Shown here: positions 1-64,000 of the stretch, piece by piece
Numbering within the stretch: position 1 is the stretch's first letter
How the letters are laid out: each line of letters opens with the position of its first letter
Assembly (NCBI RefSeq): GCF_009377235.1
Contig: NZ_VMNX01000015.1
Location: 1-64,000, forward strand
DNA from: Streptomyces acidicola
Lineage (GTDB): Bacteria; Actinomycetota; Actinomycetes; Streptomycetales; Streptomycetaceae
DNA length: 64,000 bases
Reading direction: 5' to 3'
Translations under genes and position numbers: made by a program
Notes under the pieces: generated by a model
Seen by the model: only the letters and a program-made list of their open reading frames with translations
What the model was told of the DNA's origin: nothing
Databases searched by the model: none

Positions 1-246
1 GTATGTGCCCGGAGGCGGCGGGGGGTGGGCGGCGCGGTCGTAGAGCGCCTCGGTGACCGGGTCCTGGGCGGAGAGGTCCTGCGCCCGGTAGGGGTCCTGG
101 CCGTAGGCGTCCGGCCCTTGGGCGTCCTGCGGGTACAGGTCGGTGTGGGGCTGCGGCGGGACATGGCCCGGCCCGGGCTGCGGGCGCTCGGGGTAGCCCG
201 AGTCGGCCGCGCCCTGACCGCGGTCACCGTCGTACGGCGCGTTCAT
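1..246 (-). CDS. murJ: MurJ lipid II flippase, N-terminal fragment
   Basis: Only the first 82 codons are present; the gene runs off the left edge. The start is the ATG at 244-246, 44 bp after the stop of the upstream gene on the same strand. The visible part begins MNAPYDGDRGQGAAD and is a hydrophilic tail rich in Pro, Gly, Gln and Asp, ending in a run of prolines, with no membrane segment yet. Streptomyces MurJ (MviN) proteins carry such a cytoplasmic tail before their transmembrane helices. MurJ moves the peptidoglycan precursor lipid II across the membrane. The assignment rests on this tail and on the neighbouring DUF6049 and cca genes, because the conserved core lies outside the window. 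Confidence 0.75.
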   Translation of the reverse strand, partial: MNAPYDGDRGQGAADSGYPERPQPGPGHVPPQPHTDLYPQDAQGPDAYGQDPYRAQDLSAQDPVTEALYDRAAHPPPPPGTY

Positions 247-290
247 CCTTACCCCACCTCATCGTCCCTGGCCACTGGCCACGACATCGC

Positions 291-2681
291 TCAACGGTCC
301 ACTCTCTCACCCGTGCCGGACGGGTCGGCGCTTTCCAGTGCGGTGTCCGTCGGCGGGTCACTCGGGTGCCCCGGCTCGTCTTCCCCGGACCGCGCGCGGG
401 ACTCCTGCTTGAGTCCGTCCGCCGCGAGGACTGCGGTGTCGCTCGTCTCCTCGACCGCGGTCTCCTCCTCGGTGCCCTCCTCCTCGGCCTGCTGTGCCGC
501 CGCGCGCTTGCGCTGCGTGTACATGCGGAAGCCGGCGAGTACGAGCAGGAGGACTCCGCCGGCGATGACCAGCATCACCGTGGGTGTGAACTCGGTGACG
601 TTCACGTCGAACGTGACGGAGGGACCATACTTCTGGCCGTCCTCCGTGTAGAGCTGCGCCTCCACGGCGACCTCGCCGTTGGCGTTGGCGTTGGTGTCGA
701 ACTTCACCGACTGGCTGTGTCCGCCCGAGACCCGGATGGTCTGCTCTGCGTAGTCCTTGCCGTCGATCTCCAGGCGCTTCGGCTGCAACGACGTGAGGCG
801 CAGCACCAGCTTGTCGACGCCCTGCACGAGGTTGTTCTGCACCGTCACAGGGATCGTGGCGCTGCGGCCCGAGAGCTTTGTCTCCGACTTCTCGATCAGC
901 CTGACCTGGTCGGTGAGGGTGCCCAGGTAGGACTGCACGCTGTCGCGGTAGACCCCGGCCTCGGTGGCGCGGCCGCGCCAGGAGGTGGACATTTCCCGGT
1001 TCATGGCCCGTCCGAAGGGCGTGACGACGCGGGACTTGTCGGTGAGGACCACCTTGAAGCGGTTGAGATCGACCTGCGTGTCCAGGATCGTCTCGAAGGC
1101 CGATGTCGGCAGCTGCTGCTTGCGCAGGGAGGAGGGGTACGCGGCTGCCGCCGGAACCTTCGTGGTGGCATTCGGGTCGGGCTTGGCGTCCGCGGCCGCA
1201 GACAGGTCCTGGGACTGCGACCAGTTTCCGTTCTGGAGGGCTGTCAGGGCCTGCGCCATCGTCTGGGCCTGGCTCGCGGTCGGCATGCGCTGCGGGGCGA
1301 TCACCATGCTGCGCTGCTTGTCCGGGGCCTGCAGGTCGGTCATAAGGCTCTGTGCGAGGAACTTCTGCACGGCCAGAGTCGCGTTGTCGGCCTTCGTCAT
1401 GTCGCCCTGGAACGCCGTGGACAGCCGTGCGTCCGCGACGACCGCCGTGGTGCCGCCGCCGATGGGGCGGGCAGCGTTCGGCGTGTACGTCAGGTTTCTG
1501 GTGTCCTGGAGGCTGTCACTACGGGCGATCACCTTGTCCGCGCCCGCCGAGGTGGCGACCTTGACGATCGACGGGTCGACGGCGCCGTCCACGGGCCAGG
1601 AGAAGTCCGTCTCCGGTTTCACGTGGAGCACGGTCTCGACGGTGTCGGCGGCCACGTCGGTGGCGTCCTTGAGGTGGCTCAGGGAGCCGGTGACGTTCTT
1701 GCCGTTGTGCGCCAGAGAGGCGATGTCGGGGTCGGCGAAGGGGAGGGCGACGACTTCCTCGCCCTGGACGGCCTTCTCCAGTCCGCCGAGCCACCGTTTG
1801 GCGACCGCCTGGTTCTTGCCGGCCGTGGTCTCGTTGCCGCTCTTGACCCGGTAGCTGCGCGTCATCGCGTCGACGGAGGCCAGGAGATCCGGGTCGATCA
1901 CCCAGGTGATGTTGAGTTCCTTGCCCAGGCTCAGCAGCTGGTCCAGCCGGCCACCGGGCGAGATCTCGTGGGCCAGGTCCTCGTTCTGGAAAACGGGCGT
2001 CTGCTGATCGCCCGGACCGGTCTCCGCCATCAGATGGGAGGTGGAGATGAGGGGCCAGAGGTATGTCGTCTTTGTCTTCGTTTCCGCCGTGTCCGGCTGC
2101 CAGGGCAGGAAGGTCCGCTGGATGCCGAGCACGCGCTCGTAGGGCGTGGCAGCGGTCCGGCCCGTGAGGGAGACCCCGAGCTGGTAGACGCCGTCGGCAC
2201 CGAGGTCCAGCTCCTTGACGGGGACCGAGATGCTGAAGGACTGGGCGACGCCCGGGGTGAGCCGGGAGAACTTCTCGACGTACTTCCCGCCGACCTCGGT
2301 CCCGTCGGAGTACTGGTTGAAGGCGCCGCGCTTGGCCGCGGCGTCGATCGCCGCACGGCTGGACACGGACCCGCCCACACGGATGCCCACGTGGGCATCC
2401 GTGACCGGCTGCTTGCCGTTGTTCCTGACCGTGCCGGAGATGGTGACGGTGTCGCCGTCGGTGGGGACACCGGGGGTGAGCGAGTCCAAGGCGACGTCGA
2501 CCACGCCCGACCCGCCGGCCTCGACCAGCGAGGACTTCTCCGCAGCGTGTGCCTCCGAGGCGGCGGGCAGCTGGAGCAGCCCGGCCAGCAGCGGTGCCCC
2601 GGCGGCCAGTGCCCCCGTACGCCGGAGCCACCGGCGGGCAGGTGAGGGACTCGTCCCCTGGGTGTCTGCCGCCTCGGCCAC
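291..2681 (-). CDS. DUF6049 family secreted/membrane-anchored protein
   Basis: 796 residues, starting at a GTG (2679-2681) preceded on the coding strand by GAGGGACG. It has a twin-Arg-containing N-terminus (RRWLRRTGALAAG) leading into a signal-like hydrophobic stretch and an AHA-A cleavage region near residue 45. A long extracytoplasmic part follows, with a CARDB-like beta-sandwich region around residues 60-180. Near residues 715-735 a single membrane helix (VMLVIAGGVLLLVLAGF) is followed by an Arg/Lys-rich stop and an acidic cytoplasmic tail. Such proteins stand directly upstream of murJ in Streptomyces, and here the two are 44 bp apart on one strand, so they probably form an operon linked to cell-wall assembly. 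The biochemical role is unknown. Confidence 0.85.
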   Translation of the reverse strand: MAEAADTQGTSPSPARRWLRRTGALAAGAPLLAGLLQLPAASEAHAAEKSSLVEAGGSGVVDVALDSLTPGVPTDGDTVTISGTVRNNGKQPVTDAHVGIRVGGSVSSRAAIDAAAKRGAFNQYSDGTEVGGKYVEKFSRLTPGVAQSFSISVPVKELDLGADGVYQLGVSLTGRTAATPYERVLGIQRTFLPWQPDTAETKTKTTYLWPLISTSHLMAETGPGDQQTPVFQNEDLAHEISPGGRLDQLLSLGKELNITWVIDPDLLASVDAMTRSYRVKSGNETTAGKNQAVAKRWLGGLEKAVQGEEVVALPFADPDIASLAHNGKNVTGSLSHLKDATDVAADTVETVLHVKPETDFSWPVDGAVDPSIVKVATSAGADKVIARSDSLQDTRNLTYTPNAARPIGGGTTAVVADARLSTAFQGDMTKADNATLAVQKFLAQSLMTDLQAPDKQRSMVIAPQRMPTASQAQTMAQALTALQNGNWSQSQDLSAAADAKPDPNATTKVPAAAAYPSSLRKQQLPTSAFETILDTQVDLNRFKVVLTDKSRVVTPFGRAMNREMSTSWRGRATEAGVYRDSVQSYLGTLTDQVRLIEKSETKLSGRSATIPVTVQNNLVQGVDKLVLRLTSLQPKRLEIDGKDYAEQTIRVSGGHSQSVKFDTNANANGEVAVEAQLYTEDGQKYGPSVTFDVNVTEFTPTVMLVIAGGVLLLVLAGFRMYTQRKRAAAQQAEEEGTEEETAVEETSDTAVLAADGLKQESRARSGEDEPGHPSDPPTDTALESADPSGTGERVDR

Positions 2682-2914
2682 GCGCTCGCCCGTCCCTCGT
2701 CATGTCAGTGGTCGTCGGAATGTGCGTCCACGCATGGTAACGATGTGCGCCGAGGGGAAGTGCCGCGGTCTGCCTCACAAGATCGGCTACGGGACCATGA
2801 GTGTCCCGTATGTGTGCGTATTAAAGGGAGCGACCAGGGAGCGACTCTGGGGGACGACTGTGCACGTTCCATGGAGGCGCTCCGGGTCGCCGGGGGCACG
2901 TACCCTTTTCTGTT
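2682..2914. other. divergent promoter region between DUF6049 and cca
   Basis: This 233-bp spacer separates the leftward DUF6049-murJ unit from the rightward cca gene, so it should hold promoters for both. I see no clear inverted repeat or RNA gene in it. Confidence 0.4.
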
Positions 2915-4357
2915 GTGCCGAACGCCAACGAAGAAAAGCCCAGTGCCCTGAGCCAGGTGCAGCACCGTGCGGTGAGTGAACTGCTGCGGGTGTCCCCTGT
3001 CGCCGATGATCTCGCCCGCCGGTTCCAGGAGGCCGGGTTCTCGCTCGCCCTTGTCGGCGGCTCGGTCCGCGATGCACTCCTGGGCCGGCTTGGCAACGAC
3101 CTGGACTTCACGACGGACGCGCGCCCCGAGGACGTACTGAAGATGGTGCGGCCCTGGGCGGACGCTGTGTGGGAGGTCGGCATCGCTTTCGGCACGGTGG
3201 GGGCTCAGAAGGACGGCTACCAGATCGAGGTCACCACGTACCGGTCGGAGGCGTACGACCGGACCTCGCGCAAGCCGGAGGTGTCCTACGGAGAGTCCAT
3301 CGAGGAGGACCTCGTACGGCGTGACTTCACCGTGAACGCGATGGCCGTGGCCCTCCCCGAGAAGGAGTTCATCGATCCTCACGGTGGCCTGGAAGATCTT
3401 GCGGAGCGTGTACTGCGCACGCCCGGCACCCCTGAGGAGTCCTTCTCCGACGATCCCCTGCGGATGATGCGGGCTGCCCGTTTCGCCGCCCAGCTCGACT
3501 TCGAGGTGGCTCCGGACGTCGTCTCCGCGATGACCGAGATGGCCAGGCGGATCGAGATCGTCTCCGCGGAGCGGGTCCGGGACGAGCTGAGCAAGCTGAT
3601 TCTTTCCGCACACCCGCGTAAGGGCCTGAGGCTGCTGGTCGAGACCGGGCTCGGGGACCACGTGCTGCCCGAGCTTCCGGCGCTGCGGCTGGAGCGCGAC
3701 GAGCATCACCGGCACAAGGACGTCTACGACCACACCTTGATCGTGCTGGAGCAGGCGATGGCGCTGGAGACGGACGGTCCGGACCTCACACTCCGGCTCG
3801 CCGCGCTGTTGCACGACATCGGTAAGCCGAAGACGCGTCGCTTCGAGAAGGACGGCCGGGTCTCCTTCCATCACCACGAGGTGGTGGGCGCCAAGATGAC
3901 CAAGAAGAGGATGACCGCCCTCAAGTACCCCAACGAACTGATCAAGGACGTCGCGCGCCTGGTCGAACTCCACCTGCGCTTCCATGGTTACGGGACCGGG
4001 GAGTGGACGGACTCGGCGGTCCGCCGGTATGTGCGCGACGCCGGCCCTCTCCTGGACCGCCTCCACATGCTGACCCGCTCCGACTGCACCACGCGGAACA
4101 AGCGCAAGGCGAACGCCCTGTCCCGTGCGTACGACGGCCTGGAGGAGCGCATCGCGCAACTCCAGGAGCAGGAGCAGTTGGACGCCATCCGTCCGGACCT
4201 CGACGGGAACCAGATCATGGAGGTCCTGGGTGTCGGTCCCGGCCCGGTCGTCGGGCAGGCCTACAAGTTCATGCTGGAGCTGCGACTGGAGAACGGTCCG
4301 ATGGAGCACGACGCGGCGGTGTCGGCACTCAAGGAGTGGTGGACCGAGCAAGGCTGA
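2915..4357 (+). CDS. cca: CCA tRNA nucleotidyltransferase
   Basis: 480 residues, GTG start at 2915. The enzyme adds or repairs the 3'-CCA end of tRNAs from CTP and ATP. The class II nucleotidyltransferase head is plain: GGSVRDALLGRLGNDLDFTT near residues 48-67 contains the GGxVRD helix and the metal-binding DxD. RRDFTVNAMA near residue 135 is the next conserved motif. An HD phosphohydrolase domain follows (LAALLHDIGKP near residue 297, then a HHHE segment), as in actinobacterial CCA enzymes. It is read divergently from DUF6049 and converges on an MFS gene; the 3' spacer holds two parS palindromes. The length fits the family. Confidence 0.95.
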   Translation: MPNANEEKPSALSQVQHRAVSELLRVSPVADDLARRFQEAGFSLALVGGSVRDALLGRLGNDLDFTTDARPEDVLKMVRPWADAVWEVGIAFGTVGAQKDGYQIEVTTYRSEAYDRTSRKPEVSYGESIEEDLVRRDFTVNAMAVALPEKEFIDPHGGLEDLAERVLRTPGTPEESFSDDPLRMMRAARFAAQLDFEVAPDVVSAMTEMARRIEIVSAERVRDELSKLILSAHPRKGLRLLVETGLGDHVLPELPALRLERDEHHRHKDVYDHTLIVLEQAMALETDGPDLTLRLAALLHDIGKPKTRRFEKDGRVSFHHHEVVGAKMTKKRMTALKYPNELIKDVARLVELHLRFHGYGTGEWTDSAVRRYVRDAGPLLDRLHMLTRSDCTTRNKRKANALSRAYDGLEERIAQLQEQEQLDAIRPDLDGNQIMEVLGVGPGPVVGQAYKFMLELRLENGPMEHDAAVSALKEWWTEQG

Positions 4358-4388
4358 ACCCGCGGACGACTGGGGCCGAGCCGTGAAA

Positions 4389-4420
4389 CGGGGTCATGTT
4401 TCACGTGAAACATGACCCCG
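4389..4420. terminator. 32-bp perfect palindrome with parS centre
   Basis: A perfect inverted repeat of 16+16 bp, 31 bp after the cca stop codon. Its middle 14 bp is a consensus parS. The outer arms CGGGGTCAT/ATGACCCCG are not part of the parS consensus, so the transcript would fold into a strong hairpin. It probably acts as a terminator for cca and for the convergent MFS gene. Confidence 0.55.
4398..4411. other. parS site (ParB binding), perfect
   Basis: GTTTCACGTGAAAC exactly. This is the Streptomyces centromere element bound by ParB in the origin region. It lies in the spacer between convergent cca and MFS genes. A half site (GTGAAAC) lies just to the left at 4383-4389. Confidence 0.95.
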
Positions 4421-4441
4421 GGGGAGCGATCGCGTACATAG

Positions 4442-4477
4442 CGAGGGGCGATGTTTCACGTGAAACATCGCCCCTCG
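4442..4477. terminator. 36-bp perfect palindrome with parS centre
   Basis: A perfect 18+18 bp inverted repeat whose outer arms (CGAGGGGCGAT/ATCGCCCCTCG) differ from those of the neighbouring palindrome, around the same parS core. It lies in the convergent spacer and probably acts as a second bidirectional terminator. Confidence 0.55.
4453..4466. other. parS site (ParB binding), perfect
   Basis: GTTTCACGTGAAAC exactly, 55 bp from the previous parS and in the same intergenic spacer. Confidence 0.95.
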
Positions 4478-4565
4478 GTCGTTCTGGCGTCAGCCTTGTT
4501 GTGCATGCGGCTGCCCGCGGATGTGCTCTCGGTGCCGCTCTGGCCCCGGTGCTACTTGCCGAGGG

Positions 4566-5828
4566 TTACTGCCGTTCGAAGCGGGCCATAGCCGCTGCAA
4601 TCGCCGCGTAGATGACGGCAATTGTTACCACCAAGGCGGCTGAGCGGCCGTCAGGAGGGAGCATCAGGGCGGCCACTCCGGCGGCACCCACGAAAGCGAC
4701 GTTGAACAGCACGTCGTACACCGAGAAGATCCGGCCACGGAAGCCGTCGTCGATCGTGGACTGGACGATCGTGTCCGTGGCGATCTTTGCGCCCTGAGTG
4801 ACGAGGCCAAGGACGAACGCCGCGATCAGTATGGGGGTCTTGGCGAACGGCAGCCCCAGAGCGGGCTCCAGGACGGCCGCGGCGGCGGCACAGGTGGCGA
4901 TCCATATGCCTGGTCCGAGTCGCGAGACCGCCGATGGGGTCACCACCGCCGCTGCGAAGAAGCCCGCTCCCGAGATCGCCACAGCAAGGCCCAGCAGGGC
5001 CAGCCCGTCTTTGGCGTCGGACGAGAAGGCGTACCGGCACAGCATCAGCACCATGACCGTCAGGGCGCCGTAGCAGAACCGCATCAGCGTCATCGAGGCC
5101 AGAGCCCAGGTGGCCTCCCGCCGTTGGGGCTCCGCGAGATGCCGTATGCCCGCCACCAGGTCCCGTGCGGTGCCGGTGAGTGCGGTTCGCAGCCGTGGTT
5201 GCACCAAGTCCGGCTCGGGCCCGAGCAGTTCCCGCGTCATGCGCAGAGAGGCGAGGGCGGAACACAGGTACAGAGCCGCGCCGAGGAGGACCACCGCGGC
5301 GTCGGAGTTCGCCACCACCAGCCGTACGACGAAGGCAAGTCCGCCGCCCGCGGTCGCGGCGAGTGTGCCGGCCGTCGGGGAGAGGGAGTTGGCCATCACC
5401 AGGCGATCGGCGTCCACCACGCGCGGCAGGGCTGCCGAGAGCCCGGCCAGGACGAACCGGTTGACCGCGGTAACACAGAGCGCGGACACGTAGAAGAGCC
5501 AGCTCGGCACAGCGCTCAGCACCAGGAGGGCCGTCACACAGGCCAGGACGGCACGCAGCAGGTTGCCGTACAGGAGGACCTGGCGGCGTCGCCAGCGGTC
5601 CAACAGGACACCGGCGAAAGGGCCGATGAGCGAGTACGGGAGGAGCAGAACGGCCATCGCCGAGGCGATCGCGGCTGCCGACGTCTGCCTCTCCGGTGAG
5701 AAGACGACGTATGCGGCGAGCGCGACCTGGTAGACGCCGTCGGCGCCCTGGGACAGCAGCCGTACGGCGAGTAGGCGCCGGAAGTTCCGGAAGCGGAGCA
5801 GGACGCGCAGGTCACGCACGACGGACAT
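4566..5828 (-). CDS. MFS transporter
   Basis: 420 residues with about 12 hydrophobic helices, starting MSVVRDLRVLLRFRNFRRLL. The segment LLDRWRRRQVLLYGNLLRA near residue 75 is the conserved cytoplasmic loop between helices 2 and 3 of the major facilitator family (D-R-x-x-R-R). I chose the ATG at 5826-5828 because GAGG precedes it at normal spacing; a GTG 15 bp upstream (5843) lacks a ribosome site. The repetition of small residues and the lack of a large loop suggest a drug- or metabolite-efflux member. The substrate cannot be told. A strong hairpin upstream separates it from ino1. Confidence 0.85.
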   Translation of the reverse strand: MSVVRDLRVLLRFRNFRRLLAVRLLSQGADGVYQVALAAYVVFSPERQTSAAAIASAMAVLLLPYSLIGPFAGVLLDRWRRRQVLLYGNLLRAVLACVTALLVLSAVPSWLFYVSALCVTAVNRFVLAGLSAALPRVVDADRLVMANSLSPTAGTLAATAGGGLAFVVRLVVANSDAAVVLLGAALYLCSALASLRMTRELLGPEPDLVQPRLRTALTGTARDLVAGIRHLAEPQRREATWALASMTLMRFCYGALTVMVLMLCRYAFSSDAKDGLALLGLAVAISGAGFFAAAVVTPSAVSRLGPGIWIATCAAAAAVLEPALGLPFAKTPILIAAFVLGLVTQGAKIATDTIVQSTIDDGFRGRIFSVYDVLFNVAFVGAAGVAALMLPPDGRSAALVVTIAVIYAAIAAAMARFERQ

Positions 5829-5850
5829 GAGGCACAGCCTCACATACGGG

Positions 5851-5885
5851 GAGGGTCCCCGGGGCCATGCGACCCGGGGACCCTC
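5851..5885. terminator. hairpin terminator of ino1
   Basis: Inverted repeat GAGGGTCCCCGGG (5851-5863) with CCCGGGGACCCTC (5873-5885) around a 9-nt loop. It lies downstream of the leftward ino1 gene and before the MFS start, so it fits an intrinsic terminator of the padR-ino1 unit. Confidence 0.7.
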
Positions 5886-5949
5886 AGCGGGAATCGAAGC
5901 GAGGCGCCTCGACGCCCCGTTGTGTCGGAGCGAAGTGCCCGGTGCGCTG

Positions 5950-7032
5950 CTAGCGCTCGACCTCGCCCTTGATGAACTTCTCCACGTTCTCGCGGGCCTC
6001 GTCGTCGAAGTACTGGACCGGCGGGGACTTCATGAAGTAGCTGGACGCGGACAGGATGGGGCCGCCGATGCCGCGGTCCTTGGCGATCTTCGCGGCACGC
6101 AGGGCGTCGATGATGACGCCCGCGGAGTTCGGGGAGTCCCACACCTCAAGCTTGTACTCAAGGTTGAGCGGGACGTCACCGAAGGCACGGCCCTCAAGGC
6201 GGACGTATGCCCACTTGCGGTCGTCGAGCCAGGCCACGTAGTCGGACGGGCCGATGTGGACGTTCTTCTCGCCGAGGTCCCGGTCGGGGATCTGTGAGGT
6301 GACGGCCTGCGTCTTGGAGATCTTCTTGGACTCAAGGCGCTCGCGCTCGAGCATGTTCTTGAAGTCCATGTTGCCGCCGACGTTCAGCTGCATCGTGCGG
6401 TCCAGGACGACGCCCCGGTCCTCGAAGAGCTTCGCCATGACGCGGTGCGTGATGGTGGCGCCCACCTGCGACTTGATGTCGTCGCCGACGATCGGGACGC
6501 CCGCCTCGGTGAACTTGTCCGCCCACTCCTTGGTGCCGGCGATGAAGACCGGAAGGGCGTTGACGAACGCGACCTTGGCCTCGATGGCGCACTGGGCGTA
6601 GAACTTGGCCGCGTCCTCGGAACCCACGGGCAGGTAGCAGACGAGCACGTCGACCTGCTTGTCCTTGAGGATCTGGACGACGTCGACCGGCTCCTCCTCG
6701 GACTCCTCGATGGTGGCCTGGTAGTACTTGCCGAGGCCGTCGAGGGTGTGGCCGCGCTGTACGGTCACACCGGTGCTGGGCACGTCGCAGATCTTGATGG
6801 TGTTGTTCTCGGAGGCGCCGATGGCGTCGGCGAGATCGAGGCCGACCTTCTTGGCGTCCACATCGAAGGCGGCGACGAAGTCGATGTCACGGACGTGGTA
6901 GTCGCCGAACTGGACATGCATCAGGCCGGGGACCTTGGACGCCGGATCGGCGTCCTTGTAGTACTCGACTCCCTGCACCAGCGATGCGGCGCAGTTGCCC
7001 ACGCCGACGATGGCTACGCGAACCGAACCCAT
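5950..7032 (-). CDS. ino1: inositol-3-phosphate synthase
   Basis: 360 residues. It converts glucose 6-phosphate to 1L-myo-inositol 1-phosphate with bound NAD, the first step to phosphatidylinositol and mycothiol in actinomycetes. The N-terminus [15 protein letters not shown] holds the NAD-binding glycine motif. Further family motifs are [28 protein letters not shown] and [11 protein letters not shown], and the length is usual for the actinobacterial form. I took the ATG at 7030-7032, preceded by AGGGAG; a longer in-frame start at 7080 would overlap padR and add residues without homology. It is 44 bp downstream of padR and probably cotranscribed and controlled by it. Confidence 0.95.
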
Positions 7033-7076
7033 TCCGGTTGCTCCCTGTGTGTACGAGTGAGGCCCTGGCAGGGGCC

Positions 7077-7757
7077 TCACGTGGCGGTGTCGCCGGGCGT
7101 ATCCGGTCCGGGGTCGCCCCCGGGCCGGGGCAGGACGCCCGGCGCTCCCTCTGTGGTGTCGCGAGCGGGTTCTCCGTGGCCGGGACCCTTCCGGTCCCGG
7201 CCTGCCCGCTCGCTCTCGATGAGCTCGTTCAGCCAGCGCACTTCGCGCTCCACGGACTCCATCCCGTGGCGCTGGAGCTCAAGCGTGTAGTCGTCGAGGC
7301 GCTCCCGGGTGCGCGCCAGGGAGGCGCGCATCTTCTCCAGCCGTTCCTCCAAACGGCTGCGACGGCCCTCCAGGACGCGCATGCGCACATCACGGGAGGT
7401 CTGCCCGAAGAAGGCGAAGCGAGCCGCGAAGGTCTCGTCCTCGTACGCGTCCGGACCCGTCTGCGAGAGCAACTCCTCGAAGTGTTCCTTACCTTCCGCC
7501 GTCAACCGGTAGACGATCTTGGCCCGGCGCCCCGTGAGCGGAGCGGCGGAAGCGTCCTCCTGCGCGCCCCCTGATTCCTCGATCAACCAGCCGTTGGCGA
7601 CCAGCGTCTTGAGACAGGGGTAGAGCGACCCGTAGCTGAAGGCACGGAACACACCCAATGACGTATTGAGTCGTTTGCGCAGCTCATAGCCGTGCATCGG
7701 AGATTCGCGGAGCAGCCCGAGTACGGCGAACTCAAGGATTCCGGAACGCCGGTTCAT
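7077..7757 (-). CDS. PadR family transcriptional regulator
   Basis: 226 residues, ATG start at 7757. The N-terminal winged helix is typical of Pad[25 protein letters not shown] (residues 7-30), then [19 protein letters not shown] for the recognition helix and wing. A charged C-terminal coiled region (residues about 110-185) should mediate dimerisation, followed by a disordered tail. A perfect inverted repeat with ATGT/ACAT half sites, the PadR signature, stands 50 bp upstream of the start, so autoregulation is likely. The next gene, ino1, is probably in the same transcript. Confidence 0.9.
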
Positions 7758-8130
7758 CGTCGCCTCCTCTCTGCCGCGGCCTCGCCGTCACGTCTTTATG
7801 CCGAGCTGATGTATCGACTCGATACATCTCGACGATAGGACGCCCCTCCGGCTGCGACAAGAGGGGGCGCGGTGAACGGGATCACATCACCGATAAGTTG
7901 GAGGCAAGTTGCCTGGTTTGGGGTGAAGTTCGGTGCTCGGAGGGTTTTGGTGGTGCGTAGTCTGTGCGCCATGCACACCACCGGGAACCGAGTGACTTCC
8001 GAGCACGTCGTCGTCCTTGGTGCAGTACGGATGAATGCCAACACGACCGCATCCGTACTTCGGGGGGACAGGAAACCAGCCGCCGTTTCCAGGCGCGCAC
8101 GGGTGCGCCTGCCCGAGGAGTAGTCGTTCG
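7758..8130. other. intergenic region between padR and the PBP gene
   Basis: 373 bp between divergent genes. It holds the PadR operator at 7808-7828 and the ribosome site GAGGAG at 8115-8120. A short open frame ending at 8123 was considered but shows no family features. Nothing else was recognised. Confidence 0.4.
7808..7828. promoter_or_regulatory. PadR-type operator
   Basis: A perfect 10-bp inverted repeat around one base: GATGTATCGA-C-TCGATACATC. The ATGT...ACAT arms match known PadR-family operators. It lies 51-71 bp upstream of the padR start, where it could overlap the promoter. Confidence 0.75.
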
Positions 8131-10788
8131 ATGAGTGAGCACCGTCGCAAACCGACGCAGCCGCAGGGAGGCGGACGAGCCGCGGCCCGACGCGGTCAGT
8201 CGGCGTCCTCCGGCCGCCGCGCGGCACCGCGAGGCGCCACCGGGTCTCCTTCAGGCTCCCATGACTTGGGAGGTGAGGATCGCCCTTACGGCGGGCGAGC
8301 CGAGGCCCGGCGGGCAGCCCAGAGAGGCGGAGGGGGTGGCCGCCGCAGAGCGGCACCCGAAGGCGCGGGACGAGGTCCCGGGCGTGGCAGAGGGCGTGCC
8401 GCGCCGCCCGACAGGAAACGGATCATCGACTACCCGCGCGCCGGGAAGTACGGCGCTGGCCGCTGGGTGCCGTCGTGGAAGCTGGTGACCGGACTTTTCA
8501 TCGGCTTCTTCGGCGGTCTGCTGGCTCTCGCGGGTGTTGGATACGCCTGGGTGAACGTGCCGGACGTCCAACAGACGGCGACATCACAGAACAACGTCTT
8601 CTACTGGGCGGACCGCTCTGAGATGGTCGCGACTGGGGGTGAGACGAACCGGCAGATCATCAACCTCTCACAGATCCCCAAGAACATGCAGTATGCGGTC
8701 ATCTCGCAGGAGAACAAGACCTTCTACGACGACAACGGCATCGACCCGATGGGCATCGCCCGTGCCGTGTTGAACATGGCCCAGGGTGGTGACACCCAGG
8801 GTGGCTCCACGATCACCCAGCAGTACGTGAAGAATGCGATGCTGGACGATCAGTCACAGACGGTCTCCCGGAAGTTCAAGGAGCTGTTCGTCTCCATCAA
8901 GGTCGGCACCGACATGGACAAAGACGAAATCATGGCCGGCTACCTGAACTCCGCCTACTACGGCCGCAACGCTTACGGCATCCAGGCTGCCGCGCGCGCG
9001 TACTTCAACAAGGACGCCGTCAGCTTGAACGCAGGCGAGTGTGCCTTCCTGGCGGCGACGCTCAAGGGCGCCACGTACTACGACCCCGCGGGCGCGACGT
9101 CCATCGACCCGGCAGCGACCCCCCAGGACAACAGCAGGCGAGCCCTGCGGCAGATGCAGGACACCCTCGACAAGATGGTCGAGTACCGCCATCTGAGTGC
9201 CACAGAGCGGGCCAAGTACACCAAGCTCCCCAAGTGGCAGAATCCGCGCGCGAACAACAAGTTGAGCGGCCAGGTCGGCTACCTGGTCGACCTGGCCAAG
9301 GCTTACCTGATCAACAACGACATCGTCAGCGCCGACAAGCTCCAGCAGGGTGGGTACTCGATCTACACGACCTTTGAGAAGAAGAAGGTCGACGAGCTCG
9401 AAGCTGCGGTCAAGAAGGTCCAAAAGGCGAACATCAAGCCCAAGGAGCGCCCGAAGACGGACACCCACGTCCAGTTCGGCGGGGCGTCCGTGGACCCGGC
9501 CACCGGCGCGATCAAGGCCTGCTACGGCGGCGAGGACGCGACCAAGCACTTCACCAACAACTGCGACGTGACCGGTGCCCAAGTCGGGTCGACCTTCAAG
9601 CCGTTCGTTCTGGCGGCCGCAATGCAGTGGGGTGTGCGCGACAAGGACGGCCTCCCGACTCAGCCGCAGGACGAGCGCACGATCGCCTCTCCGAAAAGCC
9701 TGTACAGCGGTAAGAACAAGCTGAAGATCAGGACTTACGACGGGGAGATCTGGCGAAACGAGAAGGACCAGGAATGGCTGCAGGTGAACGACGGAGACGA
9801 GTCATACGGATCGCCGCCCGACAACAAGATTGACCTTCGTGAAGCGATGAGGGTCTCGGCCAACTCCGCGTTCGTCCAGCTCGGCATGGACGTCGGCCTG
9901 GACAAGGTGAAGGAGGCCGCCGTGGACGCGGGTCTCCTCGACAGCAGTCTGACCGGCACAAGCTTCCCGTCCTTCTCGATCGGCATCTCCGACCCGAGCG
10001 CGATCCGAATGGCCGGGTCGTACGCCACCTTCGCGGCCAGAGGCAAGCAGCGTGATCTGTACTCGGTCACAGAGGTCACGAGCCGGGACGGCACGGTCTT
10101 CAATCACGATGAGGTCGCTAAGACCAAGACGGCCTTCACGGCCCCGGTCGCCGACAACGTCACCGACGTCCTCAAGACCGTGGTAGAGGACGGAACAGGC
10201 ACCAATGCCCAGCTGCCCGGTCGTGACGTGGCGGGCAAGACCGGTACCACCGACGGTAACAAGTCCGCCTGGTTCGTCGGGTACGTACCACAGCTGTCGA
10301 CGGCGATTGGCATGTACCGCATGGACGACAACGCCTCCGGCAAGGAGCGCGAGTTCCTGCAGATGTACGGGACCGGCGATCAGGAGTCGATCCACGGTGC
10401 TTCGTTCCCGTCCGAAATCTGGCACGACTATATGGAGCAGGCACTCAAGGGCGAGCCGGTAGAGGACTTCCCGAAGCCCGAGCCCATCGGCGTGATCGTC
10501 AACGACGAACCGGACCCGACCCCGACCCCGACCCCGACCGAAACGGAAGAGGAGAGCCCCGAGCCCAGCCCCACGCCGAGCGAGAGCGAGGCCGAGCCGT
10601 CGCCCTCGCAGTCCGAGACCTGCAACAACCCGTTCGACCCGACCTGCAACGACACGGGTGGCAACGACACGGGTGGGACGGACACCGGAGGGACGGATGG
10701 CGGTTCGAGCGCCTCACCGAGCCAATCCGAGGGCAATACGAGAGGCAATGGCAACAACGGAGGCATCTTCGCAGGCCCGAACGGCTAG
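8131..10788 (+). CDS. bifunctional penicillin-binding protein (class A)
   Basis: 885 residues. It polymerises and cross-links peptidoglycan outside the membrane. An Arg/Gly-rich cytoplasmic tail (1-105) leads to one membrane helix (LVTGLFIGFFGGLLALAGVG). The GT51 transglycosylase domain follows (SQENKTFYDDNGID with the catalytic Glu, GGSTITQQY, RKFKELFVSIK). The transpeptidase has all three motifs: STFK near 487, SANS near 575, and KTGT near 703. The C-terminus is a low-complexity Pro/Thr/Ser/Glu then Gly/Asp/Thr tail with two cysteines (CNNPFDPTC). The ATG at 8131 follows GAGGAG; an earlier in-frame start lacks one. The gene ends before a parS pair and a hairpin. Confidence 0.93.
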   Translation: MSEHRRKPTQPQGGGRAAARRGQSASSGRRAAPRGATGSPSGSHDLGGEDRPYGGRAEARRAAQRGGGGGRRRAAPEGAGRGPGRGRGRAAPPDRKRIIDYPRAGKYGAGRWVPSWKLVTGLFIGFFGGLLALAGVGYAWVNVPDVQQTATSQNNVFYWADRSEMVATGGETNRQIINLSQIPKNMQYAVISQENKTFYDDNGIDPMGIARAVLNMAQGGDTQGGSTITQQYVKNAMLDDQSQTVSRKFKELFVSIKVGTDMDKDEIMAGYLNSAYYGRNAYGIQAAARAYFNKDAVSLNAGECAFLAATLKGATYYDPAGATSIDPAATPQDNSRRALRQMQDTLDKMVEYRHLSATERAKYTKLPKWQNPRANNKLSGQVGYLVDLAKAYLINNDIVSADKLQQGGYSIYTTFEKKKVDELEAAVKKVQKANIKPKERPKTDTHVQFGGASVDPATGAIKACYGGEDATKHFTNNCDVTGAQVGSTFKPFVLAAAMQWGVRDKDGLPTQPQDERTIASPKSLYSGKNKLKIRTYDGEIWRNEKDQEWLQVNDGDESYGSPPDNKIDLREAMRVSANSAFVQLGMDVGLDKVKEAAVDAGLLDSSLTGTSFPSFSIGISDPSAIRMAGSYATFAARGKQRDLYSVTEVTSRDGTVFNHDEVAKTKTAFTAPVADNVTDVLKTVVEDGTGTNAQLPGRDVAGKTGTTDGNKSAWFVGYVPQLSTAIGMYRMDDNASGKEREFLQMYGTGDQESIHGASFPSEIWHDYMEQALKGEPVEDFPKPEPIGVIVNDEPDPTPTPTPTETEEESPEPSPTPSESEAEPSPSQSETCNNPFDPTCNDTGGNDTGGTDTGGTDGGSSASPSQSEGNTRGNGNNGGIFAGPNG

Positions 10789-10815
10789 CCGCCGTGGATG
10801 GTCACCATCGAGGGT

Positions 10816-10829
10816 GTTTCACGTGAAAC
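10816..10829. other. parS site (ParB binding), perfect
   Basis: GTTTCACGTGAAAC exactly, centred in a 22-bp perfect palindrome (10812-10833), 27 bp after the PBP stop codon. Confidence 0.95.
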
Positions 10830-10843
10830 ACCCGTCGTGAGGT

Positions 10844-10857
10844 GTTTCACGTGAAAC
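10844..10857. other. parS site (ParB binding), perfect
   Basis: A second exact parS, 28 bp from the previous one, so the two sites lie on nearly the same face of the helix. It is followed directly by a GC hairpin. Confidence 0.95.
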
Positions 10858-10893
10858 GAGGGCCGTCGCACCCCACCGGGTACGGCGGCCCTC
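10858..10893 (+). terminator. hairpin terminator after the PBP gene
   Basis: Inverted repeat GAGGGCCG (10858-10865) with CGGCCCTC (10886-10893). It lies between the PBP gene and the next rightward gene. Confidence 0.55.
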
Positions 10894-10929
10894 GACGTGT
10901 TCCCAGGTACGTACGGCAGGATGTGCGAC

Positions 10930-12444
10930 ATGCCCAGTGCAGACACGACGCGAGTGAGCGTGGACGAGCCGGAGCCGGTGCAGCCGACCAAGGAGGACGG
11001 GGTCGCCGCGAACGGCAGTGAGCTCATCGGTGGACCTATCGGGCGGCGCGCACTGCTCGGGATGTCCTGGTGGACTCCCGTGCGGGTGGTCGCGCTCGTG
11101 GCGATCGGCATGTTCGCCCTCGGCATGGTGCAGAAGCTGCCCTGCTACGACGGTGCCTGGTTCTTCGGGGTCAGCTCCCAGTACACGCACGCGTGCTACT
11201 CGGACATCCCCCACCTCTACCAGGGGCGCGGCTTCGCCGACGGGCTTGTGCCGTACTTCGACAAGATCCCCGGCGACATGCAGTACCTGGAGTACCCGGT
11301 ACTGACCGGTGTGTTCATGGAGGTCGCCTCCTGGCTCACTCCGGGCAGCGGCAGCATCCAGGACCAGGAGCAGTGGTACTGGATGGTCAATGCCGGGATG
11401 CTGATGGTGTGCACGGCAGTCATTGCCGTCTGCACCGTACGCACTCAGCGTCGACGCCCCTGGGACGGCCTCCTGGTCGCGCTCGCGCCCGCGTTCGCGT
11501 TGACGGCCACCATCAACTGGGACCTGCTCGCTGTCGCCCTGCTGGCCGCCGCGCTGCTGATGTGGTCGCGTCGGCGCCCCCTCGCCTTCGGCGTGCTGGT
11601 GGGGCTCGCGACGGCCGCGAAGTTCTATCCTTTCCTGGTTCTCGGACCGCTCTTCGTCCTGTGCTGGCGGGCGGGCAAGTGGCGGGAGTTCGGTACGGCG
11701 CTGCTCGGTGCCGTCGGCGCCTGGCTCGTCGTCAACCTTCCGGTGATGTTCCTCGCTCCGGAGGGATGGGCCAAGTTCTACAGCTTCAGCCGTGAGCGCG
11801 GAGTCGACTTCGGCTCGATCTTCCTGATTCTTTCGCAGCGGTTCGACATCCAGATCACCGCGGCCGCGGCCAACACCTCCGCAATGATCATGATGGTGGT
11901 CGCGTGTGGCGGCATCGCCGCACTCGCGTTCAGCGCTCCGCGCCGACCGCGCTTCGCCCAGCTCGCCTTCCTGATCGTCGCGGCCTTCATCCTGACCAAC
12001 AAGGTCTACTCGCCGCAGTACGTGCTCTGGCTGATCCCCCTCGCCGTGCTGGCCAGGCCGCGCTGGCGGGACTTCCTGATCTGGCAGGCGTGCGAGGTCG
12101 CGTACTTCCTCGGGATCTGGATGTACCTCGCGTACACGACCAGCGGGGACGCCCACAAGGGGCTCCCGACCGAGGGCTACCAACTCGCCATCGCCGTCCA
12201 CCTGCTGGGAACGCTGTACCTGTGCGCCGTCGTCGTACGGGACGTCTACCTGCCGGAGCGTGACGTGGTGCGCCGGGCCGGCGACGACGATCCGGCGGGC
12301 GGCGTACTGGACGGCGCGGAGGACGTCTTCGTGCTCGGCGCGGCGGCTCATCCCCCGAGGCATGCGGCGCACCTCGACGGGCCGCACGTCGAGTGGGGCG
12401 ACCACGGCACCGGTGGGAGTTCGCCCTCAGCGAACAAGGTGTAG
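10930..12444 (+). CDS. GT87-like integral membrane glycosyltransferase
   Basis: 504 residues with about 10 membrane helices (first: VRVVALVAIGMFALGMV). After the first helix comes a long extracytoplasmic loop with YSDIPHLYQGRGF and QYLEYPVLTG, features of polyprenol-phosphate-dependent mannosyltransferases (GT-C fold, DUF2029/GT87). The conserved acidic residue of that loop is present in YSDI. The tail after the last helix is cytoplasmic and ends SPSANKV. The start is either ATG 10930 or ATG 10921; neither has a strong ribosome site, and I took the former. The donor and acceptor cannot be told. A very strong terminator follows. Confidence 0.8.
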   Translation: MPSADTTRVSVDEPEPVQPTKEDGVAANGSELIGGPIGRRALLGMSWWTPVRVVALVAIGMFALGMVQKLPCYDGAWFFGVSSQYTHACYSDIPHLYQGRGFADGLVPYFDKIPGDMQYLEYPVLTGVFMEVASWLTPGSGSIQDQEQWYWMVNAGMLMVCTAVIAVCTVRTQRRRPWDGLLVALAPAFALTATINWDLLAVALLAAALLMWSRRRPLAFGVLVGLATAAKFYPFLVLGPLFVLCWRAGKWREFGTALLGAVGAWLVVNLPVMFLAPEGWAKFYSFSRERGVDFGSIFLILSQRFDIQITAAAANTSAMIMMVVACGGIAALAFSAPRRPRFAQLAFLIVAAFILTNKVYSPQYVLWLIPLAVLARPRWRDFLIWQACEVAYFLGIWMYLAYTTSGDAHKGLPTEGYQLAIAVHLLGTLYLCAVVVRDVYLPERDVVRRAGDDDPAGGVLDGAEDVFVLGAAAHPPRHAAHLDGPHVEWGDHGTGGSSPSANKV

Positions 12445-12450
12445 GGAAGG

Positions 12451-12495
12451 TACGCAGAAGGCCGTACACGGGCTCCGTGTACGGCCTTCTGCGTA
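12451..12495. terminator. bidirectional terminator
   Basis: A perfect 20-bp inverted repeat (12451-12470 with 12476-12495) around a 5-nt loop, in the spacer between the rightward GT87 gene and the leftward racemase gene. It is placed to stop transcription from both sides. Confidence 0.85.
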
Positions 12496-12544
12496 CTGGG
12501 GGCGATCCGGCAACCGAGGCTCCGCTCGGCCCGTGACCGTCCGG

Positions 12545-13576
12545 TCAGCGGTCGACGATCCGGTCGAACTGTGTGGTGGTGTGCCGCAGGTGGGCCACCA
12601 GTTCCTCGCCAACCTGGGGCTCCGGGGCGTCCGCGGGCACGAAGAGGATCGACACCTGCATATGCGGCGGCTCCGCGAACCAACGCTGCTTGCCGCCCCA
12701 GACGAACGGAGCAAGGTTCCGGTTGACCGTGGCGAGGCCGGCGCGGGCGACGCCCTTGGCGCGCGGCATGACGCCGTGCAACGCCTTCGGGGCCTCCAGA
12801 CCCACCCCGTGCGACGTACCGCCCGCCACGACCACCAGGAAGCCGTCGGAGGCCGCCTTCTGCTGGCGGTAGCCGAAGCGGTCGCCCTTGGATACCCGGG
12901 TGACGTCCAGGACGGCGCCCCGGTACTCGGTCGCCTCGTGGTCCCCCAGCCACAGCCGCGTGCCGATGCGGGCGCGGAAGCGGGTCTGCGGGAACTGCTG
13001 CTGCAGGCGGACGAGTTCCGCGGCCTTGAGATGGCTGACGAACATCGTGTGGAGCGGCAGTCGGGCCGCGCGCAGGCGGTCCATCCAGCCGATGACCTCC
13101 TCGACGGCGTCAGAGCCGTCGGTGCGGTCCAGCGGCAGGTGGAGGGCGAACCCCTCCAGGCGGACGTTCTCTATGGCGGCGTGGAGCTGCGGCAGGTCCT
13201 GCTCGCTCACACCGTGCCGTTTCATCGAGGACATGACCTCGATGACCACGCGGGCGCCCACGAGGCCGTACACGCCGTCCACGGACGACACGGAGCGAAT
13301 GACGCGGTCGGGCAGCGGCACCGGCTCCTCGCCCCGCCGGAACGGCGTGAGCACCAGCAGGTCGCCGCTGAACCAGTCCTTGATCCGGGCGGCCTCGTAT
13401 GTGGTGCCGATGGCGAGGATGTCCGATCCGAGGCGCGTGGCCTCCTCGGCCAGCCGCTCGTGGCCGAAGCCGTAGCCGTTGCCCTTGCAGACCGGGACGA
13501 GCCCCGGGAACTGCTCCTGCACGTGCTTGTGGTGTGCCCGCCAGCGCGCGGTGTCGACGTAGAGCGTGAGCGCCAT
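12545..13576 (-). CDS. alanine racemase family PLP enzyme
   Basis: 343 residues, ATG start at 13576. The N-terminus VPVCKGNGYGFG (residues 27-38) carries the PLP-binding lysine of fold-type III racemases. GTRLWLGDH near residue 215 and KGDRFGYRQ near 240 fall where alanine racemases have their phosphate-binding and second catalytic Tyr regions; a Tyr is kept there. It is shorter than and divergent from the usual Alr, and lies just downstream of the femX gene on the same strand. A role with peptidoglycan precursors is possible, but the substrate is not known. It may be a paralogue of the main racemase. Confidence 0.8.
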   Translation of the reverse strand: MALTLYVDTARWRAHHKHVQEQFPGLVPVCKGNGYGFGHERLAEEATRLGSDILAIGTTYEAARIKDWFSGDLLVLTPFRRGEEPVPLPDRVIRSVSSVDGVYGLVGARVVIEVMSSMKRHGVSEQDLPQLHAAIENVRLEGFALHLPLDRTDGSDAVEEVIGWMDRLRAARLPLHTMFVSHLKAAELVRLQQQFPQTRFRARIGTRLWLGDHEATEYRGAVLDVTRVSKGDRFGYRQQKAASDGFLVVVAGGTSHGVGLEAPKALHGVMPRAKGVARAGLATVNRNLAPFVWGGKQRWFAEPPHMQVSILFVPADAPEPQVGEELVAHLRHTTTQFDRIVDR

Positions 13577-13674
13577 GGCCGGTCCCGGAACCTTTCTCGT
13601 GGCTGCGGTGTATCAGAGGTGTGAAGCGCAATTGTGATGCATCCGCCGGACCGGCGGGGCGATACCGGACCGCG

Positions 13675-14793
13675 TCAGCGGCGGGACATGTAGATGTCGA
13701 GCGCCTTGTGGAGCAGCTTGTTGAGCGGGAAGTCCCACTCACCCAGGTATTCGGCTGCCTGCCCGCCCGTCCCGACCTTGAACTGGATCAGGCCGAAAAG
13801 GTGGTCCGTCTCGTCCAGCGAGTCGGAGATGCCGCGCAGGTCGTAGACGGTCGCACCGAGGGCGTAGGCGTCACGCAGCATCCGCCACTGCATCGCGTTC
13901 GAGGGCCGGACCTCACGCCCGATGTTGTCCGACGCGCCGTACGAGTACCAGACGTGCCCACCGACGACCAGCATCGTCGCCGCCGACAGGTTCACGCCGT
14001 TGTGCCGGGCGAAGTACAGCCGCATGCGATTGGGGTCCTCCGTGTTGAGGGCCGTCCACATGCGCTGGAAGTACGACAGCGGGCGGGGCCGGAAGCGGTC
14101 GCGCACGGCTGTGATCTCGTACAGCCGCTGCCACTCCTCCAGGTCGTGGTAGCCGCCCTGGACGACTTCGACGCCCGCCTTCTCGGCCTTCTTGATGTTG
14201 CGGCGCCACAGCTGGTTGAAGTTCTTGTGGACCTCTTCCAGGGAGCGGTTCGCGAGCGGCACCTGGTAGACATAGCGGGGCTGGACGTCACCGAAGCCGG
14301 CCCCTCCGTCCTCGCCCTGCTGCCAGCCCATACGGCGCAGCTTGTCGGCGACCTCGAAGGCACGCGGCTCGATGAAGTCGGCCTCGATGTCGCGCAGGCG
14401 CTTCACGTCCGGGTCCTGGATGCCCTTCTTGATGGACCCGGCCTCCCAGCGCCGAATGATCACTGGCGGGCCCATCTTCACGGAGAAGGCGCCCTGCTGC
14501 TTGAGATGCGCGAGCATCGGTTCCAGCCAGTCGACGAGATTCGGCGCGAACCAGTTGATGACCGGGCCCTCGGGCAGATAGGCGAGATAGCGCTTGATCT
14601 TGGGCAGCTGCCGGTAGAGGACGAGGCCCGCACCGACCATCTCGCCCGTCTTGTCGAACCAGCCGAGGCTCTCGGAGCGCCACTCCGCCTTGACGTCAGC
14701 CCAGGCCGGGACCTGCATGTGGCTCGCCGCCGGCAGGCTCTGGATGTACGCCAGATGCTGCTCTCGGCTGATCGTCCTCAGGGTCAGGCTCAT
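13675..14793 (-). CDS. femX: FemX-type lipid II:glycine glycyltransferase
   Basis: 372 residues, ATG start at 14793. FemABX proteins have two GNAT-like folds and transfer an amino acid from its tRNA to the peptidoglycan stem peptide. In Streptomyces, whose wall uses LL-diaminopimelate, FemX adds the single bridging glycine to lipid II. Visible features are HMQVPAWADVKAEW near residue 24, EVHKNFNQLWRRNIKKAEKAG (residues 188-208, the typical basic coiled segment), and NGVNLSAATMLVVGGHVWYSYGAS near 264, which fits the second GNAT domain. It lies upstream of the racemase-like gene on the same strand. Confidence 0.88.
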   Translation of the reverse strand: MSLTLRTISREQHLAYIQSLPAASHMQVPAWADVKAEWRSESLGWFDKTGEMVGAGLVLYRQLPKIKRYLAYLPEGPVINWFAPNLVDWLEPMLAHLKQQGAFSVKMGPPVIIRRWEAGSIKKGIQDPDVKRLRDIEADFIEPRAFEVADKLRRMGWQQGEDGGAGFGDVQPRYVYQVPLANRSLEEVHKNFNQLWRRNIKKAEKAGVEVVQGGYHDLEEWQRLYEITAVRDRFRPRPLSYFQRMWTALNTEDPNRMRLYFARHNGVNLSAATMLVVGGHVWYSYGASDNIGREVRPSNAMQWRMLRDAYALGATVYDLRGISDSLDETDHLFGLIQFKVGTGGQAAEYLGEWDFPLNKLLHKALDIYMSRR

Positions 14794-14944
14794 TCGGGGC
14801 GCTCCTCGGGCTGGTGTGTCCCCATGGGTACAGGGGCTCCGGCTCTAGCGCCGAAGCCTACTGCGCCCTGCGAGCGCGCCGTCTGGCCGTATGCAACCCG
14901 GGCTCCGACCGGTGCGTGGCCGGGACGCCGCGAGGTGTTGTTCG

Positions 14945-14996
14945 GCCGGCTGACGGGTCGTCGGCCGGGGAGTCCGCCGACGACCCGTCAGCCGGC
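14945..14996 (-). terminator. strong hairpin terminator
   Basis: A perfect 21-bp inverted repeat (14945-14965 with 14976-14996) with a 10-nt loop. It starts 9 bp beyond the stop of the leftward small membrane protein gene. Confidence 0.85.
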
Positions 14997-15005
14997 GCGA
15001 CGGGG

Positions 15006-15320
15006 TCAGCCGATGATCCCGCCGAAGAGGCCGCCATGTGCCATGCCGAGGAAGAAGCCGACCGCCGAGGCACCGAGACCCACGATCAGACCGAAGCGCT
15101 CACGGGTCGTCTCCGAGATGAACTGCCCGTACGCTCCGGTCAAGATCCCCACCAGACCTGTCCAGGAACTGAGCAGGTGCAGATGGTCGAACATCGCCGT
15201 GACGAAGGAGACCACCCCGAGCACAAGCGTCACGGCAACCAGGGTGTCCTGCACGGGGTGGGGCTTGTGATCGGTGGCGAACAGGGATCCGGCGATGTTG
15301 GGTCGCATTGTCTGTGCCAT
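15006..15320 (-). CDS. small membrane protein
   Basis: 104 residues with three hydrophobic segments: DTLVAVTLVLGVVSFVTAMF, LSSWTGLVGILTGAYG and FGLIVGLGASAVGFFLGMAHG. The start MAQTMRPNIAGS (15318-15320) has a clear GGAGGT ribosome site; an in-frame start 45 bp earlier does not. A strong terminator follows directly. No known family function; it stands divergently from rpsF, as in related genomes as far as I recall. Confidence 0.8.
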   Translation of the reverse strand: MAQTMRPNIAGSLFATDHKPHPVQDTLVAVTLVLGVVSFVTAMFDHLHLLSSWTGLVGILTGAYGQFISETTRERFGLIVGLGASAVGFFLGMAHGGLFGGIIG

Positions 15321-15584
15321 GGGGCACCTCCTGCGGAAGACGGCGCATCGTAGCGCCTTACTCACCCGATCTGTACAGATTGACGGTCCCCACCGCCTGA
15401 TTTCAACCGGAAGCGGGGGTGCGGGTACTCTTTACCGTCTGCACTGGTGTCTGCCCAGGCCACGACGGGGGATCTCAGCCGGGACCCCCGAATGTCAGTG
15501 GCGGCCGATACCGTTGCGTACGCATCACAACCCTCCTGCCACGGAACGACCGTGGCCGCTGAGTCCAAAGGAGGTGGGTTCCAC

Positions 15585-15875
15585 ATGCGTCACTACGAGG
15601 TGATGGTCATCCTCGACCCCGATCTGGAGGAGCGCGCTGTCGCCCCCCTGATCGAGAACTTCCTCTCCGTCGTCCGTGAGGGCAACGGAAAGGTGGAGAA
15701 GGTCGACACCTGGGGCCGTCGTCGTCTCTCGTACGAGATCAAGAAGAAGCCTGAGGGCATCTACTCGGTCATCGACCTGCAGGCCGAGCCTGCGGTCGTC
15801 AAGGAGCTCGACCGCCAGATGAACCTGAACGAGTCGGTCCTCCGGACCAAGGTCCTCCGCCCCGAGACCCACTGA
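15585..15875 (+). CDS. rpsF: 30S ribosomal protein S6
   Basis: 96 residues, [20 protein letters not shown]6 binds 16S rRNA in the platform and pairs with S18, encoded two genes later. The ATG at 15585 follows a near-ideal ribosome site (AAAGGAGGT at 15567-15575); the frame is open further upstream but without a better start. It heads the conserved rpsF-ssb-rpsR-rplI operon, with spacers of 76, 82 and 18 bp. Confidence 0.97.
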
Positions 15876-15951
15876 GCACTCCCGCTCAGCTGATCTCGGG
15901 AATCGAGTAGCACCACAAGCAGCCAGCAGCAAACCCGCCGAGAGGTTCCCC

Positions 15952-16539
15952 ATGGCAGGCGAGACCGTCATCACGGTCGTCGGCAATCTTGTCGACGACC
16001 CCGAGCTGCGCTTCACCCCTTCCGGTGCGGCGGTCGCGAAGTTCCGTGTCGCGTCCACGCCCCGCACCTTCGACCGCCAGACGAACGAGTGGAAGGACGG
16101 CGAGAGCCTGTTCCTGACCTGCTCGGTCTGGCGTCAGGCGGCGGAGAACGTCGCCGAGTCGCTCCAGCGAGGCATGCGCGTCATCGTGCAGGGCCGGCTG
16201 AAGCAGCGGTCCTACGAGGATCGTGAGGGCGTCAAGCGCACGGTCTACGAGCTCGACGTCGACGAGGTCGGCGCGAGCCTGCGCAACGCCACGGCCAAGG
16301 TCACCAAAACCGCCGGCCGCGGTGGCCAGGGCGGTTACGGCGGCGGGGGCGGCCAGGGTGGCGGCGGCTGGGGCGGAGGCTCCGGCGGCGGCCAGCAGGG
16401 CGGCGGCGCTCCTGCCGACGACCCGTGGGCGACCGGCGCTCCCGCCGGTGGCAACCAGGGCGGTGGCAACCAGGGCGGTGGCGGCTGGGGCGGAGGCTCC
16501 GGCGGCGGTGGCGGCTACTCGGACGAGCCCCCCTTCTAG
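15952..16539 (+). CDS. ssb: single-stranded DNA-binding protein
   Basis: 195 residues. The OB fold (residues 1-110: [23 protein letters not shown], then [16 protein letters not shown] and [10 protein letters not shown]) binds single-stranded DNA as a tetramer. A long Gly/Gln-rich linker with GGG-W-GGGS repeats follows, and the protein ends in the acidic tip DEPPF that recruits partner proteins. Its place between rpsF and rpsR is the usual one for the housekeeping copy. Confidence 0.97.
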
Positions 16540-16621
16540 GCCTTGGGGATCGGGATACCGGTCCATCACGGCGAGGGGCGGGGCCGTACCCCAAACTTCT
16601 TGATCACACAGGAGAAACACC

Positions 16622-16858
16622 ATGGCGAAGCCGCCTGTGCGCAAGCCTAAGAAGAAGGTCTGCGCTTTCTGCAAGGACAAGGTCACGTACGTGGACTACA
16701 AGGACACGAACATGCTGCGGAAGTTCATTTCCGACCGCGGCAAGATCCGTGCCCGCCGCGTGACCGGCAACTGCACGCAGCACCAGCGTGACGTCGCCAC
16801 GGCCGTGAAGAACAGCCGTGAGATGGCGCTGCTGCCCTACACCTCCACCGCGCGCTAA
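16622..16858 (+). CDS. rpsR: 30S ribosomal protein S18 (zinc-binding form)
   Basis: 78 residues. This is the C+ form with a zinc ribbon: C14 and C17 in CAFC, and C51 with H54 in CTQHQ. Streptomyces genomes also carry zinc-free paralogues expressed under zinc limitation; this operon copy is the zinc-replete one. The ATG at 16622 follows AGGAGAAAC. Confidence 0.96.
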
Positions 16859-16876
16859 GGGAAGGGTGACCTACTC

Positions 16877-17323
16877 ATGAAGATCATCCTCACCCACGAG
16901 GTCTCCGGCCTCGGTGCCGCGGGCGAAGTCGTCGACGTCAAGGACGGCTACGCTCGCAACTACCTGATCCCGCGGAAGTTTGCGATCCGCTGGACCAAGG
17001 GCGGCGAGAAGGACGTCGAGCAGATCCGTCGCGCTCGCAAGATCCACGAGATTCAGACCATCGAGCAGGCCAATCAGGTCAAGGCCCAGATCGAGGGTGT
17101 CAAGGTCCGCCTGGCCGTTCGCTCCGGCGACGCCGGTCGTCTCTTCGGTTCCGTCACCCCGGCCGACATCGCCTCGGCGATCAAGGCCTCCGGTGGCCCC
17201 GAGGTCGACAAGCGCCGCATCGAGCTGGTCACGCCCATCAAGACGCTGGGCGCCCACGAGACGTCCGTGCGTCTGCACCCCGAGGTGGCCGCCAAGGTCA
17301 GCATCGAGGTCGTTGCGGCGTAA
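16877..17323 (+). CDS. rplI: 50S ribosomal protein L9
   Basis: 148 residues, [22 protein letters not shown]. The N-terminal globular domain (1-50) with [14 protein letters not shown], the long connecting helix (52-80) and the C-terminal domain are all present at usual length. It is the last gene of the operon and is followed by a UUCG-loop hairpin. Confidence 0.97.
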
Positions 17324-17349
17324 GCGCCGCGCTCGCTGAAGCGGTATCC

Positions 17350-17377
17350 GGGGCCGCACCCTTCGGGGTGCGGCCCC
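17350..17377 (+). terminator. terminator of the rpsF-rplI operon
   Basis: A perfect 12-bp stem (GGGGCCGCACCC with its complement) capped by a TTCG tetraloop, 26 bp after the rplI stop. Confidence 0.85.
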
Positions 17378-17442
17378 CACTGCTTGCTTGGCCCCTCAGA
17401 CGGAGCCGAACCAGTCTAGGGACGCGCGTGTGACGCCTGCCT

Positions 17443-17456
17443 GTTTCACGTGAAAC
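17443..17456. other. parS site (ParB binding), perfect
   Basis: GTTTCACGTGAAAC exactly, centred in a 28-bp perfect palindrome (17436-17463) between the convergent rplI and MATE genes. Confidence 0.95.
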
Positions 17457-17475
17457 AGGCAGGAAGCGGGGCGAT

Positions 17476-17489
17476 GTTTCACGTAGCAC
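17476..17489. other. degenerate parS-like half site
   Basis: GTTTCACGTAGCAC: the left half and centre are intact, while three bases of the right half differ. It is 33 bp from the perfect site and may be a decayed or weak ParB site. Confidence 0.4.
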
Positions 17490-17553
17490 GCAGGCGGTTC
17501 GACCTGGACGACAGCGCTGCCGAAAATGCGTGACTCGGGCGCGGCCAACTTGC

Positions 17554-18897
17554 TCAGCGGGTCGCCCCCGTGACGATCCAGCGACCTGAGCGGGAGCGCA
17601 GCCACAGTGTCAGCATGCGCATCGCCATCATCAGCGTCATGGCTCCCCAGAGTGCGGTCAGTCCGCCACCGAAAGCCGGAACGAGAAGTGCCGCGGGCGC
17701 GAAGACCGCGAGGGTCAGCAGCATCGCCCACGCCAGATACGGGCCGTCTCCCGCGCCCATCAGTACGCCATCGAGAACGAACACGATGCCGGAGATCGGC
17801 TGGGAGAGCGCCACCACCATGAGGGCGGGCAATGCGGCGTCCTGGACAACCGGATCGCCGGTGAAGAGCGGGATGAACACGGGGCGGCTGACGAGCACCA
17901 ACAGTGCCAGCACGATGCCGGTGGCGATGCCCCACTGCACCATGCGGCGACAGGCCTCCCTGGCCCCCTGGGCATCGCCCGCGCCGAGATAACGGCCGAT
18001 GATGGCCTGCCCCGCGATGGCTATCGCGTCGAGCGCGAAGGCGAGCAGGGTCCACAGGGAAAGGATGATCTGATGCGCTGCGATATCGGCGTCTCCGAGG
18101 CGCGCCGCGACCCCGGTGGCGATCATCAGGATGGCCCGAAGTGAGAGCGTACGCACCAGCAGCGGTGCCCCGGCCTGGGCGCTGGCTCGTATCCCGGCGG
18201 CGTCCGGTCGTAGCGAGGCACCGTGCCTGTGTGCCCCGCGGACCACGACCCAGAGGTACACGGCGGCCATGCCGCACTGGGCGATGACCGTGCCCCACGC
18301 GGAGCCGGCGATACCCAGATCGGCGCCGTAGACGAGACCTACGTTGAGGGCGGCGTTGGCAACGAAGCCCCCTATGGCGACGTACAGCGGAGTCTTAGTG
18401 TCCTGGAGTCCGCGCAGGACGCCTGTGGCGGCGAGCACCACCAGCATCGCCGGGATGCCGAGTGCGGAAATACGGAGATACGTGGTCGCGAACGGGGCCG
18501 CGGTGTCCGAGGCGCCGAACAGATCCACCAGTGCAGGCGCTCCGGGCAGGACGACGACCACGACGGCGGCGCCGAGAAGGAGAGCGAGCCAGACGCCGTC
18601 CATGCCCTGACGGATGGCGGCCCGCGGATCGCCGGCGCCCACTTGGCGGGCGACCCCGGCCGTGGTGGCGTACGCCAGGAAAATGAAGACGCTCACCGCG
18701 GTGGTGAGGAGGGCGGAGGCGACACCGAGGCCGGCCAGTTGTGCGGTGCCGAGGTGGCCGACGATGGCGGTGTCGGCCAACAGAAAGAGAGGCTCGGCGA
18801 CGAGTGCGCCGAAGGCCGGAACAGCCAGCATGACGATCTCTCGGTCGTGCTGTCGCCGAGCGGCCCTGGACGCCGCGGGAGCCTGTGTCATGGACAT
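17554..18897 (-). CDS. MATE family efflux transporter (DinF-like)
   Basis: 447 residues, 12 hydrophobic helices. REIVMLAVPAFGALVAEPLFLLADTAIVGHLG near residues 20-50 is the hallmark first two helices of the DinF branch of MATE cation- or proton-driven drug exporters. Several starts are close together (TTG 18900, ATG 18897, ATG 18891) with no decisive ribosome site. The gene is read towards rplI; the spacer between them holds parS. The substrate is unknown. Confidence 0.9.
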   Translation of the reverse strand: MSMTQAPAASRAARRQHDREIVMLAVPAFGALVAEPLFLLADTAIVGHLGTAQLAGLGVASALLTTAVSVFIFLAYATTAGVARQVGAGDPRAAIRQGMDGVWLALLLGAAVVVVVLPGAPALVDLFGASDTAAPFATTYLRISALGIPAMLVVLAATGVLRGLQDTKTPLYVAIGGFVANAALNVGLVYGADLGIAGSAWGTVIAQCGMAAVYLWVVVRGAHRHGASLRPDAAGIRASAQAGAPLLVRTLSLRAILMIATGVAARLGDADIAAHQIILSLWTLLAFALDAIAIAGQAIIGRYLGAGDAQGAREACRRMVQWGIATGIVLALLVLVSRPVFIPLFTGDPVVQDAALPALMVVALSQPISGIVFVLDGVLMGAGDGPYLAWAMLLTLAVFAPAALLVPAFGGGLTALWGAMTLMMAMRMLTLWLRSRSGRWIVTGATR

Positions 18898-18905
18898 CAA
18901 TCTAA

Positions 18906-19168
18906 CCGTCCACAGGTAAGAGATGCAATCAACTAGTACCCCTTACTGTCGGCTTGGTCGGGCGTGTCGTGGCGGCTCGTTCGAGAGGATCTTGGTCTGG
19001 CTGTGAAAGTTTTTCTTCTGCACAGCCAGTGGATGGGAAAGTAGCAGGTCAGGGCCATAGGGTGCGGATGTCTCAAGGCTTGTTCACAGGCCTGTCCACC
19101 GTGTCGTGCACAGGTTTTGTGGAGTTCTCCACAGCATCAGGGTCGTCGTCCACATGGCCTGTGGATAA
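18906..19168. promoter_or_regulatory. group of DnaA boxes upstream of dnaB
   Basis: An exact DnaA box (TTATCCACA, minus strand) lies at 19160-19168. CCGTCCACA (18906-18914), TTCTCCACA (19125-19133) and TCGTCCACA (19146-19154) fit the relaxed Streptomyces consensus. Weaker look-alikes lie at 19092-19100 and 19118-19126. They occupy the 450-bp spacer before dnaB. DnaA could control dnaB or be held here as a buffer. The rest of the spacer shows no other recognisable element. Confidence 0.6.
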
Positions 19169-19351
19169 CCAGATTGGCTGACGGTGCCGAGCGGCCTACC
19201 GTGGTGCGGCGCCCGCCCTGTCTTCAGGTCTCGGAATGCACGCAAAACCGACGTGCCAGAAGCGGAGTTGGGCCTCTTATTTGTCAGTGTCGTGCCGTAA
19301 GAAAGAGGGGCACGGCGAGGTCCGCTCGCGCGGACGGGAGGAGGTGGCCCG

Positions 19352-20827
19352 GTGAGCATTTCCGAGCCCTTGGACGAGCCGTGGGCCGACAGCGGACCCA
19401 GCGATCGTCTGCCCGCCTCCCGTCGCGGCAGCACTGGTGGCCGCGCCCGTGACGAACAGCACGACCGGGGCCGTGAGGACAGTGCGTGGGACGGCGCGGG
19501 GCCGTCGTTCGAGCGGGTACCGCCACAGGACCTCGATGCCGAGCAGTCCGTTCTCGGTGGCATGCTCCTGTCCAAGGACGCCATCGCGGACGTGGTCGAG
19601 GTGCTCAAGGGCCATGACTTCTACAAGCCCGCGCACGAGACCATCTTCCAGGCCATCCTCGACGTCTACGCCAAGGGTGAGCCGGCCGACCCCATCACGA
19701 TCGCCGCCGAGCTCACCAAGCGCGGCGAGATCACCAAGGTGGGTGGCCCCGCGTATCTGCACGCCCTCGTCCAGACGGTCCCGACGGCGGCGAACGCCGA
19801 GTACTACGCCGAGATCGTCCACGAGCGTGCGGTCCTGCGCCGCCTGGTCGAGGCCGGTACGCGGATCACGCAGATGGGGTACGCGGCCGATGACGACGTC
19901 GACGAGATCGTCAACAGGGCACAGGCCGAGATCTATGCCGTCACCGAGCAGCGCACCACTGAGGACTATCTGCCGCTCGGCGACATCATGGAGGGCGCGC
20001 TCGACGAGATCGAGGCGATCGGTTCCCGGTCGGGGGAGATGACCGGTGTGCCGACCGGCTTCACTGACCTCGACCAGCTCACGAACGGTCTGCACCCGGG
20101 CCAGATGATCATCATCGCCGCCCGTCCCGCCATGGGTAAGTCGACGCTGGCGCTGGACTTCGCACGGGCCTGCTCGATCAAGCACAACATGCCGAGCGTG
20201 ATCTTCTCGCTCGAAATGGGCCGCAATGAGATCGCGATGCGTCTGCTGTCCGCCGAGGCGCGCGTGGCTCTGCATCACATGAGGTCCGGGACGATGACCG
20301 ACGAGGACTGGACCCGCCTCGCGCGCCGGATGCCGGATGTTTCGGCCGCTCCGCTCTACATCGACGACTCCCCGAACCTGTCGATGATGGAGATCCGTGC
20401 CAAGTGCCGCCGTCTCAAACAGCGCAGCGATCTGAAGCTGGTCGTCATCGACTACCTGCAGCTGATGCAGTCCGGCGGTAAACGGTCCGAGAGCCGCCAG
20501 CAGGAGGTCTCCGACATGTCGCGAAACCTCAAGCTGCTGGCCAAGGAGCTGGAACTGCCGGTGATCGCGCTGTCCCAGCTCAACCGTGGCCCCGAGCAGC
20601 GCACGGACAAGAAGCCCATGGTCTCCGACCTGCGTGAGTCGGGATCGATCGAGCAGGACGCGGACATGGTGATCCTGCTGCACCGCGAGGACGCCTATGA
20701 GAAGGAGTCCCCGCGCGCGGGCGAGGCGGACATCATCGTGGGCAAGCACCGCAACGGCCCGACGGCCACGATCACCGTCGCCTTCCAGGGGCACTACTCA
20801 CGCTTCGTGGACATGGCGCAGACCTGA
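19352..20827 (+). CDS. dnaB: replicative DNA helicase DnaB
   Basis: 491 residues, GTG start at 19352 behind GGGAGGAGG. DnaB is the hexameric helicase that opens the fork. After a hydrophilic extension (1-50) come the N-terminal domain (VPPQDLDAEQSVLGGMLLSKDAI) and the RecA-like core, with Walker A ARPAMGKST near residue 260, Walker B KLVVIDYLQLM near 368, and SQLNRGPEQR near 410. No intein is present. The stop TGA is followed by TAA. A Tn7-like transposon begins 10 bp after the stop, so the gene itself is intact. Confidence 0.97.
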   Translation: MSISEPLDEPWADSGPSDRLPASRRGSTGGRARDEQHDRGREDSAWDGAGPSFERVPPQDLDAEQSVLGGMLLSKDAIADVVEVLKGHDFYKPAHETIFQAILDVYAKGEPADPITIAAELTKRGEITKVGGPAYLHALVQTVPTAANAEYYAEIVHERAVLRRLVEAGTRITQMGYAADDDVDEIVNRAQAEIYAVTEQRTTEDYLPLGDIMEGALDEIEAIGSRSGEMTGVPTGFTDLDQLTNGLHPGQMIIIAARPAMGKSTLALDFARACSIKHNMPSVIFSLEMGRNEIAMRLLSAEARVALHHMRSGTMTDEDWTRLARRMPDVSAAPLYIDDSPNLSMMEIRAKCRRLKQRSDLKLVVIDYLQLMQSGGKRSESRQQEVSDMSRNLKLLAKELELPVIALSQLNRGPEQRTDKKPMVSDLRESGSIEQDADMVILLHREDAYEKESPRAGEADIIVGKHRNGPTATITVAFQGHYSRFVDMAQT

Positions 20828-20832
20828 TAAAT

Positions 20833-20837
20833 CCGCT
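20833..20837. repeat. target site duplication, left copy
   Basis: CCGCT directly before the left transposon end; the identical 5 bp follow the right end at 29199-29203. Five bp is the duplication length made by Tn7-family elements. Confidence 0.93.
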
Positions 20838-20848
20838 TGTAGGGTCTC
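20838..20848 (+). repeat. left terminal inverted repeat
   Basis: TGTAGGGTCTC, matching the right end at 10 of 11 positions. The TGT...ACA termini are standard for the Tn7/Mu/Tn5053 group. Confidence 0.93.
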
Positions 20849-20913
20849 AAATCCTGCTTCATAATCTCAGAGTCAGCTGCATATGGATGGCATTTATGCA
20901 GCCATCGTGAGAC
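20844..20913. promoter_or_regulatory. TnsB-like binding repeats, left end
   Basis: GTCTCA (20844-20849), ATCTCA (20864-20869) and, inverted, TGAGAC (20908-20913). They lie upstream of tnsA and should both mark the end for the transposase and allow it to repress its own operon. The remaining 110 bp to the tnsA start show nothing further. Confidence 0.7.
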
Positions 20914-21023
20914 TCGCAGCTCGGGGCCTTCACTCTTCTGGGTGATGTAAGGGGTGACCTCTCCACGCGGGGAGCGACCGCTGGCACCTTGGCTACACGG
21001 GCAGTCACTCGTGGGCTGGGGGT

Positions 21024-21743
21024 GTGGTGGACGTTGCTGTGACGGTGAGCGTGCGTCGTCAGAACGGTCAGGTCGTTGAAGATCGCTTCTGGGGCACGGA
21101 GCCCATCAAATCTTTGGCTTCGGCCATGCCCTGGCGGACGTTCCGTTGGTACAAGGGCCAGAAGCACTACTCGGGCACCTACTGGTCGGCGACGATGCGC
21201 GATCACGTGATCTACGAGTCGCGACTGGAGCTGTCGCGGTTGCTCTTCGCTGATTTCGATTCGTCCGTACGCGGCATCGTGGCTCAGCCCTTCTTGCTGA
21301 AGACGGTGATGGAGGGGAAGGTCCGCAGGCACATCCCGGACTACCTCCTGCTCACCCGGGAGGTGCCGGTGGTCGTCGACGTCAAGCCGCTTCATCGGTT
21401 GTCCAAGCCGGAGGTGGCGTTCACCTTCGGCTGGACTCGGCGGGCGGTGGAATCACGGGGATGGGCGTACGAGGTCTGGAGCGAGCCTCCGGCTGTGAAA
21501 CTGGAGAACATCCGGTTCCTGGCGGGCTATCGAAGGGACTGGCTGTTCAGCCCCGAGGTCCTGGAAGACCTTCGGGGAGCTGAGCTCGATGGTGTCCCTC
21601 TGGGGCAGGCCACCTGCTGTCTGCCGAATCGTTCGGAGCCTCAAGTCCGCTCCGCCATCCATCATTTGCTCTGGACGCGGTCTCTCGTTACCGATCTCGA
21701 TCGGCCGCTCAGCCCTTCTCACGTTCTGAGGCGGGCGGCATGA
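21024..21743 (+). CDS. tnsA: TnsA-like endonuclease
   Basis: 239 residues, GTG start. TnsA is a restriction-enzyme-like nuclease that cuts the 5' ends of the transposon and makes movement cut-and-paste. The TnsA N-terminal domain shows the catalytic set: E65 in YESRLELSRLLFADFD, D106 in HIPDYLLL, and D119-x-K121 in VVVDVKP. C-terminal to it is the small TnsA helical domain (FLAGYRRDWLFSPEVLEDL) that contacts TnsC in Tn7. Its ATG-stop overlap with tnsB (4 bp) shows translational coupling. The presence of tnsA separates this element from Tn5053/TniABQ types, which lack it. Confidence 0.9.
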   Translation: MVDVAVTVSVRRQNGQVVEDRFWGTEPIKSLASAMPWRTFRWYKGQKHYSGTYWSATMRDHVIYESRLELSRLLFADFDSSVRGIVAQPFLLKTVMEGKVRRHIPDYLLLTREVPVVVDVKPLHRLSKPEVAFTFGWTRRAVESRGWAYEVWSEPPAVKLENIRFLAGYRRDWLFSPEVLEDLRGAELDGVPLGQATCCLPNRSEPQVRSAIHHLLWTRSLVTDLDRPLSPSHVLRRAA

Positions 21744-23869
21744 GCAGGGCGGGGGCTCGGGTCGGGGTCGGTACGCGCTTCCGCTACGACGGAGAGACCG
21801 TCGAGGTGGTGGAGATGGCCGCGACGACGGCAGGCAACGAGGTGGTCCTGAAGGACGGCCAGGGACGATTGCTGCGGCTGTCACTCAAGGAACTTCTGTT
21901 CTCCGACCGTGCCGCTGTCCGTCCAGACGGCCCAGGACCGTCAGCTGACGATGAAGAAGAGATCGCTTCGGTCGTACTGGGACAGCTCGACAGTTCAGCA
22001 CGGGCGAAAGTTCTTGAACGCGCCGAGCATGTCCGCGAGGTTCTGACGGGATTCCGGTCTGGAGTTCCGGAACTGGCACGCGATGGTGAGCCCCGCCCGG
22101 ACTTTCGCCCGGAGCGACCGTTGGAGGTGCGATACACAGCCAAGGCCGATGAGCTGGGGGTATCACTTCGCACTGTCAAGCAGTGGGTCGCTGATTTTCG
22201 TCGTCGTGGAGAGGCTGGGCTCGCGCCGAAGAAGTCAAAAGGAAAGCCACACTCCGGAGTTGATGACCGGTGGGTGGAGACCGCGGTGGAGGTGATGGTC
22301 GAGCACACCGACCAGTCGCGGCCGTCGCGGACGATGGTGATCGAGCGGACCCGGGCTCGGGTGATCGCGCGGTTCGGCGAGGATGTGGTGCCGCAGCCGA
22401 GTCGGGCGACGGCGTTTCGGCTGCTGGAGGAGCTGGAGCGACGACATCCGCTGTTCCGGCTGAGTACGAAGCGCAACCGGGATATTGCCGGTCGGCCGGA
22501 GGGTCAGTACGGCAAGCTGCGGCCGACACGGCCGGGCGAGTACCTGCTGATGGACTCCACCCGCCTGGACGTCTTCGCGTTCGACCCGCTGACGCTCAAG
22601 TGGGTTCAGGCCGAGTTGAGTGTCGGGATGGACTGGTACACCCGCTGCATCACGGGGATCCGGCTGACGCCGGTCTCGACGAAAGCGGTGGATGTCAGTG
22701 CGGTGCTCTTCCAGTCGTTTCGGCCGAGGCCGGCGGGGCGGGACTGGCCGCGACACGCGGTCTGGCCCGAGCACGGCATCCCCCGCACCGTCCTGGTCGA
22801 CGTCGAGGGCGCCAGTGGACCGGGCCTGGCCTCGCCGCCCCTGGTTCCCGAGACGCTGGTTGTCGACCACGGCAAGGTCTACGTCTCGGAGCATCTGACC
22901 AGTGTCTGCCACCGGATGGGCATCTCCATCCAGCCGGCCCGGCTCCGGACGGGTCGGGACAAGGGGCCGGTTGAGCGCTATTTCCGGACCTTGCGGGAGG
23001 GGCTGCTGCAGGTGCTGCCGGGCTACAAGGGGCCCGACATCCACTCGCGGGGCGAGAGTCCGGAGGACGACGCGTTCTTCTTCCTCGACGAGCTTGAGGC
23101 GATCATTCGGGAGTGGACCGCGACGGTCTATCACTGCAGGCCGCACTCCAGTCTGGTCGATCCGGGCCTGCCGGGTCTGCGGATGTCTCCGGCGAAGATG
23201 TTCGAGCACGGCATGGCGCGGGCGGGTTACATCGAAGCACCCCGCGACCGGGACCTTGCTTACGAGTTCCTGAAGACCGAGTGGCGCACGATCCAGCACT
23301 ACGGTGTCGAGATTGGCCGTCGCCGCTACAGCGGCCCCGGACTGAAGGGCCTGAGTGGTCTCCGGAGTCCGTACGACGGCCCGGTCAAGAATGGCTGGCC
23401 GTTCCAGGTGGACCCCGACGACATCACCCGGATCTACTTCCGTGATCCGGCCACCCGGGCCTGGCACACGCTGCTCTGGGAGCACGCGCCGTCGACCGAG
23501 ATGCCGTTGAGTGAGGACGCGTTGACATTCGCCCGGCAGTTGGCTGCCTCGAAGTATCGCTTTCCCGACGACCGGCTTGCCGTCGCCGACTTGCTGGAGC
23601 GGTGGAACCTCGGGTTGGGCACCACGATCGCCGAGCGGCGCATGGCCCTGCGGCTCTCGCGAGAGCAGGCCGCCATCGAACTTCCGGAGAGTGAGGCGGA
23701 GACGGTCGTCTCGCTTCCGTCCGTACGCAAGGCCCTTGGCCAGGACAACGAGACCGCAGAACCGCAGGAGCCCGACGTGGCGACGGAAACGGGGGACGAT
23801 GACGAGGCCGATCTGGAGGACCTCGCCAAGGAGGACGACTTCTACGCTGATGCTCTGGAGGACGTGTGA
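21740..23869 (+). CDS. tnsB: TnsB-like DDE transposase
   Basis: 709 residues. An N-terminal beta domain (1-60) is followed by helix-turn-helix segments (ELGVSLRTVKQWVADFRRRG near 138, then PSRATAFRLLEELERRH near 220). The Mu/Tn7-type integrase core carries D272 (LLMDSTRLD), D376 (LVVDHGKVY) and E412 (GRDKGPVERYF), all three catalytic residues. The beta-barrel domain (near 525-600) and an acidic C-terminus (residues about 665-709) follow; in Tn7 and Mu such tails bind the ATPase partner. Reads as intact. It overlaps tnsA and tnsC by 4 bp each. Confidence 0.95.
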   Translation: MSRAGARVGVGTRFRYDGETVEVVEMAATTAGNEVVLKDGQGRLLRLSLKELLFSDRAAVRPDGPGPSADDEEEIASVVLGQLDSSARAKVLERAEHVREVLTGFRSGVPELARDGEPRPDFRPERPLEVRYTAKADELGVSLRTVKQWVADFRRRGEAGLAPKKSKGKPHSGVDDRWVETAVEVMVEHTDQSRPSRTMVIERTRARVIARFGEDVVPQPSRATAFRLLEELERRHPLFRLSTKRNRDIAGRPEGQYGKLRPTRPGEYLLMDSTRLDVFAFDPLTLKWVQAELSVGMDWYTRCITGIRLTPVSTKAVDVSAVLFQSFRPRPAGRDWPRHAVWPEHGIPRTVLVDVEGASGPGLASPPLVPETLVVDHGKVYVSEHLTSVCHRMGISIQPARLRTGRDKGPVERYFRTLREGLLQVLPGYKGPDIHSRGESPEDDAFFFLDELEAIIREWTATVYHCRPHSSLVDPGLPGLRMSPAKMFEHGMARAGYIEAPRDRDLAYEFLKTEWRTIQHYGVEIGRRRYSGPGLKGLSGLRSPYDGPVKNGWPFQVDPDDITRIYFRDPATRAWHTLLWEHAPSTEMPLSEDALTFARQLAASKYRFPDDRLAVADLLERWNLGLGTTIAERRMALRLSREQAAIELPESEAETVVSLPSVRKALGQDNETAEPQEPDVATETGDDDEADLEDLAKEDDFYADALEDV

Positions 23870-24984
23870 ACGACAACGCCGTTCCGGAGCCGGACAATCT
23901 CGCCCTGTCGCGGAAGGAGGACTTCAAGGCGTTCGCCGAGAGTCCTCGCCGCAGTCGGCCCGATCTGCTGACGCGCAAGCAGCTGAAGTCTCTGGGCGCG
24001 CAGGCGCGGGCGGACTACGACCGGCAGCGTCGGAAGTGGCACGCGAACATCGGCCCGGTCAAGACGCCTCAACTGGCAGAGCTCCACGAGGACTTGTGGG
24101 ACATCGTCGACAGCAACGAGCAGGATGGTGACAAGGCCAAGGGGGCGGTGGCTGTCGACGCGTTCCCGGGGCTGGGCAAGACGACCTCGGTGCTTGCCTT
24201 CGCCCGCGACTTCCACCAGCGGGAGATCGAGGAGTCGGGCCCGTTCACCAGCCAGGGGCACGAGCGGATCCCGGTCTGCCGGGTCGGGCTGACCGGGAAC
24301 ACCGGGATGAAGGATCTCAACCGGGCGATGCTGGAGTTCTTCGGCCACCCTGGACAGGGGCGGGGCACCACCGCTCAGTTCGGACGGCGGGTGCTGGACT
24401 GCGTGTTGTCCTGCGATGTCCGACTGGTGGTTCTGGATGATCTGCACTTTCTGAAATGGGGACAGAAGAGCGGCATCGAGGTGAGCAATCACCTGAAGTG
24501 GATTGCCAACGAGTTCCCGGTGACGTTGCTGATGGTGGGGGTCGAACTCGCGGAGAAGGGCCTGTTCGGCGAGGGAACGAACGGGCGCGACACAGCGCTG
24601 GCCCAGACCGGCCGCCGCACCACCCGCCTCGGGCTGCGTCCGTTCACCATCGACGCGGAGGCCGGGCGCAGGGAATGGCGGCAGATGCTGCTGGCCCTCG
24701 AACAGCGCGTCGTGCTCACAGACAAGCACCCCGGCATGCTCGCGGACGACCTGTCGGACTACCTATTCGCCCGCAGCACCGGACACATCGGCTCACTGAT
24801 GACGCTGATCAACCGTGGCTGCCAGCGGGCGGTCCGCACCGGCGCCGAGCGTTTGGACCAGGAGCTGATGGACCGGGTGAAGAACGACGAGGCGTCCGAG
24901 GCGGCCCGCCTCGAACTCCAGGCCGCGCTGGAGAAGAAGCGGCTGACCAGCCGCCCGCGATCCCGGGGCCGACGAGCTGCATGA
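23866..24984 (+). CDS. tnsC: TnsC/TniB-like AAA+ ATPase
   Basis: 372 residues, GTG start overlapping the tnsB stop (GTGA). TnsC links the target-site protein to the transposase through ATP-driven filaments on DNA. Walker A is AFPGLGKTT (99-107, K105) and Walker B is VVLDDLHFL (D191, D192). GVEL near residue 225 and TGRRTTRLGLRPF near 248 fit the sensor regions of the family. The N-terminal 90 residues are basic and helical, as in TnsC proteins that bind TnsA/TnsB. Its stop overlaps the tniQ ATG. Confidence 0.93.
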   Translation: MNDNAVPEPDNLALSRKEDFKAFAESPRRSRPDLLTRKQLKSLGAQARADYDRQRRKWHANIGPVKTPQLAELHEDLWDIVDSNEQDGDKAKGAVAVDAFPGLGKTTSVLAFARDFHQREIEESGPFTSQGHERIPVCRVGLTGNTGMKDLNRAMLEFFGHPGQGRGTTAQFGRRVLDCVLSCDVRLVVLDDLHFLKWGQKSGIEVSNHLKWIANEFPVTLLMVGVELAEKGLFGEGTNGRDTALAQTGRRTTRLGLRPFTIDAEAGRREWRQMLLALEQRVVLTDKHPGMLADDLSDYLFARSTGHIGSLMTLINRGCQRAVRTGAERLDQELMDRVKNDEASEAARLELQAALEKKRLTSRPRSRGRRAA

Positions 24985-27629
24985 GAGAGCTGGCCCGGAC
25001 TCTGCCGATCCGGCTGCCGCCCCTGCCCGGTGAGGCACTGGACTCCTGGCTGGAGGCGACGGCCAGACGGATGGACACCGCGCTCGGTGATGTCCTGCTG
25101 CACTTCGGATTCCCGGTTCGGCAGCGGACCGGAAACCAGTTCCGGGGCATCCCGGCGGACTGGACGATCTTCCTCGACGAGCGGTTGACCGCCGCCGTCG
25201 CGCACGCCACCGGAACGAGCCCGGAGGCGGTCGCTGCCATGACCTTGGCGCACTATGAGGGCCGGGCCCTGCAGCTGAGTGCCCAAGGCAGGACTGTGAC
25301 ACGGCATGTCCTCTGGGGACGCGGACGGGGGTCCCGTTTCTGCCCGGATTGTCTCCGCTCCAGCGAGGGGCGCTGGCAGTTGTCCTGGCGGCTTGGGTTC
25401 TCCTTCGCCTGCACCCTGCACCGCCGTCTGCTGGCGGACTGCTGCCCGCACTGCGGGCAGGTTCCGCGGCAGCGGCCCCGTTCCGGCCGGTCTGTCCCCC
25501 GGCCTGAACTCTGCGGCAATACACCAGCCCGTCCCGGCGGCCCGATCTCGGCGGGCTGCGGCACGGATCTGACCTGCGCTTCGACGCTTCTCCTGCCTGC
25601 TGGCCACCCTGTTCTTGCGGCGCAGGACCGGGTGACGGAGATCATCGAAACGCAGACGGCCGCCTTCGGCTCCTACCGGACTGCCCCACAACCGGCACCA
25701 GCGGTGCTGGCCGACATCCGGGCCCTGGGCATCCGTGTCCTGAGCGATCTTCCCGCCGCCGCTCTGCGGGAACAGATACCGGCCGACATCGCGGAAGCGC
25801 ACCTCGCTGCCGACCCGGCCGCCTGGCACCTCGAACGGGTGGCGGACCGCCCGGGGTTCATGGCCCCGCCGCGAGCCGCGGATGCCGCCGTCGCGGTCAC
25901 CGTGGCCCTGGGCATCCTGCAGCAGCCGGGAATCCATCCGGCCGGCGAGGTCCTGCGCGGCCTGCTGGAAGAAGTACGCGAGGAACTCGCGCAGATCTCG
26001 GTGACGAGTATCGACGGCTGGGGGCGGGGCATCAGCCCAGTGCTGCAGTCCGTGCATCTGGCCGCGCTCGCCCCTTCCCTCCGCCCCAGCGAGCACCTCC
26101 GCTACCGCACCACGGCCGAGATGCCCCGCCGACCGGCAAGGACCGCCCGGGACATCGAGGAGAGAGCCAGGAAGATCCCTGCGATGTTCTGGCCGTCCTG
26201 GGCGGTCCGGCTCACACCGCCCGAGGGAATCTACGCACGGTCCCTGGCCCCCGTTCTGGCTGCCCTGCTGCTGATCCCAGACAGTCGCACCTCCTTGGAA
26301 CAGGCGGCCGGGCTGGCCGGCGACGTCATCGACGGCATCGAGGTCTCGCGGCTTCTCCAGGCACTTGACGACCTTCCGCACTGGCCGGACATCGTCACTG
26401 CCCTGGACCGGCTCTCCGACTACCTTGATGCCAGCGACGTCCCCATCGACTACGGCCGACGCCGGGTCCTCGACTACACCGGCCTGCTTCCCCATGACCG
26501 CTGGCTGGAGATCTGCCGCCGCACCGGAACCCCGCCGGGAGCTGGCCGACGCGAACGCATTGCCCGCAGCCAGCTCTTCCGACGCCTCAGCGGCCTGCCT
26601 GCCGAGTCCGCCCCCGACGACCAGGGCGGGCTCGACAGCGCAGAGTTCCGGGCGATGTCCCTGCACCTCACCGCACTCCAGACACCCGAACTCGCACACG
26701 CCCTCCAGCAGGAAGCCCTCAACTTCCTTGCCTCGCACCGCATCCACGACGAGCCCGTGACCTGGCAGCCACCCACCGCCTTGCTGGCCGGACTCACCCT
26801 TCCAGGACCGGACCCGGCGCACATCGACCTGCCTCGCCTGCATCAGCTCGTCCGAGAACGCCAGCACCCCGTTCAGCACGCCGCCCAAGTCCTGGGCACG
26901 ACCGTCGAGGCCATCCGGCATGCCCTCGACGAACACCCAGCCCCCGCACCCCCGCTGACGAAGAACACAGCCAGAGCCGCCGGCCGCATCCGGCAGCAAG
27001 CCCGGCAAGCCATCACGGCAGAGCGCTTCACCCAGCTCTACCGCGACGAACACCGTTCCCTCCAGCAGATCGCCACCCTCACCGGCTTCTCCCGCAGAGT
27101 GCTGACCGAACTCGCCAAGGAGTACGGCATCCCACTCCGCGACGGCCCTCAGGACTACAAGCGTTGCGGCACCGTCGAACGGGACTGGCTCGTCGAGCAG
27201 TACGTCCACCGACGCCGGACCCTGCCGGATCTCGCCCGCGAAACCGGCATGAGCACCGCGAACATGGCCCGCTGGGCCCACACCCACAACGTCCCCCTCC
27301 GCCCCCGCGGCGGGGGAAGCCACAACACCGCACTGCGTGTGACGGAGCAGGCGGCCCACACTCCAGCGATCCTGCGCGAGGCTCTCACCAGCTCCTTTGC
27401 CCGGCAGCGACTCGAACGCTTCGTGGCGGCATCGCGATATGCCACGATGCGTGAGGCAGCCGCAGTCCTCGGTATCAACCAGCCGACCCTGGTCACCCAG
27501 ATCAACCGCCTGGAGCGGGACCTCGGGCAAGCACTGTTCGAACGTGTCGAGCGCGGTCGGGCTATGGAACTGACCCCCTTCGGCGAGACAGTCGTAGCAG
27601 CGGCCAGCACCGTCATTATTGACCGGTGA
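24981..27629 (+). CDS. tniQ: TniQ/TnsD-like target selector with multiple HTH
   Basis: 882 residues, much longer than TniQ (about 400) or TnsD (about 500). The TniQ domain covers roughly 1-165 and has the zinc-finger set C121/C124 (FCPDC), H147 (CTLHRR) and C155/C158 (CPHC). The middle is helical with unclear homology. The C-terminal third has helix-turn-helix segments: VQHAAQVLGTTVEAIRHAL, RSLQQIATLTGFSRRVLTEL and RTLPDLARETGMSTANMARW. The last one, REAAAVLGINQPTLVTQI with LERDLGQALFERV, looks exactly like a LysR winged helix. In Tn7, TnsD reads the glmS end; this protein probably reads the dnaB end. Confidence 0.88.
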   Translation: MRELARTLPIRLPPLPGEALDSWLEATARRMDTALGDVLLHFGFPVRQRTGNQFRGIPADWTIFLDERLTAAVAHATGTSPEAVAAMTLAHYEGRALQLSAQGRTVTRHVLWGRGRGSRFCPDCLRSSEGRWQLSWRLGFSFACTLHRRLLADCCPHCGQVPRQRPRSGRSVPRPELCGNTPARPGGPISAGCGTDLTCASTLLLPAGHPVLAAQDRVTEIIETQTAAFGSYRTAPQPAPAVLADIRALGIRVLSDLPAAALREQIPADIAEAHLAADPAAWHLERVADRPGFMAPPRAADAAVAVTVALGILQQPGIHPAGEVLRGLLEEVREELAQISVTSIDGWGRGISPVLQSVHLAALAPSLRPSEHLRYRTTAEMPRRPARTARDIEERARKIPAMFWPSWAVRLTPPEGIYARSLAPVLAALLLIPDSRTSLEQAAGLAGDVIDGIEVSRLLQALDDLPHWPDIVTALDRLSDYLDASDVPIDYGRRRVLDYTGLLPHDRWLEICRRTGTPPGAGRRERIARSQLFRRLSGLPAESAPDDQGGLDSAEFRAMSLHLTALQTPELAHALQQEALNFLASHRIHDEPVTWQPPTALLAGLTLPGPDPAHIDLPRLHQLVRERQHPVQHAAQVLGTTVEAIRHALDEHPAPAPPLTKNTARAAGRIRQQARQAITAERFTQLYRDEHRSLQQIATLTGFSRRVLTELAKEYGIPLRDGPQDYKRCGTVERDWLVEQYVHRRRTLPDLARETGMSTANMARWAHTHNVPLRPRGGGSHNTALRVTEQAAHTPAILREALTSSFARQRLERFVAASRYATMREAAAVLGINQPTLVTQINRLERDLGQALFERVERGRAMELTPFGETVVAAASTVIIDR

Positions 27630-27940
27630 CCACATGGATGCGCTGCTACTGGGACGAGGAAGTCACCTGGTTCTACTTCGAGGTCGACGCCGAAGGCTGG
27701 GTGATCCGGCAGGTCGAACTCGAAGGCCCTGAGCTGACCCCGATCGCAGCTGCCTCCCTCGCCGAGTGGCAGCAGGCCTACGACGCAGGCCGCCTCGATG
27801 AGTACGACAGTCGGTTCGGGATCACAGCTGAACTGCCCGTCTCGGAATGGGAAGGCCACGACCCCGAGCAACTTACCTCCGCGGAGTTCGAGGAAGTCTG
27901 GGGTCCTGCCCGCCGACAGATCGCATCCCGGCCCCGCTGA
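27626..27940 (+). CDS. hypothetical protein coupled to tniQ
   Basis: 104 residues; the GTG start overlaps the tniQ stop, so it is translated from the same message. The sequence is acidic and Trp-rich (CYWDEEVTWFYFEVDAEGWVIRQVELEG), predicted as a beta-sheet followed by two helices, with no known motif that I can name. Its coupling to the four transposition genes suggests either a transposition accessory factor or the first cargo gene. No function is assigned. Confidence 0.7.
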   Translation: MTTWMRCYWDEEVTWFYFEVDAEGWVIRQVELEGPELTPIAAASLAEWQQAYDAGRLDEYDSRFGITAELPVSEWEGHDPEQLTSAEFEEVWGPARRQIASRPR

Positions 27941-28051
27941 CCTCTCTGTCTGCGGCGGCTTCTTGGCTAGGTCCCGATACAGGAGTGCGGAACTCTCTGG
28001 CCAACTCAAAACCCAGTGTGGTCACCGATGACATTGCGGCACACTGCGCGG

Positions 28052-28954
28052 ATGGGTACTGATGTCGCCTGGTCCCCGCGGGAGAGGGCTCTGCGTCACG
28101 TCGCGGCCCTGTCCTCGGGAGGGCCGCTCAACCTTGGACTGCGGCTGACGATGAACTTCCATCCCGACCGCATGGCGGGCGACCGTCCGATCCTGCTCAA
28201 GATGGCGGAGGACGGTATCTACCGGTCGCAGTTCGTGACCGGCACCAGCAATGGCGGTCTGACCGCCCACCCAGGCGGGGACAGGTGGCACTGGGAAAGC
28301 CGTATCTTCGGAGGTGCCTACGACCTCGCCGCCGCTGGCGAACGCCCCGTTTACGGAGCGCTGAACTACCGGCGAGACGCTGTCGGCGGGGCGCCTCGAT
28401 TCGGCTCCTCGCACTTCAGGCTCACAATCAGGACTCTCGCGCGAGCCACGTTCTGCTACCCGGACAGCTCCACCGACCCCTCGGCATTCGGAGTTGCAAA
28501 CCGCTTCTCGCTCCTTGAGCTGGCCGAGGCCGACGGCCTCGATGCCGTGGACGGTCATATCGAAGCGCAGGTTCATGGGCCGGTCAGGTTCGACTGCGAC
28601 GTCGAAGCCCTGGTTCTGGATCCCAGCTATCGCGGCACGGCGGTCGAAGACATGGCCCGCCGACTCCCATGCGTCATTGAGTGGCATCCCGGCTTCCGAC
28701 TCGCCGTGGATCACTTGCGACGCCACCCGGACTACCGCGGACAGGAGTACGTCGATCTAGGCGCCGAGATCGCGGTCGACGGCTGGCTTGATCCCCAGAT
28801 CATTGGCGATGCTGCCCGCACAGACCGCTACGACCCACAGGCGCTCAAGAAGGTCTGGCACTGCCTGGCGCGCTTCGGCTCGCCACTTCGCACGAACGCC
28901 GAAACGCGGGACCCAGTCCCCGCCTGCTGTCCACTGGAGCCGGCGAGCCGGTGA
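28052..28954 (+). CDS. DUF3626 family protein (transposon cargo)
   Basis: 300 residues from ATG 28052; earlier in-frame starts at 28016 (GTG) and 28028 (ATG) are possible, and none has a clear ribosome site. The block NFHPDR (35-40), YRSQFVTGTSNGGLTA (57-72), GGDRWHWESRIFGGAYD (75-91), PVYGALNYRR and GSSHFRLTIR is, to my recollection, typical of DUF3626. The many conserved Arg/Ser/Gly/Glu residues suggest an enzyme, and an ADP-ribosyltransferase-like fold has crossed my mind, but I cannot show it. It lies between the tns operon and the right end and is the only separate cargo gene. Confidence 0.7.
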   Translation: MGTDVAWSPRERALRHVAALSSGGPLNLGLRLTMNFHPDRMAGDRPILLKMAEDGIYRSQFVTGTSNGGLTAHPGGDRWHWESRIFGGAYDLAAAGERPVYGALNYRRDAVGGAPRFGSSHFRLTIRTLARATFCYPDSSTDPSAFGVANRFSLLELAEADGLDAVDGHIEAQVHGPVRFDCDVEALVLDPSYRGTAVEDMARRLPCVIEWHPGFRLAVDHLRRHPDYRGQEYVDLGAEIAVDGWLDPQIIGDAARTDRYDPQALKKVWHCLARFGSPLRTNAETRDPVPACCPLEPASR

Positions 28955-29108
28955 CCCACCGTTCATTGGCATCTGCCGCCTGCATGGGTCCACACGGGCT
29001 TCGCAAGGTCGGCTGGGCCATCAGGCGTTCCGCCCCGGGTTGTCGCGGAGCACTGCCTGAACTTGGCCGCGCAGCGACTGACGTTCCCACGAGGATATGA
29101 CACAGCCG

Positions 29109-29192
29109 TGAGACAGAACTCTCCAGCCAAGCCTTGAGACAACCGATGAAACAGCAGGCCACAGCATCGCTCTATGCCGCGAGCCGCGAGAT
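29109..29192. promoter_or_regulatory. TnsB-like binding repeats, right end
   Basis: TGAGAC at 29109-29114 and 29135-29140, and CGAGAT at 29187-29192 within the terminal repeat. Read inward from the right end these give ATCTCGCGGCT, GTCTCAAGGCT and GTCTCACGGCT, a clear repeated motif. The stretch 28955-29108 between the cargo gene and these repeats shows no gene. Confidence 0.75.
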
Positions 29193-29198
29193 CCTACA
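29188..29198 (-). repeat. right terminal inverted repeat
   Basis: GAGATCCTACA, the inverted partner of the left end with one mismatch. Confidence 0.93.
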
Positions 29199-29203
29199 CC
29201 GCT
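29199..29203. repeat. target site duplication, right copy
   Basis: CCGCT, identical to 20833-20837. Confidence 0.93.
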
Positions 29204-29238
29204 CGACTGCCGGTTCAGGGCCCGGTGGACTGTGCCGC

Positions 29239-30627
29239 ATGACAACACCTCAGGAAGAGTTGCTGCCTGCCACGCGTCGCGCCCTGCTGCACCGCATCGC
29301 CGTGGCTCAGGCCGAGGGGCGGGCGCCGTCCATGGTCGCTGCGGTCGTTCGCGGTGGCCGGACGGTGTGGACCGGGGCACGGACCTCAGTGGAGGGGCAC
29401 GCTCCGGACGAGAACACGCAGTACAGGGTTGGTTCGATCACCAAGACGTTCACTGCCGTCCTGGTGCTGCGGCTCCGTGACGAGGGCGTACTGGACCTCG
29501 GCGACCCGCTGGAGAAGCACCTGCCGGGCACCGGCGCGGGGGAGGCCACGATCGCCGAACTGCTCGCGCACACCGGTGGCCTGGCGGCGGAGTCGCCCGC
29601 GCCCTGGTGGGAGCGCACCCCCGGCTCGCTGCGTCCGGAGCTCGCCGATGTGCTGGGCGAGCAGCCGCACCGGCATCCCGTGGGCCGCCGCTTCCACTAC
29701 TCCAACACCGGCTACACGCTCCTGGGTGCCCTCGTCGAAGAGTTGCGAGGTGCCCCCTGGGAGGACGTGCTGCGGCGTGAGGTACTCGAACCGCTGAGCC
29801 TGCACCGCACGAGCGGCGACCCGCAGGCGCCCCATGCGGGCGGCTGGGCCGTACATCCCTGGGCGGACGTGATGCTTCCGGAGCCCACCGAGCACCTCGG
29901 ACGCATGGCGCCCGCGGGACAACTCTGGTCCACCACCGGGGACCTCTCCCGCTTTGCGGCGTTCCTCGCCCAGGGCGACGACCGAGTGCTGAGCGCGGAG
30001 TCCCTGCTGGAGATGTGGACGCCCGCCGCGCCGGCCGAGGCGGCGGATGTGGCCGCGGGCGTGGCGTACGGGCTTGGCATGCAACTCCAGCAGCGCGACG
30101 GCCGCTTCCTCGTGGGGCACTCCGGATCCGTACCGGGCTTCCTCGCGAGCCTCACGATCAGTGTGGAGGACGATGTGGCGGCCGTCGTGCTGGTCAACTG
30201 CACTTCGGGACCCGCCGCGTCGAGTGTTGCCGCCGACCTCGTCGGCATCGTGGCGGAGGCTGAGCCCCGGATTCCCGAGCCGTGGCGGCCGCTGCCCGAA
30301 GCCGACCGGTCCGTGCTGGAGTTGACTGGGCAGTGGTACTGGGGCACGCATGCCTTCGCGCTGCGGCTCGTGGCCGGCGGGGGTCTCTCGCTGGAACCGC
30401 TGTCGGGCAACGGCCGCCTGGGTGCGTGGTTCAGGGCGAACGGTGACGGCACGTGGACCGGACTCGATGGCTATTTCGCGGGTGAGTCTCTGCGGGCCGT
30501 AAGACGGCCCGACGGGTCCGTGGACCATCTGGACCTCGGATCGTTTGTGTTCACGCGGCAGCCGTACGAGGAGGGGGCTTCGGTGCCGGGTGGGGTGGAC
30601 CCCGAGGGGTGGCGCGGGATCTCGTAG
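29239..30627 (+). CDS. beta-lactamase-family serine hydrolase
   Basis: 462 residues from ATG 29239, starting MTTPQEELLPATRRALL. The class C beta-lactamase/DD-peptidase fold shows S66-x-x-K69 (GSITKTF), Y154-S-N (HYSNTGY) and H294-S-G (the KTG equivalent). A C-terminal domain of about 110 residues follows. No signal peptide is visible. An in-frame start at 29134 lies inside the transposon end, so it is not native. Before insertion of the transposon it began 45 bp after dnaB and may have been read with it; it now has the transposon end as its upstream region. The substrate is unknown. Confidence 0.88.
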   Translation: MTTPQEELLPATRRALLHRIAVAQAEGRAPSMVAAVVRGGRTVWTGARTSVEGHAPDENTQYRVGSITKTFTAVLVLRLRDEGVLDLGDPLEKHLPGTGAGEATIAELLAHTGGLAAESPAPWWERTPGSLRPELADVLGEQPHRHPVGRRFHYSNTGYTLLGALVEELRGAPWEDVLRREVLEPLSLHRTSGDPQAPHAGGWAVHPWADVMLPEPTEHLGRMAPAGQLWSTTGDLSRFAAFLAQGDDRVLSAESLLEMWTPAAPAEAADVAAGVAYGLGMQLQQRDGRFLVGHSGSVPGFLASLTISVEDDVAAVVLVNCTSGPAASSVAADLVGIVAEAEPRIPEPWRPLPEADRSVLELTGQWYWGTHAFALRLVAGGGLSLEPLSGNGRLGAWFRANGDGTWTGLDGYFAGESLRAVRRPDGSVDHLDLGSFVFTRQPYEEGASVPGGVDPEGWRGIS

Positions 30628-30645
30628 CCCCCGCGGAGCGTATGA

Positions 30646-30709
30646 GGCTGTCTGTGTGGTGTTGGGTGCTGTTTCACGTGAAACAGCACCCAACACCACA
30701 CAGACAGCC
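30646..30709. terminator. 64-bp perfect palindrome with parS at its centre
   Basis: A perfect 32+32 bp inverted repeat, 18 bp after the serine hydrolase stop and 2 bp before the stop of the convergent GNAT gene. The central 14 bp are a consensus parS; the 25-bp outer arms are unrelated to parS. As RNA from either side it makes a very stable hairpin, so it is probably a bidirectional terminator. Confidence 0.8.
30671..30684. other. parS site (ParB binding), perfect
   Basis: GTTTCACGTGAAAC exactly, the centre of the 64-bp palindrome. Confidence 0.95.
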
Positions 30710-30711
30710 CT

Positions 30712-31164
30712 TCAGAGCCGCAACTTGAAGCCCACGTGAGAGGCCTCGAAGCCCAGCCGCTCGTAAAACCGGTGGGCGTCGGTGCGGGTGGCGTCAGAGG
30801 TGAGCTGGACCAGCTGGCAGTCCTGGCGCCGGGATGTGTCGATCGCCCACTGGATGAGCCTCGTGCCGAGGCCGCTGCCACGCTCGTCGGCGTGGATACG
30901 GACGCCTTCGATGACGGATCGGGTCGCGCCCTTGCGCGACAGTCCGGGAATGATCGTGAGCTGGAGGGTGCCGACGACCCGGCTCTCGCGTACGGCGACG
31001 ACCAAGTGCTGATTCAGGTCGCCGCTGATGCGTTCCAGGGCTGTCAGGTAGGGCGTCAGGTCGTTCGGTGACTCCCGCTGGGCGCCCAGGGGGTCGTCGG
31101 CGAGCATGGCGACGATGGCGGGAACGTCGTCGGTGACGGCCGATCGTATTTCAAGATCTCCCAT
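30712..31164 (-). CDS. GNAT family N-acetyltransferase
   Basis: 150 residues, ATG start at 31164. IRSAVTDDVPAIVAML at the N-terminus, IEGVRIHADERGSGLGTRLIQWAI near residue 84 (acetyl-CoA pyrophosphate loop R-G-x-G-L/G) and AHRFYERLGFEAS near 130 are standard for GNAT enzymes. It is 10 bp downstream of the MarR gene on the same strand. The acceptor is unknown. Confidence 0.9.
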   Translation of the reverse strand: MGDLEIRSAVTDDVPAIVAMLADDPLGAQRESPNDLTPYLTALERISGDLNQHLVVAVRESRVVGTLQLTIIPGLSRKGATRSVIEGVRIHADERGSGLGTRLIQWAIDTSRRQDCQLVQLTSDATRTDAHRFYERLGFEASHVGFKLRL

Positions 31165-31173
31165 GGGCGCAGC

Positions 31174-31632
31174 CTATGCGGGCGTGCTCAATGACTCGAC
31201 GACCCGGACGAGGGGGGCCAGTTCGGGAGTCTCGGCCGCCTTGTCGAGGGCCTCGCGCAGGGCGGCGTCGTTGGTGGGGCGTGCCTCTTCGAGAAGCGTG
31301 AGCCCCGCCTCGGTGACGTCCGTGTAGATGCCGCGGCGGTCGGTGGGGCACAGGTAGCGCGCCAGGAGCCCCCGGTCCTCAAGGCGGGTGACCAGCCGCG
31401 TGGTGGCGCTCTGGCTGAGGACGACTGCGTCGGCGACCTGCTTCATCTGCAGATGGCCCCCATCGCCATGGTGCTGACGGCTGAGTACGTCGAGCAGGGA
31501 GTACTCGCGCACGCTCAGGTTGTGCTTGGTCTGTAGTGCGCGCTCGATGTGGACCTCGATCCTCCCGTGCAGCAGAGAGAGGGCGCACCAGCCCTGGGAG
31601 AGGGCGGTGAGTGCGGGGTCCGTCGCGGTCAT
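31174..31632 (-). CDS. MarR family transcriptional regulator
   Basis: 152 residues, ATG start at 31630-31632. The winged helix is clear: LSVREYSLLDVLSR, LQMKQVADAVVLSQSATTRLVTRLEDRGLL (recognition helix) and PTDRRGIYTDVTEAGLTLLEEA (wing). It is divergent from an MFS exporter, with an operator-like inverted repeat between them, so it probably represses the pair. An open frame extends far upstream but crosses the MFS gene and is a shadow. Confidence 0.92.
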   Translation of the reverse strand: MTATDPALTALSQGWCALSLLHGRIEVHIERALQTKHNLSVREYSLLDVLSRQHHGDGGHLQMKQVADAVVLSQSATTRLVTRLEDRGLLARYLCPTDRRGIYTDVTEAGLTLLEEARPTNDAALREALDKAAETPELAPLVRVVESLSTPA

Positions 31633-31694
31633 GCGTCTTCCTCCATCCCGGAGCGGCTGGATCCAGGATATGACACCGGAGCAATAGACCGCTT

Positions 31695-31717
31695 TTGCAG
31701 TTAGAGTGCGTCTGCAA
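31695..31717. promoter_or_regulatory. candidate MarR operator
   Basis: Inverted repeat TTGCAG...CTGCAA with 11 bp between the arms, in the 141-bp divergent spacer between marR and the MFS gene. Confidence 0.5.
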
Positions 31718-31773
31718 CTATTGTGGGCGCTGGTAAAGTGCTCCCGCAATCCACTCGGAAGGTGACACCCTTC

Positions 31774-33012
31774 ATGCCTCTCGCGCTTCTGGCCCTGGCG
31801 ATCGGGGCTTTCGGTATTGGCACGACCGAGTTCGTCGTCATGGGCCTCCTCCCCGAGGTCGCCCAGGACTTCGGCGTCTCCATCCCCACCGCCGGCTGGC
31901 TGGTCACCGGCTACGCACTGGGCGTCACGGCGGGCGCCCCGATCATGACCGTCCTGGGCACCAGGATTCCGCGCAAGCGGATGCTGATGCTGTTGATGTG
32001 CTTGTTCATCGTCGGCAACCTGGTGTCCGCCGTCGCACCTGTCTTCGCCGTCATGCTGATCGGCCGTGCGATTGCCTCGCTCGCTCACGGTGCCTTCTTC
32101 GGCATCGGCTCGGTCGTCGCAGCCGACCTGGTGGCACCCGAAAAGAAGGCCGGAGCCATCGCGATGATGTTCACGGGACTCACCGTGGCCAACGTGGTCG
32201 GCGTGCCGCTGGGCACCTTTATCGGGCAGTCCGTCGGCTGGCGCGTCACCTTCGCCGTCGTCGCCGCCCTCGGGGTCCTGGGCCTGGCAGGCATCGCACG
32301 GCTCGTACCGGAGATGCCCAGGCCGGAAGGGGTACACCTGCGCCATGAGCTGGCCGCCTTCAAGAACGTGCAGGTCCTGCTCGCCATGGCGATGACCGTC
32401 CTTGGCTTCGGCGGTGTCTTCGCGGCCATCACCTACATCGCGCCGATGATGACGCATGTCGCGGGCTTCGCCGACTCCTCCGTCACCTGGCTTCTCGTCC
32501 TCTTCGGCCTGGGCATGGTCGTCGGCAACATCGTGGGCGGCAGGTTCGCCGACCGCGCGCTCATGCCCATGCTGTACATCTCGCTGGGCGCCCTCGCCGT
32601 CGTCCTCGCGCTCTTCACCCTCACCGCGCACGACAAGATCGCGGCGGCGGTGACGATCGCGCTGGTTGGCGCCCTGGGCTTCGCGACCGTTCCACCGCTG
32701 CAGAAGCGCGTCCTCGACCAGGCGCACGCCGCCCCCACGCTGGCCTCGGCGGTGAACATCGGCGCCTTCAACCTCGGTAACGCGCTCTCTGCCTGGCTCG
32801 GCGGTCTCGTCATCGCCGCGGGTCTCGGTTACACGGCCCCCAACTGGGTCGGCGCCGCCCTCGCCGGGACCGCCCTCGTCCTGGCTGTCCTCTCAGCCGC
32901 CCTGGAGCGCAGGGGTAGCGCATCCAGCACGGTCGTGGCCGGGGCTGGGACGGGCGGCGGAGCCGCAGTGATGGGGAACACCACCGAGCAACGGTCCGCC
33001 GTTCGGAGCTGA
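31774..33012 (+). CDS. MFS transporter, DHA1 family
   Basis: 412 residues, 12 helices. LALAIGAFGIGTTEFVVMGLLPEVAQDFGVS at the N-terminus and GWLVTGYALGVTAGAPIMTVLGTRIPRK (helix 2-3 loop) are typical of the AraJ/YdhP type of sugar and drug exporters. I used ATG 31774, preceded by GGAAGGTG; the start 51 bp earlier overlaps the probable operator. Divergent MarR control suggests export of a toxic compound. Confidence 0.9.
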   Translation: MPLALLALAIGAFGIGTTEFVVMGLLPEVAQDFGVSIPTAGWLVTGYALGVTAGAPIMTVLGTRIPRKRMLMLLMCLFIVGNLVSAVAPVFAVMLIGRAIASLAHGAFFGIGSVVAADLVAPEKKAGAIAMMFTGLTVANVVGVPLGTFIGQSVGWRVTFAVVAALGVLGLAGIARLVPEMPRPEGVHLRHELAAFKNVQVLLAMAMTVLGFGGVFAAITYIAPMMTHVAGFADSSVTWLLVLFGLGMVVGNIVGGRFADRALMPMLYISLGALAVVLALFTLTAHDKIAAAVTIALVGALGFATVPPLQKRVLDQAHAAPTLASAVNIGAFNLGNALSAWLGGLVIAAGLGYTAPNWVGAALAGTALVLAVLSAALERRGSASSTVVAGAGTGGGAAVMGNTTEQRSAVRS

Positions 33013-33045
33013 CCCCCGTGTCGGCTCACCCACATCCCGGCCCCG

Positions 33046-33084
33046 AACTCGGCGCCGGGGCCACAACGGCCCCCGCGCCGAGTT
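33046..33084. terminator. bidirectional terminator
   Basis: AACTCGGCGC (33046-33055) pairs with GCGCCGAGTT (33075-33084), and a GGGG/CCCC extension continues the stem across a one-base bulge. It lies between the convergent MFS and GNAT genes. Confidence 0.7.
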
Positions 33085-33095
33085 TCGTGGATGCC

Positions 33096-33962
33096 TCAGC
33101 CCGCCGCCACCGTCACGGGAGCGAACCGCCGGGTCCAGTCGCCCGGCAGTTCGGCGATCCCATAGGTCATCACCGCATTGAAGGCCATGGAGGTCAGCCC
33201 GCGGTCTTTCACCCACGTCAGCAACTCGTCGTGGCGTACGTCGATGTCGGTACGCAGGGCGCGGTCGGTACGAGCGGCCAAGGAGGTGATGAGCGCCTTC
33301 GCCGTCTCCGTGTCCCGTGCGATGAGCGGACCGACGACGTGAGTGTCCACGTTGGGCCAGGCGGCCCCGTACCCGATGATCCGGCCGTTTTCCTCGGCGA
33401 CATGAAGGTGGTCGACGAATGCCGGAAGGCGCGTGAGCACATGGGTGCGGTCGGCGCCGAAGACCTCTTCGTCGAGCCGGAGAATCGTGGTGACGTCCTC
33501 GGCTGTGGCCGGCCGGGTGGCGATCACAGGTAGCCGTCCGCCGGGCGTGAAGTGCCCGACGATCATCTCGGCCCGGCCGGTGACTTTGAAGCCCAGTTCC
33601 TCATAGAGAGGCCGGCCGTACGGCGTCGCATGAAGCGTCAGAGGGGTCGTGTCCGCCTCTGTGAGGACATGCTGCATCAGACGGCGGCCGACGCCCTGAC
33701 GGGCATGACGCTCGGCCACCAGAACCATGCCGATCGTCCCGAGATCCGGGCGGCCCGTTGTGCCGTACTCGGTCACGACGCAGGCGCTGACGAGGCCGCC
33801 GCCGGGGTCGTCGATGCCGTATCCCTTGCCCGCCGCGAGAAGCAGCCCCCATTTGTGTTCCTCACGGGGCCACCCCCGATCCTCGGACAAGTCGGCGCAG
33901 GCGGTGAGATCGCGAGGCGTCAGGCGGCGGATGGGGAGAGCGGCGAGGGAAGGTGTCGGCAC
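33096..33962 (-). CDS. GNAT N-acetyltransferase with C-terminal second domain
   Basis: About 288 residues. The GNAT domain begins at IRRLTPRDLTACADL and has MVLVAERHARQGVGRRLMQHVL with the acetyl-CoA loop; YEELGFKVTG closes it. From about residue 145 a second GNAT-like domain (RPATAEDVTTILRLDEEVFGADR) follows, as in Acetyltransf_18 proteins. The frame is open up to a parS at 34064, where a start would encode MFHVKH; that is unlikely. I prefer GTG 33962, just behind an 8-bp inverted repeat, but ATG 34034 is possible. Confidence 0.75.
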   Translation of the reverse strand: MPTPSLAALPIRRLTPRDLTACADLSEDRGWPREEHKWGLLLAAGKGYGIDDPGGGLVSACVVTEYGTTGRPDLGTIGMVLVAERHARQGVGRRLMQHVLTEADTTPLTLHATPYGRPLYEELGFKVTGRAEMIVGHFTPGGRLPVIATRPATAEDVTTILRLDEEVFGADRTHVLTRLPAFVDHLHVAEENGRIIGYGAAWPNVDTHVVGPLIARDTETAKALITSLAARTDRALRTDIDVRHDELLTWVKDRGLTSMAFNAVMTYGIAELPGDWTRRFAPVTVAAG

Positions 33963-33985
33963 GCAGGTCAGGCTGTCTGACCTGC
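33963..33985. promoter_or_regulatory. inverted repeat before the GNAT gene
   Basis: Perfect arms GCAGGTCA (33963-33970) and TGACCTGC (33978-33985) with a 7-bp spacer, touching the preferred start codon. It is a possible operator. Confidence 0.45.
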
Positions 33986-34063
33986 GCCCCTGTCGTCCAC
34001 CGGTTTGCGGGGACACGCATGAGCTTTTGGCCATGTACTCAAGACCACAGCAGGCGGACAGGT

Positions 34064-34077
34064 GTTTCACGTGAAAC
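34064..34077. other. parS site (ParB binding), perfect
   Basis: GTTTCACGTGAAAC exactly, in the divergent spacer between the GNAT and globin-reductase genes. Confidence 0.95.
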
Positions 34078-34626
34078 AACGATCACGCTCGTCGTACCGA
34101 CGGCACCTGATCTCCCGCACAGGTCAATCCGCCGGCCTCGCCCCCCTGGCCCGGCTGTTGGCGCGACGCTTCGATGTCTGGCTAGCACATGAATGGGTTT
34201 ACCGCGCCCGGCAGTTGAAGAAATCTTGACTTTCGCACGCTGTACAGATCGTGGTGAAGGATGGGGGGACTTGTGTGTGGGACGTCTGCCGGTATGGTCG
34301 AGTCCGGTTCTTGTCCAGGGTGAGGTGCGCTCATCTCACCAGGGCATGAACACAGGCCAATGCAGCGTAATGGGACGGAGAGATCGAAGACCCGCATTCT
34401 GCGTTAAGTGATCGGCCGCTGGTACGCGGTGGGACGCTGCGGTGTGAGAACTGCGGTCCATCTCACTTGCCTACTTGTCCGTACGCGGCCGGAATCCGGG
34501 TTGAATGTGGCCGCTTGGCCGATGGGACCGAACGGGGAATGCAAGGCCGTCTGCGGGGGACAGCAGGCAACCTCCCGCCCGGGGGGTACGCAGAACGACC
34601 GAAAGAAGTTCGAGGCGAGGCACACC
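34078..34626. other. long divergent intergenic region
   Basis: About 550 bp between the GNAT gene and the globin gene. A TTGACT at 34226-34231 could be a -35 element. GGTGAG/CTCACC (34319-34324 and 34335-34340) forms a 6-bp inverted repeat. Small open frames here have no recognisable features and I call none of them. Confidence 0.35.
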
Positions 34627-36069
34627 ATGGACGCTCCGACCACCACGTCGGCCGATCACGGCACGTCCGGCGGCGACGGCGCGGGCGGCTGGTTCACCCC
34701 GCGTAAGAAGCCCACACCCGCCGGCGGAGAGCAGGAGACCGAGGGCAGCCGTCTGGCCGGGCTGCGCCCGCTCGGCCGGCCTGCTGAGGGTGAGCCCGCA
34801 TCTGGCGGCGGCATCCCTGCAACGAGCGGAAGCGCCGGTATTCAGGAACGAATACCGGACGGGGGCGCGCCGGCATCCGCCGAGGCCCCGCCGCCCCAGG
34901 CGACCGTCCAACAGGAGCGTGTACCCCCCCAACGCTCCGCCTCCTCTCCCCAGGCCTCCCCGGACGCCGTGCTCATCCGGCAAACCATGGAAGAGATCAG
35001 CCCGGTCGCCGACAAGGTCACCTCCTACTTCTACGCCTTGCTCTTCGTGCGGCATCCCGAGCTGCGTCCGCTTTTCCCGCCGGCGATGGACACTCAGCGC
35101 GATCGCCTCCTCAAGGCTCTGCTGATCGCGGCCGAACACATCGACAACGCCCCGGTGCTGGAGGATTACCTGCAGAATCTCGGCCGGGGACACCGCAAGT
35201 ACGGCACCCGGCCCGAGCATTACCCGGCCGTCGGTGAGTGCCTCATCGGGGCGCTGAGCCGGTTCGCCAGCGCCATCTGGGACGAAAGGACCGAGGCGGC
35301 GTGGGTGCGGGCGTACACGACCATCTCCCAGGTGATGATCGACTCGGCGGCCGAGGACGAGCTGCGGTCCCCGCCCTGGTGGATGGCCGAGGTCGTCTCG
35401 CACGATCTCAGGACGCCGGACATCGCGGTCATCACCGTCAGGCCCGACCAGCCGTACCCCTTCCTTGCCGGGCAGTACACGAGCCTGGAGACTCCCTGGT
35501 GGCCGCGGATATGGCGGCACTACTCATTCGCCTCGGCGCCCCGCTCCGACGGCCTGCTGTCGTTCCATGTGAAGGCGATCCCGGCAGGCTGGGTGTCCAC
35601 TGCGCTCGTGCACCGGGCTCGCCCCGGCGACGTCCTACGACTCGGGCCGCCGGCGGGTTCGATGACGGTCGACCACACCACTGACAGCGGACTGCTGTGC
35701 GTAGGCGGCGGCACAGGCATAGCGCCCATCAAGGCGTTGGTCGAGGACGTCGCAGAGCACGGTGAGCGACGTTCCGTCGAGGTGTTCTACGGCGCACGCG
35801 CCGATCACGACCTCTACGACATCGACACGTTGCTGCGGATGAAGCAGAGCCACTCATGGCTGGAGATCCGCACGGTCGTGGACCGGCAAGGGCTCCTGCA
35901 GCTCCCCGATGCCATGCGCGAGTTCGGGCCGTGGAACGAGTACGACGCGTATCTCTCGGGTCCGCCCGGCCTGATCCGCAGTGGTGTGGACACGCTGCGG
36001 GGCATCGGCATGCCCTGGAACCGCATACGGCACGACTCGGTGGAGGAGCTGGTCGCGGCAGCGGACTGA
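34627..36069 (+). CDS. globin-ferredoxin reductase (flavohemoprotein-like)
   Basis: 480 residues from ATG 34627. A disordered Pro/Ala/Ser-rich N-terminus (1-110) precedes a globin domain (115-240; B10 Tyr region YFYALLF, proximal His in GRGHRKYG). A FAD/NAD(P)H reductase follows: RHYSFAS near 300 for FAD, GGGTGIAPIKAL near 360 for the nucleotide. Such proteins turn over NO or pass electrons to haem. The long tail sets it apart from classical Hmp. The frame is open to 34408, but without conserved sequence. Confidence 0.85.
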   Translation: MDAPTTTSADHGTSGGDGAGGWFTPRKKPTPAGGEQETEGSRLAGLRPLGRPAEGEPASGGGIPATSGSAGIQERIPDGGAPASAEAPPPQATVQQERVPPQRSASSPQASPDAVLIRQTMEEISPVADKVTSYFYALLFVRHPELRPLFPPAMDTQRDRLLKALLIAAEHIDNAPVLEDYLQNLGRGHRKYGTRPEHYPAVGECLIGALSRFASAIWDERTEAAWVRAYTTISQVMIDSAAEDELRSPPWWMAEVVSHDLRTPDIAVITVRPDQPYPFLAGQYTSLETPWWPRIWRHYSFASAPRSDGLLSFHVKAIPAGWVSTALVHRARPGDVLRLGPPAGSMTVDHTTDSGLLCVGGGTGIAPIKALVEDVAEHGERRSVEVFYGARADHDLYDIDTLLRMKQSHSWLEIRTVVDRQGLLQLPDAMREFGPWNEYDAYLSGPPGLIRSGVDTLRGIGMPWNRIRHDSVEELVAAAD

Positions 36070-36081
36070 GGCTCGTCGGGC

Positions 36082-36564
36082 TCAGCCAAGGTCGGGCGCG
36101 TGCATCGCCCGGACGCCCTCGATGTTCCCGTCGAGGTAGTGCCGCAGGGACAGCGGTACGAGGTGGACGGACGCGATACCGACCCGTGTGAACGGCACAC
36201 GCACGATCTCGTACTCGCCCAGAGGTTCGTCGACCTCGGGACCGTGCCGCTGGGAGGTGTCCATGGATTCCAGGCGGCAGACGAAGAAGTGCTGGACCTT
36301 CACGCCGGTCGCGCCGCCGTCCTCGCCGATGTGTTCGACGGTGTCCACGAAGCAGGGCACCACATCGGTGATCTTGGCGCCGAGTTCCTCATGTACCTCG
36401 CGATGGAGCGCGTCGACGACGGTCGTGTCATCGGGCTCGACCCCGCCACCCGGTGTGAGCCAGTAGGGATCGACGCCTGGCTTCGTCCGCTTGATCAGGA
36501 TCAGGTCGTCGCCATCGAGCAGGATGGCGCGGGCGGTGCGCTTGACCACGGGTCGGACGGTCAT
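36082..36564 (-). CDS. NUDIX hydrolase
   Basis: 160 residues, ATG start at 36564. The Nudix helix is present: GGGVEPDDTTVVDALHREVHEELGA (about residues 38-62). The catalytic REVHEE is intact, but the first Glu of the G-x5-E-x7-REUxEE pattern is Thr. It should cleave a nucleoside diphosphate derivative; the substrate is unknown. No clear ribosome site precedes it. A parS with one mismatch lies 22 bp upstream of the start. It converges on the globin gene with only 12 bp between. Confidence 0.85.
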   Translation of the reverse strand: MTVRPVVKRTARAILLDGDDLILIKRTKPGVDPYWLTPGGGVEPDDTTVVDALHREVHEELGAKITDVVPCFVDTVEHIGEDGGATGVKVQHFFVCRLESMDTSQRHGPEVDEPLGEYEIVRVPFTRVGIASVHLVPLSLRHYLDGNIEGVRAMHAPDLG

Positions 36565-36585
36565 GGGAGAAATGTGGCCCGGTTG

Positions 36586-36599
36586 GTTCCACGTGAAAC
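36586..36599. other. parS-like site, one mismatch
   Basis: GTTCCACGTGAAAC differs from consensus only at position 4 (T to C). It lies just upstream of the Nudix gene, in its promoter region. Confidence 0.75.
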
Positions 36600-36612
36600 A
36601 TCGCCCAGCCCC

Positions 36613-36664
36613 GGAAAAGAAGCTCGGGACGAAGCCGCGGAAAGAAGCCTGGGACGGGAGCCCC
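36613..36664. repeat. imperfect 26-bp tandem repeat
   Basis: Two adjacent 26-bp copies of a purine-rich unit (start GGAAAAGAAG and GGAAAGAAGC) with several differences, in the spacer between the Nudix and LysR genes; a weaker third copy may follow. Confidence 0.5.
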
Positions 36665-36785
36665 GGGAGAGGAGCCCGGGAAAGACGAGCTCCGCGCCGC
36701 CGGCTCCCCGCTCCTGGAAGCGCACCCGCACGCCATGCCGTCATCGCGCCGACACGTGTGCCGTGCGCACAAGCAGCCTCCGGCG

Positions 36786-37691
36786 CTACGACCATCCCGT
36801 GGCCGCCCGCAGCAGCCGCTCGTGTGCCCGCGCGATGTGCGGCATGGCCAGTGTGCCGGTCCGCACCGCCAGGAAGTACGTGCGCAGCGGAGGCACCGCC
36901 GGTTCGAGGAGTGCCACGACGTCACCACGCTTCAGGGCGGACGCACACAGATAGCGGGGCAGCACGGCCAGTCCCGCGCCCGTGACGGCGCACGCGAGGA
37001 CCGCGCGGAGGTCGGGCACGATGACGGTGCCCGAAGCGGCGGGCCGGGAGTCGAAGACGGAGGCCCAGTAGCGGGCGACGAAGGGCAGCGACTCGTGCAC
37101 CTCGACCACCGGGAGGTTCTCCAGTGCGTGAGCGTCCTTGCGGCGCAGCTTGGCCGCACCGACACGGGAAGCCCAGCGTGGATCGGCGATCAGGACGTGC
37201 TCCTCGTCGCAGAGCGGAGTCGCGGTGAGCAGGGCGCCACGCGGACGTGCCGTTGTGATGGCCAGATCATGGTGTCCGGCGGCAAGCCCTTCCAGCGTCT
37301 CCTCGGCATTTCCGAACGAGGCCCGCAACGCAAAACCCTGCCCGTGGTCCCCGGTCAGCTCGGTGAGGGCGGGCAGGGCGCGTTCGGCGGTGAACTCCGG
37401 TGGCCCGGCGAGGTGCAGGGTGCGTAAGGAGGAGTCCTCGTCCAGCCCGGTCTCGGCGATTTCGACCAGGGCGTCGAGATGGGGGGCCGCTTTGTGGGCG
37501 AGCTCGTCGCCGATCGTCGTGGGGGTCACGCCGCGCGCCTGACGCAGAAACAGGGGGCGGCCCAGCTGCTGCTCCAGCGTGCGTATCTGCGAGGTGACGG
37601 CCGGCTGCGAGAGACCGAGCAGTGCGGCGGCGCGGGTGAAGGAGCCGGCCCGGTGCACGGCGACGAACGTCCGCAGCAGGGCCAAATCCAT
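36786..37691 (-). CDS. LysR family transcriptional regulator
   Basis: 301 residues, ATG start at 37691. The N-terminal winged helix MDLALLRTFVAVHRAGSFTRAAALLGLSQPAVTSQIRTLEQQLG is canonical. Residues 90-290 form the periplasmic-binding-like effector domain. No divergent neighbour exists: the gene upstream is read in the same direction, so its target is not given by context. Confidence 0.93.
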   Translation of the reverse strand: MDLALLRTFVAVHRAGSFTRAAALLGLSQPAVTSQIRTLEQQLGRPLFLRQARGVTPTTIGDELAHKAAPHLDALVEIAETGLDEDSSLRTLHLAGPPEFTAERALPALTELTGDHGQGFALRASFGNAEETLEGLAAGHHDLAITTARPRGALLTATPLCDEEHVLIADPRWASRVGAAKLRRKDAHALENLPVVEVHESLPFVARYWASVFDSRPAASGTVIVPDLRAVLACAVTGAGLAVLPRYLCASALKRGDVVALLEPAVPPLRTYFLAVRTGTLAMPHIARAHERLLRAATGWS

Positions 37692-37823
37692 GGTGCTCCC
37701 TCCCCTCCCATCCCCGGAGCGCCCAACTATAAATAAGTCGATAGGTCTCTGTCGCTACTGTGATTGGACACTGACGCAGAGTCAACTAGCCTTGTTGACG
37801 CGGTTCTTCGCGCGCAGAACCGG

Positions 37824-37862
37824 GGGCGGTCCGAGCCACGAGGGGGGAGGTTCGGACCGCCC
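37824..37862 (-). terminator. terminator of the ptpA-PLP enzyme unit
   Basis: A 14-bp stem (37824-37837 with 37849-37862, one G-T pair) around an 11-nt loop, 41 bp beyond the stop of the leftward PLP enzyme gene. Confidence 0.7.
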
Positions 37863-37903
37863 GATCTGCGTAGTGGGGTACCAGGCGGTAACGATCGGCT
37901 CCG

Positions 37904-39040
37904 TCAGCCCGCCGACTCGTCAAGAGCGCGCAGCACATCGGCCACCAGGTCGTCGGCGTCCTCGGCGCCCGCCGAGAAGCGGACGAAGCCGTCGGGGACC
38001 GCGTCCCCACCCCACCGGCCGCGCCGCTCGGCGGTGGACCGTACCCCGCCGAAGCTCGTGGCGTCGTCCACCAGGCGCAGAGCGTCCAGAAAACGATCGG
38101 CACGCGCGCGTGTGGGCAGCGAGAACGACACCACACACCCGTAGCGCCGCATCTGCTGCGAGGCGACCTTGTGCGCCGGATCGTCGGGCAGTCCCGGATA
38201 GCGCAGCCCGGTCACCTCGGGCCGCCCCTTCAGCGCTTCCGCGACGGCCAGGGCGTTGGCGCTCTGGCGGTCGGCGCGGAGGTGCAGCGTGGCCAGCGAA
38301 CGGTGGGCGAGCCAGGCCTCCATGGGCCCCGTGATCGCCCCGGCGATCTTGCGCCAGCGCCGCACTGCCGTCAGCAGCCCCGCGTCGCGGCTCACCACGT
38401 ACCCCAGCAGGAGGTCGCCGTGTCCGGTGAGCTGCTTGGTGCCGCTGGCCACGGCGAAGTCGGCCCCCAGTTCCAGCGGCCGCTGCCCGAGCGGGGTCGC
38501 CAGGGTGTTGTCGACCGCGACGATGCACCCACGCGCGTGTGCTGCCTCGGTGAGCCGCCGGATGTCGCACACGTCGAGCCCCGGGTTCGACGGCGTCTCG
38601 ATCCACAGCAGCTTCGCGCCGTCGAGAACGTCGAGCTGCGCGTTGTCGGCCGTCGGCGCCGTACGTACCTCGATGCCGTACGCCTCCAGTTGCTCACGCA
38701 CCAGCGGCAGTGCCTGATAGCCGTCGTTCGGCAGTACCGCGACATCACCGGTGCGCAGCTGGGAGAAGAGGACGGCCGAGATGGCGGCCATGCCGGAGGG
38801 GAAGACGAGCGTCTCCGCGTCGTCCTGGCCCGGAGCCTCCAGCTCGGCTATGGCGCGCTCCAGGAGGGTCCAGGTGGGGTTCTCGTCGCGGCCGTAGGTG
38901 TAGGGGCCCGTGGGGTCGCCCGGCAGGTGGTAGTGGGCGGCGAAGACCGGGCCCGGGAGGGTGGGCTCGTGCTTGACGGGCTCGGGCAGCCCTGCCCGTA
39001 CCGCACGTGTGCCGTCGCCGAAGACCGCCGAGTCGCTCAT
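37904..39040 (-). CDS. cystathionine gamma-lyase/synthase family PLP enzyme
   Basis: 378 residues. TLVFPSGMAAISAV near residue 78, LLWIETPSNPGLDVCDI near 143 and SGTKQLTGHGDLLLG near 197 (the PLP lysine) define the Cys/Met-metabolism PLP family. It acts on sulphur-containing amino acids, either making or splitting cystathionine. The distinction between lyase and synthase cannot be made here. Its ATG overlaps the stop of the LMW phosphatase gene (ATGA), so they are translated together. Confidence 0.88.
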   Translation of the reverse strand: MSDSAVFGDGTRAVRAGLPEPVKHEPTLPGPVFAAHYHLPGDPTGPYTYGRDENPTWTLLERAIAELEAPGQDDAETLVFPSGMAAISAVLFSQLRTGDVAVLPNDGYQALPLVREQLEAYGIEVRTAPTADNAQLDVLDGAKLLWIETPSNPGLDVCDIRRLTEAAHARGCIVAVDNTLATPLGQRPLELGADFAVASGTKQLTGHGDLLLGYVVSRDAGLLTAVRRWRKIAGAITGPMEAWLAHRSLATLHLRADRQSANALAVAEALKGRPEVTGLRYPGLPDDPAHKVASQQMRRYGCVVSFSLPTRARADRFLDALRLVDDATSFGGVRSTAERRGRWGGDAVPDGFVRFSAGAEDADDLVADVLRALDESAG

Positions 39041-39528
39041 GCCGCCTGTCCTTCCACATGCTCCCGTACGACGGCGAGCAGGCCTGGGCTCGCCGCCTCC
39101 AGCATCTCAAGGCACTCCTCGAAGCCGTCCATGCCCCCGTAGTACGGGTCCGGTACGTCGAGGTCATCGCCCGCGGCGGGGTCGTACGAGCGCAGGAGCC
39201 GGACCTTCGCGGCGTCCTCCGGAGTGGGCGCGAGACGGCGCAGGGCCCGCAGATGGCCGGAGTCGAGGGCGATCACGAGATCGAGGCGGGCGAACCAGGA
39301 GTCCTGGAACTGCCGGGCAACGTGCTCGCTTCCGTAGCCGTTCGCCTCGAGGACGGAGACGGTGCGCGGGTCGGCACCGTCGCCCTCGTGCCAGCTGCCC
39401 GTGCCCGCGCTGTCGACCTCGACCCGGCTGTCGAGCCCGGCCTCCTCTACGCGCGCGCGAAAGACGGACTCGGCCATCGGGGAACGACAGATGTTGCCAG
39501 TGCAGACAAAGCAGACACGGTAGGTCAT
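39037..39528 (-). CDS. ptpA: low-molecular-weight protein-tyrosine phosphatase
   Basis: 163 residues, ATG start at 39528. The P-loop C9-TGNIC-R15-S (C-x5-R) lies at the N-terminus and the general acid Asp is in VPDPYYGG near residue 126. This is the PtpA type known from Streptomyces, which removes phosphate from protein tyrosines. It is coupled to the PLP enzyme gene and follows a small membrane protein by 10 bp, so the three form one leftward unit. Confidence 0.93.
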   Translation of the reverse strand: MTYRVCFVCTGNICRSPMAESVFRARVEEAGLDSRVEVDSAGTGSWHEGDGADPRTVSVLEANGYGSEHVARQFQDSWFARLDLVIALDSGHLRALRRLAPTPEDAAKVRLLRSYDPAAGDDLDVPDPYYGGMDGFEECLEMLEAASPGLLAVVREHVEGQAA

Positions 39529-39538
39529 AGCGGGATGC

Positions 39539-39916
39539 TCAGTCCTCGTCGGGCAGGACGACGTGGAGGGCCCAGGAGACGATCGAGATGATCAGGCCGC
39601 CCAGGACCGCGGTCCAGAAGCCCTCCACCTGGAAACTCAGGTCGAGTTTGTCGGCCAGCCACGAGGTGAGCAACAGCATCAGTGCGTTGACCACCAGGGT
39701 GAACAAGCCGAGGGTCAAGATGAACAGGGGTAGGGTCAGCAGCTTGACTATGGGCTTGACCACGGCATTCACCAAGCCGAAGACGAGCGCTACGAGCAGC
39801 AGTGTCCCGACTTTCTGGACCGTGCTGTCACCGGTCAGAATGATCTTGTCGAGGACCCATACGGCGACCGCGAGGGCGCCCGCGTTGGCGATCGTCTTGA
39901 CTACGAAATTCTTCAT
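39539..39916 (-). CDS. phage holin family 4-like membrane protein
   Basis: 125 residues with four hydrophobic helices, start MKNFVVKTIANAGALAVAVW. FGLVNAVVKPIVKLLTLPLFILTLGLFTLVVNALML is the signature of the widespread PF04020 membrane family. The name holin is historical; there is no phage context here. It is the first gene of the unit with ptpA and is divergent from a cupin gene. Confidence 0.88.
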   Translation of the reverse strand: MKNFVVKTIANAGALAVAVWVLDKIILTGDSTVQKVGTLLLVALVFGLVNAVVKPIVKLLTLPLFILTLGLFTLVVNALMLLLTSWLADKLDLSFQVEGFWTAVLGGLIISIVSWALHVVLPDED

Positions 39917-39977
39917 GTGTCTGATCGTGGCAGACGAGATCGGGCACGAGCACTGGGGCAAGGGGCGGACAAGGGCG

Positions 39978-40295
39978 ATGAAGGCATTCCGGCTGGACGA
40001 ACTGGAGGCGGAGCGCGCCGCCAACGACGGTGCCTACCTGCAGTTTCTGCGTGAGCGGAACATGTCGGTCGGTCTGTACGCGCTTGCCGCCGGTGAACAC
40101 GACCCACAGAATCCGCACAACCAGGACGAGGTCTACTTCGTCGTGAGCGGCCGGGCCTCGATCACCGTTGGTACGGAAACGACGCAGGTGGCGCGTGGCA
40201 GCGTCGTGTACGTGCCCGCCGGGGTGGCCCACAAGTTCCATCACATCACCGAGGACCTCCGGGTCATGGTGGTGTTCTCTCCGCCCGAGAGCTGA
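39978..40295 (+). CDS. small cupin-domain protein
   Basis: 105 residues from ATG 39978. PQNPHNQDEVYFVVSGRASITVG and GSVVYVPAGVAHKFHHI hold the two cupin motifs with His, Glu and His metal ligands. It may bind a metal and a small ligand or act as an isomerase; the function is not known. Divergent from the holin-like gene with 61 bp between. Confidence 0.85.
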   Translation: MKAFRLDELEAERAANDGAYLQFLRERNMSVGLYALAAGEHDPQNPHNQDEVYFVVSGRASITVGTETTQVARGSVVYVPAGVAHKFHHITEDLRVMVVFSPPES

Positions 40296-40459
40296 GGCGG
40301 CCCCGGGATTCCCTAGGGGAACGATCAGGGATGGACAAGGGGCGCGAGGCCCCCGGAGCCACCCTGTTCCGCCCTAACATCGAAGGCAGGACATCACAGG
40401 ACCCGGAGGTAGGCCCCGAATACGGGGCCCCGGGAGGCGACGGAGTAAGGACAAGGGCG

Positions 40460-40672
40460 ATGCGGGAGATCTTCACGGGATTGCCGTGGTGGGTGAAGTG
40501 GGTCGCGGTGCCGGTCATCGCCCTGGTCGTGTTCGGCAGTCTGATACTGAGCGTGCTGCAAGTCGTCGTGGCCCTGCTCTTCAAGGTGCTGGTGTTCGTC
40601 GCGCTGGTCGGCGGGCTGATCTACGTCGTCCGGAAGTTCATGGCGGGCTCGTCGTCGCGCAGTGACTGGTGA
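40460..40672 (+). CDS. DUF5326-like small membrane protein
   Basis: 70 residues from ATG 40460 (MREIFTGLPWWVKWVAVPVI) with two adjacent hydrophobic helices and a short basic tail (KFMAGSSSRSDW). An upstream in-frame start (40331) would add 43 hydrophilic residues; I prefer the short form, which fits this actinobacterial family as I recall it. The function is unknown. Confidence 0.75.
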   Translation: MREIFTGLPWWVKWVAVPVIALVVFGSLILSVLQVVVALLFKVLVFVALVGGLIYVVRKFMAGSSSRSDW

Positions 40673-40908
40673 GTCGTCAGCGTGCGGCATGCGGTGACAC
40701 GGAACCGGGTGAGCGGCCGGTAACGGTCGAGGTGCCAACAGGAACCCGAGGTTCCCTCGGGGGAGGGAAGTTTCCCGGCGGGGCCGTCTGCGGGGGATGA
40801 CGGGCCGTTAAAGTCCGGAACTCGCTGCGGGGGCGACCCCGCGGGCGGCGCACATCCCTCCCGTGTTCCCTCGCACGGGCGGCCCTCCTCGTGCTTCGGG
40901 AGTGACCC

Positions 40909-41862
40909 TTGGCCACGGCTGACACCGTACCCGCCGATCCGCAGACCCGGCCCACGACGCCCACCAGGGCGCCGGCTCCCCCCGTGCAGCCCCGTACCTC
41001 ACCCGGGGAGCCGCCCGTCCGACCGCCGGAGCCCCGTTCCTCCCGCATCGAGACAGCCCCGGCGGTGCGCGTTCCCTCCCCGAAGCCTCCCCCGGCGTCG
41101 GCCGGGGAGACGCACCCCACCACTCTCATCGGCTCGGTGCAGCGCGCGATGCGGCTGCTGGAGGCCGTGGCCGCGCGTCAGTACGGGGCGCCTGCCAAGC
41201 AGCTGGCCCGGGACGCCGGACTCGCGCTGCCCACGGCGTACCACCTGCTGCGCACGCTGACGCACGAGGGCTATCTGCACCGGGACAAGGGGCTGTTCTT
41301 CCTCGGTGAGGCGGCCGAGCGGCTCAGCAGCAGCGGGGCGCAGCAGAAACGTCGCAGCACGGTGAGCGACGTCCTCGCGCACTGGAGGGACATCATCGGC
41401 GCCCCCGTGTACTACGCGGTCTACCGTGAGGGCGAGATCGAGGTCATGTGCGTCGCAGACAGTCCTGGAAATCCAGCGGTCGAGGAGTGGGCCGACTTCC
41501 GTGAGACCGGGCACGCGCACGCCGTCGGGCAGTGTCTGCTGTCGCAGCTCGGCGAGGAGGCGCGGAGCGATCACCTCGACCGCTATCCCGTGCGGGCGAT
41601 CACTCCGTACACGGTGCGTGACGAACAGGCCCTTTCATGGCGCCTCAACCGGATCGGACGGATGGAACCGGTGGTCGAGCGACAGGAGTACGCGCTGGGC
41701 ACGGTCTGCGCCGCGATCCCCCTCACGCTGGGAACGACCGCCGCGACTATGGCCATTTCGCTGCCCCTCCACCAGTCCGACCGACTGCTGCCCGCAGCAC
41801 GGCAGCTGCAGGACGAGATCGGAAGGCTACTAGGGACACTCGCGCTCTCTATCAGCATCTGA
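40909..41862 (+). CDS. ssgR: SsgR, IclR-type activator of ssgA
   Basis: 317 residues from a TTG. A Pro-rich N-terminal segment (1-70) precedes the IclR winged helix (IGSVQRAMRLLEAVAARQYGAPAKQLARDAGLALPTAYHLLRTLTHEGYL, about 74-125) and the ligand-binding domain. In Streptomyces, ssgR lies directly upstream of ssgA and activates it during sporulation; the order is the same here, with a 98-bp spacer. The exact start is uncertain because IclR proteins are usually about 250 residues. Confidence 0.88.
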   Translation: MATADTVPADPQTRPTTPTRAPAPPVQPRTSPGEPPVRPPEPRSSRIETAPAVRVPSPKPPPASAGETHPTTLIGSVQRAMRLLEAVAARQYGAPAKQLARDAGLALPTAYHLLRTLTHEGYLHRDKGLFFLGEAAERLSSSGAQQKRRSTVSDVLAHWRDIIGAPVYYAVYREGEIEVMCVADSPGNPAVEEWADFRETGHAHAVGQCLLSQLGEEARSDHLDRYPVRAITPYTVRDEQALSWRLNRIGRMEPVVERQEYALGTVCAAIPLTLGTTAATMAISLPLHQSDRLLPAARQLQDEIGRLLGTLALSISI

Positions 41863-41960
41863 AAAATCACTCCTTGTGATCTCTCGTGTACTTTCAGCAA
41901 ACTGCGGGCAGTGTCAGGGCTGATTCCCGGCCCGTCGATGGCAACTGACGAGGTAGGCGA

Positions 41961-42398
41961 ATGCGCGAGTCAGTACAGGCAGAGGTCATGATGAGCTTCC
42001 TCGTCTCGGATGAGCTCTCCTTCCGGATCCCGGTGGAGCTGCGGTACGAGACGTGTGATCCCTATGCCGTGCGGCTGACCTTCCATCTCCCCGGAGACGC
42101 CCCGGTTACCTGGGCATTCGGGCGAGAGCTGCTGGTAGACGGCGTGGGGCGGCCGAGCGGTGACGGTGACGTCCATATCGCGCCCGCCGATCCGGAGGCG
42201 TTGGGCGAGGTGCTGATCCGGCTTCAGGTGGGCTGTGACCAGGCCCTGTTCCGGTCTGGAACAGCGCCGCTCGTGGCGTTCCTGGACCGTACGGACAAAC
42301 TGGTGCCGCTGGGGCAGGAGCGTTCCCTCGCCGACTTCGAGACGCACCTCGATGAGGCTCTGGACCGCATCCTGGCGGAGGAGCAGAGCGCGGGCTGA
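41961..42398 (+). CDS. ssgA: SsgA, sporulation-specific cell division activator
   Basis: 145 residues, MRESVQAEVMMSFLVSDEL. SsgA-like proteins occur only in morphologically complex actinomycetes and bring SsgB, and so FtsZ, to future sporulation septa. PVELRYETCDPYAVRLTFHLPGD, VTWAFGRELL and APLVAFLDRTDKLVPLGQE match SsgA itself rather than its paralogues, as I recall them. ssgR directly upstream confirms this. It is strong evidence for a sporulating streptomycete. Confidence 0.95.
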   Translation: MRESVQAEVMMSFLVSDELSFRIPVELRYETCDPYAVRLTFHLPGDAPVTWAFGRELLVDGVGRPSGDGDVHIAPADPEALGEVLIRLQVGCDQALFRSGTAPLVAFLDRTDKLVPLGQERSLADFETHLDEALDRILAEEQSAG

Positions 42399-42463
42399 GC
42401 CGCGCGCCTTGGGGGTGCCGTAACGCTTCTGCGTGCACGCTGCGGGGACTCCGGATGCCGGTG

Positions 42464-43966
42464 TCACCGCTTGCGGCGGCGCCCCCTCCCTGTGCGTGCC
42501 GGTGTCGCTGCCGCTGCCGGCTGAGGACTCGGGCGATCGGCCGAGACCACCAGCGCGGCCAGGGCAGTGGTCACGGGAACCGAGGCCACAAGGCCGATCG
42601 AGCCGACGAGCGTACGGACGATCTCCTCGGCGACCAGCTCGCTGTTGGCCACCGTGCCGACGCTGCTCTGCGCGATCGAGAAGAGCAGCAGCAGAGGAAG
42701 CGCGGCACCCGCGTAGGCGAGGACGAGCGTGTTGACGACCGAAGCGATGTGGTCGCGGCCGATGCGGATGCCGGCGCGGTACAGGCCGCGCCAGCCCATC
42801 GACGGATTGGCCTCGTGCAGCTCCCAGACCGCCGAGGTCTGTGTCACCGTCACGTCGTCGAGCACACCGAGTGAACCGATGATGACGCCCGCGAGCAGCA
42901 GACCGCTCATGTCGATCGACGGGTAGAGGCCGTGGATCAGGCCTGTGTTGTCGTCCGTGTTGCCGGTCAGTGAGGCCCAGCCGATGAACTGCGAGCCGAG
43001 CACACCGATCAGCAGCAGCGAGACCAGGGTGCCGAGCACCGCGACTGAGGTGCGGGCGGAGAGGCCGTGGCACATGTAGAGCGCGATCAGCATGATGGCG
43101 CTCGCTCCGACCACGGCCACGACCAGCGGGTTCGAGCCCTGCAGGATGGCGGGAAGGATGAAGAACGTCAGCACCAGGAAGCTGATGGTGAGCGCGACCA
43201 GCGCCATGACACCGCGCAATCGGCCCACCGCCACGACGGCGAGTGCGAAGATCCCGGCGAGCAGCACCATCGGGAACTTCCGGTTCACGTCGGTGACCGA
43301 GTACTGCAGGTCCTTGGGCGCCGAGGGTTCGTACGCGACCACGACCTCCTGGCCCTGCTCCAGCTGCCGTGACTGGTCCGGCTGGACGATCTCTGTGAAG
43401 GTGCGGCCCTTGTCCTTGCCGGTGTCGACTGTGATCGTCGCCTTCTTGCAGGTGCCGTTTTCCTGCTGCTGAGCGGATGAGCCCTCGGCGGTCGATGTGT
43501 CGCCGGTCGGGGGTGTCCCCGAGGCGTTCACGGACTTGCAGTCCAGCTCCTCGACCTTCGTGACCGTGGCCTGCTGGGTCTGCCGGTCGAAGCCGACGCC
43601 GGTGCGCTCGTGCGGTGGGGCGCCGCCGGGCCAGAGCACCACGAGGCCCACGACGACCGCCGTCGCGAAGGGGATGAGCACCGCGGCGATGACCTTGCGT
43701 AGGTGCCGGGAGACGGGGGTGGCGGGGCCGTGGCTGTGGGAGTGCCCGTGGCTGCCGCTGGAACCCGGGCCGTGGCCCTGCCCGTGCTCCTGACCGTCAT
43801 GGGGGCCGTGACCGTCACCGGCACCGTGGCCTCCGCCGGGGCCCCAGCCACCACCGGATCCATGTCCGCCACCGGAGCCATGCCCGCCACCAGGGCCGCG
43901 TTCATGGCTGCGCCCAGGGCCATGTCCGCGTGGGGGCTCCGGGGGTGGGAGTGGGGGCTGTCGCAT
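42464..43966 (-). CDS. YibE/F family membrane protein
   Basis: 500 residues from ATG 43966; a GTG nine bases earlier is also possible. A His/Gly/Pro-rich cytoplasmic tail (1-80) precedes one helix, a soluble domain with two Cys (near residues 145 and 175), and seven or more helices. GVLDDVTVTQTSAVWEL near 385 is the family hallmark. The His-rich tail may bind metal. The function of the family is not established. It converges on ssgA and is divergent from thiC. Confidence 0.85.
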   Translation of the reverse strand: MRQPPLPPPEPPRGHGPGRSHERGPGGGHGSGGGHGSGGGWGPGGGHGAGDGHGPHDGQEHGQGHGPGSSGSHGHSHSHGPATPVSRHLRKVIAAVLIPFATAVVVGLVVLWPGGAPPHERTGVGFDRQTQQATVTKVEELDCKSVNASGTPPTGDTSTAEGSSAQQQENGTCKKATITVDTGKDKGRTFTEIVQPDQSRQLEQGQEVVVAYEPSAPKDLQYSVTDVNRKFPMVLLAGIFALAVVAVGRLRGVMALVALTISFLVLTFFILPAILQGSNPLVVAVVGASAIMLIALYMCHGLSARTSVAVLGTLVSLLLIGVLGSQFIGWASLTGNTDDNTGLIHGLYPSIDMSGLLLAGVIIGSLGVLDDVTVTQTSAVWELHEANPSMGWRGLYRAGIRIGRDHIASVVNTLVLAYAGAALPLLLLFSIAQSSVGTVANSELVAEEIVRTLVGSIGLVASVPVTTALAALVVSADRPSPQPAAAATPARTGRGRRRKR

Positions 43967-44053
43967 CGTGGTCACCGACCGATCATCGCAAGAACGGCGG
44001 GAGTCCACTGTTCACCGCGCCACATCTGCCGCTAGCGTAGAGGCACCTTTGCA

Positions 44054-46026
<1,973 letters not shown>

Positions 46027-46038
46027 GTAGCGGGGTTC

Positions 46039-46062
46039 GATGCCCCGGCTCTCCGGGGCATC
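46039..46062 (+). terminator. terminator of thiC
   Basis: GATGCCCCGG pairs with CCGGGGCATC around a CTCT loop, 12 bp after the thiC stop. Confidence 0.85.
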
Positions 46063-46339
46063 GCTTCCCTGAGAGCGAAGGAAGACGGCGCGTCGGCTCT
46101 CTCAGGGGAGTGGCTTCATGATGGGGAGAGAACTAGGCAAGGGGTTGTTCGGGCGTGTGTCCGGGAGAACCCGGCCGCGCCGCTGCCCTCACCCCGGTAC
46201 GGTTCTTCTCCGGCGGAGGGATCTCGCTCGGTCGGCCTCACGGGTCGGCTCGCGGATCGGTCCTGGCCCATGGCCGGGGCGATGCTCCGGGAGGCCGCCG
46301 GGGCCGGAGCGCGGCTCCGGCATGGCGGTTCCCGGTGCG
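46063..46339. other. convergent intergenic region
   Basis: Apart from the thiC terminator I see no gene or clear element here. It is rich in GC and in short repeats of GGCCGG type. Confidence 0.3.
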
Positions 46340-47206
46340 TCACTCCGGCTGGTTGTCCGGTCCTCCGAAGTCCGGGCTCGTGAAGTCCGGGCTGGAGAAG
46401 CCGGGGCGGCGTCCCGCGCCGGGGCCGCCCTCGGGGCTGCTGAAGCCCGGACGGTTGTAGCCGAGGTTCGGGATGCGGCTGGGCGGGGTGGACGGGACTG
46501 TGGGGCCCATGGCGGTGGTGCCCGGGTCGGTGAGGGCCTCGCGGAAGAACGGCATGATGCCGCGCTCCAGCAGGGCCTCCAGCCACGCTTCCCTCGCCCG
46601 GGCCACCTCGTCGTTCAACTCACCCTGGGCTCCGGCGTCCAACGAGGTGGCGCCGTTGCGCAGGGCGGTGAGGAGGAGGCCGACTGCGGCCACGAGGATG
46701 GCGGCCGCCGTGATCGCCCCGAAGACCCACCCGGTCGTGGTGAGGGTCTGGGCGATGCCCGGCTCGGGGTCGAGCATCTGCAGGACGTACCCCACGAGCA
46801 GGAAGATCGCCGCGGCGGTACCGGCAAGGACGGGAGCGAGGACGGCGACGATGGCTCCGGCGCCCGCCCCGGCCGTCTCGGTGGTCTCCCCCATGGTGGT
46901 CGCGAGCCCCACCGCGGTGCCGCTCGGCTCGGCCGAGCCGGAGGTGCCTTCGCGGGACGACGGGGTGGACGGCGCCGGATGGCGCAGTTCCTCGCGGACC
47001 TTGACGTAGTAGTCGTATTCGGTCGCCGCGGCAGCTGTGATGAGCCCGGTGGCGTTGAGCGCCATGGTGCGCAGCTGCTCCGGGTTGAGCCGCCGGCCGA
47101 CTGCGGCGAGTTCCGGGCGGTGTGGTGCGGAGCGCAGCGCCTTGCCGAGGATCCGCTCGAATTCCTGGCGGTCCTCGCTCGGCAGGTGCTGCGGAACGCT
47201 GTTCAT
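46340..47206 (-). CDS. membrane protein with Gly/Pro/Phe-rich tail
   Basis: 288 residues from ATG 47206 (a second ATG lies 6 bp earlier). Residues 1-75 are hydrophilic and helical. Two hydrophobic helices follow (IVAVLAPVLAGTAAAIFLLVGYVL near 120 and GAITAAAILVAAVGLLLTAL near 160), then a helical segment. The tail repeats GFSSP/FTSPDF motifs. No family function is recognised; it resembles uncharacterised streptomycete proteins. Confidence 0.75.
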   Translation of the reverse strand: MNSVPQHLPSEDRQEFERILGKALRSAPHRPELAAVGRRLNPEQLRTMALNATGLITAAAATEYDYYVKVREELRHPAPSTPSSREGTSGSAEPSGTAVGLATTMGETTETAGAGAGAIVAVLAPVLAGTAAAIFLLVGYVLQMLDPEPGIAQTLTTTGWVFGAITAAAILVAAVGLLLTALRNGATSLDAGAQGELNDEVARAREAWLEALLERGIMPFFREALTDPGTTAMGPTVPSTPPSRIPNLGYNRPGFSSPEGGPGAGRRPGFSSPDFTSPDFGGPDNQPE

Positions 47207-47406
47207 GTGCATCCCCCGATGCTCCGTAGGGCTTGGGGCTCGGCATGCTGACGAGCCGTCGGGCAGAAACGGAGGGGAGCCTGCTACGGATAAGCCGATG
47301 GTAGAGCGATGAAGGTACGCGGTGACAGGGGGTTTCCAGAAAATGGCCCCTGGCCAGCACAGTTCTTCTGCGGTGCGCCGTGGGGGGACACGTGCCCGGA
47401 GAACGT

Positions 47407-48486
47407 TCAGCTGTCCAGCGGCAGTTGCTGGACCAGCAGCTTTCCGGCCATGGTCACTCCGCCGTCCATGGCGATGGCCAGTCCGTCCGCATAGATGTGC
47501 GGTCCGGCGACCACGGGCCCCGACTCATCCTCGCCGTCCTCCGAGCCGACCTCGCCCAGGAGGTACGGGATGGGGCTGTGGCCGTGGACGATGCGCGTGC
47601 CGCCGTAGACGTCGAGGAGGGAGCGGACGGCGTCGGCGCCGCCCTCGTCGCGGAAGGAGAAGCGCTTGGTGAACTTGCGGAAGAGGTCCCAGACCTCGTC
47701 CGCGTCGTTGCGGGCGATGGTCTCGCGGACGGTGTCGTTGACCGCCTCGATGGAGTCGCCGTAGTCGAGATAGGCGGTGGTGTCGGAGTGCACCAGCAGG
47801 TGGCCGTCGACCAGCTCCATGGCGTCCAGCCGGGCCATCCACTGCAGATGGTGGTCCTGGAGGCGGTCCATGTCGGTCTTCTGGCCGCCGTTGAGCAGCC
47901 AGGCGGCGTGGAAGGTGGCGGTGCCCGCGCCGGAGTTGACGGGGGTGTCGCCGAACCGCTTGGCGCCGAGCAGCAGCAGTTCGTGGTTGCCCATGAGGGC
48001 CTTGCAGTAGCCGCCGGCCGCGGCCGCCTCGGCGGACAGCCGCATCACGAGGTCGATGACGCCGATGCCGTCCGGGCCCCGGTCGGTGAAGTCGCCCAGG
48101 AACCACAGCCGCGCGGTGCCCGCGGACCAGTTGCCCTCGGCGTCGACGAGGCCCTTCTCCTGGAGCGCGGCGACCAGCTGATCGAGGTAGCCGTGCACAT
48201 CTCCGACGACGTAGAGGGGACCCTGCCCGGTCTCGGGCTGGGCGGTCCCCGCGGCCTCGGGGACGACGGAGACCAGAACGGTGTCACCCCGGTTGATCAC
48301 TGGCAGATCGCGCTGGGTGGGCGTGTACCCCTCGGGATAGTCCTCGGACTCGTCGAGGGGTGGGACCACCTCGCCCGGGTGTGTGCCCTGCGCGTAGGGA
48401 CCGGCCTCGTGGACGTACGCGGGTACGCGAAAATCGCGCACCGTCGGCGTCCGCACCTCGGGTCCCTGACCGGCCCCCTGCGTCAT
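47407..48486 (-). CDS. metallophosphoesterase
   Basis: 359 residues from ATG 48486, preceded by GGAGGGG; the frame is open to 48636. The calcineurin-like metal site is complete: GDVHG near residue 95, GDFTDRGPDG near 124, GNHE near 155, a later His in LLVHSD and VHGHSPIPY near 300. The SLT/ApaH-like arrangement suggests a protein phosphatase or dinucleotide hydrolase; which one cannot be decided. About 80 residues at the N-terminus are family-specific. Confidence 0.88.
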   Translation of the reverse strand: MTQGAGQGPEVRTPTVRDFRVPAYVHEAGPYAQGTHPGEVVPPLDESEDYPEGYTPTQRDLPVINRGDTVLVSVVPEAAGTAQPETGQGPLYVVGDVHGYLDQLVAALQEKGLVDAEGNWSAGTARLWFLGDFTDRGPDGIGVIDLVMRLSAEAAAAGGYCKALMGNHELLLLGAKRFGDTPVNSGAGTATFHAAWLLNGGQKTDMDRLQDHHLQWMARLDAMELVDGHLLVHSDTTAYLDYGDSIEAVNDTVRETIARNDADEVWDLFRKFTKRFSFRDEGGADAVRSLLDVYGGTRIVHGHSPIPYLLGEVGSEDGEDESGPVVAGPHIYADGLAIAMDGGVTMAGKLLVQQLPLDS

Positions 48487-48647
48487 CGACCCCTCCACCA
48501 CCATCGCCCGCATCTGCACCTGATCGGACTGCCTGGTCGTGGCGGCCCGCGGTGTCGTGCGCCCATCATAGGAATGCGGATCGCGCCATGTGATGACCCA
48601 GGGGTGGTGAAATGGCGCAGGACCCCGGTTCACCACGGTTTTCTCCC

Positions 48648-48677
48648 GAATTGGGCGGGGCTTTCCCCGCCCAATTC
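48648..48677 (-). terminator. terminator of the LacI gene
   Basis: A 13-bp perfect stem GAATTGGGCGGGG with its complement and a CTTT loop, 45 bp past the stop of the leftward LacI gene. Confidence 0.85.
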
Positions 48678-48722
48678 CTCATCGGATCCCCGAAGGGCCC
48701 TCACCGGATCCTCGATCGGTGG

Positions 48723-49835
48723 TCACCCCTCCTCGGGTGACCGGGGCGGGCTGATGGTCGTGCGCGGCGAGCGTCGCTCGGAAGAGGTCCGCACGATCAG
48801 TTCCGTGGGTATCACCTGTTGAACCGGCTGGTCCGACTTCACTCCTTCGATGGCGTCGATGAGGAGCTGGACCACCGCCGTGCCGATCCGGCGCGGTTTC
48901 AGGGACAGCGTGGTGATGGGCGGCTCGGTGCTGGCGTACACGGTGGACTCGCTGCAGCAGACCAGCAGCAGGTCCTCGGGGACGCGCAGGCCGTATCGCC
49001 GGGCCGCGGCCAGGAGGTCGGTGCCGTTCGGGTCGAAGAGACCGTAGACGGCGTCCGGGCGGTCGGGCCGGGCCAGCAGCCGGTCGGCGGCCACTGCTCC
49101 GGCGCACGGATCGTGCGCCGGATAGGCCTCGTACACCGGATCCTGGCCGACTCGCTCGCACCAGTGCAGGTACGCGGTCGTGGACAGGTGGGTGTACGTG
49201 TCGGTTGTGGTGCCCGTCAGGAGGCCGATCCGACGGGCACCGGCGTCGGCCAGGTGGTCGAGGATGCCGAGGACGGCGGCCTCGTGGTCGTTGTCGACCC
49301 ATGCGGCGACCGGGAGCGAGCCGGCCGGGCGGCCGTCGGAGACCACCGGTAATCCCTGGCGGACCAGCTCGCCGACCACGTGATCCTCGTCGGACGGATC
49401 GATGACCACGGTGCCGTCCAGGGCCACGTTCGACCACACGTCGTGGCGCGAGGTCGCGGGGAGGATGACCAGGGCGTAGCCCCGGGCGAGCGCGGCCGAG
49501 GTGGCGGCCCGCGCCATTTCCGCGAAGTACGCGAACTCGGTGAAGGTGAAAGGTTCATCCCCGTACGTGGTCACGGTCAGGCCGATCAGCCCGGACTTCC
49601 CGGTACGAAGTGTTCGGGCCGCGGCCGACGGGCGGTAGCCCAGCCGGTCGGCGACCTCACGGACATGGCGTCGGGTGGCGTCCGGGAGCCGGCCCTTGCC
49701 GTTGAGGGCGTCGGACACGGTCGTGATGGAGACCCCGGCTGCGGCGGCCACGTCTCTGATGCCCGCCCGGCCCGGCCGACTGCCTCGGCGGGGAGTGTCT
49801 GCCCGGCTCACCTGGTGCTTCCCTGCTGCTGTCAT
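48723..49835 (-). CDS. LacI family transcriptional regulator
   Basis: 370 residues, ATG start at 49835. The LacI helix-turn-helix and hinge are clear: GIRDVAAAAGVSITTVSDALNGKGRLPDATRRHVREVADRLGYRPSAAARTLRTGKSGLIGL (about 25-86). The rest is the periplasmic-binding-like sensor domain. It is divergent from an aminotransferase gene and stands alone otherwise, so its inducer and target are not evident. Confidence 0.93.
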   Translation of the reverse strand: MTAAGKHQVSRADTPRRGSRPGRAGIRDVAAAAGVSITTVSDALNGKGRLPDATRRHVREVADRLGYRPSAAARTLRTGKSGLIGLTVTTYGDEPFTFTEFAYFAEMARAATSAALARGYALVILPATSRHDVWSNVALDGTVVIDPSDEDHVVGELVRQGLPVVSDGRPAGSLPVAAWVDNDHEAAVLGILDHLADAGARRIGLLTGTTTDTYTHLSTTAYLHWCERVGQDPVYEAYPAHDPCAGAVAADRLLARPDRPDAVYGLFDPNGTDLLAAARRYGLRVPEDLLLVCCSESTVYASTEPPITTLSLKPRRIGTAVVQLLIDAIEGVKSDQPVQQVIPTELIVRTSSERRSPRTTISPPRSPEEG

Positions 49836-50190
49836 GGCGAGCCGATAGTAGGGCTCATGCGGTGGGGTAGTGCGGACGCATATGCGCTCGTTGACAGGTA
49901 CGTTTCTGCAAGGTCAAACTCCATCAATTACCTTGGAACACAAGGGACTTGACCCAACCAATATCAGTAGGTGACTTGTCGGCGCGCACGGGCCTGCCAA
50001 GTAGCTCACGTCTCGAAGAGGTCTCAGCTCACCTTCACGAGGGATGCGCGCCACGGCGCGAGCCACCGGCGCGTGAGGTTGAGAGCGGCGCGCCCCCCGT
50101 TTCGTACGCCTTCGTGTGGTGATCACTGTGGGACGTGCGTGACAGGTGGAGACGTAGGCGACGGGGAGGCGGCGACGGGGAGGCAAGGGG

Positions 50191-50199
50191 TTGTCCACA
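50191..50199 (+). promoter_or_regulatory. DnaA box
   Basis: TTGTCCACA, the preferred Streptomyces DnaA-box sequence, as a single copy upstream of the aminotransferase gene. Confidence 0.55.
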
Positions 50200-50220
50200 G
50201 GCCGTTCGCAGGGGGGCCGA

Positions 50221-50239
50221 ATCCTCATAAAGTGAGGAT
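50221..50239. promoter_or_regulatory. operator-like inverted repeat
   Basis: ATCCTCA-TAAAG-TGAGGAT, perfect 7-bp arms, 14 bp upstream of the ribosome site GAGGAGG of the aminotransferase gene. The regulator is unknown. Confidence 0.5.
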
Positions 50240-50266
50240 CATTAAGTGTCGACGAGGAGGACTGCG

Positions 50267-51346
50267 GTGAGCGAGACGAGCCCCAAGCTGCGAGCCGAGC
50301 TGGACGGGATCCCCACCTACAAGCCCGGCAAGCCCGCCGCTGCGGGTGGCCCCGTGGCCTACAAGCTGTCCTCCAACGAGAACCCCTACCCGCCGCTGCC
50401 CGGCGTGCTGGAGAGCGTGATGGCGGCGGCCGGTTCCTTCAACCGGTACCCGGACATGATGTGCACGGCCCTGATGAACGAGCTGGCGGACCGCTTCGGG
50501 GTGCCGGTATCCCATCTGTCCACGGGCACGGGCTCGGTCGGTGTGGCCCAGCAACTGCTCCAGGCGACTTCCGGTCCCGGCGACGAGGTGATCTACGCCT
50601 GGCGGTCCTTCGAGGCGTATCCGATCATCACGCAGGTCAGCGGGGCCACGTCCGTGCAGGTGCCGCTGACGCCGGGCGAGGTGCACGACCTGGACGCGAT
50701 GGCGGACGCGATCACCGACCGGACGCGGCTGATCTTCGTCTGCAACCCCAACAACCCGACGGGCACCGTGGTCCGCCGGGCCGAGCTCGAGCGGTTCCTC
50801 GACCGGGTGCCGGGTGATGTGCTGGTGGTCCTGGACGAGGCGTACCGGGAGTTCATCCGCGACACCAGCGTCCCGGACGGGGTCGAGCTCTACCGCGAGC
50901 GGCCGAACGTCTGCGTGCTGCGCACGTTCTCCAAGGCGTACGGCCTCGCCGGACTCCGGGTGGGCTTCGCGATCGCCCACGAGCCGGTGGCGGCCGCCCT
51001 GCGCAAGACGGCCGTGCCGTTCGGAGTGAGTCAGCTCGCCCAGGAGGCGGCCATCACCTCGCTCCGCGCGGAGGACGAACTCCTCGGCCGCGTCGGCGCA
51101 CTGGTCTGCGAGCGTACGCGCGTCGCCGAGGGACTGCGGTCGCAGGGCTGGACGGTGCCCGAGACCCAGGCGAACTTCGTATGGCTGCGCCTGGGCGATC
51201 GCACGGTCGAATTCGCCACGGCGTGCGAGCAGGCCGGCGCCGTCGTCCGGCCGTTCTCCGGTGAGGGCGTCCGCGTGACGATCGGCGAGCCCGAGGCGAA
51301 CGACATCTTCCTGAAGGCGGCGGACTCGTTCCGTAAGGATCGGTAG
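50267..51346 (+). CDS. HisC-like aromatic/histidinol-phosphate aminotransferase
   Basis: 359 residues from GTG 50267, directly behind GAGGAGG. A class II aminotransferase: [13 protein letters not shown] near residue 31, [12 protein letters not shown] near 160, LDEAYREF near 192 and [16 protein letters not shown] near 219 with the PLP lysine. In actinobacteria this branch includes Pat, which makes aromatic amino acids, and HisC2. No histidine genes are nearby, so Pat is the more likely role. Confidence 0.88.
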
Positions 51347-51910
51347 CGCCGACGTCTGCGAGGGTGCTCCGGCGGCTGAGAGGGTCCTTCGGCGCGGCGT
51401 TGGATCGATGTCGTCCGTGGTGGCGTCGGGCAGACGTCATCAACGCCGGCGTCGGGGCGCCGTCGTCAGCGGTGGCGTGGGGTGGCGCGGTTGGACGCCG
51501 GTGGTTCGGGGGCTGTCAAGGTGTGACGAGTTCCACTCGGGTCGGGTCGTCGTCATACGCGGCGTAAGGAGATGCGGGTCGCGTCGGCGTGGCCCAGCAC
51601 CTTGCACGGCCTGTGAAGAGACGGTCGTTGCCCCGTGAGCCCGGCGTGGGCCGGCAGTGCGGGCGAGTCGGCGGCCGTCGGGCTGCAGCTGCGTCCTGGT
51701 GCTGCGCACGGGCCGTGGATTGGCCAATTCTGTTGAAGTTGCCGCAGGGGGGTTGACTCAAAGAGGGGACCCCCCTTGGGGCGCCACAGCGGCATGCTCC
51801 ATAATGGCTTGTGAATGTGAACGCGTTCACAAGCTGCCCGGTTGCTCCCGAGGTGTGGGTGACACAACGGGCGAAACTGCCGCCATGACCACGGCATGTA
51901 AGGAGAAGAC
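51347..51910. other. long cydA leader region
   Basis: 564 bp before cydA. It contains the Rex operator at 51815-51832 and, further up, TTGACT at 51753 and a G6/C6 stem (51747-51752 with 51770-51775). Small open frames exist but none looks coding. Confidence 0.4.
51815..51832. promoter_or_regulatory. Rex operator of the cyd operon
   Basis: ATGTGAACGCGTTCACAA, 17 of 18 bases matching the Rex site TTGTGAACGCGTTCACAA. Rex is the redox repressor of Streptomyces that senses the NADH/NAD ratio and controls cydABCD. The site is 78 bp upstream of the cydA start. Confidence 0.92.
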
Positions 51911-53419
51911 GTGGACATCGCTTTGGCGCCGGAGACTCTGGCGCGATGGCAGTTCGGCATCACCACCGTCTACCACTTCCTTTTCGTCCCCCTGACGATC
52001 TCGCTCGCCGCGCTCACCGCGGGACTGCAGACCGCATGGGTCCGCACGCAGAAGGAGAAGTACCTCAGGGCCACCAAGTTCTGGGGCAAGCTCTTCCTGA
52101 TCAACATCGCGATGGGTGTCGTCACCGGCATCGTGCAGGAGTTCCAGTTCGGCATGAACTGGTCCGACTACTCGCGCTTCGTCGGCGACGTCTTCGGTGC
52201 TCCGCTGGCCTTCGAGGCCCTGATCGCCTTCTTCTTCGAGTCGACCTTCATAGGCCTGTGGATCTTCGGCTGGGACAAGCTGCCGCCGAAGATCCACCTC
52301 GCCTGTATATGGATGGTCTCGATCGGCACGATCCTGTCCGCGTACTTCATCCTCGCGGCCAACTCATGGATGCAGCACCCGGTCGGCTACCGGATCAACG
52401 AGCAGAAGGGCCGCGCCGAGCTGACCGACTTCTGGCTCGTCCTGACCCAGAACACCACGCTGACCCAGGTCTTCCACACCCTCACCGCTGCCTTCCTCAC
52501 CGGCGGCGCGTTCATGGTCGGCATCGCCGCCTACCATCTGGCCCGCAAGAAGCACATCCCGGTGATGAAGACCTCGCTCCGGCTCGGCCTGGTCACCGTG
52601 GTCATAGCCGGCATGCTCACCGCGATCAGCGGCGACCTGCTCGGCAAGGTCATGTTCAAGCAGCAGCCGATGAAGATGGCGGCGGCCGAGGCCCTCTGGG
52701 ACGGCCAGGCGCCCGCACCCTTCTCGGTCTTCGCCTACGGAGACGTCGACAAGGGCCACAACAAGGTCGCCATCGAGATCCCGGGCCTGCTGTCCTTCCT
52801 CGCCAACGACGACTTCGACTCGTACGTCCCCGGCATCAACGACGTCAACAAGTCCGAGCAGCAGAAGTACGGGCCCGGTGACTACCGGCCCAACATCCCC
52901 GTCGCCTACTGGGGCTTCCGCTGGATGATCGGCTTCGGCATGACGTCCTTCGCCCTCGGCCTGGTCGGACTCTGGCTGACACGCAAGAAGTTCCTGCTGC
53001 CCCAGCATCTGCGGGTGGGCGATGACGAGGTGCCCCATCTCGTGCTGCTGCCCGGGAAGGCCCTCGGCCCGACCCTCACCAAGTGGTACTGGCGCGTCGC
53101 GTTCCTCACCCTGGGCTTCCCTCTGATCGCCAGCTCCTGGGGCTGGATCTTCACCGAGATGGGCCGCCAGCCCTGGGTCGTCTACGGCGTGCTGCGCACC
53201 CGCGACGCGGTCTCCCCCGGAGTCTCGCAGGGCGAGGTCATCACCTCGATGATCGTGTTCACCACGCTGTACGCGATCCTCGCCGTCGTCGAGGTCAAGC
53301 TGCTCGCGAAGTACGTCAAGGCCGGGCCGCCCGAGCTCACCGAGGCCGATCTCAACCCGCCCACAAAGATCGGCGGCGACTCCCGTGACGCCGACAAGCC
53401 GATGGCCTTCTCCTACTAG
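51911..53419 (+). CDS. cydA: cytochrome bd ubiquinol oxidase subunit I
   Basis: 502 residues from GTG 51911 behind AAGGAGA. CydA carries all three haems of the terminal oxidase, which keeps respiration going at low oxygen. LARWQFGITTVYHFLFVPLTI has the first haem ligand (H22). FIGLWIFGWDKLPPKIHL and NSWMQHPVG are conserved. The Q-loop is of the short type, as in other actinobacteria. It is followed by cydB after 20 bp and controlled by Rex. Confidence 0.97.
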   Translation: MDIALAPETLARWQFGITTVYHFLFVPLTISLAALTAGLQTAWVRTQKEKYLRATKFWGKLFLINIAMGVVTGIVQEFQFGMNWSDYSRFVGDVFGAPLAFEALIAFFFESTFIGLWIFGWDKLPPKIHLACIWMVSIGTILSAYFILAANSWMQHPVGYRINEQKGRAELTDFWLVLTQNTTLTQVFHTLTAAFLTGGAFMVGIAAYHLARKKHIPVMKTSLRLGLVTVVIAGMLTAISGDLLGKVMFKQQPMKMAAAEALWDGQAPAPFSVFAYGDVDKGHNKVAIEIPGLLSFLANDDFDSYVPGINDVNKSEQQKYGPGDYRPNIPVAYWGFRWMIGFGMTSFALGLVGLWLTRKKFLLPQHLRVGDDEVPHLVLLPGKALGPTLTKWYWRVAFLTLGFPLIASSWGWIFTEMGRQPWVVYGVLRTRDAVSPGVSQGEVITSMIVFTTLYAILAVVEVKLLAKYVKAGPPELTEADLNPPTKIGGDSRDADKPMAFSY

Positions 53420-53439
53420 GCCGAGGGAGCTGCACAGTC

Positions 53440-54444
53440 ATGGAACTTCACGACGTCTGGTTCGTCCTCATCGCGGTCCTGTGGATCGGCTACTTCTTCC
53501 TGGAGGGGTTCGACTTCGGGGTCGGCGTCCTCACCAAGCTGTTGGCCCGGAACCGCCCGGAGAAGCGGGTCCTCATCAACACCATCGGACCCGTCTGGGA
53601 CGGCAACGAGGTCTGGCTGCTCTCGGCGGCCGGTGCCACCTTCGCGGCCTTCCCTGAGTGGTACGCCACGCTCTTCTCCGGCTTCTACCTGCCGTTGCTG
53701 CTCATCCTGGTCTGTCTGATCGTCCGCGGAGTCGCCTTCGAGTACCGGGCGAAGAGGCCGGAGGAGAGCTGGCAGCGCAACTGGGAGACCGCGATCTTCT
53801 GGACCTCGCTGCTCCCCGCGTTCCTCTGGGGTGTGGCCTTCGCCAACATCGTGCGCGGGGTGAAGATCGGCTCCGACCTGGAGTACGTGGGCAACGTCGC
53901 GGACCTCCTCAACCCGTACGCCCTCCTCGGCGGTCTGGTCACGCTGTCGCTCTTCACCTTCCACGGGACGGTGTTCGTCGGACTCAAGACCGTGGGGGAC
54001 ATCCGCGAAAGGGCGCGCAAGCTCGCACTGCGCGTCGGCTTGGTGACAGCCGTGCTGGCGCTGGTCTTCCTGCTCTGGACGCAGGCCGACAAGGGCGACA
54101 ACACGTCGCTGGTCGCGCTGATCGTGGCGGTGGCCTCGCTTGCTGCCGCGCTGGGTGCGGCTCAAGTGGGCCGTGAGGGGTGGGCGTTCGCACTGTCGGG
54201 GCTCACCATCGTGGCGGCGGTCGCGATGCTCTTCCTGGTGCTGTTCCCGAACGTCATGCCGTCCTCGCTGAACGCGGACTGGAGCCTCACAGTCACCAAC
54301 GCCTCGTCGAGCCCGTACACCTTGAAGATCATGACCTGGTGTGCGGGGATCGCCACACCGATCGTGCTGCTCTACCAGGGTTGGACGTACTGGGTGTTCC
54401 GCAAGCGCATCGGTACGCATCACATCGCCGACGCCGCGCACTGA
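53440..54444 (+). CDS. cydB: cytochrome bd ubiquinol oxidase subunit II
   Basis: 334 residues, MELHDVWFVLIAVLWIGYFFLEGFDFGVG, with eight to nine helices. GPVWDGNEVWLL and FRGVAFEYR-type segments are conserved. CydB forms the heterodimer with CydA in the membrane. The spacer to cydCD (96 bp) is filled by parS sites and a hairpin. Confidence 0.97.
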   Translation: MELHDVWFVLIAVLWIGYFFLEGFDFGVGVLTKLLARNRPEKRVLINTIGPVWDGNEVWLLSAAGATFAAFPEWYATLFSGFYLPLLLILVCLIVRGVAFEYRAKRPEESWQRNWETAIFWTSLLPAFLWGVAFANIVRGVKIGSDLEYVGNVADLLNPYALLGGLVTLSLFTFHGTVFVGLKTVGDIRERARKLALRVGLVTAVLALVFLLWTQADKGDNTSLVALIVAVASLAAALGAAQVGREGWAFALSGLTIVAAVAMLFLVLFPNVMPSSLNADWSLTVTNASSSPYTLKIMTWCAGIATPIVLLYQGWTYWVFRKRIGTHHIADAAH

Positions 54445-54451
54445 GTCCGCA

Positions 54452-54491
54452 GGGAGGTGTGTTGCACGGTTTCACGTGAAACACACCTCCC
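54452..54491 (+). terminator. hairpin overlapping parS after cydB
   Basis: A 16-bp stem with one mismatch (54452-54467 with 54476-54491). The right half of a parS forms part of its stem and the left half its loop. It could weaken or stop transcription between cydB and cydCD. Confidence 0.5.
54469..54482. other. parS site (ParB binding), perfect
   Basis: GTTTCACGTGAAAC exactly; the first of three in the cydB-cydCD spacer. Confidence 0.95.
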
Positions 54492-54506
54492 CGGCCCGAA
54501 GGGCAT

Positions 54507-54520
54507 GTTTCACGTGAAAC
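54507..54520. other. parS site (ParB binding), perfect
   Basis: GTTTCACGTGAAAC exactly, 38 bp from the first. Confidence 0.95.
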
Positions 54521-54540
54521 GTGCCTGCTGAGAAGAGGGT

Positions 54541-57500
54541 GTGTTTCACGTGAAACCGATCGACCCGCGACTGCTCCGGTACGCCCGTGCCACCCGCCTC
54601 TCTCTGGGAGCGGTTGTCGGTCTGGGCGTTGCCGGGGCTGTTCTCGTCATCGCGCAGGCGATGCTCCTTGCCGAAGTGGTGGTCGGTGCTTTCCAGCATG
54701 GGATGGGTGCCTCCGAACTGCGCACCCCCCTGATGCTGTTGATCGTCGTCGCATGTGGCCGGGCGCTGGTCTCCTGGCTCACCGAACTCGCCGCGCACCG
54801 TGCGAGTGCGGCGGTGAAGTCGGAGTTGCGGGGGCGGTTGCTGGAGCGGGCCGCCGCGCTGGGGCCCGGCTGGTTGAGCGGGCAGCGCACGGGTTCGCTG
54901 ATCAACCTCGCCACAAGGGGCGTGGACGCCCTCGACGACTACTTCTCGCGCTACCTGCCGCAGTTGGGGCTCGCAGTGGTCGTGCCCGTGGCGGTGCTCG
55001 CGCGCGTCGTCACCGAAGACTGGGTGTCGGCGGCCATCATCGTCGGCACGCTGCCGCTGATCCCCGTCTTCATGGTGCTGATCGGCTGGGCCACGCGCTC
55101 GCAGATGGACCGCCAGTGGCGGCTGCTGTCTCGGCTGTCCGGGCACTTCCTGGACGTGGTCGCCGGGCTGCCGACACTCAAGGTGTTCGGTCGAGCCAAG
55201 GCGCAGGCCGAGTCGATCAAGCGGATCACCGGCGAGTACCGCCGAGCGACCATGCGGACGCTGCGGATCGCGTTCCTGTCCTCCTTCGCGCTGGAGCTGC
55301 TTGCCACGATCTCTGTCGCGCTGGTCGCGGTGACCATCGGGATGCGGCTCGTGCACGGCGAGATGGACCTGTACATCGGACTGGTGATCCTCGTCCTCGC
55401 GCCTGAGGCGTATCTGCCGCTGCGGCAGGTGGGGGCACAGTTCCACGCGGCCGCCGAGGGACTCGCGGCGGCCGAGGAGATCTTCGAAGTGCTGGAGACG
55501 CCGGTGCGGGCCTCCGGCTCGCTGCCCGTGCCGGACGGCGGGGTTCGCTTCGAGGGCGTGACCGTCCGGTACCCGGGTCGGTCGTACGACGCGGTCGCGG
55601 ACGTGGCCTTCGAGGTCGCGCCAGGGGAAACGGTGGCTCTGGTCGGGCCGAGCGGCGTGGGCAAGTCCACCCTGCTGAACGTTCTGCTGGGCTTCGTGGA
55701 GCCGACTGCGGGACGGGTACGGATCGGGGGCGCCGACCTGGCCGGCCTCGATCTGGAGGAGTGGCGCTCACGGGTGGCCTGGGTGCCGCAGCGGCCCCAT
55801 CTCTATGCCGGGACCGTCGCCGAGAACGTACGACTTGCACGGCCGGACGCCGACGACGAGGACGTGCGGCGAGCCCTGACCGATGCGGGAGCGCTGGACT
55901 TCGTCGACGCGCTGCCCGCCGGGCTCGACACGGTCCTGGGCGAGGACGGAGCCGGTCTCTCCGCCGGGCAGCGCCAACGGCTGGCCCTGGCGCGGGCATT
56001 CCTCGCGGACCGGCCCGTGCTGCTGCTCGACGAGCCGACGGCTTCCCTCGACGGGGAGACCGAGGCGGAGGTCGTGGACGCCGTACGGCGGCTCGCGGTC
56101 GGCCGGACCGTGCTGCTGGTGGTGCACCGGCCGGCGTTGCTGGAGGTAGCTGATCGGGTGGTCCGGCTGGAGCCCGAGACAACCGCCACAGTTTCCTCTG
56201 CGCCGCGGACCGGAGGGTCACGGACGGACACGCGAGCCGAGGATGCGACCCCGCTCTCCACTCGCGAAGAGGCGCTGCCGCTGGAACGGCATCACTCCGT
56301 GCTGACCCGCGTCCGTGCCATGGCCGGCCCTCGTCGCGGTCGCCTCGCGCTCGCCCTGATGCTCGGCAGTCTCGCACTCGGCAGCGCCGTCGGCCTCATG
56401 GCGACCTCCGGCTGGCTCATCTCGCGGGCGTCCCAACAGCCGCCGGTGCTGTATCTGATGGTCGCCGTGACGGCCACTCGGGCGTTCGGGATCGGGCGGG
56501 CGGTGTTCCGGTACACGGAGCGGCTCGTGTCTCACGACGCCGTACTGCGGATGCTGGCCGACACCCGGGTGGCCGTCTACCGGCGGCTGGAGCGGCTGGC
56601 GCCCGCGGGGCTGCGGCGCACCCGGCGCGGGGACCTGCTCTCGCGGCTGGTCGGGGATGTGGACGCGCTGCAGGACTACTGGGTGCGGTGGCTGCTGCCG
56701 GCCGGGGCCGCGATCGTGGTGTCGGTCGCCTCTGTCGGGTTCACCGCATGGTTGCTGCCCGAGGCCGGTGCCGTACTGGCCCTGGGACTGCTCGTGGCTG
56801 GTGCCGGGGTTCCGCTGGTCACCGGAGCCGTGGCGCGGCGCGCCGAACGCCGGCTCGCCCCCGCCCGGGGCACGCTGGCCACCCGTGTGGCCGATCTGCT
56901 CACCGGGACCGCCGAACTCACGGTGGCGGGCGCCCTGCGCACACGTACCGCCGAGGCTCGTCGGGCCGACGCCGCGCTGACCCGGATCGCGTCCCGTGCC
57001 GCTACCGCCACCGCGCTGGGCGACGGGCTCACCGCACTCGTCACCGGGCTCACCGTGGCCGCCACCGCGCTCGTGGGGGCGCAGGCGGTCGCCGACGGCC
57101 GGCTCGGCGGAGTCGTGATGGCCGTAGTCGTCCTCACCCCGCTCGCCGCCTTCGAGGCCGTCATGGGCCTGCCTCTCGCCGTGCAGTTCCGGCAGCGGGT
57201 GCGCAAGAGCGCGGAGCGCGTGTACGAGGTGGTGGACGCCCCCGATCCCGTACGCGAGCCCGAACAGCCCGTGCCCGTTCCGCAGTCGCCGTTCCCCCTC
57301 GTTCTCAGGAGGCTCGCCGCCCGGCATGCCGAGCAGGACCGGGACGCGCTCGCCGGGATCGACCTCACCCTCGACCAGGGTCGCAGGATCGCCGTGGTCG
57401 GCCCCTCGGGATCGGGCAAGACGACACTCGCGCTGGTGCTGTTGCGGTTCCTGGACGCGCATGAGGGGACGTACACACTCGGAGGAGTGGACGCCTACGC

Positions 57501-58047
57501 GCTCGAAGGGGATGCCGTACGGCGACTCGTCGGGCTGTGTGCCCAGGACGCGCACCTCTTCGACAGCTCCGTGCGTGAGAACCTGCTGCTGGCCAGGAAG
57601 GACGCCACGGAGGTGGAGTTGCGGGACGCGCTCGCACGGGCGCGGCTCCTGGACTGGGTCGACGGACTGCCGGACGGGCTCGACAGCCTCATCGGCGAGC
57701 ACGGGGCGCGGCTGTCCGGCGGCCAGCGTCAGAGGCTTGCCCTGGCCCGTGCCCTGCTCGCCGATTTCCCCGTGCTCGTCCTGGACGAGCCCTCGGAACA
57801 CCTCGACCTGGCGACCGCCGACGCGCTCACCGCGGACCTGCTGGCCGCGACCGAGGGCCGTACGACTCTGTTGATCACTCATCGACTGGCCGGTCTGGAG
57901 GCCGTGGACGAGGTCGTCGTTCTGATGGAGGGACGCGTCGTGCAGCGTGGTCCCTTCGCGGCACTGGCCGCGGAGGACGGGGCGTTGCGGGCGATGGTGG
58001 AGCGGGAGAGGGCGGGGGAGCTGCTGGTCGGCGCGCAGGGACGCTGA
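54541..58047 (+). CDS. cydCD: CydCD fused ABC transporter for cytochrome bd assembly
   Basis: 1168 residues; both half transporters are in one chain, as in Streptomyces. It exports thiol reductants needed for haem insertion into CydAB. Half 1: six helices, Walker A GPSGVGKST near residue 370, signature LSAGQRQR near 473. Half 2: helices from about 600, Walker A GPSGSGKTT near 954, signature LSGGQRQR near 1058. The called GTG start gives FHVKPIDPRLLRY, whose first residues are encoded by a parS. No better start is evident before the first helix. Confidence 0.95.
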   Translation: MFHVKPIDPRLLRYARATRLSLGAVVGLGVAGAVLVIAQAMLLAEVVVGAFQHGMGASELRTPLMLLIVVACGRALVSWLTELAAHRASAAVKSELRGRLLERAAALGPGWLSGQRTGSLINLATRGVDALDDYFSRYLPQLGLAVVVPVAVLARVVTEDWVSAAIIVGTLPLIPVFMVLIGWATRSQMDRQWRLLSRLSGHFLDVVAGLPTLKVFGRAKAQAESIKRITGEYRRATMRTLRIAFLSSFALELLATISVALVAVTIGMRLVHGEMDLYIGLVILVLAPEAYLPLRQVGAQFHAAAEGLAAAEEIFEVLETPVRASGSLPVPDGGVRFEGVTVRYPGRSYDAVADVAFEVAPGETVALVGPSGVGKSTLLNVLLGFVEPTAGRVRIGGADLAGLDLEEWRSRVAWVPQRPHLYAGTVAENVRLARPDADDEDVRRALTDAGALDFVDALPAGLDTVLGEDGAGLSAGQRQRLALARAFLADRPVLLLDEPTASLDGETEAEVVDAVRRLAVGRTVLLVVHRPALLEVADRVVRLEPETTATVSSAPRTGGSRTDTRAEDATPLSTREEALPLERHHSVLTRVRAMAGPRRGRLALALMLGSLALGSAVGLMATSGWLISRASQQPPVLYLMVAVTATRAFGIGRAVFRYTERLVSHDAVLRMLADTRVAVYRRLERLAPAGLRRTRRGDLLSRLVGDVDALQDYWVRWLLPAGAAIVVSVASVGFTAWLLPEAGAVLALGLLVAGAGVPLVTGAVARRAERRLAPARGTLATRVADLLTGTAELTVAGALRTRTAEARRADAALTRIASRAATATALGDGLTALVTGLTVAATALVGAQAVADGRLGGVVMAVVVLTPLAAFEAVMGLPLAVQFRQRVRKSAERVYEVVDAPDPVREPEQPVPVPQSPFPLVLRRLAARHAEQDRDALAGIDLTLDQGRRIAVVGPSGSGKTTLALVLLRFLDAHEGTYTLGGVDAYALEGDAVRRLVGLCAQDAHLFDSSVRENLLLARKDATEVELRDALARARLLDWVDGLPDGLDSLIGEHGARLSGGQRQRLALARALLADFPVLVLDEPSEHLDLATADALTADLLAATEGRTTLLITHRLAGLEAVDEVVVLMEGRVVQRGPFAALAAEDGALRAMVERERAGELLVGAQGR
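54543..54556. other. parS site overlapping the cydCD start
   Basis: GTTTCACGTGAAAC exactly, 36 bp from the second. It covers codons 1 to 6 of cydCD as called, so ParB binding and translation start share this DNA. Confidence 0.93.
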
Positions 58048-58053
58048 CGGTCG

Positions 58054-58081
58054 CGACTGGCGACTGGCGACTGGCGATGGG
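58054..58081. repeat. short 7-bp tandem repeat
   Basis: CGACTGG three times in a row followed by a CGATGGG variant, just after cydCD. The rest of the spacer to 58312 shows nothing recognisable. Confidence 0.7.
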
Positions 58082-58312
58082 CCGGAGGGCGGACGGGCGA
58101 CGGGTCGGCGATCGCGGCGGGCCGGCGGTCACGAAGGTGCCGGGACGCCGAGTGAAGAGTGCGCACACGTCCGCTGGCAAGTCGCCGTGCGGGACTCCCT
58201 CGTCTCGGTCCCCTGATCGGCTCAGCGTGCCTGGTCCATTCGTGGCACCCGATCCCCCAGCCGTACGACTCGAACAGGACCTCGCGTCTCGGAGGGCGCC
58301 ACGATCGCTGGC

Positions 58313-59377
58313 ATGCGTTCATCTTGTCGACGTCACTCATTGCTCGTCCCGGCGCTGTTGTGCGCCTGCGTGGTCCTCGTCGCGCAGCCGACGGCTGCCG
58401 TGGGCGACAGCCGGGGCATGCAGGCTTCCGGTGCCTCCGAGCCCGGCCCCCGGGTGGCGCGGCTGTACCAGGAGGCGGCCGCGACGACGCAGCAGTACGA
58501 ACGGGTGCGGCGCGAAGCCAAGGCGCGGCGGGCGGAGGCACAGCGCCTGCAGAAGCTCCTGGCGCGCGAGCGGCAGCAGATCAAGACGCTGCACAAGGAC
58601 CTCGGACGGATTGCACGTGCCCGGTACCGCGGGGGCGGCGGACTGCCGTACACCGTGCAGCTGCTGCTCGCGGACACTCCCGAAGAGCTGATGCGCGGCC
58701 ACCGGGTCGTGTGGCAGACGGACCTGGCGGTCGACCAGAAGGTGGCCAGGAGCCTCCGCGCGGAGGCGCGGCTCGCAGCCGACGAGAAGCAGGCGGCTGC
58801 CGAGTCGCGGAAGCTCCAACGGCGGAACGCCGAACTCGCCAAGAAGAAGCGGGCGATCGAGAAGAAGCTCGAAGACGCGCAATGGACGCTCCAGAGACAG
58901 GCGGACGCGTCGGCGGCAGCCGGTGCCTGCCGGAAAGCCACCCGGCTGGACCAGCCGGACAGGGGTTCCAAGCGCGGGTGGGTCGCGCCTGTGGAACGGT
59001 ACGCACTCTCCGCGCGCTTCGGCGGAAGCGGTGCGCGCTGGGCGAGCCGGCACACAGGGCAGGACTTTGCGGTGCCCATCGGAACACCGGTACGGGCAGT
59101 CGGGCAGGGACGGGTCGTGGGGGTGTCCTGCGGGGGCGCCTTCGGCATCCAGATCGTCGTCCGGCACACCGACCGTGACTACACGCAGTACGCCCACCTC
59201 GCTGCCGTCGCCGTCAACCCGGGCGAGCGGGTGGCTCCTGGCCAGTGGATCGGACAGGCGGGCACGACCGGCAACTCCACGGGTCCGCACCTGCACTTCG
59301 AGGTACGGAGCACACCGGAGCTGGGGTCCGGGGTCGATCCGGTGCCGTGGCTGCTGAAGCACGGTGTAAAGCTGTAG
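58313..59377 (+). CDS. secreted M23 peptidase with coiled coil
   Basis: 354 residues. A signal peptide (SLLVPALLCACVVLVAQPTAAVG) is followed by a long charged coiled coil (45-205) of the EnvC/RipA type. The LytM domain has HTGQDF (H and D zinc ligands, near 247) and GPHLHFEV near 320 (HxH). It should cut peptidoglycan cross-bridges or activate amidases at the wall. The active-site residues are all present. Confidence 0.9.
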   Translation: MRSSCRRHSLLVPALLCACVVLVAQPTAAVGDSRGMQASGASEPGPRVARLYQEAAATTQQYERVRREAKARRAEAQRLQKLLARERQQIKTLHKDLGRIARARYRGGGGLPYTVQLLLADTPEELMRGHRVVWQTDLAVDQKVARSLRAEARLAADEKQAAAESRKLQRRNAELAKKKRAIEKKLEDAQWTLQRQADASAAAGACRKATRLDQPDRGSKRGWVAPVERYALSARFGGSGARWASRHTGQDFAVPIGTPVRAVGQGRVVGVSCGGAFGIQIVVRHTDRDYTQYAHLAAVAVNPGERVAPGQWIGQAGTTGNSTGPHLHFEVRSTPELGSGVDPVPWLLKHGVKL

Positions 59378-59492
59378 ACGTGAAGCTGTAGGAAGTACGG
59401 CGTCGAGCTCTGCCACGGACGGGACCAACGGCGACGCACCTGGGCCAACGGTCGTCTCCCGCCGCGACCGATGGCCCCGGGCCGGGCGGCCG

Positions 59493-60401
59493 CTACGCCT
59501 GCAACCGCTCGGCCTGCAACCGCTCCGCCACTATCCGCTCGATCACGACAGCGACTCCGTCCTCGTTGTTGGCGACGGTCTGCCCCGAGGCCGCGGCGAT
59601 CACATCGGGGTGCGCGTTTCCCATGGCGTACGACCGGCCCGCCCACGTCAGCATCTCTACGTCGTTCGGCATGTCCCCGAAGGCGACGACCTCCTCGTGG
59701 GAGATGCCGCGCTCGGCGCAGCACAGCGCGAGCGTGCTGGCCTTGGAGACGCCGGGGCCGCTGATCTCCAGCAGCGCGCTGGGGCTGGAGCGGGTGATGG
59801 TGGCCCGGTCACCGACGGCGATGCGAGCGGTGGCGAGGAAGTCGTCGGGGTCGATCTCGGAGTGGTACGCGAGGATCTTGAGCACCGGCTCGTCGGCGGC
59901 GACCCCGTCCGGTGCCAGCAGCTTCTCCGCGGGCGCGAGAGTGTCGGGGATCTCCATGTGCAGCTTCGGATACCCCGGCTCCTGGTGGAAGCCGTAGGTC
60001 TGCTCGACGGCGTACACGGTTCCTGGCGCGGCCGCGCGCAGCAGCTGTACCGCGTCGAGCGCGTTCTCCCGCATGAGCTCGCGGATCTTGACGAAGCGGT
60101 GGGCGCCGGGACCGCCGTGCAGGTCGACCACAGCGGCACCGTTGCCGCAGATCGCCAGGCCGTGTCCGTGGACGTGGTCGCTGACGACGTCCATCCAGCG
60201 GGCCGGGCGGCCGGTGACGAAGAAGACCTCGATGCCCGCCTCCTCGGCTGCCGCGAGAGCGGCGACCGTGCGCTCGGACACCGACTTGTCGTCGCGCAGG
60301 AGCGTGCCGTCCAGGTCCGTGGCGATCAGTCGGGGCGGGACGGTCGGGGCCGGGGTCGCGGGCTGTCTCGTCGCTGAGGTCACGGACTCATTCTCGCGCA
60401 T
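59493..60401 (-). CDS. HAD family hydrolase (Cof type)
   Basis: 302 residues from ATG 60401. Motif I is [14 protein letters not shown] (nucleophile Asp near 29), motif II FVTGRP near 60, and motif [16 protein letters not shown] near 250 with the Asp pair. The large C2 cap between motifs II and IV places it with Cof/YbjI sugar-phosphate phosphatases. It is divergent from a flavin oxidoreductase gene with 263 bp between. Confidence 0.92.
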
Positions 60402-60664
60402 ATGCCTGCACGCCAGTGCGGGGGTCCGCACGGGTGAGTGATCACTGCCCTCAGGGGCCTGACCGTGACTCCGATGATCAGGGTCCTGCTGAGGTCCGGC
60501 ACCTCTGTGACCAGCGACGACACCGAGTGCGCAGCGCCGCTCGCTGGGCGGAGGCCGCCGCGGTCGCGGGCAGCGCCGCACTCCGGCCCGGCACTCGTGG
60601 GCAGGAACATGCTGTACGCCGGGTGTTTCTCAGAAGCGGCGAGCAGCACCGTAGGCTCTGAACC

Positions 60665-61576
60665 ATGAGTCTGCGTCTGAGCACCGTGATCCTCCCGTAC
60701 CGCCGCTGGCACGACGGCGGGCGCGACGCGTGGCAGCGGGCCGAGCAGCTCGGGTTCCACACCGCGTACACCTACGACCACCTCTCCTGGCGCTCGTTCC
60801 GCGACGGCCCGTGGTTCGGGGCGATGCCGACGCTGACGGCCGCCGCGGGTGTCACAGAACGGATGCGCTTGGGCACCCTCGTCACGTCGCCCAATTTCAG
60901 GCACCCCGTGACCCTCGCCAAGGAGCTGATCTCGCTCGATGACATCTCCGGCGGCCGGATCACGCTGGGCATCGGCGCGGGCGGCAACGGCTTCGACGCC
61001 ACCGTGCTCGGGCAGGAACCCTGGACACCGAGAGAGCGCGCCGACCGTTTCGCCGAGTGCGTTTCGCTGCTCGACCGGCTGCTGACCGAGGACGGGACGA
61101 ACGGTGTCTCGTACACCGGCGACTTCTACTCGGCACATGAGGCGCGCAACATCCCCGGCTGTGTGCAGCGTCCCCGGCTGCCCTTCGCAGTGGCCGCCAC
61201 CGGCCCGCGAGGGCTGCGGCTCGCCGCGCGCCACGGACAGGCGTGGGTGACCACGGGTGATCCGAAGCTGTACGAGACGGGTACTCTCGAGCAGTCCCGG
61301 CGGGCCCTGCGCGACCAGGTCGAGAAGCTGGGCAAGGCGTGTGCGGACGCCGGCCGCGACGCCAACTCCATGGACAAGATCCTGCTCACCGGTTTCACCC
61401 CGGACCGCGGCCGTCCGCTGGAGTCCCTCGGCGCCTTCGTCGACTTCGCCGGCAAGCACAGGGAGCTGGGCTTCACCGAGATCGTGATCCACTGGCCCGT
61501 CCCGGACTCGGACTTCGCCGCGGACGAGGGCGTCTTCGAACGCATCGCCACGGAGGCGGTCGCACAACTGGGCTGA
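60665..61576 (+). CDS. LLM class flavin-dependent oxidoreductase
   Basis: 303 residues, ATG start 60665. The luciferase-like barrel shows [51 protein letters not shown] and [18 protein letters not shown]. Such enzymes use FMN or F420; the F420-type LGTLVT and GIGAGG elements make F420 possible. The substrate is unknown. Confidence 0.9.
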
Positions 61577-61671
61577 CGGGCTTCACCATCCGCCGAGACT
61601 CGACGGGCGAGCTCAACGGCCCAGATCGACGGCCGAGACTCGATGGCCGAGCGTGGCCGGCGGCAGCGTGA

Positions 61672-62253
61672 TCAGTGCGGCTGGGGAAAGCGCAGGTACC
61701 GCGGTGGTACGGCCTCGGTGAGCCACACCCCGTTGTCGCTGACGCGGAACACGTGGCCGTCGCGGTGCATGGCGCCGGCATCCACGGAGAGCACGACGGG
61801 ACGCCCGCGGCGGGCGCCGACGCGGGTGGCGGTCTCGCGGTCGGGCGAGAGGTGCACGTCGTGCCGGGTCATGGCACGCAGCCCCTCGGCCCGGATGGCG
61901 TCCAGATTGCGGGCCACGGTCCCGTGGTAGAGGTACGGCGGTGGTGTGGCCGTGGCCAGGCCGAGGTCCACCTCGACGGTGTGGCCCTGGTTGGCGCGGA
62001 TCCGGGTGCCCTCGACGGCGAAGCGCTGTTTGTCGTTGGTGGCGACTACGTGGTCGAGTTCGGCTCTGGTGATCCGGAAGCCGTGCACGGTGGCCGCCGC
62101 GATCAGGGTGTCGATCTCGACCCAGCCGCCGTCGCCGAGCCTGAGTCCGATCCTCCCCCACTGCCTTGAGGGCGTGGGAGGTGCCCCCACGGGCTGGTGG
62201 CGCAGGTGCTTCGACAGGTACTTCGACACCTTGACGGTGCGGCGATCATCCAT
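61672..62253 (-). CDS. kptA: RNA 2'-phosphotransferase (Tpt1/KptA)
   Basis: 193 residues, ATG start 62253. KptA moves a 2'-phosphate from RNA to NAD. The N-terminal SKYLSKHLRHQP gives the first catalytic Arg-His; GGWVEIDTLI, YLYHGTVARNLDAIRAEGL, RHDVHLSPDRETATRVGARRG and FRVSDNGVWLTEAVPPRYL follow. Directly after LRHQP an in-frame insert of 12 residues (VGAPPTPSRQWG) is encoded by a palindromic repeat; other KptA proteins run on from LRHxP to the xIGL segment without it. Confidence 0.88.
   Translation of the reverse strand: MDDRRTVKVSKYLSKHLRHQPVGAPPTPSRQWGRIGLRLGDGGWVEIDTLIAAATVHGFRITRAELDHVVATNDKQRFAVEGTRIRANQGHTVEVDLGLATATPPPYLYHGTVARNLDAIRAEGLRAMTRHDVHLSPDRETATRVGARRGRPVVLSVDAGAMHRDGHVFRVSDNGVWLTEAVPPRYLRFPQPH
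62155..62190. repeat. 36-bp palindromic repeat inserted in kptA
   Basis: Begins CCCCCACTGCC and ends GGAGGTGCCCCCAC. The core can fold on itself (CCTCCCCCAC with GTGGGAGG). I recall the same GGGGGCACCTCCC-type element as a common dispersed repeat between Streptomyces genes. Its length is a multiple of three, so the reading frame is kept. Confidence 0.65.
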
Positions 62254-62352
62254 GCGTCTCGTCCGTTCGCTCTTTCATCCCGATCATCTCGCCCATCCCG
62301 CCAGCGTGCCTGGAGAGACGCGTATCACGCACGCGATTTTGATCGGGATGTT

Positions 62353-62406
62353 TGATCCACAGCCAAGTGCGGTTATCCACAGGGGATTTAGCGAGCCTGT
62401 GGACAA
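62353..62406. promoter_or_regulatory. DnaA box cluster
   Basis: TTATCCACA (62373-62381) and, on the minus strand, TTGTCCACA (62398-62406) are exact DnaA boxes facing each other. TGATCCACA (62353-62361) is close. They lie in the 166-bp spacer between the kptA start and the MerR stop. Confidence 0.6.
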
Positions 62407-62419
62407 CTCGATTGATCAT

Positions 62420-62968
62420 TCAGGTCATTTCGCCAAACTTATCCAGTTTGGCTCGATTTGCCGAGATTGAGTCCAAGGCTCTTGCCTGCACCTCCCGTTC
62501 GGCAGCGATCGCGACGAACTCGGCTGCCCGCGCCGGGCCAACCAGCTCCTCCACGGCCCGCATGGTGGCCGCCGGTATCGGCACGGACCGCGTCTCCTCG
62601 GCGTCCACCGTCCGGCGTTCGAGCGGCCTCAGGCGTTGTACGAGCGTCACTGCCCCGGCTGCCTCCGCGTCGGTGCAGGGACCGTCGACCTCGGCGACCA
62701 GGCCGAGTATGCCGCCGAGGCCGCGTCCCGAGTCCCAGGCCTCCAGGAGCTCCTTGATCGAGGTCAGCGTGTAGCCGCGATCCAGGAGGCCGGCGATCTG
62801 GTGGAGGCTGGCCAGATGGGCATCCGAGTACACATTGGCCCGGCCCTGGCGCTCAGGGCTGGGGAGCAGCCCGCGGTTCTGGTAGGCGCGGATCGTCCGG
62901 ACCGTGGCGCCGCTGTGGTGCGCCAGGTCCTCTATGCGGTACGCGACGCCGACGGACTCGTCGTTCAC
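62420..62968 (-). CDS. MerR family transcriptional regulator
   Basis: 182 residues from GTG 62968; the frame is open further upstream but without MerR sequence. YRIEDLAHHSGATVRTIRAYQNRGLLPSPERQGRANVYSDAHLASLHQIAGLLDRGYTL is the winged helix with its Tyr/Arg wing. A dimerisation helix follows, and a C-terminal helical part without Cys clusters, so it does not look like a metal sensor. It follows the SDR gene by 79 bp and may control it. Confidence 0.9.
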   Translation of the reverse strand: MNDESVGVAYRIEDLAHHSGATVRTIRAYQNRGLLPSPERQGRANVYSDAHLASLHQIAGLLDRGYTLTSIKELLEAWDSGRGLGGILGLVAEVDGPCTDAEAAGAVTLVQRLRPLERRTVDAEETRSVPIPAATMRAVEELVGPARAAEFVAIAAEREVQARALDSISANRAKLDKFGEMT

Positions 62969-63047
62969 CGTCCTTGCCCTCCCGTATCCCCGTACTCGGC
63001 AGCCTTGCGCGGGAATCCCTCCAGGTGCGCGGCTCCCTAAGGACCGC

Positions 63048-64000
63048 TCACAACGGCGGCTCCAGTCGTGCGATCGCGTGCAGAGCCCTCGGCGCGAAGC
63101 GGGACAGAAGTCGGCCGCCACGGGCCTCCGGGGTGACCGGGACAACGGCCTCGTTGCGCACGACGGCGCGCAGGATCGCGTCCGCGACCTTCTCCGGCGG
63201 GTAGTTGCGCAGTCCGTACAGTCGCGCGGCCTTCTTCTGGCGCCGCTTCTCCTCGTCGGCGTCGACGCCCGCGAAGCGGGCGGCCGAGGTGATGTTGGTG
63301 TTCACGAACCCCGGGCAGATCGCCGACACTCCGATGCCGTGGCCGACCAGCTCCGCGCGCAGGCACTCGCTGAGCATCAGGACGGCGGCCTTGGAGGTGC
63401 TGTAGGCAGGCAACGTCTTCGACGGCAGGTACGCCGCCGCCGACGCGATGTTGACGATATGGCCGCCCTGGCCGCGCGCGGCCATCTGCCGGCCGAAGAG
63501 CCGACAGCCGTGGACAACGCCCCCCAGGTTGACGTCGAGAACCTTCTTCCAGTCCTCGGGGGTTGTGTCGAGGAAGGACCCCGACAGGCCGATCCCGGCG
63601 TTGTTCACCAGCACGTCCACCACGCCGTACCGCTTGGCGACCTTCTGGGCGAGCTGCTCCATGGCCTGCTCGTCGGAGACGTCGGCCGGTTCGGCCCACG
63701 CCTCGGGAGCGCCGGTCAGGCGGGACCGCTCCGCCGTAAGGGCCGCGCCCTCCGCGTCCCGGTCGACGGCCACCACGCGCGCGCCGGCCTTGGCGAACGC
63801 CAAGGCGGTGGCCCGCCCTATGCCGCTGCCCGCGCCGGTGACCAGCACCAACTGCCTGCTGAACCGGTCGGCGTACTTCCCGGTGGCCGCCGGAGTGGGT
63901 CTGCCGTCCTCGGTGGCCGTGACGAAGTCCGTGATCCAGGCGGCCAGCTGATCGGGGCGCGTCCGGGGGATCCAGTGTTTGGCCGGGAGCGTGCGACGGG
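63048..64000 (-). CDS. SDR oxidoreductase, C-terminal part of a probable hydrolase-SDR fusion
   Basis: 317 codons are visible and the frame stays open to the window edge. The SDR domain begins LVLVTGAGSGIGRA (NAD(P)-binding) and has NNAGIG, the catalytic Ser in NIASAAAY, and Y-S-T-S-K (YxxxK). Before it is a segment reading AKHWIPRTRPDQLAAWITDFV, which resembles the end of an alpha/beta hydrolase domain. Streptomycetes have such hydrolase-SDR fusions, so the missing 5' part is probably the hydrolase. A TTG at 63851 is not the real start. Confidence 0.85.
   Translation of the reverse strand, partial: RRTLPAKHWIPRTRPDQLAAWITDFVTATEDGRPTPAATGKYADRFSRQLVLVTGAGSGIGRATALAFAKAGARVVAVDRDAEGAALTAERSRLTGAPEAWAEPADVSDEQAMEQLAQKVAKRYGVVDVLVNNAGIGLSGSFLDTTPEDWKKVLDVNLGGVVHGCRLFGRQMAARGQGGHIVNIASAAAYLPSKTLPAYSTSKAAVLMLSECLRAELVGHGIGVSAICPGFVNTNITSAARFAGVDADEEKRRQKKAARLYGLRNYPPEKVADAILRAVVRNEAVVPVTPEARGGRLLSRFAPRALHAIARLEPPL

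Follow-up and report, generated by a model that had tools for sequence, protein, structure and literature searches.

A TniQ protein with a terminal LysR-type winged helix as probable dnaB-directed target selector of a Tn7-like transposon in Streptomyces acidicola

Introduction

The window analyzed here, a 64,000-nucleotide stretch at the start of Streptomyces acidicola contig NZ_VMNX01000015.1, encodes an 882-residue TniQ-type protein and raises the question of what a TniQ protein of such a size and build would recognize. According to passages of two published accounts, Tn7 TnsD has an N-terminal TniQ domain followed by a long C-terminal DNA-binding part with helix-turn-helix (HTH) domains and reads the 3′ coding end of glmS (attTn7) (PMC11406308, PMC10293859). 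TniQ fusions to DNA-binding domains of regulator type, i.e., AcrR, CI, HA, HTH, and XRE, are given in a portion of the legend to Figure 4 of PMC11406308; no LysR-type domain is mentioned there, and "LysR" is absent from the main text. A second, Actinobacteria-dominated clade of Tn7-like elements had no experimentally characterized member as of 2021, as stated in part of Benler et al. 2021 (PMC8649781), whose main text mentions neither "dnaB" nor "LysR".

The Tn7-like transposon of the window

The tniQ gene is the fourth in the order tnsA-tnsB-tnsC-tniQ of a Tn7-like transposon of 8,361 bp (positions 20838 to 29198), whose gene set, ends, and target duplication are seen directly in the DNA. The termini are of the TGT...ACA type (TGTAGG at 20838 and CCTACA at 29198) and are both flanked by CCGCT as a 5-bp target duplication. 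A Pfam scan of six ORFs of the element found no cas genes, and no tnsE came to notice. The features are as follows.

20833–20837, no strand: target-site duplication CCGCT, left copy; a single copy in empty site L109
20838–20935, +: left transposon end TGTAGGGTCTCA, with TCTCA/TGAGA boxes (putative TnsB sites)
21024–21743, +: tnsA (NCBIfam NF033179 TnsA_like_Actin, 255 bits, cut-off 110)
21740–23869, +: tnsB, DDE-type transposase (Pfam Mu-transpos_C, 22.1 bits, cut-off 21.7; weaker rve match)
23866–24984, +: tnsC, AAA ATPase, TniB-like (Pfam AAA_22, E 3e-12; TniB, E 3.8e-10)
24981–27629, +: tniQ/tnsD-type target selector, 882 residues (ORF translation, Pfam)
27626–27940, +: 104-residue cargo gene that recurs in relatives (weak Pfam DUF6881 match)
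28016–28954, +: DUF3626 cargo gene (Pfam E 9.6e-61)
29090–29198, −: right transposon end ...GAGATCCTACA, with TCTCA-type boxes
29199–29203, no strand: target-site duplication CCGCT, right copy
29239–30627, +: right flanking host gene, beta-lactamase-fold protein, start codon inferred; adjoins dnaB in empty sites

Judged by its sequence, the element appears to be Tn7-like, with tnsA, tnsB, tnsC, and tniQ, TGT...ACA ends with a 5-bp duplication, and what looks like orientation-controlled homing behind a conserved gene. Tn7 likewise duplicates 5 bp of its target and inserts in one orientation behind its target gene. In contrast to Tn7, the target gene here is dnaB, the site is not a glmS attachment site, the transposon is turned with its tnsA end toward the target gene, and the selector is longer than TnsD, with a LysR-type winged helix at its C-terminus. 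With its TnsA scoring well over the NF033179 cut-off and with actinobacterial hosts, the element probably belongs to the actinobacterial clade of PMC8649781. Tn7706 of Rhodococcus is described in part of PMC12915292 as an actinobacterial Tn7-like element with tnsA, tnsB, tniB, and tniQ, with Rhodococcus sp. YL-1 listed as a carrier. A relative of the 882-residue TniQ is encoded on a plasmid of YL-1 and is presumably part of Tn7706; unlike the window protein, it has no LysR end, the match stopping at residue 775, and no dnaB site is named for Tn7706 in that part of the source.

Domains and folds of the TniQ protein

The ATG of the intact tniQ ORF overlaps the 3′ end of tnsC, and full-length homologues start to align at residue 1 to 6; a longer in-frame ORF from 24456 is therefore less likely to be the tniQ gene. 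The first-pass annotation had called the protein far longer than TnsD, which holds against the roughly 508 residues of Tn7 TnsD. In the relatives compared, TniQ lengths range from 720 to 995 residues (broken or partial copies excepted), and by this measure 882 residues is normal within its own family. Its proposed build, i.e., a zinc-finger TniQ domain, several HTH segments, and a terminal LysR-type winged helix, was recovered as listed below.

25005–25433, +: TniQ domain with zinc-finger cysteines, residues 9 to 151, putative TnsC contact (Pfam E 6.3e-20, 72.7 bits, cut-off 27)
26829–26933, +: HTH1, residues ~617 to 651 (predicted model only, no profile match)
27018–27125, +: HTH2, residues ~680 to 715 (predicted model; repeat of HTH3)
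27180–27284, +: HTH3, residues ~734 to 768 (predicted model; repeat of HTH2)
27396–27620, +: LysR-type winged helix, residues ~806 to 880 (Pfam HTH_1 at residues 810 to 869, E 1.5e-14, 54.1 bits, cut-off 26.6; BenM DNA-binding domain, Z 11.2)

The zinc-finger cysteines are invariant across seven sequences, the window protein among them. All 17 sequences that phmmer matched among PDB chains at E ≤1 are named LysR-type or other transcriptional regulators and fall inside residues 797 to 879 (best E 1.5e-4). A full-length AlphaFold model reached a mean pLDDT of 51.4, with residues 1 to 390 mostly below 50, and was used for the C-terminal part only, its N-terminal part being unusable. An AlphaFold2 model of residues 501 to 882 (mean pLDDT 69.9, LysR part mostly 80 to 89) contains the DNA-binding folds that the first-pass annotation expected of the C-terminal third: three HTH-like helix triplets are predicted, and the LysR end, the part of the model covered by the fold search, aligned with the BenM DNA-binding domain at a VIA-align Z of 11.2 and an rmsd of 1.5 Å over 75 residues. 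HTH2 and HTH3 resemble each other beyond chance (score 50 versus a best of 40 in 500 shuffles); the HTH1-HTH2 likeness stays within the shuffles (37 versus a best of 39), as does HTH1-HTH3 (16), and no Pfam HTH model scored above its cut-off over HTH1, HTH2, or HTH3.

The predicted winged-helix fold is thus similar to that of the LysR-type regulators BenM and CbnR (Z ~11), but here it is C-terminal and comes without an effector-binding domain: a Pfam scan of the protein up to E 1 gave no match to the substrate-binding domain PF03466, and the protein end at residues 880 to 882 truncates the linker helix. With a LysR fold supported by profile and model and the other HTHs by model, the C-terminal part is consistent with that of a TnsD-type selector. 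The protein resembles TnsD in having the TniQ domain first, an HTH-bearing C-terminal part, and the 3′ end of a conserved gene as its putative target. It also shares the principle of the TniQ-regulator fusions in the available portion of PMC11406308, i.e., TniQ joined to a regulator-family DNA-binding domain; the LysR type is what the window adds to the DNA-binding parts known in TniQ proteins.

The dnaB 3′ end as probable attachment site

The transposon of the window starts 10 bp after the stop codon of the host dnaB gene.

19352–20827, +: dnaB, host replicative helicase, its 3′ end the attachment site (Pfam DnaB_C, E 1.3e-108; NCBIfam DnaB)
20792–20827, +: last 36 nt of dnaB (HYSRFVDMAQT-stop), conserved, putative recognition motif (fixed distance of transposon ends; plasmid dnaB identity)

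A transposon end lies 19 to 26 bp past the same conserved dnaB ATG in 36 of the 38 loci that include the 3′ end of dnaB, a proportion that applies to loci collected by tniQ similarity rather than to dnaB genes at large; 40 of 392 genomes of the genus hold a match at all. The distance from this ATG to the transposon end averages 21.3 bp (s.d. 1.4) and that from the stop codon 9.3 bp (s.d. 1.8), and all 36 dnaB-site elements have the same orientation. Empty sites are also seen, for instance in L109, where a single CCGCT with matching flanks places the flanking host gene beside dnaB. The motif is shared by plasmid dnaB genes (n = 5; 31 to 35 of 36 nt identical), and the distance is kept in two insertions behind plasmid-type dnaB genes with 38% (L056) and 70% (L061) identity; when 437 windows in L056 are ordered by nucleotide identity to the dnaB of S. 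acidicola, the final 12 codons come 4th. Because of the fixed distance, the single orientation, and the empty sites, the best reading is that the 882-residue protein selects the target in the manner of TnsD for an actinobacterial Tn7-like transposon and is aimed at the dnaB 3′ end, which we consider highly probable.

One element was found at two sites, behind dnaB in L102 and at an unrelated plasmid site in L065 (97.1% identity over 8,159 aligned columns, right end 87%), with a separate 5-bp duplication at each, which suggests recent mobility. Other relatives with the LysR end sit at a shared but different gene end (Rhodococcus L059/L085/L086) or at scattered plasmid sites. One scan of viral contigs found no relative.

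Distribution and exchange of the LysR end

The architecture is common among relatives: a LysR end is present in 28 of the 38 relatives compared, a hand-picked set in which the 28 include weak scores (L051, L069, and L083, 9.7 to 14.6 bits) and one LysR part with an internal frameshift (L103), and which leaves out elements lacking a left flank (L009/L090, L012, L095, L099, and L107) as well as duplicates and broken or partial copies (e.g., L013, L014, L019, L023, L049, L055, L056, L061, L072, L073, L079, L088, and L093). Half of the LysR-bearing elements (14/28) lie away from dnaB, so this TniQ build alone does not imply dnaB. On the core tree, the LysR end is gained or lost at least six times. 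Two LysR-like helices are seen in L071, and L050 has, by eye, a further regulator-like end. The DNA-binding folds, these gains, losses, and variant ends, and the siting at defined gene 3′ ends together support the modular C-terminal reader envisaged by the first-pass annotation; the long composite target proposed with it was not borne out, the likely target being the dnaB 3′ end.

At first sight the least conserved part of the protein, the LysR end might simply evolve fast; this was rejected, as fourfold-site identity drops alongside (window-L011, 69 to 75% in the core and 42% in the LysR part). Two LysR types, L010/L013/L014/L019 and L011/L012/L015/L053, are only 51 to 58% identical, and all of their members with a known left flank sit at dnaB; within each type, amino acid identity is 88 to 97% at a fourfold identity of 63 to 98%. 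Two other types are looser (window-L018, 72%; window-L022, 74%; L018-L022, 94%; and L017, L020, and L074, 77 to 87%). In the first type, the 1.46 kb behind tniQ are 91 to 93% identical in all six pairs, even in L010-L019, where tniQ residues 161 to 722 are only 54 to 68% identical. A general rule that the LysR end travels with cargo and right end, true of this type, fails elsewhere: L011 and L015 share about 350 bp behind tniQ with L012/L053 at 74 to 77%, their LysR ends being 88 to 91% identical, and L018 and L022 share only 48 bp there. These patterns suggest that the LysR end is constrained yet swapped between elements, in one type along with cargo and right end.

A wobble relation of LysR type to the Ser codon of the dnaB motif (TCG in one type, TCC in another) was contradicted by the codon spread among 32 rows (L023 and L048 being stray matches): the near-identical LysR ends of L045, L055, and L098 face three different codons, and ends of the "TCC" type are seen with TCG (L093) and TCA (L100) as well.

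Role of the LysR end and alternative readings

Could the LysR winged helix itself be the specific dnaB reader, its gain having founded the dnaB-homing lineage? We regard this as quite unlikely. It is favored by the LysR end in 14 of 16 full-length TniQs at dnaB sites and by L063, a close relative that has no LysR end and is not at dnaB. However, L048 encodes a 722-residue TniQ at dnaB with a 5-bp duplication, and no LysR end was found in the three forward frames over 600 bases past its tniQ; L067 likewise combines a 757-residue TniQ lacking a LysR end with a transposon end behind dnaB that is probably its own, though tnsA is 1.3 kb away. Homing to dnaB would not, on these cases, strictly need the LysR end, and because of them the helix cannot be claimed as a necessary dnaB reader. 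Furthermore, the 38-row comparison gave no association between LysR end and dnaB target (Fisher p 0.14; five independent pairs, median p 1), with L108 scored as dnaB despite a 1.6-kb gap between its tnsA and dnaB and a possible position behind a remnant; half of the LysR-bearing elements lie elsewhere, the two dnaB-site types differ strongly, and near-identical LysR ends (L045, L055, and L098) face the Ser codons TCC, TCA, and TCG, respectively. A broader objection would be that the site behind dnaB is no more than a safe place prone to recombination, which elements reached by homologous recombination once a single founding insertion had taken place. The 3′ parts of elements have clearly been exchanged between strains, but six dnaB-site elements have distinct 5-bp duplications (CCGCT, CCCCG, CCGGA, GCCGA, CACGG, and TCCCT), dnaB distances differ by single bases, and insertions lie behind divergent plasmid-type dnaB genes (L056 and L061), all of which makes this reading highly improbable.

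That the LysR end acts on the element rather than on the target, either by pairing two TniQ copies or by autoregulation or end matching through binding to the right end, cargo, or tns promoter, is possible, though we think it rather doubtful. DNA-binding domains of LysR regulators pair via their linker helix, and the linkage of LysR end, cargo, and right end in L010, L013, L014, and L019 points the same way. Yet this linkage is not general, and ordinary homologous recombination crossing over within the final conserved stretch of tniQ could produce it; in addition, the protein has only a shortened linker helix, and the LysR type does not follow the left-end sequence by eye (L013 and L053 share a left-end type and differ in LysR type).

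For the favored reading, a dnaB-directed selector, we infer DNA binding, the division of reading among domains, and contact with TnsC. The long HTH array with its final LysR-type winged helix would bind the conserved dnaB 3′ end, and the N-terminal TniQ domain would pass the target to TnsC and then to TnsA/TnsB; the element would be inserted one way round, 5 to 14 bp past the dnaB stop codon, with a 5-bp duplication and dnaB left intact. Rather than being an essential reader of dnaB, the LysR helix most likely provides an extra DNA contact or a pairing surface. With the same 3′ motif present in the dnaB of chromosomes and of many Streptomyces plasmids, one TniQ that reads dnaB might serve both safe settling and plasmid riding without a second, TnsE-type pathway, and the LysR end would be an exchangeable module (in one type co-inherited with cargo and right end) tuning the complex; we put forward this one-selector, two-lifestyle family only as a speculation. 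If true, having dnaB as a target on both kinds of replicon would account for how an element keeps home and vehicle with only one selector. The dnaB 3′ end offers a concrete, directly testable attachment site for actinobacterial Tn7-like elements and could be a safe landing site in Streptomyces, while the natural losses and swaps of the LysR end provide ready comparisons of module roles in a TnsD-type reader. An apparently split TniQ with a free-standing LysR protein in Mycolicibacterium aubagnense is more likely the result of a frameshift, as the homology changes frame at about 15446 to 15499 of L079.

An intact TniQ protein with a LysR-type end

The tniQ gene (24981-27629, plus strand) is intact and encodes a product of 882 residues. 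Pfam places a TniQ domain at residues 9-151 and a LysR helix at 810-869, both well over the cut-off. In an AlphaFold2 model of residues 501-882, three helix triplets (residues about 617-651, 680-715 and 734-768) are followed by a winged helix, residues 806-880, whose fold matches LysR DNA-binding domains on superposition (BenM on DNA: Z 11.2, rmsd 1.5 Å, 75 residues). LysR was also the top family in Foldseek, with a modest best E-value of 0.011 (probability 1.00) and no hit at or below 0.001. The first-pass annotation, which had proposed a TniQ domain, several helix-turn-helices (HTHs) and a terminal LysR-type winged helix, had seen these domains rightly; it also raised the possibility of a long composite target. 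The three upstream HTHs (HTH1-HTH3) are predicted folds; among them, only HTH2 and HTH3 share sequence likeness beyond that of shuffles. On the strand opposite tniQ, a 958-aa open frame (24759-27635, minus strand) probably just reflects high G+C codon use.

The transposon and its empty sites

The genes tnsA, tnsB and tnsC precede tniQ in one overlapping operon, and tnsA matches the NCBIfam model TnsA_like_Actin (255 bits). The element and its surroundings are as follows.

Transposon in the window and its neighbors
20825-20827: stop codon of dnaB, left of the element
20838 (TGTAGG) to 29198 (CCTACA): transposon, 8,361 bp, CCGCT at each side
Right of the element: beta-lactamase-fold gene

By blastn, the window's flanks recur in further Streptomycetaceae loci. 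The two flanks were joined and searched against 18 genomes in which the genus-wide search (E 1e-20) had given no tniQ match; all 18 were matched, and in 5 the match spans the junction. Among seven loci inspected, one (L109) carries an uninterrupted AATCCGCTCGAC at the window's insertion point. The dnaB gene is also joined to the right flank in L110, L111 and L112, the junction is ragged in L113, and the flanks lie about 0.3 kb apart in L117 and L118. In the rest of the 18 genomes, the flanks were separated or one flank alone was matched. Elsewhere in the window, 37740-37865 matches the Rfam Streptomyces RNA Scr3920 (RF02828, 132.5 bits).

Homing behind dnaB

We measured the distance from dnaB to the transposon end (TG[TC]NGG) in 38 fetched loci that include the dnaB 3′ end, after removal of known duplicates. 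The end lies 19 to 26 bp after a conserved ATG within the last 36 nt of dnaB in 36 of them, and 19 to 23 bp after it in 35 of these; the tns genes and dnaB point in the same direction at all 36 dnaB-site loci. The exceptions are L072, where no TG[TC]NGG end was found behind dnaB, and L101, a remnant. Distances scatter less when counted from the ATG (s.d. 1.4) than when counted from the stop codon (s.d. 1.8), and where the host's stop is displaced (L010, L016, L019) the end remains 20 to 21 bp from the ATG; the reader therefore seems to measure from a coding motif of dnaB. A right end with a matching 5-mer was found in 11 of 41 loci searched and in one more, L102, searched later. Since their target duplications differ, the dnaB-site elements represent separate insertions. 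The protein is intact and very probably acts as the TnsD-type target selector for a Tn7-like transposon that homes to dnaB; its architecture together with the dnaB site is an extension of a known kind.

Several other arrangements occur at dnaB. A second, distant Tn7-like family also lies downstream of the gene in L097, L100 and L072 (tnsA about 28-37% and tnsB about 26-33% identical); in L097 and L100, a tniQ remnant of the window's transposon family sits behind the second-family element. In L010, a small stretch at 5617-5846 has both transposon ends and no family genes, and a full element follows immediately; tandem insertions are also present in L011 and L062. In L016 and L054, the dnaB match is broken at fixed codons by intein-like stretches of about 0.9 to 1.3 kb.

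Plasmids and other target sites

Insertions also occur behind plasmid-type dnaB genes. L056 is inserted behind a dnaB with 38% identity to the host gene; the best matches listed for this divergent dnaB are in Streptomyces plasmids (69-80% identical), all phage matches being below 60%. In L061, the insertion follows the dnaB carried by a plasmid of Mycolicibacterium alvei. Five plasmid dnaB genes have 31 to 35 of the last 36 nt in common with the window's dnaB (30 of 36 for L056), and no transposon end was found within 45 nt of these five. The transposon that L102 has at dnaB recurs, 97.1% identical, at an unrelated place on a plasmid in L065, which indicates that an off-site route also exists.

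Other subfamilies have their own sites. By eye, the Rhodococcus loci L059, L085 and L086 lie behind the same kind of gene end, and the 3′ end of a different shared gene is the site of L047 and L066. The L047 and L066 elements have no LysR end, and the in-frame stop of that shared gene comes from the transposon's TGTAG end. The Rhodococcus plasmid elements L064 and L081, likewise without a LysR end, both carry GGGCGGAGCGCAGCG immediately beyond the left end, which suggests one more site of their own.

Distribution, constraint and exchange of the LysR end

The LysR end is present in 28 of 38 full-length relatives compared, in two copies in L071; L050 has, by eye, an additional PadR/MarR-looking end. 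Its presence changes at least 6 times on the core tree. At dnaB, 14 elements have it and 2 do not, versus 14 with and 8 without elsewhere (Fisher p 0.14); five independent pairs gave a median p of 1. Of the elements at dnaB without it, L048 is a certain case and L067 a probable one, in which 1.3 kb separates tnsA from the transposon end behind dnaB. These counts, with L048 and L067, argue against the LysR end as a simple key to dnaB.

The LysR end is a constrained domain. Its amino acid identity is 88-97% within each of two types (L010/L013/L014/L019 and L011/L012/L015/L053), with fourfold identity of 63-98%, versus 51-58% and 23-38%, respectively, between them. The pair L013-L053 has 88-93% identity as far as residue 722 yet 56% in the LysR part, whereas the pair L010-L019 has 54-68% over residues 161-722 yet 94% in the LysR part; LysR types have thus been exchanged between elements. 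Similarity between L013 and L053 shifts near residues 763-785. All six pairs within L010/L013/L014/L019 stay similar (91-93%) for a further 1.46 kb, as far as the right end. In the other type, long shared stretches are limited to L011-L015 (92% over 1.35 kb) and to L012-L053, a near-identical pair, while cross pairs of L011/L015 with L012/L053 share about 350 bp at 74-77%; L018 and L022 share 48 bp. The simplest explanation of the exchange is recombination within the final conserved part of tniQ and in the stretch behind it, and a functional tie of the LysR end to the right end is also conceivable.

In deletion remnants at L037/L056 (G017:C538) and L038/L055 (G099:C580), a tnsB fragment continues into the C-terminal LysR part of tniQ within a long open frame (526 and 471 aa, respectively), which could be chance or a retained repressor-like protein.

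Prevalence of relatives

Across the full-text listings and main-text passages on Tn7-like elements that were covered, no description was found of dnaB as an attachment site or of a TniQ with a LysR-type end; in PMC10991518, dnaB serves just as a control. Among 121 genomes of the genus, 18 contain relatives of the protein (E 1e-20), as do 13 of 296 of the class (1e-25); residues 601-882 alone found relatives in 40 of 392 genomes of the genus (1e-15), the own genome being counted. They were also found in 69 plasmid records and, among GTDB contigs, at 16 loci, including one short match in Dyella. The own genome holds, elsewhere, a short tniQ C-terminal remnant (contig C278; L057, 1973-2215; about 55% over residues 770-850). 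Adjoining tniQ, a 104-aa cargo gene (27626-27940) has kin in L011, L015, L022, L037, L065, L074, L100, L102 and L106; its identity stays at 82-93% even alongside a tniQ of just 34% identity (L065, L102), and so it seems to move between elements.
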